A DNA stretch of 60,736 bases from an uncultured Thiothrix sp. (GTDB lineage Bacteria; Pseudomonadota; Gammaproteobacteria; Poriferisulfidales; GCA-002705445), in assembly GCA_902595225.1 (NCBI GenBank), contig CACJPG010000005.1, forward strand, positions 1 through 60,736, read 5' to 3'. The notes below the pieces were generated by a model, which saw only the letters and a list, made by a program, of their open reading frames with translations, was not told the DNA's origin and did no database searches. The first letter of the stretch is position 1. Each line of letters starts with the position of its first letter. Below are positions 1 through 60,736 of the stretch, piece by piece. Position numbers and translations under genes: made by a program.

Positions 1-2230
1 AGATAAGGTGATTGACTACGTGTCAAGAAAATATGGAAAAGATAAAGTTAGTCAAATAATTACTTATGGAACTATGGCTGCAAAAGCGGTTGTTAGAGAT
101 GTTGGTAGGGTCATGAATTTCCCATATGCTTTTGTAGATCAAATAGCAAAACTAATACCTTTTGAAATTGGTATAACTCTTGAAAAGGCTTTAGAGGACA
201 AAGAGCTAAAAAAACTTTACAACACCGATAATGATGTTAAAGAAATTATTGATATGGCCATGGTTTTGGAAGGTTTACCAAGAAATGCTGGAACACATGC
301 TGGAGGAATTGTAATATCCCCAAAGGAATTAATTAATTACACCCCATTATATAAAGACTCTGCAAGTAGCACTCTTCTTACACAGCTTGATAAAGATGAT
401 GTAGAAGAAATAGGGCTCATAAAATTTGATTTTCTTGGGTTACGAACCCTAACAGTAATTGAAAATACTTTAAAAATAATTAATAAAAATAAAAATCATT
501 CTGAACAATTCAACTTAGATAATATTCCATTAGATGATAATTCAACCTTTGAACTCTTAAGAAACCAACAAACAAATGGAGTTTTTCAATTAGAATCAAG
601 AGGTTTAAAGGATATTATTAAAAGGTTAAAGCCTGATAAATTTGATGATTTAGTTGCTCTTGTAGCCTTATATAGACCTGGTCCGCTTCAATCAGGAATG
701 GTAGATGATTTTATTGATAGAAAAAATGGAGCAAATGTAGAATATCTGCATCCCTTAATTGAGGACGTATTACGCCCAACATATGGAGTAATTATTTATC
801 AGGAGCAGGTAATGAAAATCGCACAAGTTCTTGCCGGCTACAGTTTAGGTGCGGCCGACATATTACGGCGTGCGATGGGAAAGAAGAAGCACGACGAAAT
901 GAAACAACAAAGGGAAATTTTTGTAAAAGGATGTTTGAAAAATAATATTGAGACAAAAAAGTCAGAGCACATATTCGATTTGGTGGAAAAATTTGCAGGT
1001 TATGGTTTTAATAAATCTCATTCAGTTGCATATGCCATGATTTCTTATCAGACTGCATATTTGAAAACACATTTTAAAGAGCCATTCATTGCAGCAGTTT
1101 TATCAAGCGACATGGATAATACTGATAAAGTTGTAAGATTTGTTAAAGAGTGTGAAAGAATGAGTATAATTCTGAAATCCCCAAATATAAACGAATCAAA
1201 CTATACATTCAGTGTCACAGTAGATAATCAGATTACTTACGGCCTTGGTGCAATAAAAGGAGTAGGTTTTGCAATAATTGAAAATATCATTTTGGAGCGA
1301 TCTCGAAGTGGTATCTTCAAAAATCTTGACGATTTTATGAGGCGTTGTGGAACAAGTAAAATAAATAAGAGAGTAGTCGAAGCGTTGATAAAATCTGGAG
1401 CATTTGATTGTTTTGGAGAAAGCAGAAAATCTCTAATGGATTCATATCCTGATTCTATAAAGATGGCAGATCAAAATTCAAAAAATATTCAACAAGGACA
1501 GACTGACATCTTTGGATTTCAGGGCGAAACTATTAAGACTGAAACTTTTAAAAATCACGAGGAATGGAATTTGTTGAAGAAACTTAGCTTTGAAAGGGAT
1601 GTTCTTGGCTTTTATCTCTCAGGCCATCCGATAAATGAGTATAAACCCGAACTTAAAAACTTAATAAGTAATGATATAAATAATATTAAAAAAAAGTATA
1701 AATCAAATTCTAAAGATAGAACTTCATATAGAATTGCAGGTGTAATAAATAGCATAAGACGAAGAACAACAAGTACAAATGACAAAATTGCTCAGATTAA
1801 TTTAGGTGATGATAAAGATAATATTGATGTAATTGTGAGTAACAGCATGGTTGAACAAAATGTTAATCGAGACGAAATTATTGTTTTAGACGGATACCTT
1901 AAGTTTGATGAATATACTAATAGAATTAGCTTCAGAGCAAAATCCATAAATACTATTGAAGATGCAAGAACACTATTTGCCACAGGAATAAAAATAAGCG
2001 TAATTAACGAGAAAGATTTATCAAATCTTATTGATACTTTTGATGACCTATTCTCCAAAGAAAGCACTATAGGTAATTGTCTTATAAGAATTGACTATGT
2101 TAAATCGGGTATAACAAAGTCCATGATTTTAGGAGAAAATTACAAAATTTCTCCAACTAATGCTATAATTACACAATTAAAAAATTTACGATGTGTTGAT
2201 AATTTAGAGTTATTATATTCAACTTCATGA
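1..2230 (+). CDS. dnaE: DNA polymerase III subunit alpha, 5'-truncated by window edge
   Basis: This is the replicative polymerase alpha subunit that extends DNA in the Pol III core. The open frame runs in from before base 1 (codons read from base 2), so only about the last 740 of roughly 1160 residues are present. The remaining part aligns by eye with E. coli Dna[21 protein letters not shown], the palm segment [13 protein letters not shown] carrying the third catalytic Asp, [11 protein letters not shown]-like and [11 protein letters not shown] segments, then the HhH and OB-fold C-terminal part (LSGHPINEY). The first two catalytic aspartates (the DxD motif) would lie just upstream, outside the window. 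accA follows 13 bp downstream, a common gammaproteobacterial order. Confidence 0.97.
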
Positions 2231-2243
2231 TAAAAGGTGTTGT

Positions 2244-3188
2244 ATGCTTGAGTTTGAGGAACCAATAAGAAACCTAGAAGATAAAATTGAAGAGTTAAGA
2301 AATATTGGCTCTGATGGTCAAGTTAATATTGTTGAGGAAATAAACGTTTTACAAAAAAAATGTAATAAATTAATAAAAGACATTTACAGTAATTTAACAC
2401 CTTGGCAAATCACACAAATAGCAAGACATCCAAATAGACCATATACTTTGGACTATATAAAGAAAATATTTAAAAATTTTCATGAACTTCATGGAGATAG
2501 AGCTTACGCAGATGATAATGCTATAGTTTCTGGAATTGCTCAGTTTAACGAGACTTCTGTCGCTATCATTGGTCATGAAAAAGGCAGGGGAACAAACGAA
2601 AAAATTGCTAGAAACTTCGGTATGGCAAGACCCGAAGGTTTTAGAAAAGCGCTTAGAGTTATGAAATTGGCAGAGAGATTTAATATGCCAATAGTCACTT
2701 TCATTGATACACCTGGTGCATATCCTGGTATCGATGCTGAGGAAAGAGGACAAAGCGAAGCTATTGCAAATAATTTACTTGAAATGTCAAACCTGTCAGT
2801 ACCTATTCTATCTTATGTTATAGGAGAGGGTGGTTCTGGAGGAGCTCTAGCAATAGGAGTCTGCGATCATTTATCAATGCTAGAATACAGTGTTTATTCA
2901 GTAATATCGCCTGAGGGTTGTGCGTCAATCCTTTGGAAATCACCAGAAAATGCTCACTTAGCAGCAGAAGCCATGTGTATTACTGCTGAGAATTTACAGA
3001 AACTAAAACTTATTGACGAATTAATTTCAGAACCACTTGGAGGCGCACATAGAAACATTGCACCTGTTAGTGAAGCAATATCATCATCAATTTCAAAAAA
3101 TATTGAAATTTATAGTAATATTGATGCAAAAATCTTAATTAAAAATAGGAAAGATAAGCTCTCTTCTGTTGGATATTATCAAGATTAA
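2244..3188 (+). CDS. accA: acetyl-CoA carboxylase carboxyltransferase subunit alpha
   Basis: This subunit pairs with AccD and transfers the carboxyl group from carboxybiotin to acetyl-CoA, the committed step of fatty acid synthesis. The protein has 314 residues (E. coli 319). The N-terminal helical part precedes the crotonase-like core, with [27 protein letters not shown] and [14 protein letters not shown] followed by the glycine-rich [12 protein letters not shown]. The ATG is preceded by AAAGGTG about 5 bp upstream. It follows dnaE and is separated by 1 bp from the preferred tilS start, so the genes are probably co-transcribed. Confidence 0.97.
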
Positions 3189-3189
3189 A

Positions 3190-4467
3190 ATGAAAATATC
3201 AGATTTTGATTTTGAAAACCTGACTTCTATTTTTGATAAAGTCGTTTTAGAAAATATTAGTGACGAAAAATATAAAGAAATATTAGTCGCTTATAGTGGT
3301 GGTATTGATTCAACAGCTCTTTTATATCTTGCAAACAAATTCTCAAAAAAACATAACAAAAATATTAAAGCAATACATGTAAATCATAATATTAATATAA
3401 AATCAAAAAACTGGGAAAATCATTGCCAAGATTTTTGCAATAGTCTTAATATTCCTTTAATCATTAAAAGTATAAATATTGAAATTAAGCCTGGCCAAAG
3501 TTTAGAGGAAAAAGCTCGGGAAGAAAGATATAAAGCAATAAATAGTACTTCTAGTCAACATACATTATTAATGACTGGTCACCATATAGATGATCAGGTT
3601 GAAACTTTTTTTTATAATCTTTTAAGAGGGTCAGGCGCCAAAGGTTTATCTGCTATGCCAATTTTAAAAGAAAATTTAAAAGGATTTCATATAAGACCTA
3701 TTTTAAGTTTTAATAAAACTGCTTTGATAGATCTTGTTAAACAGTTGAACTTTGATTATATAAACGATGATTCTAATGAAAATATGAATTTTTCAAGAAA
3801 CTATATCAGAGAAGAAATATTACCTGTAATAAAAAAAAAGTGGCCAAATTATAACAAAACGGTTGATAGAGCTATCTTAAACTTAACGAATGCACAGCAG
3901 CTATGTTCTGATTTAGCATTAATAGATTTAAAAAAATATAAAATTCAAAATAAAGACAATCTTATAAGTATTAATGTTAGGGACCTTGATGATAATCGTT
4001 TTTATAATGTTATTAGGCACTGGATCGAAAAAAATAATTTTAAGATGCCAAGTCGCCAACAAATTGATTCGATAAAGAAAAACGTTTTTCATGCTGGAAT
4101 AGATAAAAATCCTATTTTTTCGTGCAGTTCTTTCGAGATAAGAAGACATAAGGAGCACCTTGAGATTATGCTTCCTTTGAAAAAACATGATCCAAACGTA
4201 ATTTATAAATGGAAAAAAAGTGAAAATTTAGTTATCTCTGGTCTCGAAATAAATTTAAGTTGGCAGAGCCTTGAGGAAAAATTGGGTTATAAAGTTGAGG
4301 ATGATGTTGAAGTAAAGTTTAGAAAAGAAGGCGAAAATATTAAAATTAATGATAGAAAGAGTCTAAAAGATTATATGAGAGAACAAAATATCCCGCCTTG
4401 GAAAAGAGATAGAGTGATGCTCATCTATATAAAAGACGAATTAAAAGTTGTTTGGGATAAAGTTTAA
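3190..4467 (+). CDS. tilS: tRNA(Ile)-lysidine synthase
   Basis: TilS converts the wobble cytidine of the AUA-reading tRNA-Ile to lysidine, using ATP and lysine. The PP-loop motif SGGIDS lies near residue 36. It is followed by the N-type ATPase core (HHIDDQVETFFYNLLRGSGAKGL, shown here in part as HHIDDQVETF) and a C-terminal TilS domain ending DYMREQNIPPWKRD. I chose ATG 3190, one base after the accA stop. A TTG at 3169 would add seven residues and overlap accA by 20 bp. Length 425 aa is close to E. coli (432). The gene is convergent with the small membrane protein gene at 4471, with only 3 bp between stops. Confidence 0.94.
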   Translation: MKISDFDFENLTSIFDKVVLENISDEKYKEILVAYSGGIDSTALLYLANKFSKKHNKNIKAIHVNHNINIKSKNWENHCQDFCNSLNIPLIIKSINIEIKPGQSLEEKAREERYKAINSTSSQHTLLMTGHHIDDQVETFFYNLLRGSGAKGLSAMPILKENLKGFHIRPILSFNKTALIDLVKQLNFDYINDDSNENMNFSRNYIREEILPVIKKKWPNYNKTVDRAILNLTNAQQLCSDLALIDLKKYKIQNKDNLISINVRDLDDNRFYNVIRHWIEKNNFKMPSRQQIDSIKKNVFHAGIDKNPIFSCSSFEIRRHKEHLEIMLPLKKHDPNVIYKWKKSENLVISGLEINLSWQSLEEKLGYKVEDDVEVKFRKEGENIKINDRKSLKDYMREQNIPPWKRDRVMLIYIKDELKVVWDKV

Positions 4468-4470
4468 AAT

Positions 4471-4662
4471 TTATTTATTTGTATTGATTTTAAAAGGTAG
4501 ATATAAAGGACACCAACCAAGTATACCTGTTATCACTGGTACCAATCCTATAAAACCCCAAATTTTTGGCTCAACAGGGTACAATACACCAACATAAAAA
4601 ATCATAAGACCTAAAAGTATTCTGAGAAATCTCTCAATCTTTCCTACATTTATGCAAAACAT
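4471..4662 (-). CDS. DUF2892 (YgaP-like) small inner membrane protein
   Basis: This 63-residue protein has two hydrophobic helices. It shows the DUF2892 pattern: an N-terminal N-V-G-x-x-E-R-F-x-R segment, a glycine in the first helix, then GLVPVITGILGWCPLYLPF ending in a Cys-Pro-Leu-Tyr motif. The family is found alone or fused to rhodanese domains (as in YgaP). Its function is not established, although the CPLY cysteine has suggested a link to sulfur chemistry. It lies alone on the minus strand, convergent with tilS and divergent from pyrG, so it needs its own promoter in the AT-rich gap at 4663-4803. Confidence 0.8.
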   Translation of the reverse strand: MFCINVGKIERFLRILLGLMIFYVGVLYPVEPKIWGFIGLVPVITGILGWCPLYLPFKINTNK

Positions 4663-4740
4663 TAAATTACACCATAAAATATTATTAAGAATTATATTAC
4701 ATGATTATTATTATTTTGGAATTAATAATTTTTTTTATAA

Positions 4741-7231
<2,491 letters not shown>

Positions 7232-7268
7232 AAAATTTTCAATCGATAACAAATAATCTTTAAAGTAA

Positions 7269-8833
<1,565 letters not shown>

Positions 8834-8841
8834 ATCATACT

Positions 8842-9687
8842 ATGAATGAACATTTGCATAATAATAATGTTCCACCTAAATCTGAAAGTAATGGAATATA
8901 TTTTATAATTCCCGCTGCAGGCAATAGTCTTAGATATGGGAATAAGAATAAAATTTTTGAAAAGATTGATAACGAGCAAGAAGTTGATGTTCTTGAGTCT
9001 ATTATATATTTGGCAATGTGCCTTGGTATTGTAAAAAAAGTTATTGTAGGTTTTAACAAAAAGTCAAAAGAAATTGATAAATATATTGAAGCTCATTCAG
9101 TCTCACCCTCAAGAGATATTCATGACGAGAAAATGATAAAAAATTTAAAAAAGGTATGTTTTGTAGAAGGGGGGTTAACAAGACAAGAAACTGTTCATAA
9201 TTGTTTAAAATTTGTAGATGAAAATTATAAAAATTCCTCTAATAGTTGGGTAATAATTCATGATGCAGCAAGACCATGTATGCTTGTTTATGATCTTCTT
9301 GAGTTTATAAATAAAACTATCGAGCTAAATCAATCAAGTATTATGGCCCTTCCCTTAGCTGACACTTTGAAGAGGGTTAAAAAGGATAAAATAATTAAAG
9401 AAACAATTCCTCGTGAAGATATTTGGGTTGCTCAAACACCTCAAATGTTTAGATTTAAAACGGTATTTGAATCGATAAGGTTTTGTATTGATAATAATAT
9501 TAAAATTACTGATGAAAGCCAAGCAATTGAATTAAATGGTCACAGTTGTCGAGTCCATTATGGCAGACCATACAATATTAAAATTACACATGAAATGGAT
9601 ATTACTGTTGCTAAATGTATATTCAATCATATTGAAAGATATATTCTCGAGGATGTTGAGTTTAACTCACATGAGGATCAAATATGA
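8842..9687 (+). CDS. ispD: 2-C-methyl-D-erythritol 4-phosphate cytidylyltransferase
   Basis: IspD transfers CMP from CTP to methylerythritol phosphate in the MEP isoprenoid pathway. The fold is shown by FIIPAAGNSLRYGNKNKIF (CTP-binding loop with Arg and Lys), IIHDAARPC, ALPLADTLKRV, EDIWVAQTPQMF and ITDESQAIELNG. At 281 aa it is about 45 residues longer than E. coli IspD. About 17 residues precede the first strand, and there is an extra segment around residues 85-105 (SVSPSRDIHDEKMIKNLKK). No Shine-Dalgarno is evident, and no later start fits better. It overlaps ispF by 4 bp. Confidence 0.92.
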   Translation: MNEHLHNNNVPPKSESNGIYFIIPAAGNSLRYGNKNKIFEKIDNEQEVDVLESIIYLAMCLGIVKKVIVGFNKKSKEIDKYIEAHSVSPSRDIHDEKMIKNLKKVCFVEGGLTRQETVHNCLKFVDENYKNSSNSWVIIHDAARPCMLVYDLLEFINKTIELNQSSIMALPLADTLKRVKKDKIIKETIPREDIWVAQTPQMFRFKTVFESIRFCIDNNIKITDESQAIELNGHSCRVHYGRPYNIKITHEMDITVAKCIFNHIERYILEDVEFNSHEDQI

Positions 9688-10157
9688 TTAGGGTTGGACA
9701 TGGATATGATTCTCACAGATTCAAAGATGGAGATTTTATTTTACTCGGTGGAGTAAAAATACCATCAAAAAAATCTATAGTTGCTCATTCAGATGGCGAC
9801 ATACTTATACACGCTATATGTGATGCGCTTTTAGGAGCGTCAGGCAATGGAGATTTAGGGAAATATTTTGATAATTCGGATGAATTTAAAAATATGGATA
9901 GTAAATTTTTTCTCGAAAAAATTAATTCGAAGGTTAAAAATGACGGATATAAAATAATTAACATTGATGCAACTGTTATTACTGAAAAGCCAAGCATATC
10001 AAGGCACTCTCAGAAAATAGAAAGTTCATTGTGTGATTTGTTAAAATTGAAAAATAGTCAAATAAATGTAAAGTCAAAATCAAATGATAAGCTTGGGTAT
10101 GTTGGAAGAAACGAGGGTATAGAAGCACATGTTGTATTATTATTAGAAAAAAAATGA
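9684..10157 (+). CDS. ispF: 2-C-methyl-D-erythritol 2,4-cyclodiphosphate synthase
   Basis: IspF cyclises CDP-methylerythritol 2-phosphate to the cyclodiphosphate, releasing CMP. The zinc ligands are visible in the N-terminal GHGYDSHRF (Asp and His) and in AHSDGDILIHAICDALLGA (His). The C-terminal family segment KSNDKLGYVGRNEGIEAHVV is present. Length is 157 aa (E. coli 159). It sits in the usual ispD-ispF pair, overlapping both neighbours by 4 bp (ATGA), which suggests translational coupling. Confidence 0.97.
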   Translation: MIRVGHGYDSHRFKDGDFILLGGVKIPSKKSIVAHSDGDILIHAICDALLGASGNGDLGKYFDNSDEFKNMDSKFFLEKINSKVKNDGYKIINIDATVITEKPSISRHSQKIESSLCDLLKLKNSQINVKSKSNDKLGYVGRNEGIEAHVVLLLEKK

Positions 10158-10831
10158 TTTTATTTATTGATACTGCTTTTAAAGAAACAAGAATTGCGAT
10201 AAAAAAAAACGATATTTTTTTTCAGGTGGTTATCAATGAGAAAATAAATATTTCTAAGGTTATAAATAAGGAATTGAAAAAATTATTAGAAAGATCAAAT
10301 TCTTGCCAAAAAGATATATCGTTAATTTGTTTTAATAGCGGCCCAGGAAATTTTACAAGTTTAAGAGTTACGTTGTCGTGTGTCAAAGCGCTTGGATTCT
10401 ACTTAAATATACCTGTTGTAAAATTAAACTCATTTCAAATTCTCGCATTATCTAATGAAGATTTAATTAAACAACTTCCTTTGGTAATTGCAATTGACGC
10501 AAAAATGAATGAGATATTTTGGCAATTATATTCAAATTATGACGATATATTTTTAGGAAAAATAAGTTATGGTTTATCGAAAAAAGATATTTTTTATTCT
10601 TCGTTATCAGACTTCCAGTTAAACGAACATTATTTTATAAAAAATGATGAAAGTTTTCTTAGTGATTATAAAACTAACTTTCCTAAATCAAAGGAAATAT
10701 TTGTGAATACTGAAAAAATGAAAATTCAAAATATATTAAAACTTGTTGAAAGTTCCGGAAAAAAAATCCAAGAAGAAGTTGATAATGTAAATCTTCTTTA
10801 TATAAGAGATAATGTAGCTTTGAAAAATTAA
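10154..10831 (+). CDS. tsaB: tRNA threonylcarbamoyladenosine biosynthesis protein TsaB
   Basis: TsaB is the non-catalytic partner of TsaD in N6-threonylcarbamoyladenosine formation on ANN-decoding tRNAs. The ASKHA-fold N-terminus ILFIDTAFKETRIAI and the family segment NSGPGNFTSLRVTLSCVKAL are clear. The C-terminal half is diverged. Length is 225 aa (E. coli 231). It is coupled to ispF by a 4-bp overlap and is followed 2 bp later by miaA, so two tRNA-modification genes are adjacent. Confidence 0.9.
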   Translation: MILFIDTAFKETRIAIKKNDIFFQVVINEKINISKVINKELKKLLERSNSCQKDISLICFNSGPGNFTSLRVTLSCVKALGFYLNIPVVKLNSFQILALSNEDLIKQLPLVIAIDAKMNEIFWQLYSNYDDIFLGKISYGLSKKDIFYSSLSDFQLNEHYFIKNDESFLSDYKTNFPKSKEIFVNTEKMKIQNILKLVESSGKKIQEEVDNVNLLYIRDNVALKN

Positions 10832-10833
10832 TA

Positions 10834-11760
10834 ATGAATAAAGTTATATGTTTAATGGGACCAACATCTATTGGCAAGACAGCTCTCTCTATAAGTCTTT
10901 GCGAACAATTTAATATTGAAATTGTTAGCGTAGACTCTGTTATGATATATAAAGAGTTTAATATTGGCTCGGCTAAACCCTGTAGTTTAACTTTGAAAAA
11001 ATATCCACATTCCATGATAGATATTATTGAGCCATGGGAAACTTATTCTGTAGCTTTTTTTTATAGAGATTTATTACGAAATTTAGATGATATTCACAAA
11101 CGAGGCAAAATTCCTCTTTTGGTTGGTGGTTCAATGATGTACTTCAAAACATTTCTCTTAGGAGGTTTGTCGAAAATGGATGAAGTATCATCTCAAATCA
11201 GAAGAAAAGTTAATCAAATGTTTGAAGAAAACGGTTTAGAATATTTATATAAATTTCTTAAAAAAGTAGATGAAGAATCAGCAAAAAAGGTACACCATAA
11301 CGATAAATACAGAATAATAAGATTAGTCGAAATTTATTTTTCTAATAACAAGAAGAAACCAAGTAAAATTTTTAACAAATGTTTAGAGAATGTCCAATAT
11401 TATGACACGCTTAATATCTCTATAATTCCTAATGATAGGTCTTTGTTACACTTGAGAATTGAACAAAGACTTGAAAAAATGCTCAAGGAGGGTTTTTTAG
11501 ATGAGGTTTCCTCTATTAAAGATAGATACCCAAATAAAGATCTTCCTGCGTTAAGAACTATTGGATATAAAGAAGTTAATAGCTATTTAGAGGATATAAT
11601 AGACATAGAGTCAATGAAATCCCAAATTTTAGCCTCTACAAGACAGCTTGCTAAGAGACAGATAACTTGGCTCAGACATTTAGATGCTACCACGGTATTT
11701 ACTTTATTAGATAATGATAATATTCTTAGGAGAGTGGACAGTTTTTTACACAAAAATTAA
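10834..11760 (+). CDS. miaA: tRNA dimethylallyltransferase
   Basis: MiaA adds the isopentenyl group to A37 of tRNAs reading UNN codons, using DMAPP from the MEP pathway encoded nearby. The P-loop GPTSIGKT lies at residues 9-16. It is followed by SVDSVMIYKEFNIGSAKP and the substrate loop VGGSMMYFKTFLLGG. The C-terminal signature LPALRTIGYKEV and a TRQLAKRQITWLR segment complete the family pattern. Length is 308 aa (E. coli 316). It begins the conserved miaA-hfq-hflX-hflK-hflC series. Confidence 0.97.
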   Translation: MNKVICLMGPTSIGKTALSISLCEQFNIEIVSVDSVMIYKEFNIGSAKPCSLTLKKYPHSMIDIIEPWETYSVAFFYRDLLRNLDDIHKRGKIPLLVGGSMMYFKTFLLGGLSKMDEVSSQIRRKVNQMFEENGLEYLYKFLKKVDEESAKKVHHNDKYRIIRLVEIYFSNNKKKPSKIFNKCLENVQYYDTLNISIIPNDRSLLHLRIEQRLEKMLKEGFLDEVSSIKDRYPNKDLPALRTIGYKEVNSYLEDIIDIESMKSQILASTRQLAKRQITWLRHLDATTVFTLLDNDNILRRVDSFLHKN

Positions 11761-11781
11761 ATTACAGGTGAGGATATAATA

Positions 11782-12006
11782 ATGACAAAAAGCCAGATAC
11801 TTCAAGAGCCTTTTTTAAATGCCCTTAGAAAAGAAAAAATACCTGTTTCTATATATCTTGTAAATGGTATAAAACTTCAAGGCCAAGTTGATTCATTTGA
11901 TCAATATGTGATTATTTTGAAAAATACGGTGAACCAGATGGTATATAAACATGCAGTTTCTACGATTGTTCCGTCAAAGACTATAAAGTTTCAAACTGAG
12001 GAATAA
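11782..12006 (+). CDS. hfq: RNA chaperone Hfq
   Basis: Hfq is the hexameric Sm-like protein that pairs small RNAs with mRNAs. The 74-residue sequence is essentially the bare Sm core. It has [20 protein letters not shown] (proximal face), [19 protein letters not shown] (Sm1) and the Sm2 motif [12 protein letters not shown]. The long C-terminal tail of enterobacterial Hfq is absent. An AGGTGAGGA ribosome-binding site precedes the ATG by about 7 bp. Confidence 0.98.
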
Positions 12007-12029
12007 ATTGAAAATCAGGGAAGTATAAT

Positions 12030-13340
12030 TTGCACAACGCTAATAATTTTTTTAACAAAGCTTTATTAATTCATATAGATAACCCTATAGTTGATGCAGA
12101 CAACTCTCATAACGAATTTACAGAGCTAGCCTTATCCGCAAATGTAAAAATTCAAGATGTAGTATCACTATCAAAGAAAAAATATATTTCAACTAATTTG
12201 TTTATTGGTAAAGGTGATGCTAATTTTATTGAGAGGAAACTTAAAAATACTAATATAAAATTAGTTATTTTTAATATTGATTTAAGTCCTACACAAGAGA
12301 GAAACTTAGAAAACCTTTTTTCTGCTAGAGTGCTCGATAGAACAGGGCTTATTCTCGATATATTTTCTCAAAGAGCAATGTCACATGAAGGAAAATTACA
12401 AGTTGAACTTGCTCAGTTAAATTATCTAGCAACTAGATTAGTTCGTGGCTGGAGTCATTTGGAAAGGCAAAAAGGTGGTATTGGTCTAAGAGGACCTGGA
12501 GAGACGCAACTTGAAACTGATAGAAGATTATTAAGGGCAAGAATTATAAATATTGAGAAGAGGTTAAAAAAGGTTAGTAATCAGAGAGAGCTAAGTAGAA
12601 ATCTAAGGCAAAAAAGAAATATTCCGAGAATTAGTATCGTAGGCTACACAAATGCTGGAAAATCAACTTTATTTAATTGTCTTACGGGGGCAAATACATT
12701 ATCTGCAGACAAACTTTTTGCTACTTTAGATCCGATACATAGAAAAATTATTTTAAATAATAAAAAAAATGCTGTAATAAGTGATACAGTAGGTTTTATA
12801 AGAAACCTGCCTCACCATTTAATAGAATCATTTAAGTCTACATTATTAGAAGTAACAAATAGTAACTTGCTTATACATGTAGTTGATTTAAGTGATAATA
12901 GTTATCCTCACTATATAAAAGAAGTTGATTCGGTTTTAAAAAGCATCGGTGCGGATAAAATACCTAAAATATTAGTTTTTAATAAAGTTGATCAAAACTA
13001 TAACCCAGAAAACTTTTCTCATTTACAACAGCATTCCTTTTGTTATATTTCAGCAAAGACAGGGTACGGAATAGAGTTTCTGAAAAATATTATTTCAAAA
13101 AGACTTTTCGAAAACTATGAATCTGTTCAAATAATTTTGCCAAAAATTGATTCGAAAATTAGGACACATATATATGATAAGTGTATTGAAATAAACGAAA
13201 CTTTTACAAAATCAGGACAATGGAAAATTAAATTCATGTCGAACAGGCCCTTTATTAAGTATTTAGATAAAAGCGGTATAATTAACAAGAAAGTTGAAAA
13301 AAAATCAAGAAATTCACAAGAAATTTATAAAACTGGATAA
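12030..13340 (+). CDS. hflX: ribosome-associated GTPase HflX
   Basis: HflX is an Obg-class GTPase that splits or rescues stalled 70S ribosomes. The N-terminal HflX domain has NLFIGKGD, FNIDLSPTQERNLE, VLDRTGLILDIF and GGIGLRGPGETQLETDRR. The G domain then follows with the P-loop GYTNAGKST, DTVGFIRNLPHHLIESFKST and NKVD. The start is TTG 12030, supported by AGGGAAG 8 bp upstream, and no ATG lies in a suitable place. Length is 436 aa (E. coli 426). It sits between hfq and hflK as in most gammaproteobacteria. Confidence 0.95.
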   Translation: MHNANNFFNKALLIHIDNPIVDADNSHNEFTELALSANVKIQDVVSLSKKKYISTNLFIGKGDANFIERKLKNTNIKLVIFNIDLSPTQERNLENLFSARVLDRTGLILDIFSQRAMSHEGKLQVELAQLNYLATRLVRGWSHLERQKGGIGLRGPGETQLETDRRLLRARIINIEKRLKKVSNQRELSRNLRQKRNIPRISIVGYTNAGKSTLFNCLTGANTLSADKLFATLDPIHRKIILNNKKNAVISDTVGFIRNLPHHLIESFKSTLLEVTNSNLLIHVVDLSDNSYPHYIKEVDSVLKSIGADKIPKILVFNKVDQNYNPENFSHLQQHSFCYISAKTGYGIEFLKNIISKRLFENYESVQIILPKIDSKIRTHIYDKCIEINETFTKSGQWKIKFMSNRPFIKYLDKSGIINKKVEKKSRNSQEIYKTG

Positions 13341-13357
13341 GCATTAAGATATAATTT

Positions 13358-13366
13358 TGTTATAAT
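13358..13366 (+). promoter_or_regulatory. candidate extended -10 promoter for hflKC
   Basis: TGTTATAAT reads as an extended -10 element (TGn plus a perfect TATAAT) in the 58-bp gap between hflX and hflK. No good -35 is visible, which is tolerated by extended -10 promoters. A leader of about 25 bases would precede the hflK Shine-Dalgarno GGAGAA. Confidence 0.4.
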
Positions 13367-13398
13367 ATATTAGAAATTTAAAATGGAGAAATAATATA

Positions 13399-14541
13399 AT
13401 GCCTTGGAACCAACAAAACAATGATAAGGACCCTTGGGAAAGAAATAAGAAGCAAACCCCGCCAGATTTAGACGAAGTTCTTAAGAAGTTTACTTCATCT
13501 TTTGGAGGTATGTTTGGCTCCAAGAAACCTGCCAATGGCAGTGGTGGAGGTAAAGGAAAAAAAGGCTCCTCGATAGCCACATTACTAATTTTTGTTCTTG
13601 TCATTTGGTCCGCAACTGGCTTCTATATCGTTAGTGAAAACGAGAGAGCAGTAATACTTCGTTTTGGAGAATACCAGAGAACTGCTATGCCAGGCCCAGG
13701 CTGGCACTTACCAAGACCATTAGAGACTCACGAAACTATAAATTTTACAGGTATTCGAAGTGTAGAGAAAAGAACTACAATGCTTACTAAAGACGAAAAT
13801 ATTGTTGAGCTTGCTTTCTCAGTACAGTACAGAATTAAAAGTGCAGAAGATTATTTATTTAATGTTGAAAACCCCGACATACCTGGAGACAGAACATGTC
13901 GATTTGGAAGCAGAAGCACAATCTGCGGTGTTCTTGACTCTGCAATAAGAGATGTCGTAGGAAAAAATGAAATGGATTATATTTTGAGGGAAGGTAGAAC
14001 AGAAATATCAAATGAAACTGAGACATTAATGCAAGGTGTTTTAGATAGTTATGAAGCTGGAATACAAGTAACTACAGTTAACCTACAAGATTCGCAACCG
14101 CCTGACGCCGTGCAGGATGCCTTTCAAGATGCTACAAAGGCTCGAGAGGATATGGAAAGATATAAGAACGAAGCCCAAGCATATGCAAATGAAATAGTGC
14201 CGAAAGCCAGAGGAGAGGCTGCTCGAATGATACAAGATGCATTGGCATACAAAGAAAGAGTAATTGCTAACGCTGAAGGGGATGCAGATAGGTTTAAAAA
14301 ATTATTGATAGAATACAAAAGAGCACCTGAGGTAACAAAAAAACGTCTCTACATGGATGCTCTTGAGTCAGTTTTATCAAATAGTTCTAAATTAATGATT
14401 GATATTAAGAGTGGAAATAATTTAATGCTATTACCACTTGATAAGATTATTAATACTGAAAAATTAAATGAAACTGTCGAAGATCAAGAAGAGACTATAG
14501 ATTCAACAGAAGACAATTCAAATAGAAGAGAGGGTAGATAA
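13399..14541 (+). CDS. hflK: membrane protease modulator HflK
   Basis: HflK and HflC form the SPFH-family cage around FtsH in the inner membrane. The N-terminal cytoplasmic part is Gly/Lys-rich (NDKDPWERNKKQTPPDLDEV). One transmembrane segment lies at about residues 59-77, and a periplasmic SPFH domain starts ENERAVILRFG. The C-terminal LLPLDKI resembles other HflKs. An unusual short insertion around residues 161-177 carries two cysteines (C167, C176), placed between NVENP and VLDSAIRDVVG, where E. coli HflK runs straight on. The gene is followed 2 bp later by hflC. Confidence 0.94.
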   Translation: MPWNQQNNDKDPWERNKKQTPPDLDEVLKKFTSSFGGMFGSKKPANGSGGGKGKKGSSIATLLIFVLVIWSATGFYIVSENERAVILRFGEYQRTAMPGPGWHLPRPLETHETINFTGIRSVEKRTTMLTKDENIVELAFSVQYRIKSAEDYLFNVENPDIPGDRTCRFGSRSTICGVLDSAIRDVVGKNEMDYILREGRTEISNETETLMQGVLDSYEAGIQVTTVNLQDSQPPDAVQDAFQDATKAREDMERYKNEAQAYANEIVPKARGEAARMIQDALAYKERVIANAEGDADRFKKLLIEYKRAPEVTKKRLYMDALESVLSNSSKLMIDIKSGNNLMLLPLDKIINTEKLNETVEDQEETIDSTEDNSNRREGR

Positions 14542-14543
14542 CA

Positions 14544-15401
14544 ATGAACACTAAAATCTTATTTTTACTCGGTGGATTGTTTTTAATATTTTCTTCTACA
14601 GTTTTTTTTGTTAAAGAAACTCAAAGAGCTATGGTGTTTCAACTTGGAGAAATTAAAAGAGATGATCTAAAGCCAGGATTACATTTTAAACTTCCTTTAG
14701 TAAACAACGTAAGAAAATTTGATGCAAGAATCCTTACAATGGATGCAAAGCCAGAGTTGTTTTTAACAAGCGAAAAGAAAAATATGTCAGTTGATTTTTT
14801 TGTAAAATGGAAAATTGCAGATGTTAAATCCTACTACAAGTCTACTTTAGGCGATCGAGCTAGAGCTGAAGGAAGAATTACGCAGATTGTCAAAGATGAA
14901 CTGAAGAACCAATTTGGTATTAGAACTATTCAACAAGCTATATCTGGAGAAAGAGAAGAGATTATGCAGGAGCTTGAAGCAAAAGCACAAATTGTTGCAG
15001 GTGAACTTGGTATTGAATTGGTTGATGTAAGGATTAGTCGAATTGAATTACCTGAAGATGTAAGTGAATCCGTATATCAAAGAATGCGTGCCGAGAGAAG
15101 TAGAACAGCAAAAGACTTTAGGGCAAGAGGACAAGAAACTGCTGAAAATATTCGTGCACAAGCTGACAAAAAAAGAACTGTAATTATTGCTGAAGCATAT
15201 AGAACTGCTGAAAAAGAGAGAGGTCTAGGAGATGCAAAATCTACAGCTATTTATGCAGATGCTTATGGAAGAGATGCTGAGTTTTATGCCTTTACACGAA
15301 GCTTAAAAGCTTACGTAAATTCATTTACCAATAAATCAGATATGCTTGTAATAGACCCCGATTCAGAGTTTTTTGAATATTTTAAAAATATAAAAGAATA
15401 A
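14544..15401 (+). CDS. hflC: membrane protease modulator HflC
   Basis: HflC is the partner of HflK in regulating FtsH proteolysis. A signal-anchor helix lies at residues 4-24. The SPFH domain follows (ETQRAMVFQLGEIKRD, PGLHFKLPLVNNVRKFD), then the long helical stalk (GIELVDVRISRIELPEDVSES, RMRAERSRTAKDFRARG) and the C-terminal YADAYGRDAEFYAF segment. Length is 285 aa. It lies 2 bp after hflK, so the pair is one transcriptional unit. Confidence 0.96.
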   Translation: MNTKILFLLGGLFLIFSSTVFFVKETQRAMVFQLGEIKRDDLKPGLHFKLPLVNNVRKFDARILTMDAKPELFLTSEKKNMSVDFFVKWKIADVKSYYKSTLGDRARAEGRITQIVKDELKNQFGIRTIQQAISGEREEIMQELEAKAQIVAGELGIELVDVRISRIELPEDVSESVYQRMRAERSRTAKDFRARGQETAENIRAQADKKRTVIIAEAYRTAEKERGLGDAKSTAIYADAYGRDAEFYAFTRSLKAYVNSFTNKSDMLVIDPDSEFFEYFKNIKE

Positions 15402-15442
15402 ATAAATTTCCAATAACTATAATAAATCATTAAAATATTGAA

Positions 15443-17702
<2,260 letters not shown>

Positions 17703-17717
17703 TTTTAAGAATTTAAA

Positions 17718-18941
17718 ATGGCATTTTCTCACCTTAAGATAAACAATATTCCAATATATTTTTTACCACTTGCTGCTTTTTTCATACTTATTTCTTCTGC
17801 AGCAACAAATATATTTATTATTCTTTCAGTTATAAGTTCTTTGTATTTATGTATAAAGAACTCAGATTATAAAATATTGATAAAAGAAAATTTTTTTAAG
17901 GTATCGATAATTCTATATTTTTTATTAGTTTTATCTTGTATTTATACAATAGGAGATGCCGAACAAATATTCGATGTTCTTAAAAAATATATAAAATTTT
18001 TATATATTCCATTTCTATTTTATGCTTTATATGTAATGAATAATGACAAAAAGATAATAAATTTTTTTATTACTGGATGTACTTTTATTTTATTTATGTC
18101 TTATCTAAAATATTTTTCAATAATTGATTTTGATTCTTTTTATAGATTTTTACATGAAATAAATATTGCAGATACAAAGGAAAAAATTATTAATAACAAT
18201 ACTTCAATTTTTCAACACTATATCATTCAAGGAATCGTTTTATCGTTTTACTCTTATTTGTGCTTAATAAAAGCATTTACTGAAAGAAACTATATGTTCT
18301 ATTTTTTATCGTTTTTATCTTTTTATAATGTGCTTTTTATGAATGATTCTCGTGCTGCTTATATTCTTATTTTATTTTTGTTATTAATAAGTTTTTTTAT
18401 GATTTTAAAAAATAAAAAGTTAAAAATAACTTTATTAATTTTAATAGCATCTTTATTTTTTTCTCAATTTTCAAGTAATCTTATTGAAAGAGTAAAAGTT
18501 CTTGAAGTAGATATATCCTTAATGGAAAATAATAATTTTAATACGTCTTTAGGATTAAGATATATATGGGCTAAAGTCGGCATAAATAATATTTACCAAA
18601 GACCATTAATAGGTTATGGGGCTGGGTCTTTTGAGAATACATCATTAAATTTTTATGAAAAAAATAATATAACATCTTATAGTAAATATGTAACGAGAAA
18701 TCCACATAATGAGTTTATTAGTATTTCAACACAACTAGGTTTTATAGGTTTAATACTTTTTATAATATTTCATTATTATTTATTTAAAGACTCAAGAAAT
18801 AATCTTTTAAATTTGGGAATTGCGACTACCGTCCTTGTTTCATCTATATTTAACAGCGCGTTTTATGATAATATGCTAGGATTATTTTTAGTATTAATAA
18901 TTAGTATTCTTTATAAAAATCAATTAAAAATAAAAAACTGA
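17718..18941 (+). CDS. waaL: O-antigen ligase (WaaL/Wzy_C family)
   Basis: This is a polytopic membrane protein with about ten or more hydrophobic helices. It carries the O-antigen-ligase signatures: MNDSRAAYI (around 209), a large periplasmic loop with RPLIGYGAGSFEN, and the conserved histidine in NPHNEFISISTQLGFIG (H330). The family joins undecaprenyl-linked polysaccharide to lipid A-core at the outer face of the inner membrane. Wzy polymerases share the domain. The adjacent Wzm/Wzt exporter and the absence of Wzx favour a ligase. It opens the locus, directly after purA. Confidence 0.8.
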   Translation: MAFSHLKINNIPIYFLPLAAFFILISSAATNIFIILSVISSLYLCIKNSDYKILIKENFFKVSIILYFLLVLSCIYTIGDAEQIFDVLKKYIKFLYIPFLFYALYVMNNDKKIINFFITGCTFILFMSYLKYFSIIDFDSFYRFLHEINIADTKEKIINNNTSIFQHYIIQGIVLSFYSYLCLIKAFTERNYMFYFLSFLSFYNVLFMNDSRAAYILILFLLLISFFMILKNKKLKITLLILIASLFFSQFSSNLIERVKVLEVDISLMENNNFNTSLGLRYIWAKVGINNIYQRPLIGYGAGSFENTSLNFYEKNNITSYSKYVTRNPHNEFISISTQLGFIGLILFIIFHYYLFKDSRNNLLNLGIATTVLVSSIFNSAFYDNMLGLFLVLIISILYKNQLKIKN

Positions 18942-18946
18942 TTAGA

Positions 18947-19747
18947 ATGGATTTTTTTCGAAAAAATTGCGCGATTTATGACATTATATTTTCTTTGAAA
19001 AATTACTATGCATGGTCTTACCTTTCTTATTTTGATTTAAAACTTAAGTATAGAAGAACCTTTCTTGGGCCGTGGTGGGTTGTTTTAGGAATAGCAATAT
19101 CTGCAACAGCTATGTGTCTACTTTGGAGCACTATTTTCAATTTAGACTGGAAAAATTATTTAACCTATCTATTTTCAGGCTTCATAATTTGGATGTGGAT
19201 AAGCCAACAAGTAATAGATGCTCCGGATGTATTTTCTGGAGTATCTTCAAAATATATTAAAGCTTACCCAAATCCTCCAATCTTTTATGTTTTTCGAAAG
19301 TGCTTCTTAAGTTTTCTGCTTTTTTTGCATCATTTACCATTAATAGTTATTGTTGTGTTATTGGTAAATAATAGAATTGAATCATCAGTGATCTACTCAC
19401 TGCCTATAGGTCTTCTTATAATTTTTATTAATGCAATTTTATTTACTGTTAATATTGGAATGCTTTCAGCAAGATATCGAGACATTGATCCTCTAATTAA
19501 ATCATTAATGCCTCCGATGTTGTTACTTACGCCAGTATTATGGAAACCTGAAATGCTTGGTGACTATGCACACTATATATACTTTAATCCATTTACATAC
19601 TTTGTAGGTATTATAAGAAACGATTTGATTGGGTTAGATTTTGATATGACTATATGGACTGGAGCATTGATTATCACATTAATTCAAATTTTTATTTACT
19701 TATTTCTTTATTCAAGGAAAAGTAAGAGGATTGTTTTTTGGGTATAA
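18947..19747 (+). CDS. wzm: ABC-2 type polysaccharide export permease (Wzm-like)
   Basis: This 266-residue inner-membrane protein has about six helices. Its N-terminus YFDLKLKYRRTFLGPWWVVLG is the typical gate-helix and first-helix region of polysaccharide ABC-2 permeases (Wzm, KpsM, RfbA type). The later segment MLSARYRDIDPLIKSLMPPM and the ending LYSRKSKRIVFWV also fit. It would move a completed lipid-linked glycan to the periplasm. It is followed 3 bp later by its ATPase gene. Confidence 0.9.
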   Translation: MDFFRKNCAIYDIIFSLKNYYAWSYLSYFDLKLKYRRTFLGPWWVVLGIAISATAMCLLWSTIFNLDWKNYLTYLFSGFIIWMWISQQVIDAPDVFSGVSSKYIKAYPNPPIFYVFRKCFLSFLLFLHHLPLIVIVVLLVNNRIESSVIYSLPIGLLIIFINAILFTVNIGMLSARYRDIDPLIKSLMPPMLLLTPVLWKPEMLGDYAHYIYFNPFTYFVGIIRNDLIGLDFDMTIWTGALIITLIQIFIYLFLYSRKSKRIVFWV

Positions 19748-19750
19748 AGT

Positions 19751-20512
19751 ATGAAAGCAGAAATAATTTTAAAAAATGTTTGTTTAGATTTTCCAGTATA
19801 TGATGCTGAATCGTTATCTTTTAGAAACAAGATGAGTGATATGGGAAAAGTAATAGTTACTAAAACAAAGAAAAATAATTCAGGAGGAAAAATTATCGAG
19901 GGATTGCGGGACATAAATCATATTTTCCAGCATGGTGATAGAGTTGCATTACTTGGTCATAATGGATCTGGAAAGACCACCCTTTTAAAGCTTTTAGCAG
20001 GAATATATTCTCCAACTTCTGGTTCTATTAAAAAAACTGGTGAAACAAATTGCATGCTAGATATTGGTTTTGGTTTTGAGCAAGATGCCACAGGATATGA
20101 AAATATTATATTATCAAATATCACTCGAGGTTTAAAAAAAGAGGAAATTGATAAAATTTTACCAGAGATAGTTGAGTTTTGTGGTCTTGGAGAATTTTTA
20201 AACATGCCTTTTAGAACTTACTCAAGTGGTATGCAGGCAAGACTAGCATTTTCTTCGGCTATAGCAAATACACCAGGAATTTTATTAATCGATGAGTTCT
20301 TTTCGACTGGTGACTTGGAATTTTCTAAAAAAAGTAAGGAAAAGGTTTTAGAAATGATGAGTAATTCTTCAATATTAGTTTTTGCATCTCACGATTTACC
20401 ATTATTGAAAACTATATGTAATAAAGCAATTTGTATGAAAAATGGTAAAGTTGTTTTTTCAGGTGAGGCTTCAGAAGTAATTGAACATTACCAAGGTATG
20501 TATGAAAGATAA
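19751..20512 (+). CDS. wzt: polysaccharide ABC exporter ATP-binding protein (Wzt-like, short form)
   Basis: The nucleotide-binding subunit partners the preceding permease. Visible motifs are Walker A GHNGSGKT (69-76), the ABC signature YSSGMQARLAFSSA (157-170), Walker B ILLIDEF with the downstream FFSTGD, and the H-loop SHDLP. The N-terminal extension before the ATPase core is usual for Wzt. At 253 aa there is no C-terminal carbohydrate-binding domain. This resembles short Wzt/KpsT-like ATPases that do not recognise a terminal cap. It overlaps the next gene by 11 bp. Confidence 0.92.
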   Translation: MKAEIILKNVCLDFPVYDAESLSFRNKMSDMGKVIVTKTKKNNSGGKIIEGLRDINHIFQHGDRVALLGHNGSGKTTLLKLLAGIYSPTSGSIKKTGETNCMLDIGFGFEQDATGYENIILSNITRGLKKEEIDKILPEIVEFCGLGEFLNMPFRTYSSGMQARLAFSSAIANTPGILLIDEFFSTGDLEFSKKSKEKVLEMMSNSSILVFASHDLPLLKTICNKAICMKNGKVVFSGEASEVIEHYQGMYER

Positions 20513-21956
20513 TTTCGATTTAAATGCCACAGTTGATCCATCACATGATTGTGTTAAGTTTGTAAAATCTGCAAACCAAAAGAGCTTTACTCAGCATTCA
20601 TATGGCGATGTCATTTTACGATCTAACTTTTGCCCGTCTCTAATATCAATTCTTTTTAATACAAATAATATAAATTCAGCTGTCAGCTCCATTGAAAAAT
20701 TTGTTAAGAAAGCGAAAGACCCAAGTAAAATTCAATTCTGTATAAAAATTGATAATGAAAAAGATTTTGTTAAAACATTTCTTAAAAATATTGAAGGATT
20801 TAAATGTAACTTTACCATACTTTCCTCTCCAAAGGGTAGAGGCTATATAGATTTATGGCAATGGATTAACTTTCTTTACAAAGTATCTTCCAGAAGATCT
20901 GAATTTTTTCTAAATATTTCTGATGAAATGCATGTGCATGAAAAAAACTGGGATAAAATTCTTGAGAAATATATTAATTTTAAGCCAGATGGAATTTTTA
21001 GGCTTAGGACATCTGTATATAAAAATAGAAACTATAACACTTTATTTGAGTGTGGTTATGCTCCAGATACTACAGCAATTTATTCTAAAGAATATCTTAA
21101 AATTCAAGGTGATTTTTCTCCGTGTTTTGGCCCAGATAATGGCCAACAGTTTGTTGCATATTATATGGCGACCTTAAATTACCCAAGACATTTTCAATTT
21201 TCTAGAGATTACGTAATAAATTCTATTAGCTTTGCTGGCCAAGGAACAAATAAGGGTTTAAAAGGAGCGAAAAAAAATGAAAGGATGGTATTAAATTATC
21301 TTCTATGGCAAAACATGTTTACTCTTAAACATCAAAAGGAATACTTCCATAGGGCAAGAAAAATTCAAATTAAAATTCTTGAGAAACAGTTTCATGATAT
21401 TGATGTTTCACATAATCATTTAAATGAAAGATACGAAGTAAAAACAAAAGATGAATATGGTAAAAATTTAAAGATATTTTTATCATATAAGATTTCAAAA
21501 ACTAAAAATTTTATACATAATCTTACAAAAATAAATTTCTTTAGATTTCATACAGGATACTATAGACCATGGTATGAAGGAGTATTTTTCCATTTTTACG
21601 TTAAAGTATTTAAAAAAATCCCAAAATCAGAACCACCAAAAGAGCCCAAAAATAATAATTACTTAAGACATCTGAATTTATATGTTGAAAAAACATCATT
21701 AATTTGCAAAAAATTTAACAATAAAGTTGGATTTTTAAAAAAAATATGCTTAGTTCAATTTATATTTTTTTTAATAGGAATTTTTATTTTCTCTTTATAT
21801 TTTTTAATTTATTTCTATCAATTTAAAAGAAACCTTTTATTAATAAATAGAAGATTTAAAGTTATAAATCGCATATATTTTTACCAAACAAAATCACATA
21901 TCTTAACCAATAATAAGTTAGATCAATCAAAAACAATAATTGTAAAAGGAGAATAG
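20502..21956 (+). CDS. GT-A-like glycosyltransferase of an unnamed family, copy A
   Basis: I do not recognise a named family. The first third reads like a GT-A nucleotide-sugar fold: SLISILFNTNNINSAVSSIE, FCIKIDNE, then a D-containing metal-like motif ISDEM (139-143) followed by NWDK. Next come IFRLRTSVYKNRNYNTLFECGYAPD and GDFSPCFGPDNGQQF. The same spaced motifs recur in the proteins at 28655, 38307 and 40105. A long C-terminal region ends with a strongly hydrophobic segment (about 415-445), suggesting membrane attachment. The start is ATG 20502 after CCAAGG; a TTG at 20481 would overlap wzt more. A sugar-transfer role is inference from fold-like motifs and context. Confidence 0.6.
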   Translation: MKDNFDLNATVDPSHDCVKFVKSANQKSFTQHSYGDVILRSNFCPSLISILFNTNNINSAVSSIEKFVKKAKDPSKIQFCIKIDNEKDFVKTFLKNIEGFKCNFTILSSPKGRGYIDLWQWINFLYKVSSRRSEFFLNISDEMHVHEKNWDKILEKYINFKPDGIFRLRTSVYKNRNYNTLFECGYAPDTTAIYSKEYLKIQGDFSPCFGPDNGQQFVAYYMATLNYPRHFQFSRDYVINSISFAGQGTNKGLKGAKKNERMVLNYLLWQNMFTLKHQKEYFHRARKIQIKILEKQFHDIDVSHNHLNERYEVKTKDEYGKNLKIFLSYKISKTKNFIHNLTKINFFRFHTGYYRPWYEGVFFHFYVKVFKKIPKSEPPKEPKNNNYLRHLNLYVEKTSLICKKFNNKVGFLKKICLVQFIFFLIGIFIFSLYFLIYFYQFKRNLLLINRRFKVINRIYFYQTKSHILTNNKLDQSKTIIVKGE

Positions 21957-21958
21957 TT

Positions 21959-23149
21959 ATGGACCAGTGTGTAATTTTGGTTGGTGGAAAAGGAACAAGA
22001 CTTGGAGAATTAACTAGAAACTTTCCCAAGCCAATGATAGAAGTAAATGGAAAACCATTTTTACTTTATATTCTTGATTACATACAAAGATTTGGATTTA
22101 AAGAAATTATTCTATTATCATCCCACGGTAGCGAATATCTTCAAGATTATTTTAAAGATTTTAAATATAAAAATTGTAATATTACTATTCTTAAAGAAGA
22201 AATTCCTCTTGGAACTGGCGGGGCACTCGTAAATTCATATGAGTACCTAGATGATGCTTTTTTTTGTCTAAATGGGGATTCGATTGTAGAAGGTAACTGG
22301 TTATCTATTATTCAAGACTTTAACGAAACTTGTGATTGCGTAGTTGCATTAACTAAAGTTGATGACCCAAAAAGATATGGAACAGTTAAATTAGAAAATA
22401 GCTTAATTAAAAAATTTTATGAAAAAAAAGAAAGTGAAAAATCTCAATTTATAAACGCAGGAATCTATATTTTTAGAAAACAAATTTTTAAAAATTATAA
22501 AAGAGAATTTATATCTTTAGAAAAAAACATACTGCCAGCTCTTGCAGAAGATCATAAAATTAAGGGAAGATATGTAGAGGGTTATTTTATTGATATTGGT
22601 ACACCTACATCTCTTGAGGAGGGAATGAATAGAAAATGGGGAGATGAAAAAAAAGCAGTCATTTTTGATAGAGATGGAACCCTAAATGAAGATGATGGTT
22701 ATACTTATAAAACTTCTGATTTAAAATGGAAAAAAGGAGCGATTGATTTAATAAAATATTGTAATGATAAAAATTTTTATGTTTTCGTTGCTACAAACCA
22801 GTCTGGTATTGCAAAAAATAAATTTAAAGAGTCTGATATGCATAAATTTCATGACGAAATGCAAAAACAATTAAAAAAATATGGTGCTCACATTGATAAA
22901 TTTTATTTTAGCCCTTATCATGTAGATTCTTTATTACCTGAATATAAAAAAGATAGTAAATATAGAAAGCCAAATGTTGGAATGTTACAACAAATACAAA
23001 ATGAATGGGCACTTTCAAATAAAAATATGACTATGATTGGCGATAGAGAAACCGACGTTCAGTGCGCACAAAACTTCAAAATAAAAGGTTTCTTATATAA
23101 TGGTAAAGACAACTTATTTGATACTTATATGGGGAAAATTTTTGAATAA
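21959..23149 (+). CDS. hddC-gmhB: fused D-glycero-D-manno-heptose-1-P guanylyltransferase / heptose-1,7-bisphosphate phosphatase
   Basis: Two enzymes of GDP-heptose synthesis appear in one chain. Residues 1 to about 228 are a sugar-phosphate nucleotidyltransferase: VILVGGKGTRLGELTRNFPK, MIEVNGKPFLLYIL, PLGTGGAL, LNGDSIVEGNW and YFIDIGTPTSLEEG. Residues from about 232 to 396 are a HAD phosphatase of the GmhB type: FDRDGTLNEDDGYTYK (nucleophile D237, D239), VATNQSGIAK, KPNVGMLQQIQNEW and GDRETDVQCAQNF. The two domains abut at KWGDEKKAVIFDRDG with no frame break. The nucleotide preference (GDP rather than ADP) is inferred from similarity to HddC and from hddA in the same locus. Confidence 0.82.
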   Translation: MDQCVILVGGKGTRLGELTRNFPKPMIEVNGKPFLLYILDYIQRFGFKEIILLSSHGSEYLQDYFKDFKYKNCNITILKEEIPLGTGGALVNSYEYLDDAFFCLNGDSIVEGNWLSIIQDFNETCDCVVALTKVDDPKRYGTVKLENSLIKKFYEKKESEKSQFINAGIYIFRKQIFKNYKREFISLEKNILPALAEDHKIKGRYVEGYFIDIGTPTSLEEGMNRKWGDEKKAVIFDRDGTLNEDDGYTYKTSDLKWKKGAIDLIKYCNDKNFYVFVATNQSGIAKNKFKESDMHKFHDEMQKQLKKYGAHIDKFYFSPYHVDSLLPEYKKDSKYRKPNVGMLQQIQNEWALSNKNMTMIGDRETDVQCAQNFKIKGFLYNGKDNLFDTYMGKIFE

Positions 23150-23816
23150 ATTAGAATTCTTTTATAACAATGGTTATACGATTTTGGAAAATATTTTCTC
23201 TGATTTTGAGTGTGAAGAAATAGTAAAAATAGCTAATGATTTAAAAACTCAAGAAGATTATGTACCTATAATGAATATCCATAATTCATCTGATAAAATT
23301 TTAAAATTTATGTCAAACGAAAAAATTTTAGAGTTTATTGAGGACGTTTTTAAAGGAGATGCTCGAGGACTTCAAACAGAGTATTTTTTTATGCCTCCTG
23401 GGACAAAAGGATTTAGCCCTCACCAAGATAACACATATGTAAAAGCTGAGGGTAATACATTTGTATCTGCTTGGATTGCTCTAACTGATGTAAGTAAAGA
23501 AAATGGAGGTCTTATGATTTGGCCCGAAACTCATAAAGAGGAAAACTTAGAGTCAAGGCAAAATGAGTCCGTACCTAGTAAAAATCAAGATCCGAATGCT
23601 AGAAAAATGTCTCTCATAATCCCAGAAAAATACGAGTCTATATCTCCTAATATATCTAAGGGAAGTGTATTAATTATTCACAGCTGGCTGGCGCATGCTT
23701 CAAATGATAATAAATCGAAGGAAAATAGAAACGCTCTTTTATGCACTTATATAAAAAAGGGTGCAAACTTTAGGTCAGGAAATTATGCAAAAAGACAGTC
23801 ATTTAATTTAATGTAA
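23142..23816 (+). CDS. phytanoyl-CoA dioxygenase (PhyH)-family Fe(II)/2-oxoglutarate oxygenase
   Basis: The double-stranded beta-helix oxygenase core is shown by the metal triad PHQDNTY (H94, D96) and a distal H185 in WLAHASNDN, with R196 as a probable 2-oxoglutarate anchor. AWIALTDVSKENGGLMIWPETHK is the typical PhyH central segment. I chose TTG 23142 because GGGGA lies about 6 bp upstream and the N-terminus FFYNNGYTILENIFSDFECEEI matches family starts. An ATG at 23100 would overlap the previous gene by 50 bp. The substrate is unknown; a nucleotide sugar or a lipid-linked glycan is likely from context. Confidence 0.82.
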   Translation: MNKLEFFYNNGYTILENIFSDFECEEIVKIANDLKTQEDYVPIMNIHNSSDKILKFMSNEKILEFIEDVFKGDARGLQTEYFFMPPGTKGFSPHQDNTYVKAEGNTFVSAWIALTDVSKENGGLMIWPETHKEENLESRQNESVPSKNQDPNARKMSLIIPEKYESISPNISKGSVLIIHSWLAHASNDNKSKENRNALLCTYIKKGANFRSGNYAKRQSFNLM

Positions 23817-23824
23817 ATAAGTAA

Positions 23825-24712
23825 ATGGAAAATAAAAGAGGACATATGGGGAAAACTGTTATCTTTGAATCAAAAGATGACCATGATTTATTTTTAAAAG
23901 ATTATAATTCACCAAGTTTAACAAAAAAGATATTTTCTAACTGGATGTATCAAGGAAAATATAATACTCTAAATATTAAATTTAAAGAAAATATAATAAA
24001 TGAATTATTGAAAAAAGACTTTATAACTGAAAATAAATTTTCAAATTATAATTTTGAGTTAGAAAAACTTCATTTATGTTTAAAATCGGAGTTAAAAAAT
24101 TTAGATGAATCTGAGCAAAATGAAATTTCAATAAGTTTTTACGAAACTTCCCATATTATAAAAAAAAGTTATGTAGAATTTATAAAGAAGGTCGTATCAC
24201 CTCTTTTTTCTGAAAACATATATTATCAGATTGTTCCTACTTTTCGTTTTCATTTTCCTAATCAAAAGGGTTATGATTGGGAGGATAGATATCATTCAGA
24301 TATTATGCTAGGGCATCCTCCATTTGAATTTAACCTCTGGATTCCTTTTACTAAAGTATACAGCACAAATAGTATGAGGCTGATGCCTTACAAAGAAAGT
24401 ATTAAACTGATGGAATTTTGTAATAATGATTTTGAATTATTTGCTAAAAAGACGCAATATGATGAAAACTTCAGGAATAGACTTAAGCAAGAATCAAGTC
24501 CGTTAGATATGAATTATGGAGATTTTATTATTTTTGACCCAAGATGTTTGCATTGTACGCAGTACAATGATACAAAAGATACTAGAGTAAGTATGGATAT
24601 AAGAATAATAATGGAAAGCGCTTTTAGAAATTATTCGAGAGAATATAAAACGACTGGGCGAAAGAAAATGCCTTTTTTACCAGGTCATTATTTCTCTGAA
24701 AAAGCAGTTTAA
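23825..24712 (+). CDS. probable Fe(II)/2-oxoglutarate oxygenase, StrG-like
   Basis: This 295-residue protein has a plausible non-haem iron triad: RYHSDIMLGHPP (H157, D159), FDPRCLHCTQYND (H243) and R254. The middle stretch EFNLWIPFTKVYSTNSMRLMP recalls StrG-type proteins of aminoglycoside gene clusters, which are probable oxygenases of unproven function. It is not closely similar to the PhyH-like neighbour at 23142. The gene lies 8 bp after that oxygenase and 12 bp before the first E1 pair, so they probably share a transcript. Assignment to the 2-oxoglutarate class is by motif only. Confidence 0.6.
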   Translation: MENKRGHMGKTVIFESKDDHDLFLKDYNSPSLTKKIFSNWMYQGKYNTLNIKFKENIINELLKKDFITENKFSNYNFELEKLHLCLKSELKNLDESEQNEISISFYETSHIIKKSYVEFIKKVVSPLFSENIYYQIVPTFRFHFPNQKGYDWEDRYHSDIMLGHPPFEFNLWIPFTKVYSTNSMRLMPYKESIKLMEFCNNDFELFAKKTQYDENFRNRLKQESSPLDMNYGDFIIFDPRCLHCTQYNDTKDTRVSMDIRIIMESAFRNYSREYKTTGRKKMPFLPGHYFSEKAV

Positions 24713-24724
24713 CAGAATAACAAT

Positions 24725-25669
24725 ATGAATAATTTATTTGATATTAAAAAAGCATACTATCTATTTTTGTTAATCAGAAGAAGCGAAGAAAAAATAATAG
24801 AGCTTTACAATACAGATAAAATTAAAAGCCCTGTTCATTTGTCAATTGGACAAGAAGCTATTGCTGTCGGTGTAAGTCTTGCTTTATCAGAATCAGATAT
24901 TATTTTCAGTAATTATAGAGGACACGCTCACTTTATTGCTCGAGAGGCAAATTTAGATAAAATGTGGGCTGAGCTATATGGAAAAAGTAGAGGTACTGCT
25001 CGAGGTAAAGGAGGATCAATGCATCTTAATGATTACGAAAAAAATTTTATTCCTACTTCTGCGATTGTCTCAACAGCTGTACCAGAGGCTGTCGGCTACG
25101 CTTTTGCATTAAAATATAAGAAACAAGAGGGTACAGTGGTTTGTTATCATGGTGATGGAGCAACTGACGAGGGAGTTTTTTGGGAATCTTTGAATTTCGC
25201 TAGTCTTCATAGTCTGCCAATTATATTCATATGTGAAAATAACAAATACGCAATTTATTCTCACCAAAATACAAGATCTTTAAATAATCCAATTGTTGAT
25301 AGGGCAAAAGCATTTGGAGTTTCATCAATTCGCATATCAGGCAATAAAACAAAGAATTTTTTTGATGCAACGTCGGACTGTATAAAGCAAATTAAGAAAA
25401 AATCACAACCGTTTCTTCTCGAATGTATGACAACAAGATGGCGTGATCACGTTGGTATTACCATTCCTGAATTAAGTAAAGCTGAATTTGAGGAAATAGA
25501 GAATGCGAAAAATAATGATGATTTAGTAGAGTTAGAAAAACAACTGCCAGAAGATGATGTTTTAATTATTAATAAAAAAGTAACTACAGAAATTGAAAAT
25601 GCAATAAATTTTGCTGAGTCGAGTAATTTCCCTGAGGAGTCAGAACTTTATGATAATGTTCTAGCATAA
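24725..25669 (+). CDS. thiamine-diphosphate enzyme, E1 alpha subunit-like (pair 1)
   Basis: This resembles the alpha subunit of pyruvate, acetoin or branched-chain 2-oxoacid dehydrogenase E1. It has HLSIGQEAIAVGV, the YRGHAHFIA active-site loop, RGTARGKGGSMHL and a ThDP motif GDGATDEG (143-150) ending with ENN at 171-173. Length is 314 aa. The beta subunit follows 4 bp later, but no E2 acyltransferase or E3 gene is nearby. In a sugar locus this suggests transfer of an activated aldehyde to a keto-sugar rather than oxidative decarboxylation (inference). Confidence 0.85.
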   Translation: MNNLFDIKKAYYLFLLIRRSEEKIIELYNTDKIKSPVHLSIGQEAIAVGVSLALSESDIIFSNYRGHAHFIAREANLDKMWAELYGKSRGTARGKGGSMHLNDYEKNFIPTSAIVSTAVPEAVGYAFALKYKKQEGTVVCYHGDGATDEGVFWESLNFASLHSLPIIFICENNKYAIYSHQNTRSLNNPIVDRAKAFGVSSIRISGNKTKNFFDATSDCIKQIKKKSQPFLLECMTTRWRDHVGITIPELSKAEFEEIENAKNNDDLVELEKQLPEDDVLIINKKVTTEIENAINFAESSNFPEESELYDNVLA

Positions 25670-25673
25670 TTTT

Positions 25674-26723
25674 ATGGATAAAATATTAGATAAAAAAGTA
25701 ATAAATTATGGTGAAGCAATATATGAAGCTATAACCCAAGAAATGGCTAGAGACGAAAATATTTTTGTTTATGGTCTTGGGGTGGATGATCCGAAGGGGC
25801 ACTATGGCACAACCAAAGACCTTCATAAAAAATATGGGAAATTAAGGAGTTTTGATACACCTCTTTCAGAGGATGCCATGACGGGGATCGGTATTGGTGC
25901 TGCACTTGCAGGGCTTAGGCCAATTTATGTCCATCAAAGAATGGATTTTCTTCTTTTATGTATGAATCAAATAGTAAATATGGCATCAAAAATTAGATAT
26001 ATTTCTTCTGGAGAACATTCTGTACCACTTGTTATTAGAGCTGCAATTGGAAGAAGTTGGGGACAAGGAGCACAACATAGCCAAGCTTTACAATCTTTTT
26101 TTATGCATATACCTGGACTAAAAGTAATTGCGCCAACAACTCCTCATGATGTGAAAGGTGGTTTAATTGCAAGTATCAGAGATAATAATCCAGTGATTTT
26201 TATAGAACATAGAATGTTATACAAAAATGCGGGCTACGTTCCATCAGACACATATGAAATTAAATTTGGCAAAGGAAGAGTGTTGAGAGAAGGAAATGAT
26301 ATTACTATTGTTGGAGTAAGCCATTCTGTTGAGGATTCTCTCAGGGCAGCAGATTTACTCAAAGGTGTAGGAGTAAATGCTGAAGTAATAGATCCTATAA
26401 GCCTATCACCAATTGATAATGAGATTATTCGAGATTCAGTTAATAAGACTAAGAAATTACTTGTGGTTGATAATGGGTGGATGAAATGTGGATTTTCTGC
26501 GGAAATAATTGCTGATGTCGCAACAAATTGTGAAAGTATTTTGTGCCAACGCCTTGGTTTTCCCGAAACACCTTGTCCAACAACACCATCTTTAGAAAAA
26601 CACTTTTATCCAAATCCTCAAAATATCGCGAAGAAAGCCAATGAAATGTGCGGGGGTGATTCAGAATGGAACCCACCTGAAGTTGTGCAACACGAAATTG
26701 TTTCTTTTAAGGGTCCATTTTAA
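25674..26723 (+). CDS. thiamine-diphosphate enzyme, E1 beta subunit-like (pair 1)
   Basis: This is the partner of the gene just upstream. It has family segments YGEAIYEAITQEM, FDTPLSEDAMTGIGIGAALAGLRPI, PLVIRAAIGRSWGQGAQHSQ, FMHIPGLKVIAPTTPHDVKG and VIFIEHRMLY, followed by the C-terminal transketolase-like domain (EVIDPISLSPID, VVDNGWMKCGFSAEI). Length is 349 aa, near the usual 325-350. The alpha and beta subunits together form the ThDP site. A 67-bp AT-rich gap separates it from the dehydratase gene that follows. Confidence 0.87.
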   Translation: MDKILDKKVINYGEAIYEAITQEMARDENIFVYGLGVDDPKGHYGTTKDLHKKYGKLRSFDTPLSEDAMTGIGIGAALAGLRPIYVHQRMDFLLLCMNQIVNMASKIRYISSGEHSVPLVIRAAIGRSWGQGAQHSQALQSFFMHIPGLKVIAPTTPHDVKGGLIASIRDNNPVIFIEHRMLYKNAGYVPSDTYEIKFGKGRVLREGNDITIVGVSHSVEDSLRAADLLKGVGVNAEVIDPISLSPIDNEIIRDSVNKTKKLLVVDNGWMKCGFSAEIIADVATNCESILCQRLGFPETPCPTTPSLEKHFYPNPQNIAKKANEMCGGDSEWNPPEVVQHEIVSFKGPF

Positions 26724-26790
26724 AGACTTTTTAGTTTCTCTTGCAATTTGTTATTATATATAAAATAAAAATACAATTTCGGAAAGATTA

Positions 26791-27801
26791 GTGAAAGCAT
26801 TTATAACAGGGATAACAGGCATGGTTGGCTCCCATTTGGCAGAATATTTATTAGAAAATACTGACTGGGAAATTCATGGACTAATAAGATGGAGAAGCCC
26901 ATTAGATAATATTCATGGACTGATAAGAAATATCAACAACAAAGATAGAGTTTTTCTTCACTACGGAGATCTTCGAGATCCACAATCTATTAATAAGGCT
27001 GTATCAGAAATCTGTCCTAACTTCACTTTTCATTTAGCAGCACAGAGTTATCCTAAAACTAGTTTTGATGCGCCTATAGATACATATGAAACAAATATCT
27101 CAGGCACCTCAACATTACTTGAGGCTCTTAAGATTTATGCAAAAGACTCATTAATTCATATTTGTGCATCTTCCGAAGTTTTCGGAAGAGTTTCAAAAGA
27201 TAAATTACCAATCAATGAAGAATGCTCTTTTCATCCTGCATCACCATATGCGATTTCAAAAGTTGGAACCGATCTCGTTGGAAGATTTTATGCGGAAGCA
27301 TATGGCATGAAAGTTATTACAACAAGGATGTTTACGCATACAGGCCCAAGAAGAGGTGATGTTTTTGCCGAATCAACTTTTGCAAAACAAATAGCTTTAG
27401 CTGAGGCAGGTGTGATTGATCCAATAATAAAAGTAGGTAATTTAAACTCAATGCGTACCATTGCAGATGTAAGAGATGCAGTAAGAGCTTATTATATGCT
27501 ATTAACTATTAATCCAATTCCAGGTGAATACTATAATATCGGAGGGAGTTATTCATGTTCAATAGAGAAAATCCTTAATGATTTATTGGACTTATCAAAA
27601 ATTAAGGATAAATTAAAAGTTGAAGTTGACTCAGACAGACTAAGGCCAATAGATGCTGATTTGCAAATACCTGACATATCTAAATTTTCTAACCATACTG
27701 GATGGGAGCCAAAAATTCCCTATGAAAAAACAATTTCCGATCTATTAAACTTTTGGCGTGAACAAGTCAAAAAAAACGGCGGAAACTACTTAACTAGATA
27801 A
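26791..27801 (+). CDS. GDP-mannose 4,6-dehydratase-like enzyme (possible GDP-heptose 4,6-dehydratase)
   Basis: This extended short-chain dehydrogenase has GITGMVGSHLAEYL (NAD-binding), FHLAAQSYPKTSF, the Ser-Glu of CASSEVFG (128-129), YAISK (Y153, K157) and the GMD-characteristic GPRRGDVFAESTFAKQIA. It would produce a GDP-4-keto-6-deoxy sugar. Because the locus makes GDP-D-glycero-D-manno-heptose, the substrate may be that heptose, as for Campylobacter DmhA/WcbK enzymes, but GDP-mannose cannot be excluded. The start is GTG 26791, with GGAAAG 7 bp upstream. Its 4-keto product is the natural acceptor for the ColD-like, E1-like and epimerase neighbours. Confidence 0.78.
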   Translation: MKAFITGITGMVGSHLAEYLLENTDWEIHGLIRWRSPLDNIHGLIRNINNKDRVFLHYGDLRDPQSINKAVSEICPNFTFHLAAQSYPKTSFDAPIDTYETNISGTSTLLEALKIYAKDSLIHICASSEVFGRVSKDKLPINEECSFHPASPYAISKVGTDLVGRFYAEAYGMKVITTRMFTHTGPRRGDVFAESTFAKQIALAEAGVIDPIIKVGNLNSMRTIADVRDAVRAYYMLLTINPIPGEYYNIGGSYSCSIEKILNDLLDLSKIKDKLKVEVDSDRLRPIDADLQIPDISKFSNHTGWEPKIPYEKTISDLLNFWREQVKKNGGNYLTR

Positions 27802-27810
27802 AATATTTTA

Positions 27811-28650
27811 ATGGATGAATTAGAGTTATTAAAATCATTAGATAAAAAAGTGCCTTTCTTTGATCATGAGCATGCAGTTTTGAGTGCTCCTGTAAGGCAT
27901 CTATTTATGATTGGAGTAACTTGGTATCTAAGACAAAATAAAACACCTTTAAACATTCTTGAAATAGGCTCATGGTTTGGAGCTTCAACTTTATCTTGGG
28001 CAGAAGGATTAATCAAATATTCGAGTAAAGATAGTTGTATAACTTGTATCGATGCATGGAAGCCATTCTTTAATATGGACTTGCATGCAAATAAAACATA
28101 TGCGATGGAGATGGAAAGGCTTTTGAAGTCAGATTTCGCTTATAATATTTTTCTTCATAATATCGGAACATTAAATGGAAAAATTAACGCAAAACACATT
28201 AGAGGCCAGAGTGAGGATATACTTCCAAGCTTAGAAAATAATTTTTTTGATGTTGTATTTATCGATGCTGACCATACATATGAACCAGTAAAGAGAGATA
28301 TAACTGAGTCATTAAGACTTATTAAAGATGGCGGGATAATATGTGGAGATGACTTAAATCTTCAGCTTCACGAAATAGATAAAAATAATGCTGAAATAAA
28401 TAAAAATAAGGATTTCATAAAAGATCCAAAAACAAATAAAAATTTCCATCCAGGTGTAACACTAGCTGTTTTTGAGATATTTGGAGAGGTTTCATCATGG
28501 GGGGGGTTTTGGGCTATGCAAAAAAATAATAATGAATGGAAAAAACTTTCATTAAAAAATATGGATGTAGTCTATCCAAGTCATTTTACAAAAGAGCATC
28601 TAGAAAAAGCTCAAAGTCATTTAAGAGATATTAAACACTCTTTGTATTAG
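27811..28650 (+). CDS. class I SAM-dependent methyltransferase (Methyltransf_24 type)
   Basis: The Rossmann methyltransferase core is recognisable from NILEIGSWFGASTLSWAEG (SAM loop, 49-66), the acidic IDAW at 80-83, and FFDVVFIDADHTYEPVKRD with the post-core GGIICGDDL. This type includes TylF/CmcI-like sugar O-methyltransferases. Its position between a GDP-sugar dehydratase and a GT-like gene suggests methylation of a sugar, but the acceptor is unknown. Length is 279 aa. Confidence 0.78.
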   Translation: MDELELLKSLDKKVPFFDHEHAVLSAPVRHLFMIGVTWYLRQNKTPLNILEIGSWFGASTLSWAEGLIKYSSKDSCITCIDAWKPFFNMDLHANKTYAMEMERLLKSDFAYNIFLHNIGTLNGKINAKHIRGQSEDILPSLENNFFDVVFIDADHTYEPVKRDITESLRLIKDGGIICGDDLNLQLHEIDKNNAEINKNKDFIKDPKTNKNFHPGVTLAVFEIFGEVSSWGGFWAMQKNNNEWKKLSLKNMDVVYPSHFTKEHLEKAQSHLRDIKHSLY

Positions 28651-28654
28651 CTTG

Positions 28655-29674
28655 ATGATAAATAAAAAGTTAATCTCAATTCATCTTAATTCAAATAATC
28701 CTTTAAACTTTGAGGAATTTATATTTTCCATTATTGAAAATACAACAAATATCGACTCTATTGAAATTTTAGTAAGTATTGACCTTGGCGACAATTTGAT
28801 GAAAGAGTCTATAAAAAAAATCAATCATAAGTATCCTAATTTTATAAAATATATCGAAACTGATCTTATTAAAACGTTTGCAGATGCATGGAGGCCCTTA
28901 AATCTTCTTTTTGATGAGACTTCATCCTCTGTAAGATATATTTCTTGTATGTCAGACGATTTAAGATTTAAGACAGAAGGATGGGATAAAATTATTTTGG
29001 GTTACGATAACCATTTTAAGGATAATATTTTTAGAATTCGTTGTTCGAAATATAGAAATGAAACGTATGATGATATTTGGGAATGTGGATACAAGCCTGA
29101 TGCATATTCTTTTTATACACATAGTTGGTTTAAAATTATCAAACTATGGAATCCATGTATAGGCCCAGATTCTTTTCAAGAGTGCGTATCCTTTTATATG
29201 AAAAATTATGGAGATAAATTTAATAGAGATCTAGTTGAAAATAGAATTAGCTTTGAAGGCCAAGAGGTATCTTCTGGGCTAAATTTAAGGACTAGAATTC
29301 AAAGAACACGTATATATTACAAAGCATTTTATCGTTTAATGTCATATAAAAATCAGCAAATAGCAAGCAATAAGGCATACGACTTAGTATTGGCAATATC
29401 TGATAATAATCTAGAACAAATTTTTGTTTCTAAAAAAATAATTTTAACGAATTTTATAAGAAGATTTAATTTTTTCCTTCATAGAGGATCACCAAATCAT
29501 GCTATAAATACAAAAGTAAAAAATATTATTTTCTTTTTTTGGTGTTATATAAGTATTTTCGACGATTTTTTAATTAAAATTTTATACTTCTTAAATAACA
29601 AAAATCTTTTGCAAAAATTTATTAAAAATAAAGAACAGGTAGATAAGCTAAGAGATATAATTAATCATGAATGA
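28655..29674 (+). CDS. GT-A-like glycosyltransferase of an unnamed family, copy B
   Basis: This is the second member of the family described at 20502. The motifs recur in the same order: ISIHLNSNNPLNFEEF, ISCMSDDLRF (SDD at 100-102), GWDKII (110), IFRIRCSKYRNETYDDIWECGYKPD and NPCIGPDSFQECVSFYM. The C-terminal part has a hydrophobic stretch (NIIFFFWCYISIFDDFLIKI). I chose ATG 28655; a TTG directly before it is the alternative. It overlaps the following GT2 gene by 8 bp. Sugar transfer is inferred; donor and acceptor are unknown. Confidence 0.6.
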   Translation: MINKKLISIHLNSNNPLNFEEFIFSIIENTTNIDSIEILVSIDLGDNLMKESIKKINHKYPNFIKYIETDLIKTFADAWRPLNLLFDETSSSVRYISCMSDDLRFKTEGWDKIILGYDNHFKDNIFRIRCSKYRNETYDDIWECGYKPDAYSFYTHSWFKIIKLWNPCIGPDSFQECVSFYMKNYGDKFNRDLVENRISFEGQEVSSGLNLRTRIQRTRIYYKAFYRLMSYKNQQIASNKAYDLVLAISDNNLEQIFVSKKIILTNFIRRFNFFLHRGSPNHAINTKVKNIIFFFWCYISIFDDFLIKILYFLNNKNLLQKFIKNKEQVDKLRDIINHE

Positions 29675-30593
29675 ATATCCAAAAATCACAGTAATAATCC
29701 CATGTATGAATGCAGAAACGACGATTCAGAAAACTTTTGATTCAATCCGCTCACAAAATTATAAAAATCTGGAATGTATAGTTATGGATGGAAATAGTAC
29801 CGATGACACTATGAGAATAGTTAACAAGAATCTTGATATTATCTCAAAAGTAGTTTCAGAAGAAGATGAAAGTGGAGCATCTGCTTGTAATAAAGCTATA
29901 GGAATGTCTTCAGGAGATATAATAGGATTTCTATACGCTGATGACTATTATGAGAATAATTCTTTAGAGTACATATCGAGAGCTGTTATAGAAAATCCAA
30001 ACAATGATATTTATTCATATGGTCTATCAATAGAGGATTTATCAAGTGAAAAGGTAATTTTTGAATCATATTTAAAAAAAAATATTAAATTATGCCTAAA
30101 TAATGTTTTATTCAAACATGTTTTGAATCATTTTTATAGAAAAGAGGTATTCATAAAGCATGGAAAATTAAGACCTCTTTATTTTGATGGAACAATATTT
30201 TTTTCTAATGATAGAGAATTCCTCATTAGACTTTGCCTTAATAACCTAAAAAATTATGTAATTGAAAAAGTTTTATATAAAATGACTACTCACAAAGAAT
30301 CTTATACTGGCAGCAGAAAAAATATTGTAAAGATTCGAGAGGAGCATATAGGAATCGCAGATTACTACTTAGAAAAAAATAATTTTTCAAAATTCAAATT
30401 AAAAAAATTAAAAGATTTTAAATCTCATAATCTATCATTACTGATAGTCTATTATATTTATAAATTAGACTATAAAAATTTAAAATATACTTTAAAAATT
30501 GGTTTTGATCTAAAAGGATTATTTTTTATATTAGATATTATAAGATGCCCAATATCGGAAATTATATATAGACTATCAGTTAAAAGATGGTAA
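29667..30593 (+). CDS. GT2 family glycosyltransferase
   Basis: This is a standard GT-A family 2 enzyme: ITVIIPCMNAETTIQKTFDS, QNYKNLECIVMDGNSTDDT (41-48), SEEDESGASACNKAI and the metal-binding FLYADDYY (ADD at 91-93). The C-terminal RDREF-like SNDREFLIRLCL segment is also typical. It probably adds one residue of the polysaccharide repeat at the cytoplasmic face. It is the only ordinary GT2 in the central part of the locus. Length is 308 aa. A 64-bp AT-rich gap follows before hddA. Confidence 0.87.
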   Translation: MNEYPKITVIIPCMNAETTIQKTFDSIRSQNYKNLECIVMDGNSTDDTMRIVNKNLDIISKVVSEEDESGASACNKAIGMSSGDIIGFLYADDYYENNSLEYISRAVIENPNNDIYSYGLSIEDLSSEKVIFESYLKKNIKLCLNNVLFKHVLNHFYRKEVFIKHGKLRPLYFDGTIFFSNDREFLIRLCLNNLKNYVIEKVLYKMTTHKESYTGSRKNIVKIREEHIGIADYYLEKNNFSKFKLKKLKDFKSHNLSLLIVYYIYKLDYKNLKYTLKIGFDLKGLFFILDIIRCPISEIIYRLSVKRW

Positions 30594-30657
30594 TAAGTTA
30601 TAGTTAAATAATTTATTATGTATTATAATTTTATTTTATTTAATAATAATAAAAATT

Positions 30658-31650
30658 ATGATAACTACACGATCACCATATAGGATATCTTTTTTTGGAG
30701 GGGGGACAGATTACGAAGACTGGTATTCAAATCATGGAGGTGGCTTCCTGTCTTTCGCAATAAATTACTTTACTTATATTACTCTACGAATTAAGCCAAA
30801 ATTTCAAGAAAAAGAGTATAGAGTACTATGGCGATTAGCAGAAGAAGTAAAAAATATTGAAGATATTCAGCATCCAATTGTAAGAGAGACATTAAAGGAA
30901 TTTGGCTATCACGATACGGGTTTAGATATTTCTTATATTGGTGATTTGCCTGGTGGCGCTGGGATGGGTTCAAGCTCTGCCTTTACTGCAGCTTTAATAT
31001 TAGCAATTAAGACCCATCAAAAAAACTTTATCACACCATATGAATTATCATATCTCTCGTATGATATTGAAAAGAACAAATTAAAAGAAACGGTAGGAAT
31101 ACAAGATCAAATCGCAACATCTTATGGGGGTTTCAATAAAGTAATAATTGATAAAGATGGAACATCACATGTTACACCCGTTAATCTGTCATCAAATAAT
31201 TTAAAAAATTTCCTTGATAGGTTAGTTTTAGTATATACAGGAACAACTAGGCGTGCGACAGATGCTGCTGAAAAAAGCGTTAAAAATATTAATACAAAAA
31301 AAGACTATTTCCAAAGTTTGTTTGATATGGTTGATGAATCGCATAATTTACTATTAAAAAATAATTTAAATGATTTTGGAAAACTTTTACATGAGGCTTG
31401 GCTAGTAAAGAGAAAACTATCTGACGATATGAGTAATAAACTGATAAATGATCTTTACGATTATGGAATGAAAAATGGAGCATTAGGTGGAAAATTACTG
31501 GGTGCTGGAGGTGGAGGTTTTGTTTTATTTATGTCTGAGGAGGGTATGAAAGAAAAATTAATAGGGAGTCTCAAAAAAAATACTATTGTACCAGTGAAAG
31601 TATGTTTTGAAGGAACGCAAGTAGTTTATGAGGAAAGAGAGCGTATTTAA
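30658..31650 (+). CDS. hddA: D-glycero-alpha-D-manno-heptose-7-phosphate kinase
   Basis: This is a GHMP kinase. The N-terminal PYRISFFGGGTDYEDWY, the phosphate loop GGAGMGSSSAFTAAL (around 99-113) and the C-terminal GKLLGAGGGGFVLF are characteristic of HddA. It phosphorylates heptose 7-phosphate at C1 with alpha stereochemistry, leading to GDP-heptose rather than ADP-heptose. Length is 330 aa. The start codon at 30658 has no clear Shine-Dalgarno; a TATAAT at 30624-30629 upstream could serve a separate promoter but lacks a -35. The stop overlaps the next start by one base. Confidence 0.85.
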   Translation: MITTRSPYRISFFGGGTDYEDWYSNHGGGFLSFAINYFTYITLRIKPKFQEKEYRVLWRLAEEVKNIEDIQHPIVRETLKEFGYHDTGLDISYIGDLPGGAGMGSSSAFTAALILAIKTHQKNFITPYELSYLSYDIEKNKLKETVGIQDQIATSYGGFNKVIIDKDGTSHVTPVNLSSNNLKNFLDRLVLVYTGTTRRATDAAEKSVKNINTKKDYFQSLFDMVDESHNLLLKNNLNDFGKLLHEAWLVKRKLSDDMSNKLINDLYDYGMKNGALGGKLLGAGGGGFVLFMSEEGMKEKLIGSLKKNTIVPVKVCFEGTQVVYEERERI

Positions 31651-32645
31651 TGGATTTTTATAAAAATAAAAATGTTCTTGTAACAGGTGGCACCGGATTA
31701 ATAGGAAGGCCTTTAATAAAAAAATTAAAAAAATTAGGAGCGAATCTGACAGTTGTTTCTCTTGACAATCCCTCAGATATAGACGATTCAATAAAGTTTA
31801 TAAATTCTGATTTAAGAATACTAGATAATTGTTTAGATGTTTGTTCTAACAATGAAATAGTTTTTAATTTAATTGGTGTAAAAGGTTCACCAAAAATGAC
31901 AATGGAAAATCCAGCAAGTTTTTTTATTCCAACATTGATGTTTTCAGTAAATATGATGGAAGCAGCGAGACAATGCAATGTTGAAAGATATCTTTTCACA
32001 AGTAGCATTGGTGTTTATGAGCCTCAAGATATTTTTAACGAAGACGATGTATGGTCATCTTTCCCTTCTGAAAATGATAGATTCGCTGGATGGGCAAAAA
32101 GAATGGGAGAGCTTCAAGCACAAGCATATGAGATTCAATATGGCTGGGATAAAATATCTATAGTTAGGCCAGCTAACGTCTATGGACCTTATGATAATTT
32201 TGATCCAGAAAATGCCATGGTAATACCAAGTCTAATTCATAGAGCAGTATCCGGTGAAAGACCACTAACAGTCTGGGGTGATGGAAGTCCAATAAGAGAT
32301 TTCATTCATGCTGATGATGTAGCCGATGGAATGATTTCGGTAATTGAACAAGGCTATAATAAACCTATTAACCTAGGAAGTGGTAAAGGAGTAACAATTA
32401 AAGATATAGCTGAAGCTATTGCTGGTAATTTGCCTGACGAATGTAAAATTGTTTGGGATACTTCAAAACCGTCTGGTGATAAAAAACGAATAATGAATAC
32501 AAGCAGAGCCGAATCTATTGGAATTAGACCATCGATATCTCTCAATGAGGGAATAAAAACAACAATTGAATGGTATCAAAAAAACACTGATAATTTATCC
32601 AAAAGATATAATGCTTTTACTGATAAGTTATACAAACGTAATTAA
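31650..32645 (+). CDS. NAD-dependent epimerase/dehydratase, paralogue 1 (atypical active site)
   Basis: This is an extended short-chain dehydrogenase with NVLVTGGTGLIGRPLIKKL and the downstream IVRPANVYGPYDNFDPENAM and VWGDGSPIRDFIHADDVA, which resemble GDP-fucose synthase and related epimerases. In place of the usual YxxxK it has RFAGWAKRMGE: Lys150 is present but the residue four before it is Ala146. The preceding serine segment is FTSSIGVYE. A close copy lies at 36078. The probable role is epimerisation or reduction of a GDP-keto sugar. The unusual catalytic region leaves the reaction open. Confidence 0.75.
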   Translation: MDFYKNKNVLVTGGTGLIGRPLIKKLKKLGANLTVVSLDNPSDIDDSIKFINSDLRILDNCLDVCSNNEIVFNLIGVKGSPKMTMENPASFFIPTLMFSVNMMEAARQCNVERYLFTSSIGVYEPQDIFNEDDVWSSFPSENDRFAGWAKRMGELQAQAYEIQYGWDKISIVRPANVYGPYDNFDPENAMVIPSLIHRAVSGERPLTVWGDGSPIRDFIHADDVADGMISVIEQGYNKPINLGSGKGVTIKDIAEAIAGNLPDECKIVWDTSKPSGDKKRIMNTSRAESIGIRPSISLNEGIKTTIEWYQKNTDNLSKRYNAFTDKLYKRN

Positions 32646-32715
32646 AATTGATATTATTAAGGAATTGTGAAATTATTATTTAATATTATTTTTTAGCAGA
32701 CAAAAGGGGATAAAA

Positions 32716-33261
32716 ATGTCAAAAAAAGCTCTTATTCTTACATGGGAAAGTTATCAAGATCACGAAGTTGTTTATCCATTTTATAGGGTTCAGGAGGAAG
32801 GATTCGAAGTTGATATTATGGCAAATAAACTTGGAAGAATTTTTGGAATTTTAGGAACTTACAATGAGTGTACACAGTCAGTTTTTGATTTAGATGACAA
32901 AAAACTTTTTGATAATCATATGAGCAATTACGACCTTTTAATAATTCCTGGAGGAGTTAAAGCATTAGAATATTTAAGGCAGCAAGAGAATGCCTTAAGA
33001 TTTATAAAAGAGTGGGATGAAAAGAAAAAAACTATCGCTTGTATATGTCATGGTGCGCAACTTCTTATCTCGTCTAAAATTACGTCTGGTAGAGATGTAT
33101 CAGGCTATTATAGTATAAAGGATGATATATCAAACTCCGGAGCGAATTATGTTGATGGCCCTGCTGTAATATCAAATAATTTAGTAAGCTGTCCTCATTA
33201 CAAATGGATGGGGCAATGGATGAAGGCGGTATTCGAAGTTTATAAAAGTGGAAATGGTTAA
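32716..33261 (+). CDS. DJ-1/PfpI family protein
   Basis: This is a class I glutamine-amidotransferase-like fold with the nucleophile elbow ACICHGAQLLIS (Cys111-His112) and LLIIPGGVKALEYLR, then GYYSIKDDISNSGANYVD as in PfpI-type proteins. Members include deglycases, chaperones and peptidases. Which activity applies here is unknown, and such a gene is not a standard part of polysaccharide loci. A strong AAAAGGGGAT ribosome-binding site precedes the ATG. It overlaps the cupin gene by 8 bp, so the two are probably coupled. Confidence 0.82.
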   Translation: MSKKALILTWESYQDHEVVYPFYRVQEEGFEVDIMANKLGRIFGILGTYNECTQSVFDLDDKKLFDNHMSNYDLLIIPGGVKALEYLRQQENALRFIKEWDEKKKTIACICHGAQLLISSKITSGRDVSGYYSIKDDISNSGANYVDGPAVISNNLVSCPHYKWMGQWMKAVFEVYKSGNG

Positions 33262-33952
33262 TAATCAAACACAATATAAAAACGTAATAGTAGATAAACC
33301 CTGGGGCTACGAATATTTAGCTTACGAAAACGAACATGTTGGACTATGGTTCCTACATATTAAAAAAGATCATCAAACGTCTCTTCACTGCCATCCAAAA
33401 AAAGATACTGGCTTAATTGTCTTGGATGGTGCAGTAGATGTATCTTTTTTAAATGATATTAATAGGTTAGTTTCAGGAAGAAAGATAATGATTCGAAAAG
33501 GTTTATTTCACTCGACAAGAGCATTGTCTGATGGTGGTGCAAATATTTTTGAGATTGAGACACCAAAAATGAAGCATGATTTAGTTAGACTAGAAGATAA
33601 ATATGGAAGAAAGGCAAAGCCATATGAAGGAAAATCAAGCGAGAAAGAGAAAACTAGAGAATGCATATTTTTTAAAGACCCTGCACATAATAAAAAAGAT
33701 ACTTATTTATTCTCAAACTGTAAGATTTTTGTTGAAAGTGTTACCAATAGTGAAACCTTTTTAAATATAAGCGATCATGAAAATATCATGTTCTTAAATG
33801 GCGGAATTATGACAGATCAAGAAGGTATTCTTGTAGCCAGCCCTGGAGATGTGATTGCCTCTCATATTGTTAAAAGATTACTCGGTACTTTTGATAAAGT
33901 TCATCCGAAAACTGTTATAATGATTATAAAATCATTGGACGCAAAAATATAA
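33254..33952 (+). CDS. cupin protein, mannose-6-phosphate isomerase type II-like
   Basis: The N-terminal part (DKPWGYEYLAY, LHIKKDHQTSLHCHPKK, GLIVLDGAVDV) matches the cupin domain of type II phosphomannose isomerase/GDP-mannose pyrophosphorylase proteins, with HxH metal ligands at about H45 and H47 and a further His in KGLFHST. A second, weaker beta-domain follows (residues about 130-230). Length is 232 aa from ATG 33254; a GTG at 33248 is an alternative. It may isomerise or epimerise a sugar phosphate or nucleotide sugar; the substrate is unknown. Confidence 0.68.
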   Translation: MVNNQTQYKNVIVDKPWGYEYLAYENEHVGLWFLHIKKDHQTSLHCHPKKDTGLIVLDGAVDVSFLNDINRLVSGRKIMIRKGLFHSTRALSDGGANIFEIETPKMKHDLVRLEDKYGRKAKPYEGKSSEKEKTRECIFFKDPAHNKKDTYLFSNCKIFVESVTNSETFLNISDHENIMFLNGGIMTDQEGILVASPGDVIASHIVKRLLGTFDKVHPKTVIMIIKSLDAKI

Positions 33953-33958
33953 ATCGAA

Positions 33959-34357
33959 ATGGATTCAACTAGTTCTCACCATGTGCCACCAGGCTTTGAA
34001 AATGAATTAAATAATGTTGCAATAGATTTTGATGGTGTAATTCATAATTTTGATAAAGGTTGGCATGACGGTACATGTTATGGAGAGCCTTTACCAGGCT
34101 CAATAAATGCTATAAAAAGTTTATCAAAAAAATATAATATTATCATTTTTACTGCGAAAGCTAAAAAAAATAGGCCCTTAGTTAACGGTAAAACCGGTGT
34201 TGAGCTTGTAAAAGAATGGTTAGAAAAATATGGCCTTATAGATTTCGTAAGTGAAATTACTAGTGAAAAACCAAGAGCAAAAATTTATATAGATGATAAT
34301 GGATATAGGTTTGAAAGTTGGGAAAAAACGCTTAACGATATAGAGGAAATTCTTTGA
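33959..34357 (+). CDS. small HAD-superfamily phosphatase-like protein
   Basis: This 132-residue protein has a HAD motif I VAIDFDGVIHNFD (D23, D25), motif II-like IIIFTAKA and motif III/IV KPRAKIYIDDNGYRF. It lacks a large cap domain. It resembles short HAD proteins found in nucleotide-sugar and phage loci. It could dephosphorylate a sugar phosphate intermediate. It is translationally linked to the next gene by a TTGA overlap. Confidence 0.68.
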   Translation: MDSTSSHHVPPGFENELNNVAIDFDGVIHNFDKGWHDGTCYGEPLPGSINAIKSLSKKYNIIIFTAKAKKNRPLVNGKTGVELVKEWLEKYGLIDFVSEITSEKPRAKIYIDDNGYRFESWEKTLNDIEEIL

Positions 34358-35184
34358 AAGATTTTAGATTAGAAGTTTTTAAAAAAGCATCTTTATGTAG
34401 AAATTTTGAAAATATTCTATATGAAAAAGTTCAAGAAAAACTTATAAAATTTCCTGTTTATTTGTCTGCAGGGCAAGAATTTATTGCGTCAACTATTGCA
34501 GAAAAAATATCTGAATTAAAAATATCGCCTGATATTTTTATTCAACATAGGGGGCATTCAACCTATTTAGCTTTTGGAGGAAGTATTGATCAGCTAATTG
34601 ATGAGATGCTTGGAAGAAAAACAGGGTGTGCTTTAGGCATGGGAGGTTCTGCCTCAATTCAATGTAAGGAAAAGAATATATTTGGACATGATGGTTTGAT
34701 GGGTAATCAAGTTCCAATAGGTGTAGGAGCATGTTTTGCAAGTAAGTGTCCTACAATTGTCTTTGTTGGTGACTCTGCTGCTGAAGAGGATTATTGTTTG
34801 AGTGCGATTGGCTGGGCGTCGACAAAAAAATTACCAATTTTGTTTGTAGTTGAAGATAATAATCTGTCCATCCTTACAGAAAAAAAAGTTAGAAGAAATT
34901 GGGAAATGCATGATGTTGCCCAAGGTATGCATGTAAAAAGTTTTAATATTTCAGATGATCCCTTAGAAATAAACGAACATTTGCAAAACGTTTTTGATTA
35001 CCCAATATTACTAAATATAAACACTGTAAGAAAATATTGGCATGCTGGCGCAGGTACTGATGGTGACAATTTTGATAGGTATGAAAAAGAATTAAGTTAT
35101 TTTGGAGACGCAGGAATTGAAATTGATAAATTTAATAAAAATTTGGTTTTAGAGGCATGGCAAAGACAGTTAGAGAAACAATAA
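34354..35184 (+). CDS. thiamine-diphosphate enzyme, E1 alpha subunit-like (pair 2)
   Basis: This is a second E1-alpha-like protein, diverged from the one at 24725. It shows PVYLSAGQEFIASTI, QHRGHSTYLAFGG, ALGMGGSASIQ and a ThDP motif GDSAAEED (139-146) ending EDNN (167-170). It is 276 aa, shorter than pair 1 alpha (314). The start is TTG 34354, overlapping the HAD gene by 4 bp. The third ThDP-motif residue is Ser instead of the usual Gly, which weakens but does not break the GDG...NN pattern. The beta partner overlaps its 3' end by 28 bp. Confidence 0.78.
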   Translation: MKDFRLEVFKKASLCRNFENILYEKVQEKLIKFPVYLSAGQEFIASTIAEKISELKISPDIFIQHRGHSTYLAFGGSIDQLIDEMLGRKTGCALGMGGSASIQCKEKNIFGHDGLMGNQVPIGVGACFASKCPTIVFVGDSAAEEDYCLSAIGWASTKKLPILFVVEDNNLSILTEKKVRRNWEMHDVAQGMHVKSFNISDDPLEINEHLQNVFDYPILLNINTVRKYWHAGAGTDGDNFDRYEKELSYFGDAGIEIDKFNKNLVLEAWQRQLEKQ

Positions 35185-36065
35185 AAGACATAACTAAGCA
35201 TCACTTACTAGAGAAAAAAAGTATGTGCTTTGGCCAGTGTTTGACTGCTGTCGGCTGGGTTGGTGGAACATTACCTGAATTGTACGAAGAGGATGGGATG
35301 GTCGAAGTTACTACAGCTGATGTTGCAAATGGGGGCTTTGTGGTTGGAGCTGCTCTAAAAGGTATTCGCCCTATATATGTAGTCAGATACCAAGGTTTTC
35401 AGTGGTACAACGCTCCAATTATTATTAATTACGCATGTAAAAGTAAAGAGATCTGGGGTATTCCCTGCCCAATCTTTGTGAGAAGTATTGCTATGGAGGG
35501 AGCAATTGGACCAGTTGCTGGCTCCTCACATCATTCTTTATTTCAAAGAATGCCTGGAAGCAAAATTATTTCTCCAATGACTCCTGATGAATTTGATTTT
35601 GCATATAAAGAATTTATGAAAGATGATGATGTTTACTATGTTTCAGAGCATAGAAGAAGTTATGACAATAGTGAGGAGTTAAAAAACGTTATTCAGCAAG
35701 ATGCTGATTTCACTCTTTTCCCGATATCAATAACGCGTTTCGACGCAGAAAAAGCAAGACTAATATTGAAGGAACAAGGGTATAAAATAAATATAATACA
35801 TCAATTATGGATAAAGCCTTTCTTATTTAAAAAAGAATGGAGGGAAGCGCTAAATAGTAGTAAGCATGGTGGTATGGTATTAGATGATGATTATGAAGAG
35901 GGTGCTGCAAGTAGTATCGCTCACTCAATGATGATCGACTCAGAAAAAAAAGTTTATACTTTTGGATTAGAACATAGAACAGCTGGATTTCACCCAGATG
36001 TTGATAATCTTCCGCCTTCACCAGAATCAATTGCTGAAAGAGTAAAATCAATTATCAATAAATAA
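35157..36065 (+). CDS. thiamine-diphosphate enzyme, E1 beta subunit-like (pair 2)
   Basis: This is an E1-beta-like protein of 302 aa: TVRETIKDITKHHLLEKK, TTADVANGGFVVGAALKGIRPIYVV, PCPIFVRSIAMEGAIGPVAG, SLFQRMPGSKIISPMTPDEF and VYYVSEHRRSYDNSEE. The C-terminal transketolase-like domain follows. The ATG at 35157 lies inside the alpha gene, giving an overlap of 28 bp. Pair 2 is followed by an SDR gene at 36078, repeating the order alpha-beta-SDR seen at 24725-27801. No E2 or E3 component is adjacent. Confidence 0.78.
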   Translation: MAKTVRETIKDITKHHLLEKKSMCFGQCLTAVGWVGGTLPELYEEDGMVEVTTADVANGGFVVGAALKGIRPIYVVRYQGFQWYNAPIIINYACKSKEIWGIPCPIFVRSIAMEGAIGPVAGSSHHSLFQRMPGSKIISPMTPDEFDFAYKEFMKDDDVYYVSEHRRSYDNSEELKNVIQQDADFTLFPISITRFDAEKARLILKEQGYKINIIHQLWIKPFLFKKEWREALNSSKHGGMVLDDDYEEGAASSIAHSMMIDSEKKVYTFGLEHRTAGFHPDVDNLPPSPESIAERVKSIINK

Positions 36066-36077
36066 AATAAAATTAAA

Positions 36078-37037
36078 ATGTTTGAAAATAAGAAAATTTT
36101 AGTTACTGGAGGAAGTGGAATGATTGGAAGACAATTAGTATCACTTTTAAAAAATGAGAATGCGGAAATTCATGTCGCAGATCTTAATAAACCAGTCAAT
36201 ATGCCAGATGATATTATTTTTCATAATGTTGATCTAAAAAACTTCGATAACTGTAAGAATATTTGCAAAGGAATGGACTATGTTTTTAATTTAGTGGGCA
36301 TAAAGTGTTCACCACAAGTTTGTATCGAAAGGCCTGCAGAAATAATGGGTCCTATGATGCAATTTAATACAAACATGCTTGAAGCTGCAATGTTGTCAAA
36401 TGTTGAATGGTATCTATATACAAGTACAGTTGGCGTATACGAACCTGCAGAAGTTTTATTTGAAGATGATGTATGGAATTCTCAGCCTTCAAAAAATGAT
36501 TGGTATGGTGGATGGGCTAAAAGAATGGGAGAACTTCAGTGCCAGGCATATGAAAAGCAATTTGGTAAAGGTATTTGTTCTATCGTAAGACCTGCAAATG
36601 TTTATGGACCCTACGATAACTTTGATCCAGAAAATGCAATGGTAATACCATCTCTTATTAGAAAGGCAAATGATAATGAAATACTTGAGGTATGGGGAGA
36701 TGGTTCTCCGATAAGAGACTTTATACATTGTCGTGACGTTGCCTTAGGAATGATGCATTTAGTCAAAAACAAGGTTACAGAACCCGTAAATTTAGGAAGT
36801 GGCTCAGGAATTTCTATAAAACAAATAGCGGACATAATTTCCAAAAGATTTGGTAGAGAGATTAAATGGTTATCTGATAAGCCGATGGGCGATAAGAGAA
36901 GAGTGTTCGATACAAAAAGAGCGGAAAAATATGGTTTTAAAACACAAATATCATTAGAATTTGGTATTAATGAAACTATTGATTGGTTTATCGAAAATAA
37001 AGAAATTATAGATGAGAGATATAATGTCTTTAGGTAA
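36078..37037 (+). CDS. NAD-dependent epimerase/dehydratase, paralogue 2 (atypical active site)
   Basis: This is clearly a duplicate of the gene at 31650. Long blocks are shared, including SIVRPANVYGPYDNFDPENA and VWGDGSPIRDFIH. The nucleotide-binding motif is ILVTGGSGMIGRQLVSLL. The catalytic region reads NDWYGGWAKRMGE, with Tyr143 five residues rather than four before Lys148. The serine segment is YTSTVGVYE. Length is 319 aa. It overlaps the following SDR gene by 14 bp. It probably modifies the product of the adjacent E1-like pair or of the 4,6-dehydratase (inference). Confidence 0.75.
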   Translation: MFENKKILVTGGSGMIGRQLVSLLKNENAEIHVADLNKPVNMPDDIIFHNVDLKNFDNCKNICKGMDYVFNLVGIKCSPQVCIERPAEIMGPMMQFNTNMLEAAMLSNVEWYLYTSTVGVYEPAEVLFEDDVWNSQPSKNDWYGGWAKRMGELQCQAYEKQFGKGICSIVRPANVYGPYDNFDPENAMVIPSLIRKANDNEILEVWGDGSPIRDFIHCRDVALGMMHLVKNKVTEPVNLGSGSGISIKQIADIISKRFGREIKWLSDKPMGDKRRVFDTKRAEKYGFKTQISLEFGINETIDWFIENKEIIDERYNVFR

Positions 37038-37665
37038 AGTTCTAATAACTGGCTCTAGTAGTGGTCTGGGCAATCATCTGGCAGTATATTATTCAGAGAA
37101 AGGCCATGAAATATTACTTCATGGAAGAAATGAAAAAAAACTTATTCAAATCCAGAAAAAAATCAATGAAAATGGCGAAAAGGCTAAATATATAGTTGCT
37201 GATCTAAATAATGAGGAAGATTTAAAATTATTATGTAGTAAGGCAAAACAGGAAAATATAAAAATCTTAATTAATAATGCAGGAATAATTTGCCCAGGGC
37301 TGCCCTTAAAAGATTTTTCATACGAAAAAATCGAATCAATGATTAAAGTTAATTTGATTGCGCCAATTAAAATTATAAATAATTTAGTAAATATTTTAGA
37401 TCACGTTATCAATATAAATTCCATGGTTGGTATGGAGCCAAAAAAAAATCGTAGCCTTTATGCTGCTTCTAAATGGGGATTAAGGGGATTTTCAGAAAGT
37501 CTGTTAAAAGAGGAAATTTCATTCAAAGTTTTAGACGTTTATCCAACAAATATTCAAACCTGGCCAGAAAGAGAAAATGCCATGGATATACACTTTGTTT
37601 TAAAAAGTATCTATGCTTCAATGATAAATAATGATAAGCAACTCATTTTAGATGGAAGAAAATAA
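37024..37665 (+). CDS. classical short-chain dehydrogenase/reductase
   Basis: This is a classical SDR with LITGSSSGLGNHLA (TGxxxGxG), LINNAGI, active-site S133 in NINSMVGM and YAASK (Y146, K150). Length is 213 aa from ATG 37024, which has GATGAGAG about 6 bp upstream; ATG 37012 would add four residues. It overlaps the epimerase at 36078. Probably it reduces a keto group on a sugar intermediate, for example one produced by the neighbouring E1-like enzymes, but no direct evidence exists. Confidence 0.82.
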   Translation: MSLGKVLITGSSSGLGNHLAVYYSEKGHEILLHGRNEKKLIQIQKKINENGEKAKYIVADLNNEEDLKLLCSKAKQENIKILINNAGIICPGLPLKDFSYEKIESMIKVNLIAPIKIINNLVNILDHVININSMVGMEPKKNRSLYAASKWGLRGFSESLLKEEISFKVLDVYPTNIQTWPERENAMDIHFVLKSIYASMINNDKQLILDGRK

Positions 37666-37666
37666 A

Positions 37667-38305
37667 ATGTATGACCTTAATAACTTTTATACTAATGGAT
37701 TTTGTATTGTAGATGATTTTTTAAAAGATGATTTATCTAAGAGTCTTCTCAGTGAATTTAAAACTATAAAGGACTGGGATAGAGTTGATCAAGTTAGAAA
37801 CCATTATGAGAAAGGTGGCCCTTTTGAAATGGAATCAATTTATTTCCCTAATAATGACGAAGAATATTACTTACAAGGTTGGAGAGCAAAAGACTATGAA
37901 TCAAGTAAACTATGGATAAAGTATTTTAATGATAAATTTCTAATAAAGATATCAGAACTTTTTCAAAAAAAAATTCAAAGAGATACAACATATATTTTAA
38001 AATATACAAAAAACGATTTTTCTAGAATACATGTTGACGATCTACGCGGTGATGTTGATCGTGTAGATATAAGCATACTATTTTACTTATGTGATCAATG
38101 GATTTGGGATTGGGGTGGAATACTAATGCTAGCTGAGAGTACAAAGTCGGAGGATATGATTTCAATCATGCCCAAAAATAATAGACTTGTATTGATTAAT
38201 AATCAGATGAAACTCCCTCACTGTGTGACTCCAGTTGCAAAATATGCGAAAAATGACAGATTTGCAATTGCATCTTTTATAGGCTGCGATACACCTTTTA
38301 AGTAA
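37667..38305 (+). CDS. probable Fe(II)/2-oxoglutarate oxygenase (prolyl-4-hydroxylase-like fold)
   Basis: This 212-residue protein has IHVDDLRGDVDRVDISILFYL (H122, D124), a tryptophan-rich stretch DQWIWDWGGILML, then LPHCVTPV (H185) and R198 in KNDRFAIASFIG. The spacing fits 2OG-Fe(II) oxygenases of the P4Hc type. I chose ATG 37667, one base after the SDR stop, with GGAAG 8 bp upstream; an ATG at 37652 would overlap. It directly precedes the GT-like copy C. The substrate is unknown. Confidence 0.72.
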   Translation: MYDLNNFYTNGFCIVDDFLKDDLSKSLLSEFKTIKDWDRVDQVRNHYEKGGPFEMESIYFPNNDEEYYLQGWRAKDYESSKLWIKYFNDKFLIKISELFQKKIQRDTTYILKYTKNDFSRIHVDDLRGDVDRVDISILFYLCDQWIWDWGGILMLAESTKSEDMISIMPKNNRLVLINNQMKLPHCVTPVAKYAKNDRFAIASFIGCDTPFK

Positions 38306-38306
38306 A

Positions 38307-39326
38307 ATGATTGCTTCAATACTGATAAATTCAAATAACAAATCTAATCTAGAAAAAGTATTCAACTCTTATGAAATGAATGCATCTAAAAAAGATTCAT
38401 TTGAATTTATTATCAATATTGACAATGATGATAATGAAACAAAGGTTTATTTAGAAGAACAAATAAAGAAAAGAGAATTTACTATTAAGTATTTACAAGC
38501 TTATGAGGGTGATTATTTTTCAGGTCACATTAATAATAATAAAATGATTGAATATATTGATAAGAGATCTTATTTTATTTCATGCACAGGCGATAGAGTT
38601 CTAAATAAAACGAAAAATTGGGATGATAAATTAAAGGCATATAAAAGTTTTTATAATGATGATATTTTTAGAATTAGATGTTCTTCTCATAAAGAGAGAA
38701 AATATTTTGACTTTTGGGAGTGTTGCTTTGCACCGTCAAATATCACATTTACAACAGTAAAGTTAATTCAAATAATTGGCGACTTAAGTCCATGTTTTTC
38801 ACATGACGCTTTTCAACAGTGCATATTTTTTTACTTAGAGAGTCACGATAACTTTAATTCATATCAAATTAATAGAGATTTGACAGCTTACGATCTAACT
38901 TTCACTGGAGATAAACCTGAAGAGAAAGGTGACGATGAAAATTATGAAAGGATTCATGGTCAATTAAAAGCATGGAGTATTTTAACCTCATGGAGAATGC
39001 AGAGAGAGGCTTTCCGTCGCGCAATGTTAATAAAAGCAAATATTATTGCCAGTGATAACCCTGAGAATTTTCAAATTTATGATAATGATAGTAGTATATG
39101 TATTGTTAATAAATCATCTGGAGTTGTAAAAAAATATAATTATAATATAAATAAAATTAGTATATTTTTAAAAAATTTTTTAAGAAAATTTTCATACTTG
39201 AATTTTTGTGGTGGAGGAATAATAGAGCCGCCAAATAAAGTTATATTTTCACTAATCTGGTATTTAGATTTTAGATATAAGTATTTAAGAGGTTTGAAAG
39301 ACTTTTATAACAGATTTACTAAATAA
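38307..39326 (+). CDS. GT-A-like glycosyltransferase of an unnamed family, copy C
   Basis: This is the third member of the family at 20502 and 28655. Its N-terminus ASILINSNNKSNLEKVF opens the fold. ISCTGDRVLNKTKNWDDKL holds the Asp motif (about 94-97), and IFRIRCSSHKERKYFDFWEC and GDLSPCFSHDAFQQCIFFYL are the diagnostic later blocks. In this copy the usual Gly-Pro-Asp of the last motif reads Ser-His-Asp. Length is 339 aa. It lies one base after an oxygenase gene and 14 bp before another, so oxygenases and GT-like genes alternate here. Confidence 0.6.
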   Translation: MIASILINSNNKSNLEKVFNSYEMNASKKDSFEFIINIDNDDNETKVYLEEQIKKREFTIKYLQAYEGDYFSGHINNNKMIEYIDKRSYFISCTGDRVLNKTKNWDDKLKAYKSFYNDDIFRIRCSSHKERKYFDFWECCFAPSNITFTTVKLIQIIGDLSPCFSHDAFQQCIFFYLESHDNFNSYQINRDLTAYDLTFTGDKPEEKGDDENYERIHGQLKAWSILTSWRMQREAFRRAMLIKANIIASDNPENFQIYDNDSSICIVNKSSGVVKKYNYNINKISIFLKNFLRKFSYLNFCGGGIIEPPNKVIFSLIWYLDFRYKYLRGLKDFYNRFTK

Positions 39327-39340
39327 CATTTGGAGAAGTC

Positions 39341-40105
39341 ATGCATAACGACAGTAGAGATTTTTATGATAAAAATGGTTATGTAATTCTTGAAAAAATA
39401 TTCTCTGACGAAGAAGCAGATTTCTTTAATAAATGCATAAGAAGACATGCAAACAAAAGCTTTGCAGCTCTCATTAATCCTGATAGATATGAATCACTTC
39501 TTGAACAAGACGAGAGGCCAAAATCTGATATTACCTTAGAGGAAATAGAGGAAACATCTGCTTTAGCAAGGTCTATCATGACAGATAAAAGAATGGTTAG
39601 TTTACTTGACACATTTCACGGATCAAAAACTATTGGTTTAAGTAGTCAGTTTATTTTCAAAGAAGCATATTCCGATTATTCTTCTCAAGCATGGCGTCCC
39701 CACCAAGATAATTTTTATCCGAAAAATAAAAATGCTGCCTACATAACTTTAAATTGGTTTTTAAAAGACGCAGATAAAGAAAATGGAACAATATATTGTT
39801 ATCCTGGCTCTCATAAATTAGGACTTTTGCCAGCAGAGAATAATATTAGTTTTCGTGAAAAGGTTGGCGATAATCCAGGAAGTGAGTGTGAAATTCCAGA
39901 TGAATTTAAGAATAAGAAAACCGATATCATAATTCCTGCAAACTCAATTGTAATTTTAAATGGAAATTGTATTCATGGCTCGTATCCAAACAACTCAAGT
40001 AGATCAAGACCATGGTTTTCTTCTTGTTATATATCTGAAGGAGAGGATTTTTATATCGGCAAAAGTAGCAAAAGAGAGAAAATTGATTTACATCAAGATA
40101 ATTAA
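39341..40105 (+). CDS. phytanoyl-CoA dioxygenase (PhyH)-family Fe(II)/2-oxoglutarate oxygenase
   Basis: This 254-residue PhyH-type oxygenase has FYDKNGYVILEKIFSDEEAD at the N-terminus, the iron ligands RPHQDNFY (H121, D123) and NCIHGSYPNNSS (H212) and a following Arg (R221 or R223). The central NWFLKDADKENGTIYCYPGSH is typical. GGAGAAG precedes the ATG. The stop overlaps the start of the GT-like copy D by one base (TAATG). It resembles the protein at 23142 in domain type, but the metal-distal regions differ. Confidence 0.85.
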   Translation: MHNDSRDFYDKNGYVILEKIFSDEEADFFNKCIRRHANKSFAALINPDRYESLLEQDERPKSDITLEEIEETSALARSIMTDKRMVSLLDTFHGSKTIGLSSQFIFKEAYSDYSSQAWRPHQDNFYPKNKNAAYITLNWFLKDADKENGTIYCYPGSHKLGLLPAENNISFREKVGDNPGSECEIPDEFKNKKTDIIIPANSIVILNGNCIHGSYPNNSSRSRPWFSSCYISEGEDFYIGKSSKREKIDLHQDN

Positions 40106-41418
40106 TGAGCAATTTTCGACAGCACATTAAAGATAATCCATTAGAAGAATTAAAGATTTTTTCAGGAAAATTTATTAGTATTGGCTTACTTGTTAAGTAT
40201 CCAGAAAGGTTTGAAGAATATTTACGTGATCTTGAAATCAATAGCTATGATATTAAAAACTTTGAGGTCAATATAGCAGTTCCAGATAATGAGAGCGAGT
40301 TTCAAGCAATTTCTAAGGTGATAGAAAAAACCCCAATTGAAGTTAGAATGGTTAAATTACCTTATGAATATTTAAATGCAATGAAAAGTCATAATATTAT
40401 GATCAAAGAATTATCAGATCAAAATACTTATTTTTATATAAATAATTCTGATAGATGTAGGTTTTCAAGTAAAAATTGGGATATCATCATAAAGCAATAC
40501 ATTGGGTCAGTTCCAGATGATATGTTTTTCTTAAGAGGGTCTAATTTTTCAAAAAATATGAAATTTAGAAAATCGGCGCAAGATGCTTACTATTTTCCAG
40601 AACAGTGGGGAGTGTATACAAGAAGATATTTACAAGCAACAGATGGTTTTCTTGAGTTTCATACTGGACATGACGGTCCTTCCGAGATGATTCAATATTT
40701 CGTAAGTAAAAATAAAAAAGATCCGTATCAGAGAGATATATTAATGCCACAATTAATGCACTCAGATAGTCGAACAATTTCTTCAAAAGAAACCACAGGC
40801 GGAAAAGATAGATTTTACGAAAGATATTATATAAATAATTTCTTTTATAAAAGTTATTTTTCCAAGAACGGGTTAAATATTTGTAAAAAATCAGCAATAT
40901 CTATATATCTTAATCATATCATCTGGAAAAAAAAATATGATAACGCAACTATTGTACAAGATGGGACGTCACTTGGTATAAAGTTATCAAATAATAAGTT
41001 AGTAAATAAAAATTGTTTTAAGCTGAATTTTCTTGAATATTTAAAGGAAAGATTCTCATACTTTTACGGAGTAAATCATGGATTTAACTTTATGCATAGA
41101 TTTTATTTTATAGTTAAATATAAAAAAGGTTTTGAAATTTTTAAAATAATGATTTTTTTCTTCAATTCACATATTCAAAGAATAAAAAATCCTTCAGTAA
41201 GTAAAATTTCACTTTTTCCATCCTACTTCTTTTCTTTTATAGCAAATTTTATAACTTTTATATTTTTAACAGAACCAATAACTAATGAGCTGGAAGGTTT
41301 ATTCCGTGGAGAAGATTTTAAAAATGTTTTACATGGAGAAAATATTAAAAAGGCCTACGAATCTAAATTATATGAAAAATCATTAGATAAAATAGCTGAG
41401 GATTTAGAGAATAGATGA
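40105..41418 (+). CDS. GT-A-like glycosyltransferase of an unnamed family, copy D (most diverged)
   Basis: This 437-residue protein shares the skeleton of copies A-C: FISIGLLVKYPERFEEYLRD at the start, FYINNSDRCRFSSKNWDIII (Asp motif 113-117, NWD), and GHDGPSEMIQYFV where the others have GPD..QQ. The Cys-rich WECG block is replaced by YYFPEQWGVYTRRYL. A hydrophobic segment near residue 375 (FPSYFFSFIANFITFIFL) suggests membrane association. It ends 1 bp before the convergent gmhA. Family membership is weaker than for A-C, and its function is inferred. Confidence 0.5.
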   Translation: MSNFRQHIKDNPLEELKIFSGKFISIGLLVKYPERFEEYLRDLEINSYDIKNFEVNIAVPDNESEFQAISKVIEKTPIEVRMVKLPYEYLNAMKSHNIMIKELSDQNTYFYINNSDRCRFSSKNWDIIIKQYIGSVPDDMFFLRGSNFSKNMKFRKSAQDAYYFPEQWGVYTRRYLQATDGFLEFHTGHDGPSEMIQYFVSKNKKDPYQRDILMPQLMHSDSRTISSKETTGGKDRFYERYYINNFFYKSYFSKNGLNICKKSAISIYLNHIIWKKKYDNATIVQDGTSLGIKLSNNKLVNKNCFKLNFLEYLKERFSYFYGVNHGFNFMHRFYFIVKYKKGFEIFKIMIFFFNSHIQRIKNPSVSKISLFPSYFFSFIANFITFIFLTEPITNELEGLFRGEDFKNVLHGENIKKAYESKLYEKSLDKIAEDLENR

Positions 41419-41419
41419 A

Positions 41420-41992
41420 TCAATTTTTTTTAAAAAAATATTCTTCGACTATTCCACATATTAATTGACCAACAGCGATATGCATTTCCTGAATATAATT
41501 TGTTTGATCACTTGGAACTTTTATTGCTAGATCTGCCATTTCTGTCATTGTGGTGCTATTTTTTCCCGTTACAGAAATTGTAATAATTCCAATTTTTTTT
41601 GCTTCTTCTATAGCTTTAATTACGTTTCTACTTTTACCGCTGGTTGACGTTGCATATAAAATATCGCCTTTATTCCCAATACCTTTCAACTGTCTTGAAA
41701 AAACTTCATCAAAACCGTAATCATTTCCTATAGCTGTTATTGCTGATGTGTCGACAGTTAATGACATTGCCGGAAGAGGCTCTCTATCAATTTTATATCT
41801 TCCCATTAATTCTGCGGAAAGATGCTGTGAATCAGCCGCAGAACCCCCATTCCCACAAAAAATAACTTTATTTTTATTTTCTAAAGCTTTAATAATTATC
41901 TTTGCAGCTTCTTCAATTCTGTCAGTTTCAACTTCTAGATTTTTGAAATTGCTGGAGACGGCTCTCAAATATTCTTTGATTTTTTCTTTCAT
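41420..41992 (-). CDS. gmhA: sedoheptulose-7-phosphate isomerase
   Basis: This SIS-domain protein of 190 aa has VIFCGNGGSAADSQHLSAEL, GRYKIDREPLPAMSLTVDTS, NDYGFDEVFSRQL, ATSTSGKSRNVIKAIE and the C-terminal IQEMHIAVGQLICGIVE, all GmhA hallmarks. It isomerises sedoheptulose 7-phosphate to D-glycero-D-manno-heptose 7-phosphate, the first step of both ADP- and GDP-heptose routes. It lies on the minus strand 50 bp after the oxygenase gene at 42043, tail-to-tail with copy D at 1 bp. Confidence 0.93.
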   Translation of the reverse strand: MKEKIKEYLRAVSSNFKNLEVETDRIEEAAKIIIKALENKNKVIFCGNGGSAADSQHLSAELMGRYKIDREPLPAMSLTVDTSAITAIGNDYGFDEVFSRQLKGIGNKGDILYATSTSGKSRNVIKAIEEAKKIGIITISVTGKNSTTMTEMADLAIKVPSDQTNYIQEMHIAVGQLICGIVEEYFFKKN

Positions 41993-42042
41993 TATTTTTA
42001 ATTATTTTTGAAAAATATTATATATTATTTTATTTTGTATTG

Positions 42043-43179
42043 TTACTTAAATTTTTTAATAATTTTTTTTAAAAAAATATTAGGTATAGTTTTAAAAAAT
42101 ACAATTAAAAAAGTAATTAATCCATTTTTTTCTACAGCTCTATTTATATCTTCTTTAATATCTTCTTTTATATTAATATTATTTTCTTTAACTTCATTGA
42201 TTTCTTCAAAAACATTATTTCCCTCTTTAAAAACATTATTTCCCTCTTTATAGTAATCGCTAAATTCACAGGGAAACCTATAGGTATCAGTTTTATTAAT
42301 CTCACATAAACCAAGTATTCTTTTTAAATTTCTATCATATACATTTTTGTAATCCAAACCTCCCTTAATTTCCATTGAGTTTTCTTGCATTGGAATCCAT
42401 GGGTACCATCCATTTATTCCATGATATTCTATTTTTGTATCAGTTGAAAAATCTGGCATTAAATCAATTTCAATTGTAGGCCTTCCTACGCATTCTTCAG
42501 AACTAAAAGCTTGGTGTTCGCACAGACTATTCTCAAATAATAGCCAAGATCCTGATTCAAGTTCGATAATAGTTTCCTTGCCTTTTTTATCAATCAAGAT
42601 AGTAGAGCCAATCTTCCTATTTGCTCCTTTTGGATAAAAAAATAATTTCTTTATTGCTAGTGCTTGATCATCTTTGTGAAAACCTTGTGCTTTACTAACT
42701 GGTTTTACCTCAAAAATTCTAGATGATGCAACTCTCCAATAAAACTGATTTTCTTGTTCAAGCGTTTGTTTTAATGGATTTAATATATTTGGTAAATTTT
42801 CAAAAAAAAATTTGCTTGGCTTGTAGTAATTATTAATTCTAATCATGTCATCATGAAGATTTTTTCTTGGCTCATAGACATAGTCAGAATCAAAATCAAA
42901 TGGATCAAACTTTATTTTTTCACAGCTATTAAATATCTTCATAAGAAGGTCTGTATTTTTCTTATCAAGTTTGCCGGTAATATATCCATACTCCTCTAAT
43001 TTTGAATTGTATTTAGTATTATTATTTATGTAAAATTTCTTTGCGTTATGACTATGAATGTCCCATAAAAATTTTGAAATTATAGCTTTATTTTCAAAGA
43101 GCGATGCGTGAAAGGGTAATCTTTCACTATATTGTAGATGCTCAATTTCATCAAAATATTTTTTTAAATCTTCTTTCAT
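42043..43179 (-). CDS. putative Fe(II)/2-oxoglutarate oxygenase-like protein with hydrophobic C-terminal tail
   Basis: I do not recognise a named family. Residues 168-170 (GFHKDD), H222 in SLCEHQAF and R233 in GRPTIEIDLMP have the order and spacing of the HxD...H...R set of 2-oxoglutarate oxygenases, within an all-beta-looking core (STILIDKKGKETIIELESGS). A hydrophilic tail contains a seven-residue tandem repeat (KEGNNVF twice) and an acidic Lys/Glu/Asn stretch. The protein ends in a hydrophobic, Lys-rich segment (FLIVFFKTIPNIFLKKIIKK) that could attach it to the membrane. Length is 378 aa. Confidence 0.5.
   Translation of the reverse strand: MKEDLKKYFDEIEHLQYSERLPFHASLFENKAIISKFLWDIHSHNAKKFYINNNTKYNSKLEEYGYITGKLDKKNTDLLMKIFNSCEKIKFDPFDFDSDYVYEPRKNLHDDMIRINNYYKPSKFFFENLPNILNPLKQTLEQENQFYWRVASSRIFEVKPVSKAQGFHKDDQALAIKKLFFYPKGANRKIGSTILIDKKGKETIIELESGSWLLFENSLCEHQAFSSEECVGRPTIEIDLMPDFSTDTKIEYHGINGWYPWIPMQENSMEIKGGLDYKNVYDRNLKRILGLCEINKTDTYRFPCEFSDYYKEGNNVFKEGNNVFEEINEVKENNINIKEDIKEDINRAVEKNGLITFLIVFFKTIPNIFLKKIIKKFK
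42208..42249. repeat. perfect 21-bp tandem duplication
   Basis: Two identical 21-bp units lie at 42208-42228 and 42229-42249, inside the minus-strand gene at 42043-43179. They encode two copies of KEGNNVF, so the frame is kept. This looks like a recent slippage duplication in a low-complexity linker. Confidence 0.9.
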
Positions 43180-43294
43180 TGATTCAGAATATCATATCTC
43201 ATTTGTTTATTTAAAAAATTTATTTTAACCATTTTTTTTATATGAATTATAGAGTATTATTACATACATAATAATTCAAAAAGGATCTTGATAA

Positions 43295-44500
43295 ATGATA
43301 AAAATACCACTTAATAAAAATACTATAGGCACTGCTGAAAAACGAGCATTAAACAAAGTGTTTGACTCAGGGTATATGACTATGGGTAAGGTTACAAAAA
43401 AGTTTGAAGCTGCTTTTTCAAAACATCTAGGTGTGAAGCACGCGATATATGTTAACTCTGGTTCTTCTGCTAACCTTCTTGCATTTTCTGCAATTCAAGA
43501 TAATGATAAGTTTCGAAAGTTTAAATCAAGAAATGATTTTTTAAAACCAAATGATGAAATTATTGTTCCAGCAGTAACATGGTCAACGTCAATATGGCCA
43601 ATTTCACAAACAGGCGCTAAATCAGTTTTTGTTGATAGTGAACCAGATACACTACAAATGAATGTAAACTCAATTAAGAAAGCAATTTCAAAAAAAACTA
43701 AGGCAATATGTATGGTACATGTCCTTGGTAATGGTGGTTACATTGAGGAAGTTAGAGATATTTGTGATAAAAAAAAGATATGGCTTATTGAAGATACATG
43801 TGAATCACTTGGAGTAAAAAAGAAAAATAAATATTTAGGAACCTTTGGTGACATTGGTACATACAGTTTTTATTTTTCACATCACATTACAACTGTAGAA
43901 GGCGGAATGATAGTTACAAACAACGATTATCTCGCAAATAAAATATACTCACTTAGATCTCATGGCTGGACTAGAGATATGTTTAATGCAAAAGAATATG
44001 AAAAGCAATTTCCCGAAATTGATCCAAGATTTTTATTCGTAAATGTTGGTTATAACTTAAGGTCAACAGATATGAATGCGTCTATTGGCTTGGTTCAGCT
44101 TAAGAAGCTTGAAAAATTTAATAATAAAAGACATGAGATTGGTAAGACTTGGAATAAAGCGTTTAGTCATTTAAAAAAGAATGAATTAATACAGCCGATG
44201 GAAATCACAAAGGGTACAAAAGCATCTTGGTTCGGATTTCCAGTTATTTGTAAAACAAGAAAAATGAGGGATGACTTAAGAGAACATCTTGAGAAAAATG
44301 GTATAGAAACAAGGCCGATTATTTGTGGAAATATGACTAAACAACCTGGTATTAAAAATATTAAATATAGAATCTCTGGCAACCTATCTGGTGCAGATAT
44401 AATAATGGATAGAGGTATATTCTGGGGAAGCTCTCCTGATATGACTAAATCTGAGATAAATTATGTAATCAGAATTATTAAAAAATTCTTTAATGAGTAA
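43295..44500 (+). CDS. ColD/RfbH-like PLP-dependent sugar 3-dehydratase (DegT/DnrJ/EryC1 family)
   Basis: The DegT-family aminotransferase fold is shown by NSGSSANLLAF, VPAVTWSTSIWPI, LIEDTCESLG (PLP-binding Asp167), GTFGDIGTYSFYFSHHITTV and RSHGWTRDM. The Schiff-base lysine of aminotransferases is replaced by His196 in SFYFSHHITTVEGG, exactly as in ColD and RfbH, which remove the C3 hydroxyl of a 4-keto-6-deoxy nucleotide sugar. The protein is therefore probably a 3-dehydratase rather than an aminotransferase. Length is 401 aa. AAGGA lies 9 bp before the ATG. Its 3' end overlaps the convergent gene at 44490 by 11 bp. Confidence 0.82.
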   Translation: MIKIPLNKNTIGTAEKRALNKVFDSGYMTMGKVTKKFEAAFSKHLGVKHAIYVNSGSSANLLAFSAIQDNDKFRKFKSRNDFLKPNDEIIVPAVTWSTSIWPISQTGAKSVFVDSEPDTLQMNVNSIKKAISKKTKAICMVHVLGNGGYIEEVRDICDKKKIWLIEDTCESLGVKKKNKYLGTFGDIGTYSFYFSHHITTVEGGMIVTNNDYLANKIYSLRSHGWTRDMFNAKEYEKQFPEIDPRFLFVNVGYNLRSTDMNASIGLVQLKKLEKFNNKRHEIGKTWNKAFSHLKKNELIQPMEITKGTKASWFGFPVICKTRKMRDDLREHLEKNGIETRPIICGNMTKQPGIKNIKYRISGNLSGADIIMDRGIFWGSSPDMTKSEINYVIRIIKKFFNE

Positions 44501-45419
44501 TTTTTTTTAAAAAGTCTTTATATGTTAATAAAATCCCATCTTCAAGACTATATTTTGGAGACCAATTAAGTTTCTTAATTTTTGTGTTATCTAAAATTTT
44601 CCTTTTTATACCCTCAGGCTTTGAAGAGTCAAAAATGATTTTACCATCATAGCCAATAATTTTTTTAATAGTTTCTGCTAAATTTTTAATTGAGATTTCA
44701 TCTGCAGTGCCTAAATTTATTGGTGAAATTTCCTTATAATTTTTTAATATATGGATAATTCCAGAAGCCATATCGTCAACATATAAAAACTCTCTTTTTG
44801 CTTTACCTGTGCCCCAGAGTTTTATATTTTTTAAGCCTTTAACCTTCGCATTATGTATTTTTTTTATTAATGCAGGAATAACATGATTTTTTGACTCATC
44901 GTAACAATCATTTGGTCCAAAGCTTGCAGCGGGTATAATTGTTATATGTGATTTATTATATTGTTGATTAATCATTTCAATCATTTTTAAACCAATCAAT
45001 TTAGATATTCCATACCCCTCATTTGTTTCCTCAACCTTTCCTTCAAATATTGTTTCTTCTTTGAATGGTTGCTTGCTTTTCTTTGGATACATACAACTAG
45101 CACCTAGGAAAACAATTTTTTTACAACCATGGATGTGAGCTGAATTTATTATATTTAAATTAATCAATGAATTTTCGTATAGAAATGTTGCTGGTATTCT
45201 TGAATTTAATTGAATTCCACCGACTAAAGCAGATGTAATTATGATAGTATCTGGCTTATTTTTTTTAATCCAGTTATCCGTAATTTTTTGATTTGTTTGA
45301 TCAAGTTTTTTTCGCGATGTTGAAATAACCTCATACTTATCATCTTTTGATAAGGTCTTTATTAAGGCTTTACCAACCATTCCTTTTCCTGTAATCCAAA
45401 TTTTATTTTTTTTCATCAT
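44490..45419 (-). CDS. GDP-L-fucose synthase / GDP-colitose synthase-like epimerase-reductase
   Basis: Family features are IWITGKGMVGKALIKTL, FLGASCMYPKKSKQPF with the catalytic Cys, ETNEGYGISK (YxxxK), NDCYDESKNHVIPALIKKI with the catalytic His, and GTGKAKREFLYVDDMASGII. These enzymes epimerise at C3/C5 and reduce at C4 of GDP-4-keto-6-deoxymannose; ColC acts on the 3-deoxy product of ColD. Being next to a ColD-like gene, a ColC-like role (C5 epimerisation and C4 reduction of a 3-deoxy sugar) is attractive but unproven. Length is 309 aa; a second ATG three bases in is equally possible. It overlaps the Nudix gene by 17 bp. Confidence 0.82.
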   Translation of the reverse strand: MMKKNKIWITGKGMVGKALIKTLSKDDKYEVISTSRKKLDQTNQKITDNWIKKNKPDTIIITSALVGGIQLNSRIPATFLYENSLINLNIINSAHIHGCKKIVFLGASCMYPKKSKQPFKEETIFEGKVEETNEGYGISKLIGLKMIEMINQQYNKSHITIIPAASFGPNDCYDESKNHVIPALIKKIHNAKVKGLKNIKLWGTGKAKREFLYVDDMASGIIHILKNYKEISPINLGTADEISIKNLAETIKKIIGYDGKIIFDSSKPEGIKRKILDNTKIKKLNWSPKYSLEDGILLTYKDFLKKITH

Positions 45420-45957
45420 ATGTCAACCATATTAGTGCAGCTGTAGCATATGTTAAACCTTCAAATCCACTATTGTAAATAGCTTCTTTGACTTCTCCTC
45501 TCGATAACCAAATTATCTCAGGATTTTCTACATCTCTATTTTTTGGTTCAGATATTTTTTTTATGCCTTTTACGGATATTATATTTAACTCAGAAAACAT
45601 ATAACTTCCACTGACAATATATTTTTTAATTAACTGGTGGCTATCAAAAATATATCCAAGTTCCTCCATAATTTCTCTTTTTGTGGTTTCCTCAATAGAC
45701 TCATTCCCTTCGATTCCACCTGCAGGAAAAGTATAGGTAACATCGCTTATTCCGTGTCTATATTCCTTATAAACCAGTAATTCACCAGAATTATTCTCGA
45801 TAAGAAGCATTACTGCATCGTTAACCTCTATTCTATGGTAATCATCTATTATTTTTCCGTCAGGTAACTCAACCTTATCAATAAAAATATTGATATACGG
45901 ACTTCCGTCATAAACCTTTTTTCTTGATAGAAGTTTCCACTTTTTTTTATCTTCCAT
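45403..45957 (-). CDS. Nudix hydrolase (ADP-sugar pyrophosphatase-like)
   Basis: A complete Nudix box is visible: GGIEGNESIEETTKREIMEE followed by LGY (G-x5-E-x7-RE-x2-EE-x-G). It sits after a typical N-terminal beta domain (VMLLIENNSGELLVYKEYR). The layout resembles ADP-ribose/ADP-glucose pyrophosphatases. It may hydrolyse a nucleotide sugar and so control precursor pools. The start chosen is ATG 45957, one base after the upstream stop; a GTG at 45969 would add four residues. Confidence 0.85.
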   Translation of the reverse strand: MEDKKKWKLLSRKKVYDGSPYINIFIDKVELPDGKIIDDYHRIEVNDAVMLLIENNSGELLVYKEYRHGISDVTYTFPAGGIEGNESIEETTKREIMEELGYIFDSHQLIKKYIVSGSYMFSELNIISVKGIKKISEPKNRDVENPEIIWLSRGEVKEAIYNSGFEGLTYATAALIWLTYDEKK

Positions 45958-45958
45958 G

Positions 45959-46933
45959 CTAGGTCTCACGTTTTTTTATCACCAGATAATATATTATAAC
46001 TCCAGGAACAGAACAGATCATATTAAAAATTCTAAAAACAAAATATACAGTGGCATATTGCAAAAGAATATTATTGTTCAATAAATACATAACTTGAGAG
46101 AATGCTGCTTCACCAACTCCAATATTACCTGGCGATAGAGGTATAACACTTACTATTTGTACGACTAAGCTTGATATTAAGTTTATTAAATAACCTAAAT
46201 CATCTTGCAGAATATATGAGCATATTAAGAAAATTGAATACCCAATTATAATTTGTAGTGCTATAGCAATAATTAAATTATAAAGAAGATATTTTGTTGA
46301 TTTTCTATATGAAAATAATACTTTTATTATTTTTGCTAAGAATCTAAAAGTTTTATTTTTATACTTATAAAAATAAAGAAGGATAGCTTTATTAACTCTT
46401 CGACTATTAAGTATTTTTCTAAATAGGATAAAAATAAGTACTAGAATAAAAAAAAGCAATGGATAGTATATGAGAAGGTTTTCAAAAATCGAAATTTTGA
46501 AGCTAAACAAAGATTCATCTATAAAAAAAATTTTTGGTAAACATATCATAATAAGTATAAACATAGAAAATAAACCAATTAATCTGTCTATAACAACAGA
46601 CATACTAATTCCAACTTTATTATCTCTATTTTTAATGAGATATATCGTCTTAATAACATCTCCAGCAATACCAAATAATATGTAGTTTAGTGCATATCCA
46701 AGATAATATGACTCAATAGTTGCTTTATAAGTTATATCTTGATTTTGATTTTTTATCAGATAGTGCCATTTCAAGCTTCCTAGAAAAATTATAATTATTA
46801 TTGTGCCAATAATTTGTATCGACAATAAAATATCTAATTTTAATAAGTATGAGAAATCAAGAAAATCATATTTACTAAGTAGATATATAGAGGCTGCAGC
46901 AATAAAAATTTTAATTAATGATTTAATTCTCAT
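45959..46933 (-). CDS. UPF0104/lysylphosphatidylglycerol synthase TM-domain-like membrane protein (flippase-like)
   Basis: This 324-residue polytopic protein has about eight helices. Family-like segments are FLGSLKWHYLIKNQNQD, GYALNYILFGIAGDVIKTIYL, MSVVIDRLIGLFSMFIL and IPLSPGNIGVGEAAFSQ. The group includes the YbhN-type proteins and the membrane part of MprF, thought to flip lipids or lipid-linked sugars. Next to a polyprenyl-phosphate-sugar synthase and a GT-C enzyme, a role in moving the lipid-linked sugar across the membrane is a reasonable inference. ATG 46933 is preferred over an upstream TTG at 46945. Confidence 0.75.
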   Translation of the reverse strand: MRIKSLIKIFIAAASIYLLSKYDFLDFSYLLKLDILLSIQIIGTIIIIIFLGSLKWHYLIKNQNQDITYKATIESYYLGYALNYILFGIAGDVIKTIYLIKNRDNKVGISMSVVIDRLIGLFSMFILIMICLPKIFFIDESLFSFKISIFENLLIYYPLLFFILVLIFILFRKILNSRRVNKAILLYFYKYKNKTFRFLAKIIKVLFSYRKSTKYLLYNLIIAIALQIIIGYSIFLICSYILQDDLGYLINLISSLVVQIVSVIPLSPGNIGVGEAAFSQVMYLLNNNILLQYATVYFVFRIFNMICSVPGVIIYYLVIKKRET

Positions 46934-48875
46934 TATTTTTGACAATATTTCTATTTATTAAAAGGCACCCAGCAACTTGAGCATTGTTTTTCTCCGGAAA
47001 ATCCATACATTCAATTGAGATATAATTAAAAGATTTTTCTAATTTCCTAGAAAAATAGAAATGCATTAATTCCGCATATAATTTTTCTTGAGGAAATCTT
47101 GCGTTTACAAAATCATTTTTAAAAACTTTAGAAAATTTTTCCGAGATTTCCATTGAGCCATAAGGATTAATTAAAAAGACAGCATGAATTTTTTTGAGTC
47201 TGTTTATCAACCACTCACTTTTATAATCTTCAAAAATTACTGGCAAGGATGTATGGAATGTTTTTTTTGGAATTAAAGCACTTAACATGTTGGCTGTAAA
47301 AATGTCATGGTCAATGCCAGGATACATAAAAGCAAGGTCTACGTTTTTAAAGTTATATACACTCGAATTTCTATTAATAATTTCAATTATTTTTGTTTCA
47401 AAAGATTCTTTTCTTGGCTTTAGAAAATTTCCAGATACATACTGGGAATAAGAATTATCATTTAATTTGGTTATATTTATTAATGAAGCTGATTGAAAAG
47501 AAACTGTCATCATATAAAAAATAACTATAAATTTTGTAATTTTGTTTATTGAATATGAATAAGCTATAAGAAAAATTATTATGAGGATATATGATATCTG
47601 AAATTTTCTAGGCGTATTAGATATTGAAATCATTACAGGGATAATGGGTATAATTAGCCCATAAAATAAATAAAGATAAAGCTTACTATTATTCGTTATT
47701 CTTTTTTTTATTTTATAAATAAAGACAATTAGAGATGAAAAAAAGGTAACGATAAAAGGTATAAGGCCAGCATGAGTGATCTGAAAGTAAAATCTGTTAA
47801 AAAGTTCAGTTAAAGAATTTGGTAATTTTAAAAAACTACTTTCAGTATTCGTAACCCTTGCTACATCACCCAATTGGGTTCTGTAAATCCAAGTATAAAG
47901 ATCTCTCCAAGCATCAGCAAACCAAAAAAGTATAAAAAAAGAGAAAAGACTAAAAATTATTAGAACATAGGATCCAGAATTATCCTTAGATAATCTTAAA
48001 TAATATAGAAATTTTCTACCCAAAGAATATATTAAAGGTATTACTAAGATAAGGATTATTATCAATAGAAACTTAAACAAATATTCATATAATTCTGCAG
48101 CTTTGAATTCGTCAATATTTGAAATTCTTTGATCTACAGTTATGTCCAAGCCTTTTAAGGACAATAATAATATTGAGAGAATTATTACTTGTAGAATATT
48201 AAGAATTAATTTTTTAGAAAAAACTTTGTTCTTGTACCCAGAGTAAAAAAAATAAATTAATACCGGGCCTAAATGCAGCAGTGCTTCAATAGGTCTTACA
48301 GTAAAAGCTATCAACATTGCAATTAATGCATAGAAAGAATGTCTTTTTGAAATCATAAAGTTTGATTTGTATAAATGGTAAATCACACCAATTACAGCTG
48401 GTGTTAGTGCAGTTTCAGCGAAAAGGTAGCTATCGCCGCCTGGAAAAAAAGACCCAGACAAAAGTCCAACTAACGAAGCTCCGATGAAACTTGATGATTT
48501 GCAATCCGTAATGCACCTTAGTAGGTGGTAACTATAAATAATTATAAAAAATAGACATATTATATGAACACAAGCTCCTGTGAATAGAATATTATTTCCA
48601 GAAATCAACATAAAAGGAAATAATAATAAGTAAAACGAAACTGGCCTCCATGGTTTTCCTGAATACAGTTCATAAAAACCTTTTAAAAAATCGCCATTAT
48701 AAAAATGATTAACAATTGCCCCAGAAGCACCTATAAAGTCATTTGCATCTGCAAAAGGCAGACCTGCATTCGAATAATGCCAAAATATCATTATAGAAAT
48801 CGGTAAAATTGATGCAAGTAATGCTAATTTCTTATCGCTCATATTTTGGATATTATTTTTTATATTTATCAACAT
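46923..48875 (-). CDS. large GT-C-like membrane glycosyltransferase candidate (minus-arm copy)
   Basis: This 650-residue protein has about 11 or more hydrophobic helices and a soluble C-terminal part. The first periplasmic loop contains an acidic GLPFADANDFIGAS, as expected for GT-C enzymes that use polyprenyl-phosphate sugars. It is paralogous to the protein at 53085: shared blocks are KPWRPVSFYLLLFPFMLISG, LFAETALTP, VRPIEALLHLGP and LYTWIYRTQLGD. No PMT or ArnT signature is clear enough for a name. The gene follows its GT2 partner by about 17 bp. ATG 48875 is preferred over TTG 48881. Confidence 0.65.
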   Translation of the reverse strand: MLINIKNNIQNMSDKKLALLASILPISIMIFWHYSNAGLPFADANDFIGASGAIVNHFYNGDFLKGFYELYSGKPWRPVSFYLLLFPFMLISGNNILFTGACVHIICLFFIIIYSYHLLRCITDCKSSSFIGASLVGLLSGSFFPGGDSYLFAETALTPAVIGVIYHLYKSNFMISKRHSFYALIAMLIAFTVRPIEALLHLGPVLIYFFYSGYKNKVFSKKLILNILQVIILSILLLSLKGLDITVDQRISNIDEFKAAELYEYLFKFLLIIILILVIPLIYSLGRKFLYYLRLSKDNSGSYVLIIFSLFSFFILFWFADAWRDLYTWIYRTQLGDVARVTNTESSFLKLPNSLTELFNRFYFQITHAGLIPFIVTFFSSLIVFIYKIKKRITNNSKLYLYLFYGLIIPIIPVMISISNTPRKFQISYILIIIFLIAYSYSINKITKFIVIFYMMTVSFQSASLINITKLNDNSYSQYVSGNFLKPRKESFETKIIEIINRNSSVYNFKNVDLAFMYPGIDHDIFTANMLSALIPKKTFHTSLPVIFEDYKSEWLINRLKKIHAVFLINPYGSMEISEKFSKVFKNDFVNARFPQEKLYAELMHFYFSRKLEKSFNYISIECMDFPEKNNAQVAGCLLINRNIVKNNEN

Positions 48876-48892
48876 AACCAATTCTTAATAAT

Positions 48893-49609
48893 TCAAATGC
48901 TAATCTTAAAAAACTTTTTTAAATACAAGCGCAAAATGACAATTGATATAGAAACCCCGGCCTTAATAACATTTAACTTGTTGTCAGTAATTGCTTCGCC
49001 GCCAATTCTTTTATGTTCAGTTCCTGGTATTTCATAATACTTATAATTCATAAGGTTACCATATGCTGATATTAGAGGTTCAAAAATATGGCCTGTAGAC
49101 AAATACTTTTTAAATAAAGGGTCTTTTACAATAGAAACTTTGTAACCTCTATACATAGTAAGTGCATCAGTTACTGGAAATTTGCCAAGATATCTTATAA
49201 GTTTGGAAAACATCCAGTTTCCAAAGCCAGTAACAATACTATCATCTTCTGAAACAGCATCATCTAAATATCTTGAGATTACAACAATTTCATACCCTTC
49301 CTTTAATTTGTCAACAATTAGCGGAAGTTCTTCAGGAGTACAATTATTATCAGGACTAAACTCAATAATGTATTCAGTCTTTACGATTTCAATCGCTTCA
49401 ACCATTGCTGCGGTAAGCCCTTTACTTAATTGTGTAACAAGCTTTATATCATTAAATTTTTTTATGTACTCCACAGTGCCATCAGTTGATTGGGCGTCAA
49501 TAACTATTATTTCTTCAAAAATGGATTTATCGATTCTAGGCAATACTAATTTTAACCCTTGTATTTCATTAAGAGTTGGAATTACAAGCGTTACTTTAAT
49601 TTCTTCCAT
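48893..49609 (-). CDS. polyprenyl-phosphate-sugar-synthase-like GT2 (minus-arm copy)
   Basis: This is a DPM1/DpmS-like GT2 of 238 aa: VTLVIPTLNEIQGLKLVLPR, EIIVIDAQSTDGTVEYI and KGLTAAMVEAIE. The motif position of the usual D-x-D reads FSPDNN (S85-P86-D87), so the first Asp is Ser. A hydrophobic C-terminus suggests membrane contact. It probably loads a sugar onto undecaprenyl phosphate for the GT-C protein encoded next. It is a clear paralogue of the protein at 52382. Confidence 0.78.
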   Translation of the reverse strand: MEEIKVTLVIPTLNEIQGLKLVLPRIDKSIFEEIIVIDAQSTDGTVEYIKKFNDIKLVTQLSKGLTAAMVEAIEIVKTEYIIEFSPDNNCTPEELPLIVDKLKEGYEIVVISRYLDDAVSEDDSIVTGFGNWMFSKLIRYLGKFPVTDALTMYRGYKVSIVKDPLFKKYLSTGHIFEPLISAYGNLMNYKYYEIPGTEHKRIGGEAITDNKLNVIKAGVSISIVILRLYLKKFFKISI

Positions 49610-49635
49610 AATATGCTCGAATAGGAAAATTAAAT

Positions 49636-50580
49636 TTATTTTTTAATATTTTTTTTCCACCATGAAATGGTTTTTTTAATGCCCTGATCTATTTCAATCT
49701 GTGGCGTCCAACCAATCTCTTTTTTTGCTTTATTACAATCCAAATACATATCAAAAGGTATAGATGGTTTGGCTTTATTGAATTTAATTTCTATATCTTT
49801 TCTTGAAATTTTAATTATCTTCTCGCAAAGATCTTTAACGGTAACGGGTGATCCTGAGCCGCAATTAAAAATCTCATAAGGTTTTTTTTGTTTTCTTATA
49901 GCTTTTTTTACAAAATTTACCAAATCATCAGCATGTAAGAAATCTCGAATTTCTTTTCCATTACCCCAAACCTCAAGTGTTTCTTTTGCTCTCATAACTT
50001 TCGTTATAGTAGCACCAAACACATGGCTTTTATCTAAGTCATACTTATCATGTGGCCCATAAATATTTGAATGGCGGATGATTGTATATTTCGTATCGCT
50101 CAGCATAGAATAAAACTTCGCTATTTTTTCTAAATAAACTTTTGTTTCTCCAGCGCCTTTATATTTATCAATAATTATTCCGTTAAAGTCTGTTTCCTTT
50201 GTTGGTTTTTTTGACGAGGGATACATAACTGTACAACTTGGAAATATAAAATGCTTTACTTTATGAGTATATGCTGCTCGAAAAATATAGGAATTTATAA
50301 TAGCATTATCAGTCACATGTATATAAGGCATTGATACAATGTCTTTTGATCCAGAAGTTGTTGCGGCACATTGGATAATAATATCCATACCTTTGACTAA
50401 TTTATCAACCATAATTGGGTTTCTTAGATCTGCTCTATGCCAAGTCACATTTTTTGGTGAATCGTATTTTGGTCTCTTATAGCGAACAGCATGAATTTCA
50501 TAATTTATATTTTTTGATAATCCAAGAGTGATATTTTTTCCTATAAAACCAGTTGCACCACAAATTAAAACTTTCTTCAT
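49636..50580 (-). CDS. NAD-dependent epimerase/dehydratase, GDP-fucose-synthase-like (minus arm)
   Basis: This extended SDR has VLICGATGFIGKNI, FIFPSCTVMYPSS, IIRHSNIYGPHDKYDLDKSH and VWGNGKEIRDFLHADDLV. The Cys of SCTVMYP and the His of LDKSHVFGA match catalytic positions of GDP-fucose synthase. The YxxxK tyrosine is not in place: the segment reads YKGAGETKVYLEK with Ala four before Lys147. Several in-frame ATGs exist (50592, 50583, 50580); I use 50580. It heads a tight six-gene minus-strand series ending at 44490. Confidence 0.75.
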   Translation of the reverse strand: MKKVLICGATGFIGKNITLGLSKNINYEIHAVRYKRPKYDSPKNVTWHRADLRNPIMVDKLVKGMDIIIQCAATTSGSKDIVSMPYIHVTDNAIINSYIFRAAYTHKVKHFIFPSCTVMYPSSKKPTKETDFNGIIIDKYKGAGETKVYLEKIAKFYSMLSDTKYTIIRHSNIYGPHDKYDLDKSHVFGATITKVMRAKETLEVWGNGKEIRDFLHADDLVNFVKKAIRKQKKPYEIFNCGSGSPVTVKDLCEKIIKISRKDIEIKFNKAKPSIPFDMYLDCNKAKKEIGWTPQIEIDQGIKKTISWWKKNIKK

Positions 50581-50619
50581 CATTAAGCTCATGTTATTTA
50601 GTGAAATTATTTAATAATT

Positions 50620-50628
50620 AATATATCA
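50620..50628 (-). promoter_or_regulatory. weak candidate extended -10 for the minus-strand series
   Basis: On the minus strand this reads TGATATATT: TGn plus TATATT, one mismatch from TATAAT. It lies in the 98-bp divergent gap between the genes starting at 50580 and 50679, which must hold promoters for both arms. No convincing -35 is present. Confidence 0.25.
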
Positions 50629-50678
50629 TAAAATATTGTTCTTGAAGCTAATAATAACACACAAATTAAAGGTCATTT

Positions 50679-51716
50679 ATGCATCTTGTAACAGGAAGCT
50701 CTGGATATGTAGGAAGTGTTATAGTAAAAAAACTATTAGAATATAATAAAGACGTTATTGCAATTGACAGTTCTCACAAAAAAATAAATTCTAAATATAT
50801 AAATAAAAATATAAATTTAGATATAACAGATTATAAGAAATTAGAGGAAATTTTTATTTCGAATAATATAGAGTGTATATACCATTGTGCTGCCCAACTG
50901 ACTTATAATAAAAAAAATGCTGAATATTTTAAAAAGGTAAATATTGAGGCAACTGATGTTCTATCTAATTTAGCTATAAAGTATAAAGTAAAAAATTTTA
51001 TATATCTTTCCTCAAATTGCGTATATGGAAAACTAAATTCTTTAGAAGTTCCAGAAAATTATCCTTTAAATCCTTTTGAAGAATACGGTGATTCAAAATT
51101 AAAATCAGAACAAATATTACTATCAAAAAAAGAAAATTTAAATGTAATTATTTTTAGACCGCCTACAATTATAGGAGAAGGTAGATTGGGGATACTCTCC
51201 GTGGTATTTGATTTTATCAAAGATAATAAAAAACTTTTTTTAGTTGGCAACGGTGATAATAAATACCAATTTGTTTATGGGGATGATTTAGCTTCTGCAT
51301 GTATTTCAGCGAGCTTATATAACAAAACAAACGTTTTTAATATTGGGTCTCCAAACCCGTGCTCATTGTATGAAACTTTTGAATTCTTAATTCAAGAAGC
51401 TTCAAGCAAAAGTAAAATATACTCTCTTCCATCAAGATTAATTTTACCTCTTATGAAACTCTTCTTTAAAATCGGCTTGTCTCCTCTTGGGCCTTATCAA
51501 TACAATATGATAATTAACTCTTTTTCAGGAAATACAGATCTTATTCATAAGGAACTGGGCTGGAAACCAACAAAAAATAATAACGAAATGCTTTTGTCTG
51601 CGTATAAATACTATGTAGAAAATTATGAAAATATTCATCTAAACTCGCAAAAGGGAAAGGGGAATAGCAATTTGGGCAGAGAAGGAATAATTAAAATTTT
51701 AAAATGGTTATCGTAA
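50679..51716 (+). CDS. NAD-dependent epimerase/dehydratase (plus arm)
   Basis: This 345-residue extended SDR has HLVTGSSGYVGSVIVKKLL, IYHCAAQLTYNKKN, IYLSSNCVYGKLN, an intact YGDSK (YxxxK), VIIFRPPTIIGEGRLGI and FVYGDDLASAC. It resembles the 3-beta-HSD/epimerase type rather than GDP-fucose synthase, and so differs from its divergent neighbour at 49636. AAAGG lies about 7 bp upstream. It is followed 7 bp later by the VTT-domain gene. The reaction is unknown; a nucleotide or lipid-linked sugar substrate is likely. Confidence 0.77.
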   Translation: MHLVTGSSGYVGSVIVKKLLEYNKDVIAIDSSHKKINSKYINKNINLDITDYKKLEEIFISNNIECIYHCAAQLTYNKKNAEYFKKVNIEATDVLSNLAIKYKVKNFIYLSSNCVYGKLNSLEVPENYPLNPFEEYGDSKLKSEQILLSKKENLNVIIFRPPTIIGEGRLGILSVVFDFIKDNKKLFLVGNGDNKYQFVYGDDLASACISASLYNKTNVFNIGSPNPCSLYETFEFLIQEASSKSKIYSLPSRLILPLMKLFFKIGLSPLGPYQYNMIINSFSGNTDLIHKELGWKPTKNNNEMLLSAYKYYVENYENIHLNSQKGKGNSNLGREGIIKILKWLS

Positions 51717-51723
51717 AATACAA

Positions 51724-52389
51724 GTGAAGAAAAATATTATAATAATTTTTTTAGTATATTTATTTGGTTTTGTTGTTGTAAATAGTCTTTATAGTAATAA
51801 TTTTTATAATTACGAATTTTTATATAACTTCAACACAGATAGACCTTATCTCTCAATTCTAATTTTTTGCTTTTTATTTATCTTTGGGATGGTAATGTTA
51901 ATGCCAATAGCAATGTTTTTTTTATTCGTATCAGGGATAATATGGGGAGCAATATTAGGTACAATTATTTCCACGATAGCTACTTCTGCTGCTGCATCAA
52001 TTTCATTTTTAATAATGAGGAATTTTTCAAAAAATAATTTTTTTTCGAAATTGAAACAAAAAATTAGTGATAAAATAGATTTAAATATAGGAAAAAGGGA
52101 TCAAATAAAATATATTATCTTGTGTACCTTAAATCCATTTTTGCCTCAGAGTCTTTTAAATTATGCATTTGGTCTTACAAGCATCAAGTTCAAAGATTTT
52201 TTTATAATAATTACGCTCGTATCATTAATTTTGAATTATTTTTATGTTATGTTAGGTGCGAGTCTTAAAATAATCATTGTTGAGGGCAACATCAAAACTG
52301 GTATCATTTATTTTGGTATAGGTATTACGGCAATCACAATAGTTTATTTTATTAAAGATATAAAATTATTTAAAAATTTTTATGAATAA
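51724..52389 (+). CDS. VTT-domain (TVP38/TMEM64, DedA-like) membrane protein
   Basis: This 221-residue polytopic protein has a central region MLMPIAMFFLFVSGIIWGAIL and GTIISTIATSAAASISFLIMR, typical of the VTT/SNARE-associated domain. It includes the reentrant-loop-like sG..wG pattern and later PFLPQSLLNYAFGLTSIKFKD. Several DedA-superfamily members recycle or flip polyprenyl phosphate or phospholipids. In this position it may return the lipid carrier after GT-C transfer, mirroring the UPF0104 protein of the minus arm. The start is GTG 51724. It overlaps the GT2 gene by 8 bp. Confidence 0.8.
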   Translation: MKKNIIIIFLVYLFGFVVVNSLYSNNFYNYEFLYNFNTDRPYLSILIFCFLFIFGMVMLMPIAMFFLFVSGIIWGAILGTIISTIATSAAASISFLIMRNFSKNNFFSKLKQKISDKIDLNIGKRDQIKYIILCTLNPFLPQSLLNYAFGLTSIKFKDFFIIITLVSLILNYFYVMLGASLKIIIVEGNIKTGIIYFGIGITAITIVYFIKDIKLFKNFYE

Positions 52390-53080
52390 AAAAACCATTA
52401 CCCTACTTTTGCCAACTCTAAATGAAGTTGTTGGATTCAAAGCAATTTTTCCAAAGATAGATACAAATTTATTTGACAAGATTCTTGTTATTGACGGAGG
52501 GTCAACCGATGGTACTGTAGAATACGCAAAAAGTCATAATCTTCATCTTGTAACGCAAAAAGAAAAGGGTCTTGGCCCAGCGGTCATGGAAGCAATATCA
52601 ATTATTGAGACAGATTGTGTTATTGAATTTAGCTTGGATGGAAACTGTTTAGTTGAGCAACTTCCCATGATTGTTGAAAATTTACATAGGGGCGATGACT
52701 TAGTTGTTGTTTCTAGATATTTACCTCCTGCAGTTTCATATGACGATACTTTTGTAACTGCCTTTGGAAACAGAATGTTTACTTTTTTTATTGGATTGTT
52801 AGGACAATTTAATCCTACCGACACCTTAACAATTTATCGAGGTTTTGATATAAAAATTGCCAAATACCCTGAATTTAAAAAGTTTTTATATGGTCCAGTA
52901 TTCGAACCCCTTATAAGTGCTGTAGCAATAAATAGAGGCTTAAAAATCTCAGAAATTTCAGGTGACGAACCTGCGAGAATAGGGGGTACCAGTAAAATGT
53001 CAGTAATTTATAATGGACTTTGTATTGTATTATGCATAGTAAGAATGTATGTGTTAAAAATTTTTAAGCTGATGGTATAG
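52382..53080 (+). CDS. polyprenyl-phosphate-sugar-synthase-like GT2 (plus-arm copy)
   Basis: This 232-residue paralogue of the protein at 48893 has ITLLLPTLNEVVGFKAIFPK, KILVIDGGSTDGTVEYA and KGLGPAVMEAIS. The D-x-D position reads FSLDGN (S84-L85-D86), again with Ser for the first Asp. Both copies share VVVSRYL..AVS, TLTIYRG and a basic hydrophobic C-terminus. It probably makes a lipid-phosphate sugar donor for the GT-C-like protein encoded 4 bp downstream. Confidence 0.78.
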   Translation: MNKKTITLLLPTLNEVVGFKAIFPKIDTNLFDKILVIDGGSTDGTVEYAKSHNLHLVTQKEKGLGPAVMEAISIIETDCVIEFSLDGNCLVEQLPMIVENLHRGDDLVVVSRYLPPAVSYDDTFVTAFGNRMFTFFIGLLGQFNPTDTLTIYRGFDIKIAKYPEFKKFLYGPVFEPLISAVAINRGLKISEISGDEPARIGGTSKMSVIYNGLCIVLCIVRMYVLKIFKLMV

Positions 53081-53084
53081 ATTT

Positions 53085-55001
53085 TTGAAAAATCTTAATC
53101 TTAAATATGAGCTTAGTTTATTTCTTTTACTTTTAGCACCTCTATTTTCTTTTATTTGGCATCTGGAAAATTTTCAGTTTCCAATATCAGATTCTGTAGA
53201 GTATTTAGATTCTGCATATTCAATATATCTATTCTTAGAAAAAGGTGAATATCTTAATTTCTTAATATCAATTTTTAATGAAAGAGGCTGGAGACCGATA
53301 GCTTTTCAGCTTTATATTTTTCCGTTTATGATTCTTTCATCTGGAGATATTCTGAGTTCAGTCCTTATGACTCATGTTTTTTTTAATACTTTATCAACAG
53401 TAATGATATATAAAATATTTCGCTCTCTTAGTATAAATACATATTCCTCAGTAATTTCAGCATTGGTAATAGGATTGTCATTTAATATCATGTTTGGAGG
53501 ACAGCCTATCCCACTTTTTGCAGAGGTTGCATTTATTGCTTTTTTACTTGGTTCAATTTATTTTTTAATAAAAAGCGATCTTTTTAAAACAAGAAGGAAC
53601 TCAAGATTCTTCGTATTGTTTTTTACTTTAACAATATTAACGAGACCAATTGAAGGTTTAATAATTCTTTTACCTGCTTTAGGAATTTTAATACTTAAAA
53701 GGTATGGTAATTATATCTCTTTAAGGGAAATATTAGGCGGCCTTTTTTACCCAATATTTTTTGTTTGGTTATTATTTTTTAGCAGAATTTTTCCTGAAGT
53801 ATCAAGTTCAGTCATTAAAGTAGATCCGCCATATTCTGAAGAAATATTCTTTTATTTAACTTATTTTGTATCAATAATTCTTTTTTTTCTAATAGCTATT
53901 ATATTATTTCTAAAAATTAAAAAGAATATTTTTTATGCTAAGTCAGAAGTTAATTATTTCAAGAGAAGCTTTTTTGTATCTTCTTTAGTTTTATGGATAT
54001 GGTATACACCAAGATTTGGAAGTCTTTATGGTTGGGTATATGATACATCTATAGGCGATACTTTTAGTTACTTGAAAACTGATATTCCTTCATATTCTGA
54101 TTTAATTTTAAGCGCTATAAAAAATAACGGTGAGATATTAACGTATTCTATAATTTTTCTTTTAATAATCTCATTTTTTGCAACATTATTTTCGAATAAA
54201 GATAAACTTTTTGATTTTAAAAATATGCATACAAGATTTGAGAATTTTTCCCTTATCTTATTGGCCTCAATACCTATACCAATAGTGCTCTACTTTTCAA
54301 CGCATCAAATTACATACAGAAAAATTTCGCCAGTAATGGTTTTGTTAGCTATATTTGCCCTAGCATTAATTCTAAAAAACCATAGATTAAATTATCTAAA
54401 TAATTTTTTTATTACCTCATATTTATTTCTACATATTACCTTTTTAACAAATCATATTTATAAAAAAGAAGAGAATATTACGTGGACCTATAATAGTAAT
54501 AAAATTAGTAAAATGGTACTAGGATACCATTATCCAAAGCCTATAAAATTTACAGTTGATAGATATGAAAATTTAATAAACTTTCTTAAAAATGAAAGAA
54601 ATAAGAATTTTTATACAAAATTAACTTTAGTACTTAAAGATGATGAATATCCAATTGAGAGATATTTGTTTAAATTTATGTGCAGAACTAATAATCTTCA
54701 ATGTAAATTCTTTTATCCGCAGAATCTTAGTAAAGAAAATTTCTCTGAATTAAATAGCGAAGAAGCTTTATTAATTATTCTATCCGAGGAGCATTATGTT
54801 ATGTCTCCAAAAGCATTAAGTAAAAAAATAAGTTTATATATTGAGGAAAACTCAGAAAAAATGTCAGTAGCAGATATCAATGCATATAATTTTCTTTACT
54901 TAATGTCTAAGGGACAACTTTCTGAACATAATTTTCAATTGAAAAAATGTTATAATTTTATTGAAAACTACTATGGTTGTTTGATTAGAAAAATACCTTA
55001 A
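53085..55001 (+). CDS. large GT-C-like membrane glycosyltransferase candidate (plus-arm copy)
   Basis: This 638-residue multi-helix membrane protein is paralogous to 46923-48875. The acidic first loop is FPISDSVEYLDSAY. Shared blocks are RGWRPIAFQLYIFPFMILSS, LFAEVAFIAFLLGSIYF, LTRPIEGLIILLPA and LYGWVYDTSIGD. A soluble C-terminal part of about 170 residues follows the last helices. The start is TTG 53085, as no ATG fits; the Shine-Dalgarno is weak. It ends the glycan locus, 43 bp before tgt. Confidence 0.65.
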   Translation: MKNLNLKYELSLFLLLLAPLFSFIWHLENFQFPISDSVEYLDSAYSIYLFLEKGEYLNFLISIFNERGWRPIAFQLYIFPFMILSSGDILSSVLMTHVFFNTLSTVMIYKIFRSLSINTYSSVISALVIGLSFNIMFGGQPIPLFAEVAFIAFLLGSIYFLIKSDLFKTRRNSRFFVLFFTLTILTRPIEGLIILLPALGILILKRYGNYISLREILGGLFYPIFFVWLLFFSRIFPEVSSSVIKVDPPYSEEIFFYLTYFVSIILFFLIAIILFLKIKKNIFYAKSEVNYFKRSFFVSSLVLWIWYTPRFGSLYGWVYDTSIGDTFSYLKTDIPSYSDLILSAIKNNGEILTYSIIFLLIISFFATLFSNKDKLFDFKNMHTRFENFSLILLASIPIPIVLYFSTHQITYRKISPVMVLLAIFALALILKNHRLNYLNNFFITSYLFLHITFLTNHIYKKEENITWTYNSNKISKMVLGYHYPKPIKFTVDRYENLINFLKNERNKNFYTKLTLVLKDDEYPIERYLFKFMCRTNNLQCKFFYPQNLSKENFSELNSEEALLIILSEEHYVMSPKALSKKISLYIEENSEKMSVADINAYNFLYLMSKGQLSEHNFQLKKCYNFIENYYGCLIRKIP

Positions 55002-55023
55002 GCTTAATAAAAATTATTTATAA

Positions 55024-56151
<1,128 letters not shown>

Positions 56152-56171
56152 GTATTTAAGGGGAAATAGAA

Positions 56172-56483
56172 ATGAATATTATTAACGACGCATATGCTCA
56201 AACTCCACAATCTGGAGGAGGCATGAGTATGCTAATAATGATAGGTATATTTTTTGTAATTATGTACTTTATGATTATTAGGCCTCAAAATAAAAGAGCA
56301 AAAGAACATAATAAGCTCATCGACTCATTAACAAATGGAACTGAAGTTGTAGTTTCAAATGGAATTATGGGAAAAATAGTAGGCATTAAAGATGATACAA
56401 TTGATTTAGAAATTTCTAAAGGTATAAATATTAAGGTTAGAAAAAATTCAGTATCTACAGTTCTTCCAAAAGGTTCAATCTAA
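56172..56483 (+). CDS. yajC: preprotein translocase accessory subunit YajC
   Basis: This 103-residue inner-membrane protein has a single N-terminal transmembrane helix at about residues 18-37 (MLIMIGIFFVIMYFMIIRP), the family motif RPQNKRAKEH, and a small cytoplasmic domain GTEVVVSNGIMGKIVGI. It associates with SecDF and also with AcrB in E. coli. AGGGG precedes the ATG by 8-9 bp. It lies between tgt and secD as usual. Confidence 0.96.
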   Translation: MNIINDAYAQTPQSGGGMSMLIMIGIFFVIMYFMIIRPQNKRAKEHNKLIDSLTNGTEVVVSNGIMGKIVGIKDDTIDLEISKGINIKVRKNSVSTVLPKGSI

Positions 56484-56491
56484 TATTCAAT

Positions 56492-58117
56492 ATGAAAATT
56501 TTCTCATTTAAACAAATAATGGTAATTTTTGTTATGTTATTTAGCGTAACTTATTCACTTCCTACTTTTTTTAATGAAGTACCAAATTGGCTAATATCAA
56601 TCAATGCAAAAAAAATGAACCTTGGGCTAGATTTAAAAGGGGGGGTTCACTTTTTAATGCAAGTTGATTTAGATGAGGTAATAGATAATAAATCAAGAAA
56701 ATTTTCAAACGATATTCGAAGTCAGCTTAGAAAAAATAAAATTAGATACTCAAGTTTCAAATTCGAAAATAATAAAATATTCATAGATCTTTCAAACAAC
56801 GTTAACTTTGAAGAAGTTGAGGATATGCTCAATAAAAATTATCAAAATACTTTTGATATAAAGAGATTAGAAGATAATAAATTACAAATAAGTATTTCTG
56901 AAAATGCAATAAACGAGTTAAGAATTGCAGCTATAAAGCAAAATACTACTACTTTGAGAAATCGGGTAAATGAACTTGGTGTCGCAGAGCCAATCGTTCA
57001 ACAAAGTGGTAAAACAAGAATTGTTGTTGAGTTACCTGGGGTGAAAGATACAACTCGAGCAAAAGAAATAATTGGAGCAACTGCCACTTTAGAATTTAAA
57101 ATGGTAGATGAAGAATCTGATGCTTACGCTGCAGAGGAATCAGAACAAATAATGTTTAACTCCAAGTTATATTATGATGATGCCGGTCAACCGGTATTAT
57201 TAAAAAGAAATGTAATACTTACTGGAGAAAATATAGTTGATGCATCTTCGGGTTTTGATCAAAATTCAAGACCTTCTGTCAATATTACTTTGGATGGACC
57301 GGGCTCAAAAAGATTTGCAAGTACCACAGAAGACAATATAGGTAAACTGATGGCAGTGCTTTTTATTGAGAGTAAGTCTGAGTCAAGAGTTGTGAATGGT
57401 GAGACTAAAAGGGTTACAAAAAAATATGAGAAGATTATCAGTATTGCAACTATCCAGGAAAGATTATCAAAATCATTTCAGATTACAGGTCTTGATAGTC
57501 CAAAACAAGCGAGAGATCTTGCATTATATTTAAGAGCAGGCTCAATGGCTGCACCTATGTATATTATTGAAGAGAGGACAGTAGGGCCCAGTCTTGGTGC
57601 AGATAATATTGAAAAAGGAAAAATTTCGGTAATTATCGGTTTAATTTTAGTTCTAATTTTTATGACATATTACTATAGGGTCTTTGGCCTGTTTGCAAAT
57701 ACAGCTCTGATATTAAATATATTGATAATCGTCTCTGTGATGTCTCTAATACCAGGAGCTGTATTAACGCTTCCTGGAATCGCAGGAATAGTTCTTACTG
57801 TTGGTATGGCAGTAGATGCAAATGTGTTAATTTTCGAAAGAGTTAAAGAAGAAATAAGAAATGGCTCAACTCCTCTAGCATCAATAGAATTAGGCTACAA
57901 AAAAGCCTTCTCCACAATTGCCGATGCAAATATCACTACTTTGATTGCTTCGATAATACTTTTTATTTTTGGAACAGGCCCAATTAAAGGATTTGCGGTT
58001 ACACTATCAATTGGTGTAATTTCTTCAATGTTTACAGCAATTATTGTGACTAGAGTTTTAGCAAACATTAGTTATGAAAACAACTCAAGATTTAAAACAA
58101 AAGAATTAAGTATATGA
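56492..58117 (+). CDS. secD: protein translocase subunit SecD
   Basis: SecD with SecF uses the proton gradient to complete export through SecYEG. One N-terminal helix precedes the large periplasmic domain, starting LGLDLKGGVHFLMQVDLDEV (D-x-x-G-G). The P1 head region has ELGVAEPIVQQSGKTRIVVELPG (seen as spaced blocks). Five C-terminal helices carry AGIVLTVGMAVDANVLIFER. At 541 aa it is shorter than E. coli SecD (615), mainly in the periplasmic part. It overlaps secF by 4 bp. Confidence 0.97.
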   Translation: MKIFSFKQIMVIFVMLFSVTYSLPTFFNEVPNWLISINAKKMNLGLDLKGGVHFLMQVDLDEVIDNKSRKFSNDIRSQLRKNKIRYSSFKFENNKIFIDLSNNVNFEEVEDMLNKNYQNTFDIKRLEDNKLQISISENAINELRIAAIKQNTTTLRNRVNELGVAEPIVQQSGKTRIVVELPGVKDTTRAKEIIGATATLEFKMVDEESDAYAAEESEQIMFNSKLYYDDAGQPVLLKRNVILTGENIVDASSGFDQNSRPSVNITLDGPGSKRFASTTEDNIGKLMAVLFIESKSESRVVNGETKRVTKKYEKIISIATIQERLSKSFQITGLDSPKQARDLALYLRAGSMAAPMYIIEERTVGPSLGADNIEKGKISVIIGLILVLIFMTYYYRVFGLFANTALILNILIIVSVMSLIPGAVLTLPGIAGIVLTVGMAVDANVLIFERVKEEIRNGSTPLASIELGYKKAFSTIADANITTLIASIILFIFGTGPIKGFAVTLSIGVISSMFTAIIVTRVLANISYENNSRFKTKELSI

Positions 58118-59031
58118 GAACAATAAAAATTAACTACGAATTTATGAAATGGCATAAACTTGCCGTTTATATTTCAGTTTTTTTAATAATCATATCTCTG
58201 CTAAGTATTTTTTTTAAAGGGTTTAATTATGGTGTTGATTTTAAAGGTGGCACACTAATTGAAATAAGCTTTAATAAAGATGCCCCCATTGATGAAATTA
58301 GAGATTTTCTTGAAGAAAATAACTATAGCAAATCTTCAGTTCAATATTTTGGATCAAAAAGTGAAATATTAATAAGAATGCCAAATATTCTTTCTACCAA
58401 TGAGTCAAACCTGAGTAATGATCTAATTGAAAATCTGAAAAATAAATTTGATTTTTCTCTTAAGCGAGTCGAGTATGTTGGAGCACAAGTTGGAGAAGAG
58501 CTTAGAGATCAGGGTATTCTTGCAGCACTAATAGCTTTAATACTAATAATGATCTATATTGCACTAAGATTCGAATACAGATTTTCTGTTGGTGCAATCT
58601 TAGCTTTAATTCACGATGTACTTTTGATCATGGGTTTGTTTTCAATTACTCAAATTGAATTTAATTTAAGTGTTTTTGCTGCAATACTTGCTGTAATAGG
58701 ATACTCTCTTAACGACACCATAGTTGTTTTTGACAGGATAAGGGAAAATTTTAAAGCGGCTATCATTGAAAATACGAACACTGTTTCGCTTATTAATGAA
58801 TCTATAAGCCAAACATTATCGAGAACCTTAATAACATCATTGACAACTATTTTAGTTTTAATTTCTCTTATATTGTTTGGTGGTGAAATATTATTTGGTT
58901 TTTCTTTTGCTTTATTAATTGGCGTAATAATTGGAACATACTCTTCGATTTATATTGCAAGCTCTACATTGCTATTGTTAAACATATCTGCGAAAGATGT
59001 AACAATTGAAGTTGACGAGGAAAAGCCTTAA
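58114..59031 (+). CDS. secF: protein translocase subunit SecF
   Basis: SecF has the same overall plan as SecD: a first helix, a small periplasmic domain with GVDFKGGTLIEISF, then helices with VGAQVGEELRDQGILAAL and AAILAVIGYSLNDTIVVFDR, and the TLSRTLITSLTT segment. Length is 305 aa (E. coli 323). The start ATGA overlaps the secD stop. The 3' end overlaps the convergent suhB stop by 4 bp, so no terminator separates them. Confidence 0.97.
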   Translation: MRTIKINYEFMKWHKLAVYISVFLIIISLLSIFFKGFNYGVDFKGGTLIEISFNKDAPIDEIRDFLEENNYSKSSVQYFGSKSEILIRMPNILSTNESNLSNDLIENLKNKFDFSLKRVEYVGAQVGEELRDQGILAALIALILIMIYIALRFEYRFSVGAILALIHDVLLIMGLFSITQIEFNLSVFAAILAVIGYSLNDTIVVFDRIRENFKAAIIENTNTVSLINESISQTLSRTLITSLTTILVLISLILFGGEILFGFSFALLIGVIIGTYSSIYIASSTLLLLNISAKDVTIEVDEEKP

Positions 59032-59825
59032 ATTTTCCCTTTCAGGGTCCCAATGATCTCTTTGTGTAAATTTGGATTCGCAGCAAGTACGTTACCAGAG
59101 TCAAAATAATTATCATTATTTTCTATATCGCTTATATAACCGCCTGCTTCAAGAACAATTATTGATCCTGCAGCAATATCCCAAGGCTTTAAATTAAACT
59201 CCCAAAAACCATCAAGACGTCCACAAGCAACATATGCTAAATCTAAAGCTGCCGCGCCAAGTCTTCTAATACTTCCACATCTTGCATTCATTAGCGCTCG
59301 AAGTGTTTCAATATATACTCCTGAGTGGTCTTTTTTTCTATATGGAATTCCAGTACCAAAAACAGCAGATTTTATTTTTTGACAACTCGATACTCTAATT
59401 CTTTTATTATTTAAAAGAGCTCCCTTTCCTTTTTCTGCACAGAAAAGTTCGTTTTTAAATGGATCATATACTACTCCTAGTATTGGAACTTTTTTTTTGC
59501 ATAAACCTATTGATATAGCAAATTGTGGAATTCCATGAATAAAATTTGTTGTACCGTCTAATGGATCTATAAACCATTCATAGTCTGAATTAATATCATT
59601 TGAGCCACTTTCTTCAGCAGTTATTTTATATTTCGGATAAGACTTTTTAAGAGCGTCGGTAATAATTAATTCTGATTCTTGATCTGCTTCTGAAACATAA
59701 TCATTGAAACCTTTAGATGTGATTTTTAAGCTATCAAGTCTTGAGTAAAACCTCATCACAGATTTTCCAGCAAGCAAAGAGGCATTGACAGCAGTATTTA
59801 ACTGAGGACTAAAAGTATTATTCAT
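59028..59825 (-). CDS. suhB: inositol-1-monophosphatase family protein SuhB
   Basis: This lithium-sensitive phosphatase-family protein of 265 aa has the metal motifs ITAEESG, FIDPLDGTTNFIHGIPQFA and WDIAAGSIIVLEAGG, plus RRLGAAALDLAYVACGRLDG. In gammaproteobacteria SuhB also works with Nus factors in rRNA antitermination. The divergent suhB/trmJ pair next to iscR is typical for the class. The gene is tail-to-tail with secF. Confidence 0.96.
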   Translation of the reverse strand: MNNTFSPQLNTAVNASLLAGKSVMRFYSRLDSLKITSKGFNDYVSEADQESELIITDALKKSYPKYKITAEESGSNDINSDYEWFIDPLDGTTNFIHGIPQFAISIGLCKKKVPILGVVYDPFKNELFCAEKGKGALLNNKRIRVSSCQKIKSAVFGTGIPYRKKDHSGVYIETLRALMNARCGSIRRLGAAALDLAYVACGRLDGFWEFNLKPWDIAAGSIIVLEAGGYISDIENNDNYFDSGNVLAANPNLHKEIIGTLKGKI

Positions 59826-59838
59826 AATATTTCACGCT

Positions 59839-59867
59839 TTAAGATCTACTTTTGATGTTACTATAAT
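59839..59867 (+). promoter_or_regulatory. candidate sigma70 promoter for trmJ
   Basis: TTAAGA at 59839-59844 and a perfect TATAAT at 59862-59867 are 17 bp apart in the 73-bp suhB/trmJ divergent gap. A start near 59874 would leave about 25 bases before the ATG at 59899. Confidence 0.45.
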
Positions 59868-59898
59868 ACATAAATTTAGCTTTAAAAAATATTAATTA

Positions 59899-60618
59899 AT
59901 GATTGATTTATCAAATATAAAAATTGTTCTTTTAGAGACGACTCATCCTGGAAATATAGGCTCTGTTGCAAGAGCGATGAAAACCATGAACTTTAGCAAT
60001 TTATACTTAGTAAATCCTCTATGTCAGATAAATGAAATCTCATTCGCAATGGCTTCAAATGCTCGAGATGTTTTAGATAATGCAAAAATTTATAACAATT
60101 TAGAGGAGGTTACAGATGACTGTGATTTTATTATTGGGACAACTGCTAGACAAAGGGATATTCCAATTGAAATTGTTAATCCTAGAGAGTTATCAGAAAA
60201 CATTAAAACTAGCCAGTATGAAAAAATTGCAATTTTGTTAGGCAACGAATCAAGAGGTTTAACAAATCAGCAGTTATCTAAATGTAGAGTTGGTTGCCAC
60301 ATACCAGCAAACAAATCTTATACAAGCTTAAATATTGCTGCTTCATTACAAATAATTTTGTACGAAATATTAATGGAATCACGATATAGTGTCTCAAATA
60401 TTAATAAAGTTGATAGGAAAAATCGTGCAAAAAATGATCAATTCTCATCCTTTTTAGAACATATGGATAAAGTGCTGAAAGATATAAATTTTGTGAAAGA
60501 TGATAGACCAACAATTTCCAGAAAAATCCAACATATATTCAATAAAGCTGACCTCACAGAGGAAGAAATTAACATTCTACGTGGCATCCTAAGTGCAATT
60601 GAGAATCATTCTCAATAA
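59899..60618 (+). CDS. trmJ: tRNA (cytidine/uridine-2'-O-)-methyltransferase TrmJ
   Basis: This SPOUT-class enzyme methylates ribose at position 32 of tRNAs. Signatures are IVLLETTHPGNIGSVARAMK, LYLVNP, FIIGTTARQRDIPI, ILLGNESRGLTNQQL and the knot region CHIPANKSYTSLNIAASLQI. Length is 239 aa (E. coli 246). It is upstream of iscR, the usual order. Its last codons contain a perfect 19-bp palindrome listed separately. Confidence 0.96.
   Translation: MIDLSNIKIVLLETTHPGNIGSVARAMKTMNFSNLYLVNPLCQINEISFAMASNARDVLDNAKIYNNLEEVTDDCDFIIGTTARQRDIPIEIVNPRELSENIKTSQYEKIAILLGNESRGLTNQQLSKCRVGCHIPANKSYTSLNIAASLQIILYEILMESRYSVSNINKVDRKNRAKNDQFSSFLEHMDKVLKDINFVKDDRPTISRKIQHIFNKADLTEEEINILRGILSAIENHSQ
60598..60616. 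promoter_or_regulatory. perfect 19-bp palindrome of Fur-box type
   Basis: The sequence ATTGAGAATCATTCTCAAT is a perfect inverted repeat of two 9-bp arms around one C. Its core TGAGAATCATTCTCA has the 7-1-7 pattern of known gammaproteobacterial Fur sites. It lies over the last codons and stop of trmJ, about 30 bp upstream of the iscR -35. Regulation by Fur is inference. A coding coincidence is possible, since the DNA also encodes the last residues of TrmJ. Confidence 0.55.
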
Positions 60619-60641
60619 AATCAATAACATATAAACAAATA

Positions 60642-60666
60642 ATAGTTGACAATATTACTGGGTTAA
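60642..60666 (+). promoter_or_regulatory. IscR type-1 binding site overlapping the iscR promoter
   Basis: The half-site ATAGTTGAC at 60642-60650 matches the type-1 IscR consensus left half exactly. The right part (TTACTGGGTTAA, 60655-60666) matches it with few differences. It covers the -35 element, as expected for autorepression of the isc operon by [2Fe-2S]-IscR. Confidence 0.65.
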
Positions 60667-60674
60667 ATCATTAT
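60646..60674 (+). promoter_or_regulatory. iscR promoter
   Basis: A perfect -35 TTGACA lies at 60646-60651 and CATTAT (4 of 6) at 60669-60674, with a 17-bp spacer. Transcription would start near 60681, about 26 bases before the iscR ATG. Confidence 0.6.
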
Positions 60675-60706
60675 TGCAGTATTAGTAAATAATGACTTAA
60701 TGAAAT

Positions 60707-60736
60707 ATGAAATTAACGACAAAAAGTAGATATGCT
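60707..60736 (+). CDS. iscR: Fe-S cluster regulator IscR, first ten codons only
   Basis: The window ends after ATG plus nine codons encoding MKLTTKSRYA, which matches the IscR N-terminus (MRLTSKGRYA in E. coli). The call is supported by the trmJ-iscR order and by the IscR-type site and TTGACA promoter just upstream. IscR senses Fe-S cluster status and controls isc genes, which would follow outside the window. Confidence 0.85.
   Translation, partial: MKLTTKSRYA

Follow-up and report, generated by a model that had tools for sequence, protein, structure and literature searches.

A probable Fur operator within the last codons of trmJ, upstream of iscR

Gene content of the suhB-trmJ-iscR region

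The window, that is, the whole stretch of 60,736 nucleotides analyzed here, ends with suhB (59028-59825, minus strand), its divergent neighbor trmJ (59899-60618, plus strand) and the beginning of iscR (ATG at 60707, plus strand), which is cut by the contig end at position 60736. TrmJ, a tRNA 2'-O-methyltransferase, matches both NCBIfam TIGR00050 and the Pfam SpoU methylase family above cut-off. In the relatives read, iscR is followed by iscSUA and hscBA, with an annotatable fdx in two of the three. The IscR protein of one relative (protein id: P0001) has the IscR family TIGR02010 as its best match, at 196 bits, which is below the cut-off of 207.6.

Upstream of iscR, a predicted -35 hexamer, TTGACA (60646-60651, plus strand), is invariant across nine genomes and is separated by a 17-nt spacer from a predicted -10 hexamer, CATTAT (60669-60674, plus strand). 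These two elements place the start site near position 60680. The -35 hexamer is covered by a predicted IscR site, ATAGTTGACAATATTACTGGGTTAA (60642-60666, plus strand), which agrees with the ATAGTTGAC...-type 25-bp IscR type-1 pattern, has a core that is invariant in the alignment, and corresponds to the equivalent part of the iscR promoter in E. coli MG1655, so that it is E. coli-like in both sequence and position. An IscR type-1-like site over the -35 is likewise found in the iscRSUA promoters of E. coli, Klebsiella and Pseudomonas aeruginosa, and the gene order suhB-trmJ-iscR is that of E. coli.

There is no intrinsic terminator between trmJ and iscR in the interval 60400-60736, and read-through from trmJ into iscR is therefore possible. 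The end of trmJ is followed by an A/T-rich block, AAAATCAATAACATA (60617-60631), in which 13 of 15 positions are invariant in the genus; the block is missing from a second genus of the same family, represented by genome G011. It contains a weak IHF-like match (8/9, at 60619-60631), but one strand of the genome holds 637 such matches, and no IHF site is claimed here; IHF-like alpha and beta genes are encoded in the genome.

A Fur-box-like palindrome in the last codons of trmJ

The sequence ATTGAGAATCATTCTCAAT (60598-60616) is an inverted repeat without mismatch, its two 9-bp arms flanking a single central base pair (9-1-9). Its core, TGAGAAT-C-ATTCTCA, has the form of a Fur box, which is a 7-1-7 repeat near TGATAATNATTATCA. 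The palindrome spans the final six codons of trmJ (ATT GAG AAT CAT TCT CAA) and the T of the TAA stop codon, and the spacing from its end to TTGACA is exactly 29 nt, which puts its center near -74 relative to the predicted start site. An earlier note on this DNA had described a perfect 19-bp inverted repeat of the 7-1-7 Fur pattern inside the end of trmJ, some 30 bp before an iscR -35 that is itself covered by an IscR site, and each element of that description agrees with the sequence. A second promoter overlapping the palindrome was considered and rejected, as the hexamers there are poor by eye.

Against the extended Fur consensus AATGAKAATNATTMTCATT the palindrome scores 17/19, falling short of the full score by a single base in each outer arm. 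It is the only 19-mer in the 1.01-Mb, 31% GC genome that combines a Fur score of at least 17/19 with a 9/9 palindrome, against about 0.08 expected by chance (mean over 12 order-3 Markov genomes), and the whole genome contains no second copy with one mismatch or fewer. Perfect 9-1-9 palindromes of any sequence are by themselves not rare (37 in the genome versus 18 expected), and the weight of the argument therefore rests on the match to Fur and on conservation.

Conservation of the site in related genomes

The seven other genus genomes in which TrmJ was found encode proteins that are 64-76% identical, and iscR begins about 87-101 bp after trmJ in all of them. The palindrome is retained with at most one change in every genus genome assessed (8/8, counting the window's own); in genome G010, the single change raises the Fur score to 18/19. 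Across trmJ codons 233-238, all 161 pairs of codons for the same residue in the eight genomes are identical (161/161), compared with a background of 52% for codons 1-232 and 84% for the best trmJ window clear of the site. Similarly, degenerate columns with an invariant residue are codon-invariant in five of five cases within codons 233-238 versus 6 of 105 elsewhere in the gene.

In G011, where TrmJ is only 51% identical, the site reads GTTGAGAAGCATTCTCAAT, with two changes and the core retained, and all five testable codons are unchanged against a background of 42%. This version scores 15/19 only, as do a few unrelated promoters by chance, and its distance to TTGACA is 7 nt shorter. The site thus passes the comparison of synonymous positions in relatives that the earlier note had proposed. 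Loss of the palindrome from close relatives with the protein end intact, which that note had named as the observation that would count against it, is seen neither in the eight genus genomes nor in G011. Taken alone, such conservation shows some constraint at the site, on either DNA or RNA, and is not specific to Fur.

Fur and a second Fur box in the genus

The genome encodes a canonical Fur (G000:C1:258141-258557; NF006999, 177.8 bits versus a cut-off of 146), whose best PDB match is the Fur structure 1mzb and whose recognition helix is near-identical to it. A second protein of the FUR family is Zur-like and adjoins znu genes.

A scan of the genome for other Fur sites, also proposed earlier, found a like box before an iron-uptake gene. 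This box, AATGAGAAATATTATCATT (G000:C4:71440-71458, minus strand), precedes fbpA and is kept in all genus genomes (11/11); apart from it and the iscR site, no strong box recurs at a single orthologous position throughout the genus. The best solved relatives of the fbpA product are ferric-binding proteins of the FutA/FbpA type. The trmJ palindrome shares the half-sites TGAGAA/TTMTCA with the classical fbpA-type Fur boxes to which this one belongs. The two boxes differ in position: that of fbpA overlaps the predicted spacer and -10 of its promoter, whereas that of iscR lies upstream of the -35.

These observations suggest that the palindrome is quite likely a Fur operator, placed in the last codons of trmJ, that would provide a direct iron input to iscRSUA-hscBA beside autoregulation by IscR. 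The earlier interpretation of the element as a Fur site on isc is thus supported, as a prediction from motif and conservation.

Alternative explanations

The element could instead work as RNA: the trmJ mRNA would carry an 8-bp hairpin at its 3' end, with effects on its stability, on 3'-end processing or on read-through into iscR. The strand does fold, at -6.5 kcal/mol (z -2.8), into a stem of 8 bp closed by a 3-nt loop, but the stem is followed by AAAATC with no T-run, so it is not an intrinsic terminator. Moreover, the sequence itself is fixed, beyond what pairing would require, and G010 loses an outer pair without a compensating change, yet gains in Fur score. The same motif before fbpA is intergenic and less palindromic. 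A role as RNA is therefore unlikely, although it fares better than the remaining alternatives.

Slightly less likely still is recognition of the palindrome by another regulator, either some other factor or IscR at a second site. In favor of this, the AAAATCAATAACATA block is conserved in the genus to the same degree as the palindrome, and a larger complex may sit there; in addition, the E. coli iscR promoter has, upstream of the site over the -35, a second stretch that is IscR type-1-like. However, none of the hallmarks known for IscR type-1, IscR type-2 and Zur sites is present in the palindrome, which fits both the Fur pattern and the fbpA box, while the Zur-like protein is the sole other member of the FUR family in the genome. 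It is very improbable that protein constraint on the TrmJ C-terminus, together with codon bias, mimics DNA conservation at a site with no regulatory role: an A-[IV]-E-[NK]-H-S tail is indeed kept in all family genomes, but third positions are fixed in the last codons (including GAG in a genome of 31% GC, where nearby Glu codons vary), codons 225-231 just upstream are only 29% identical, and in the genus the bases that follow the stop codon, although non-coding, are just as fixed.

Taxonomic range of the Fur-type box at iscR

In two other families of the same order (f2 and f3), the region upstream of iscR differs and contains no such box. The best Fur score among 86 iscR upstream regions of other gammaproteobacterial genomes is 15/19, which is about the level of shuffled sequences, and that among 61 further regions from named genomes is 14/19. 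Thus, none of these 147 iscR promoters outside the family, in two sets that may have a few species in common, carries a comparable Fur box or scores above 15/19. The best score in the iscR promoter of E. coli MG1655 is 11/19. A class-wide search for a Fur box combined with AGTTGAC found iscR solely in the window's own genus. As judged from these promoters, a Fur-type box at iscR is a feature of this family among the families sampled.

In E. coli, suf is under Fur control, iscSUA is a target of RyhB, and isc is a target of IscR (PMC11559095). In K. pneumoniae, the iscR promoter was not obviously affected by deletion of fur (PMC4169559), with which a remark in a later paper, that Fur represses IscR in this species (PMC10470599), is in conflict. 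The isc-suf operon of Caulobacter was tested and is not directly regulated by Fur (PMC11475020). The earlier remark that dual input of Fur and IscR on isc would be unusual is borne out by the 147 promoters, by E. coli and by the Klebsiella deletion and Caulobacter studies alike. A search of the open-access literature found no published Fur box at isc; most subscription journals lie outside that search, and a report may exist there.

Iron-sulfur cluster assembly in the family

No SUFBD core protein is detected in the 12 genomes of the family searched, whereas all 14 control genomes are positive; ISC therefore seems to be the family's sole system for iron-sulfur assembly. RyhB RNA is likewise undetected in the 12 genomes (0/12), with a positive result for the E. 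coli control.

The closest known parallel to the predicted operator is that of E. coli sufABCDSE, through which Fur feeds iron status to an iron-sulfur operon that is also controlled by IscR (PMC9628965, PMC11559095). In the present family, in contrast, SUF is undetected and the predicted site is at isc, in the end of the upstream coding sequence and about 74 bp before the predicted start. No Fur box is present at the E. coli iscRSUA promoter, and that of K. pneumoniae shows no obvious response to fur deletion. The isc-suf operon of Caulobacter resembles the present case as a single assembly operon under IscR, which is induced there by iron starvation, and differs in that direct regulation by Fur was looked for and not found (PMC11475020).

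Proposed regulation of isc by Fur and IscR

We infer both the binding of Fur to the palindrome and the sign of the regulation. Iron-loaded Fur would bind around -74 from the predicted iscR start, with the IscR site over the -35 lying downstream of it. Iron-dependent restraint of isc, with relief under iron limitation as for Fur on E. coli suf, is slightly favored. It might be exerted, for example, if Fur hinders read-through from trmJ or access to the promoter region. Because the site lies upstream of the promoter and not over it, simple occlusion is not obvious and is slightly disfavored. With the opposite sign, iron-loaded Fur would activate isc directly from upstream, an arrangement that would spare scarce iron, as RyhB does on E. 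coli isc. The 7-nt shift in G011 does not amount to a full turn of the helix, which slightly disfavors an activator whose contact depends on strict helical phasing.

With a little better than an even chance, in our judgment, iron control has been rewired in this streamlined gammaproteobacterial family, in which ISC is the sole detectable system and RyhB is undetected: the Fur operator would be on isc and not on suf, and Fur, responding to iron, and IscR, responding to cluster status, would jointly set expression of this one essential pathway. The control of iron-sulfur assembly is known mostly from bacteria with two assembly systems, or as the action of IscR alone on isc. If the proposal is true, it shows how iron supply can be coupled to cluster assembly, via a Fur operator on the sole assembly operon, in a lineage that lacks both SUF and RyhB. 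The probable Fur operator on isc, conserved and embedded in coding sequence, would also be an example of a regulatory site inside a gene that is betrayed by frozen synonymous codons.

Other Fur-like sequences

A ferritin-like gene of the same genome (G000) is preceded, at a distance of 200 bp, by a Fur-like sequence that lies within a small gene (C2:113790) and, at 18/19, outranks the iscR site. This sequence has no conservation in the genus, and it was therefore treated as chance and dropped as a Fur site.

Two genera of the family (G009:C20 and G011:C27) also have Fur-like palindromes of the form TGATAATNATTATCA in the interval that separates a smg-like gene from a divergent def gene, which encodes peptide deformylase. 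In one genome, a palindrome, ATGAGAATAATTCTCAT, lies between znuA and a gene for a 422-aa protein (G005:C1:62914). One unrelated gammaproteobacterium has, before an erpA-like gene for an A-type carrier, a Fur-like box together with an IscR type-1-like site (G163:C29:21050-21086).
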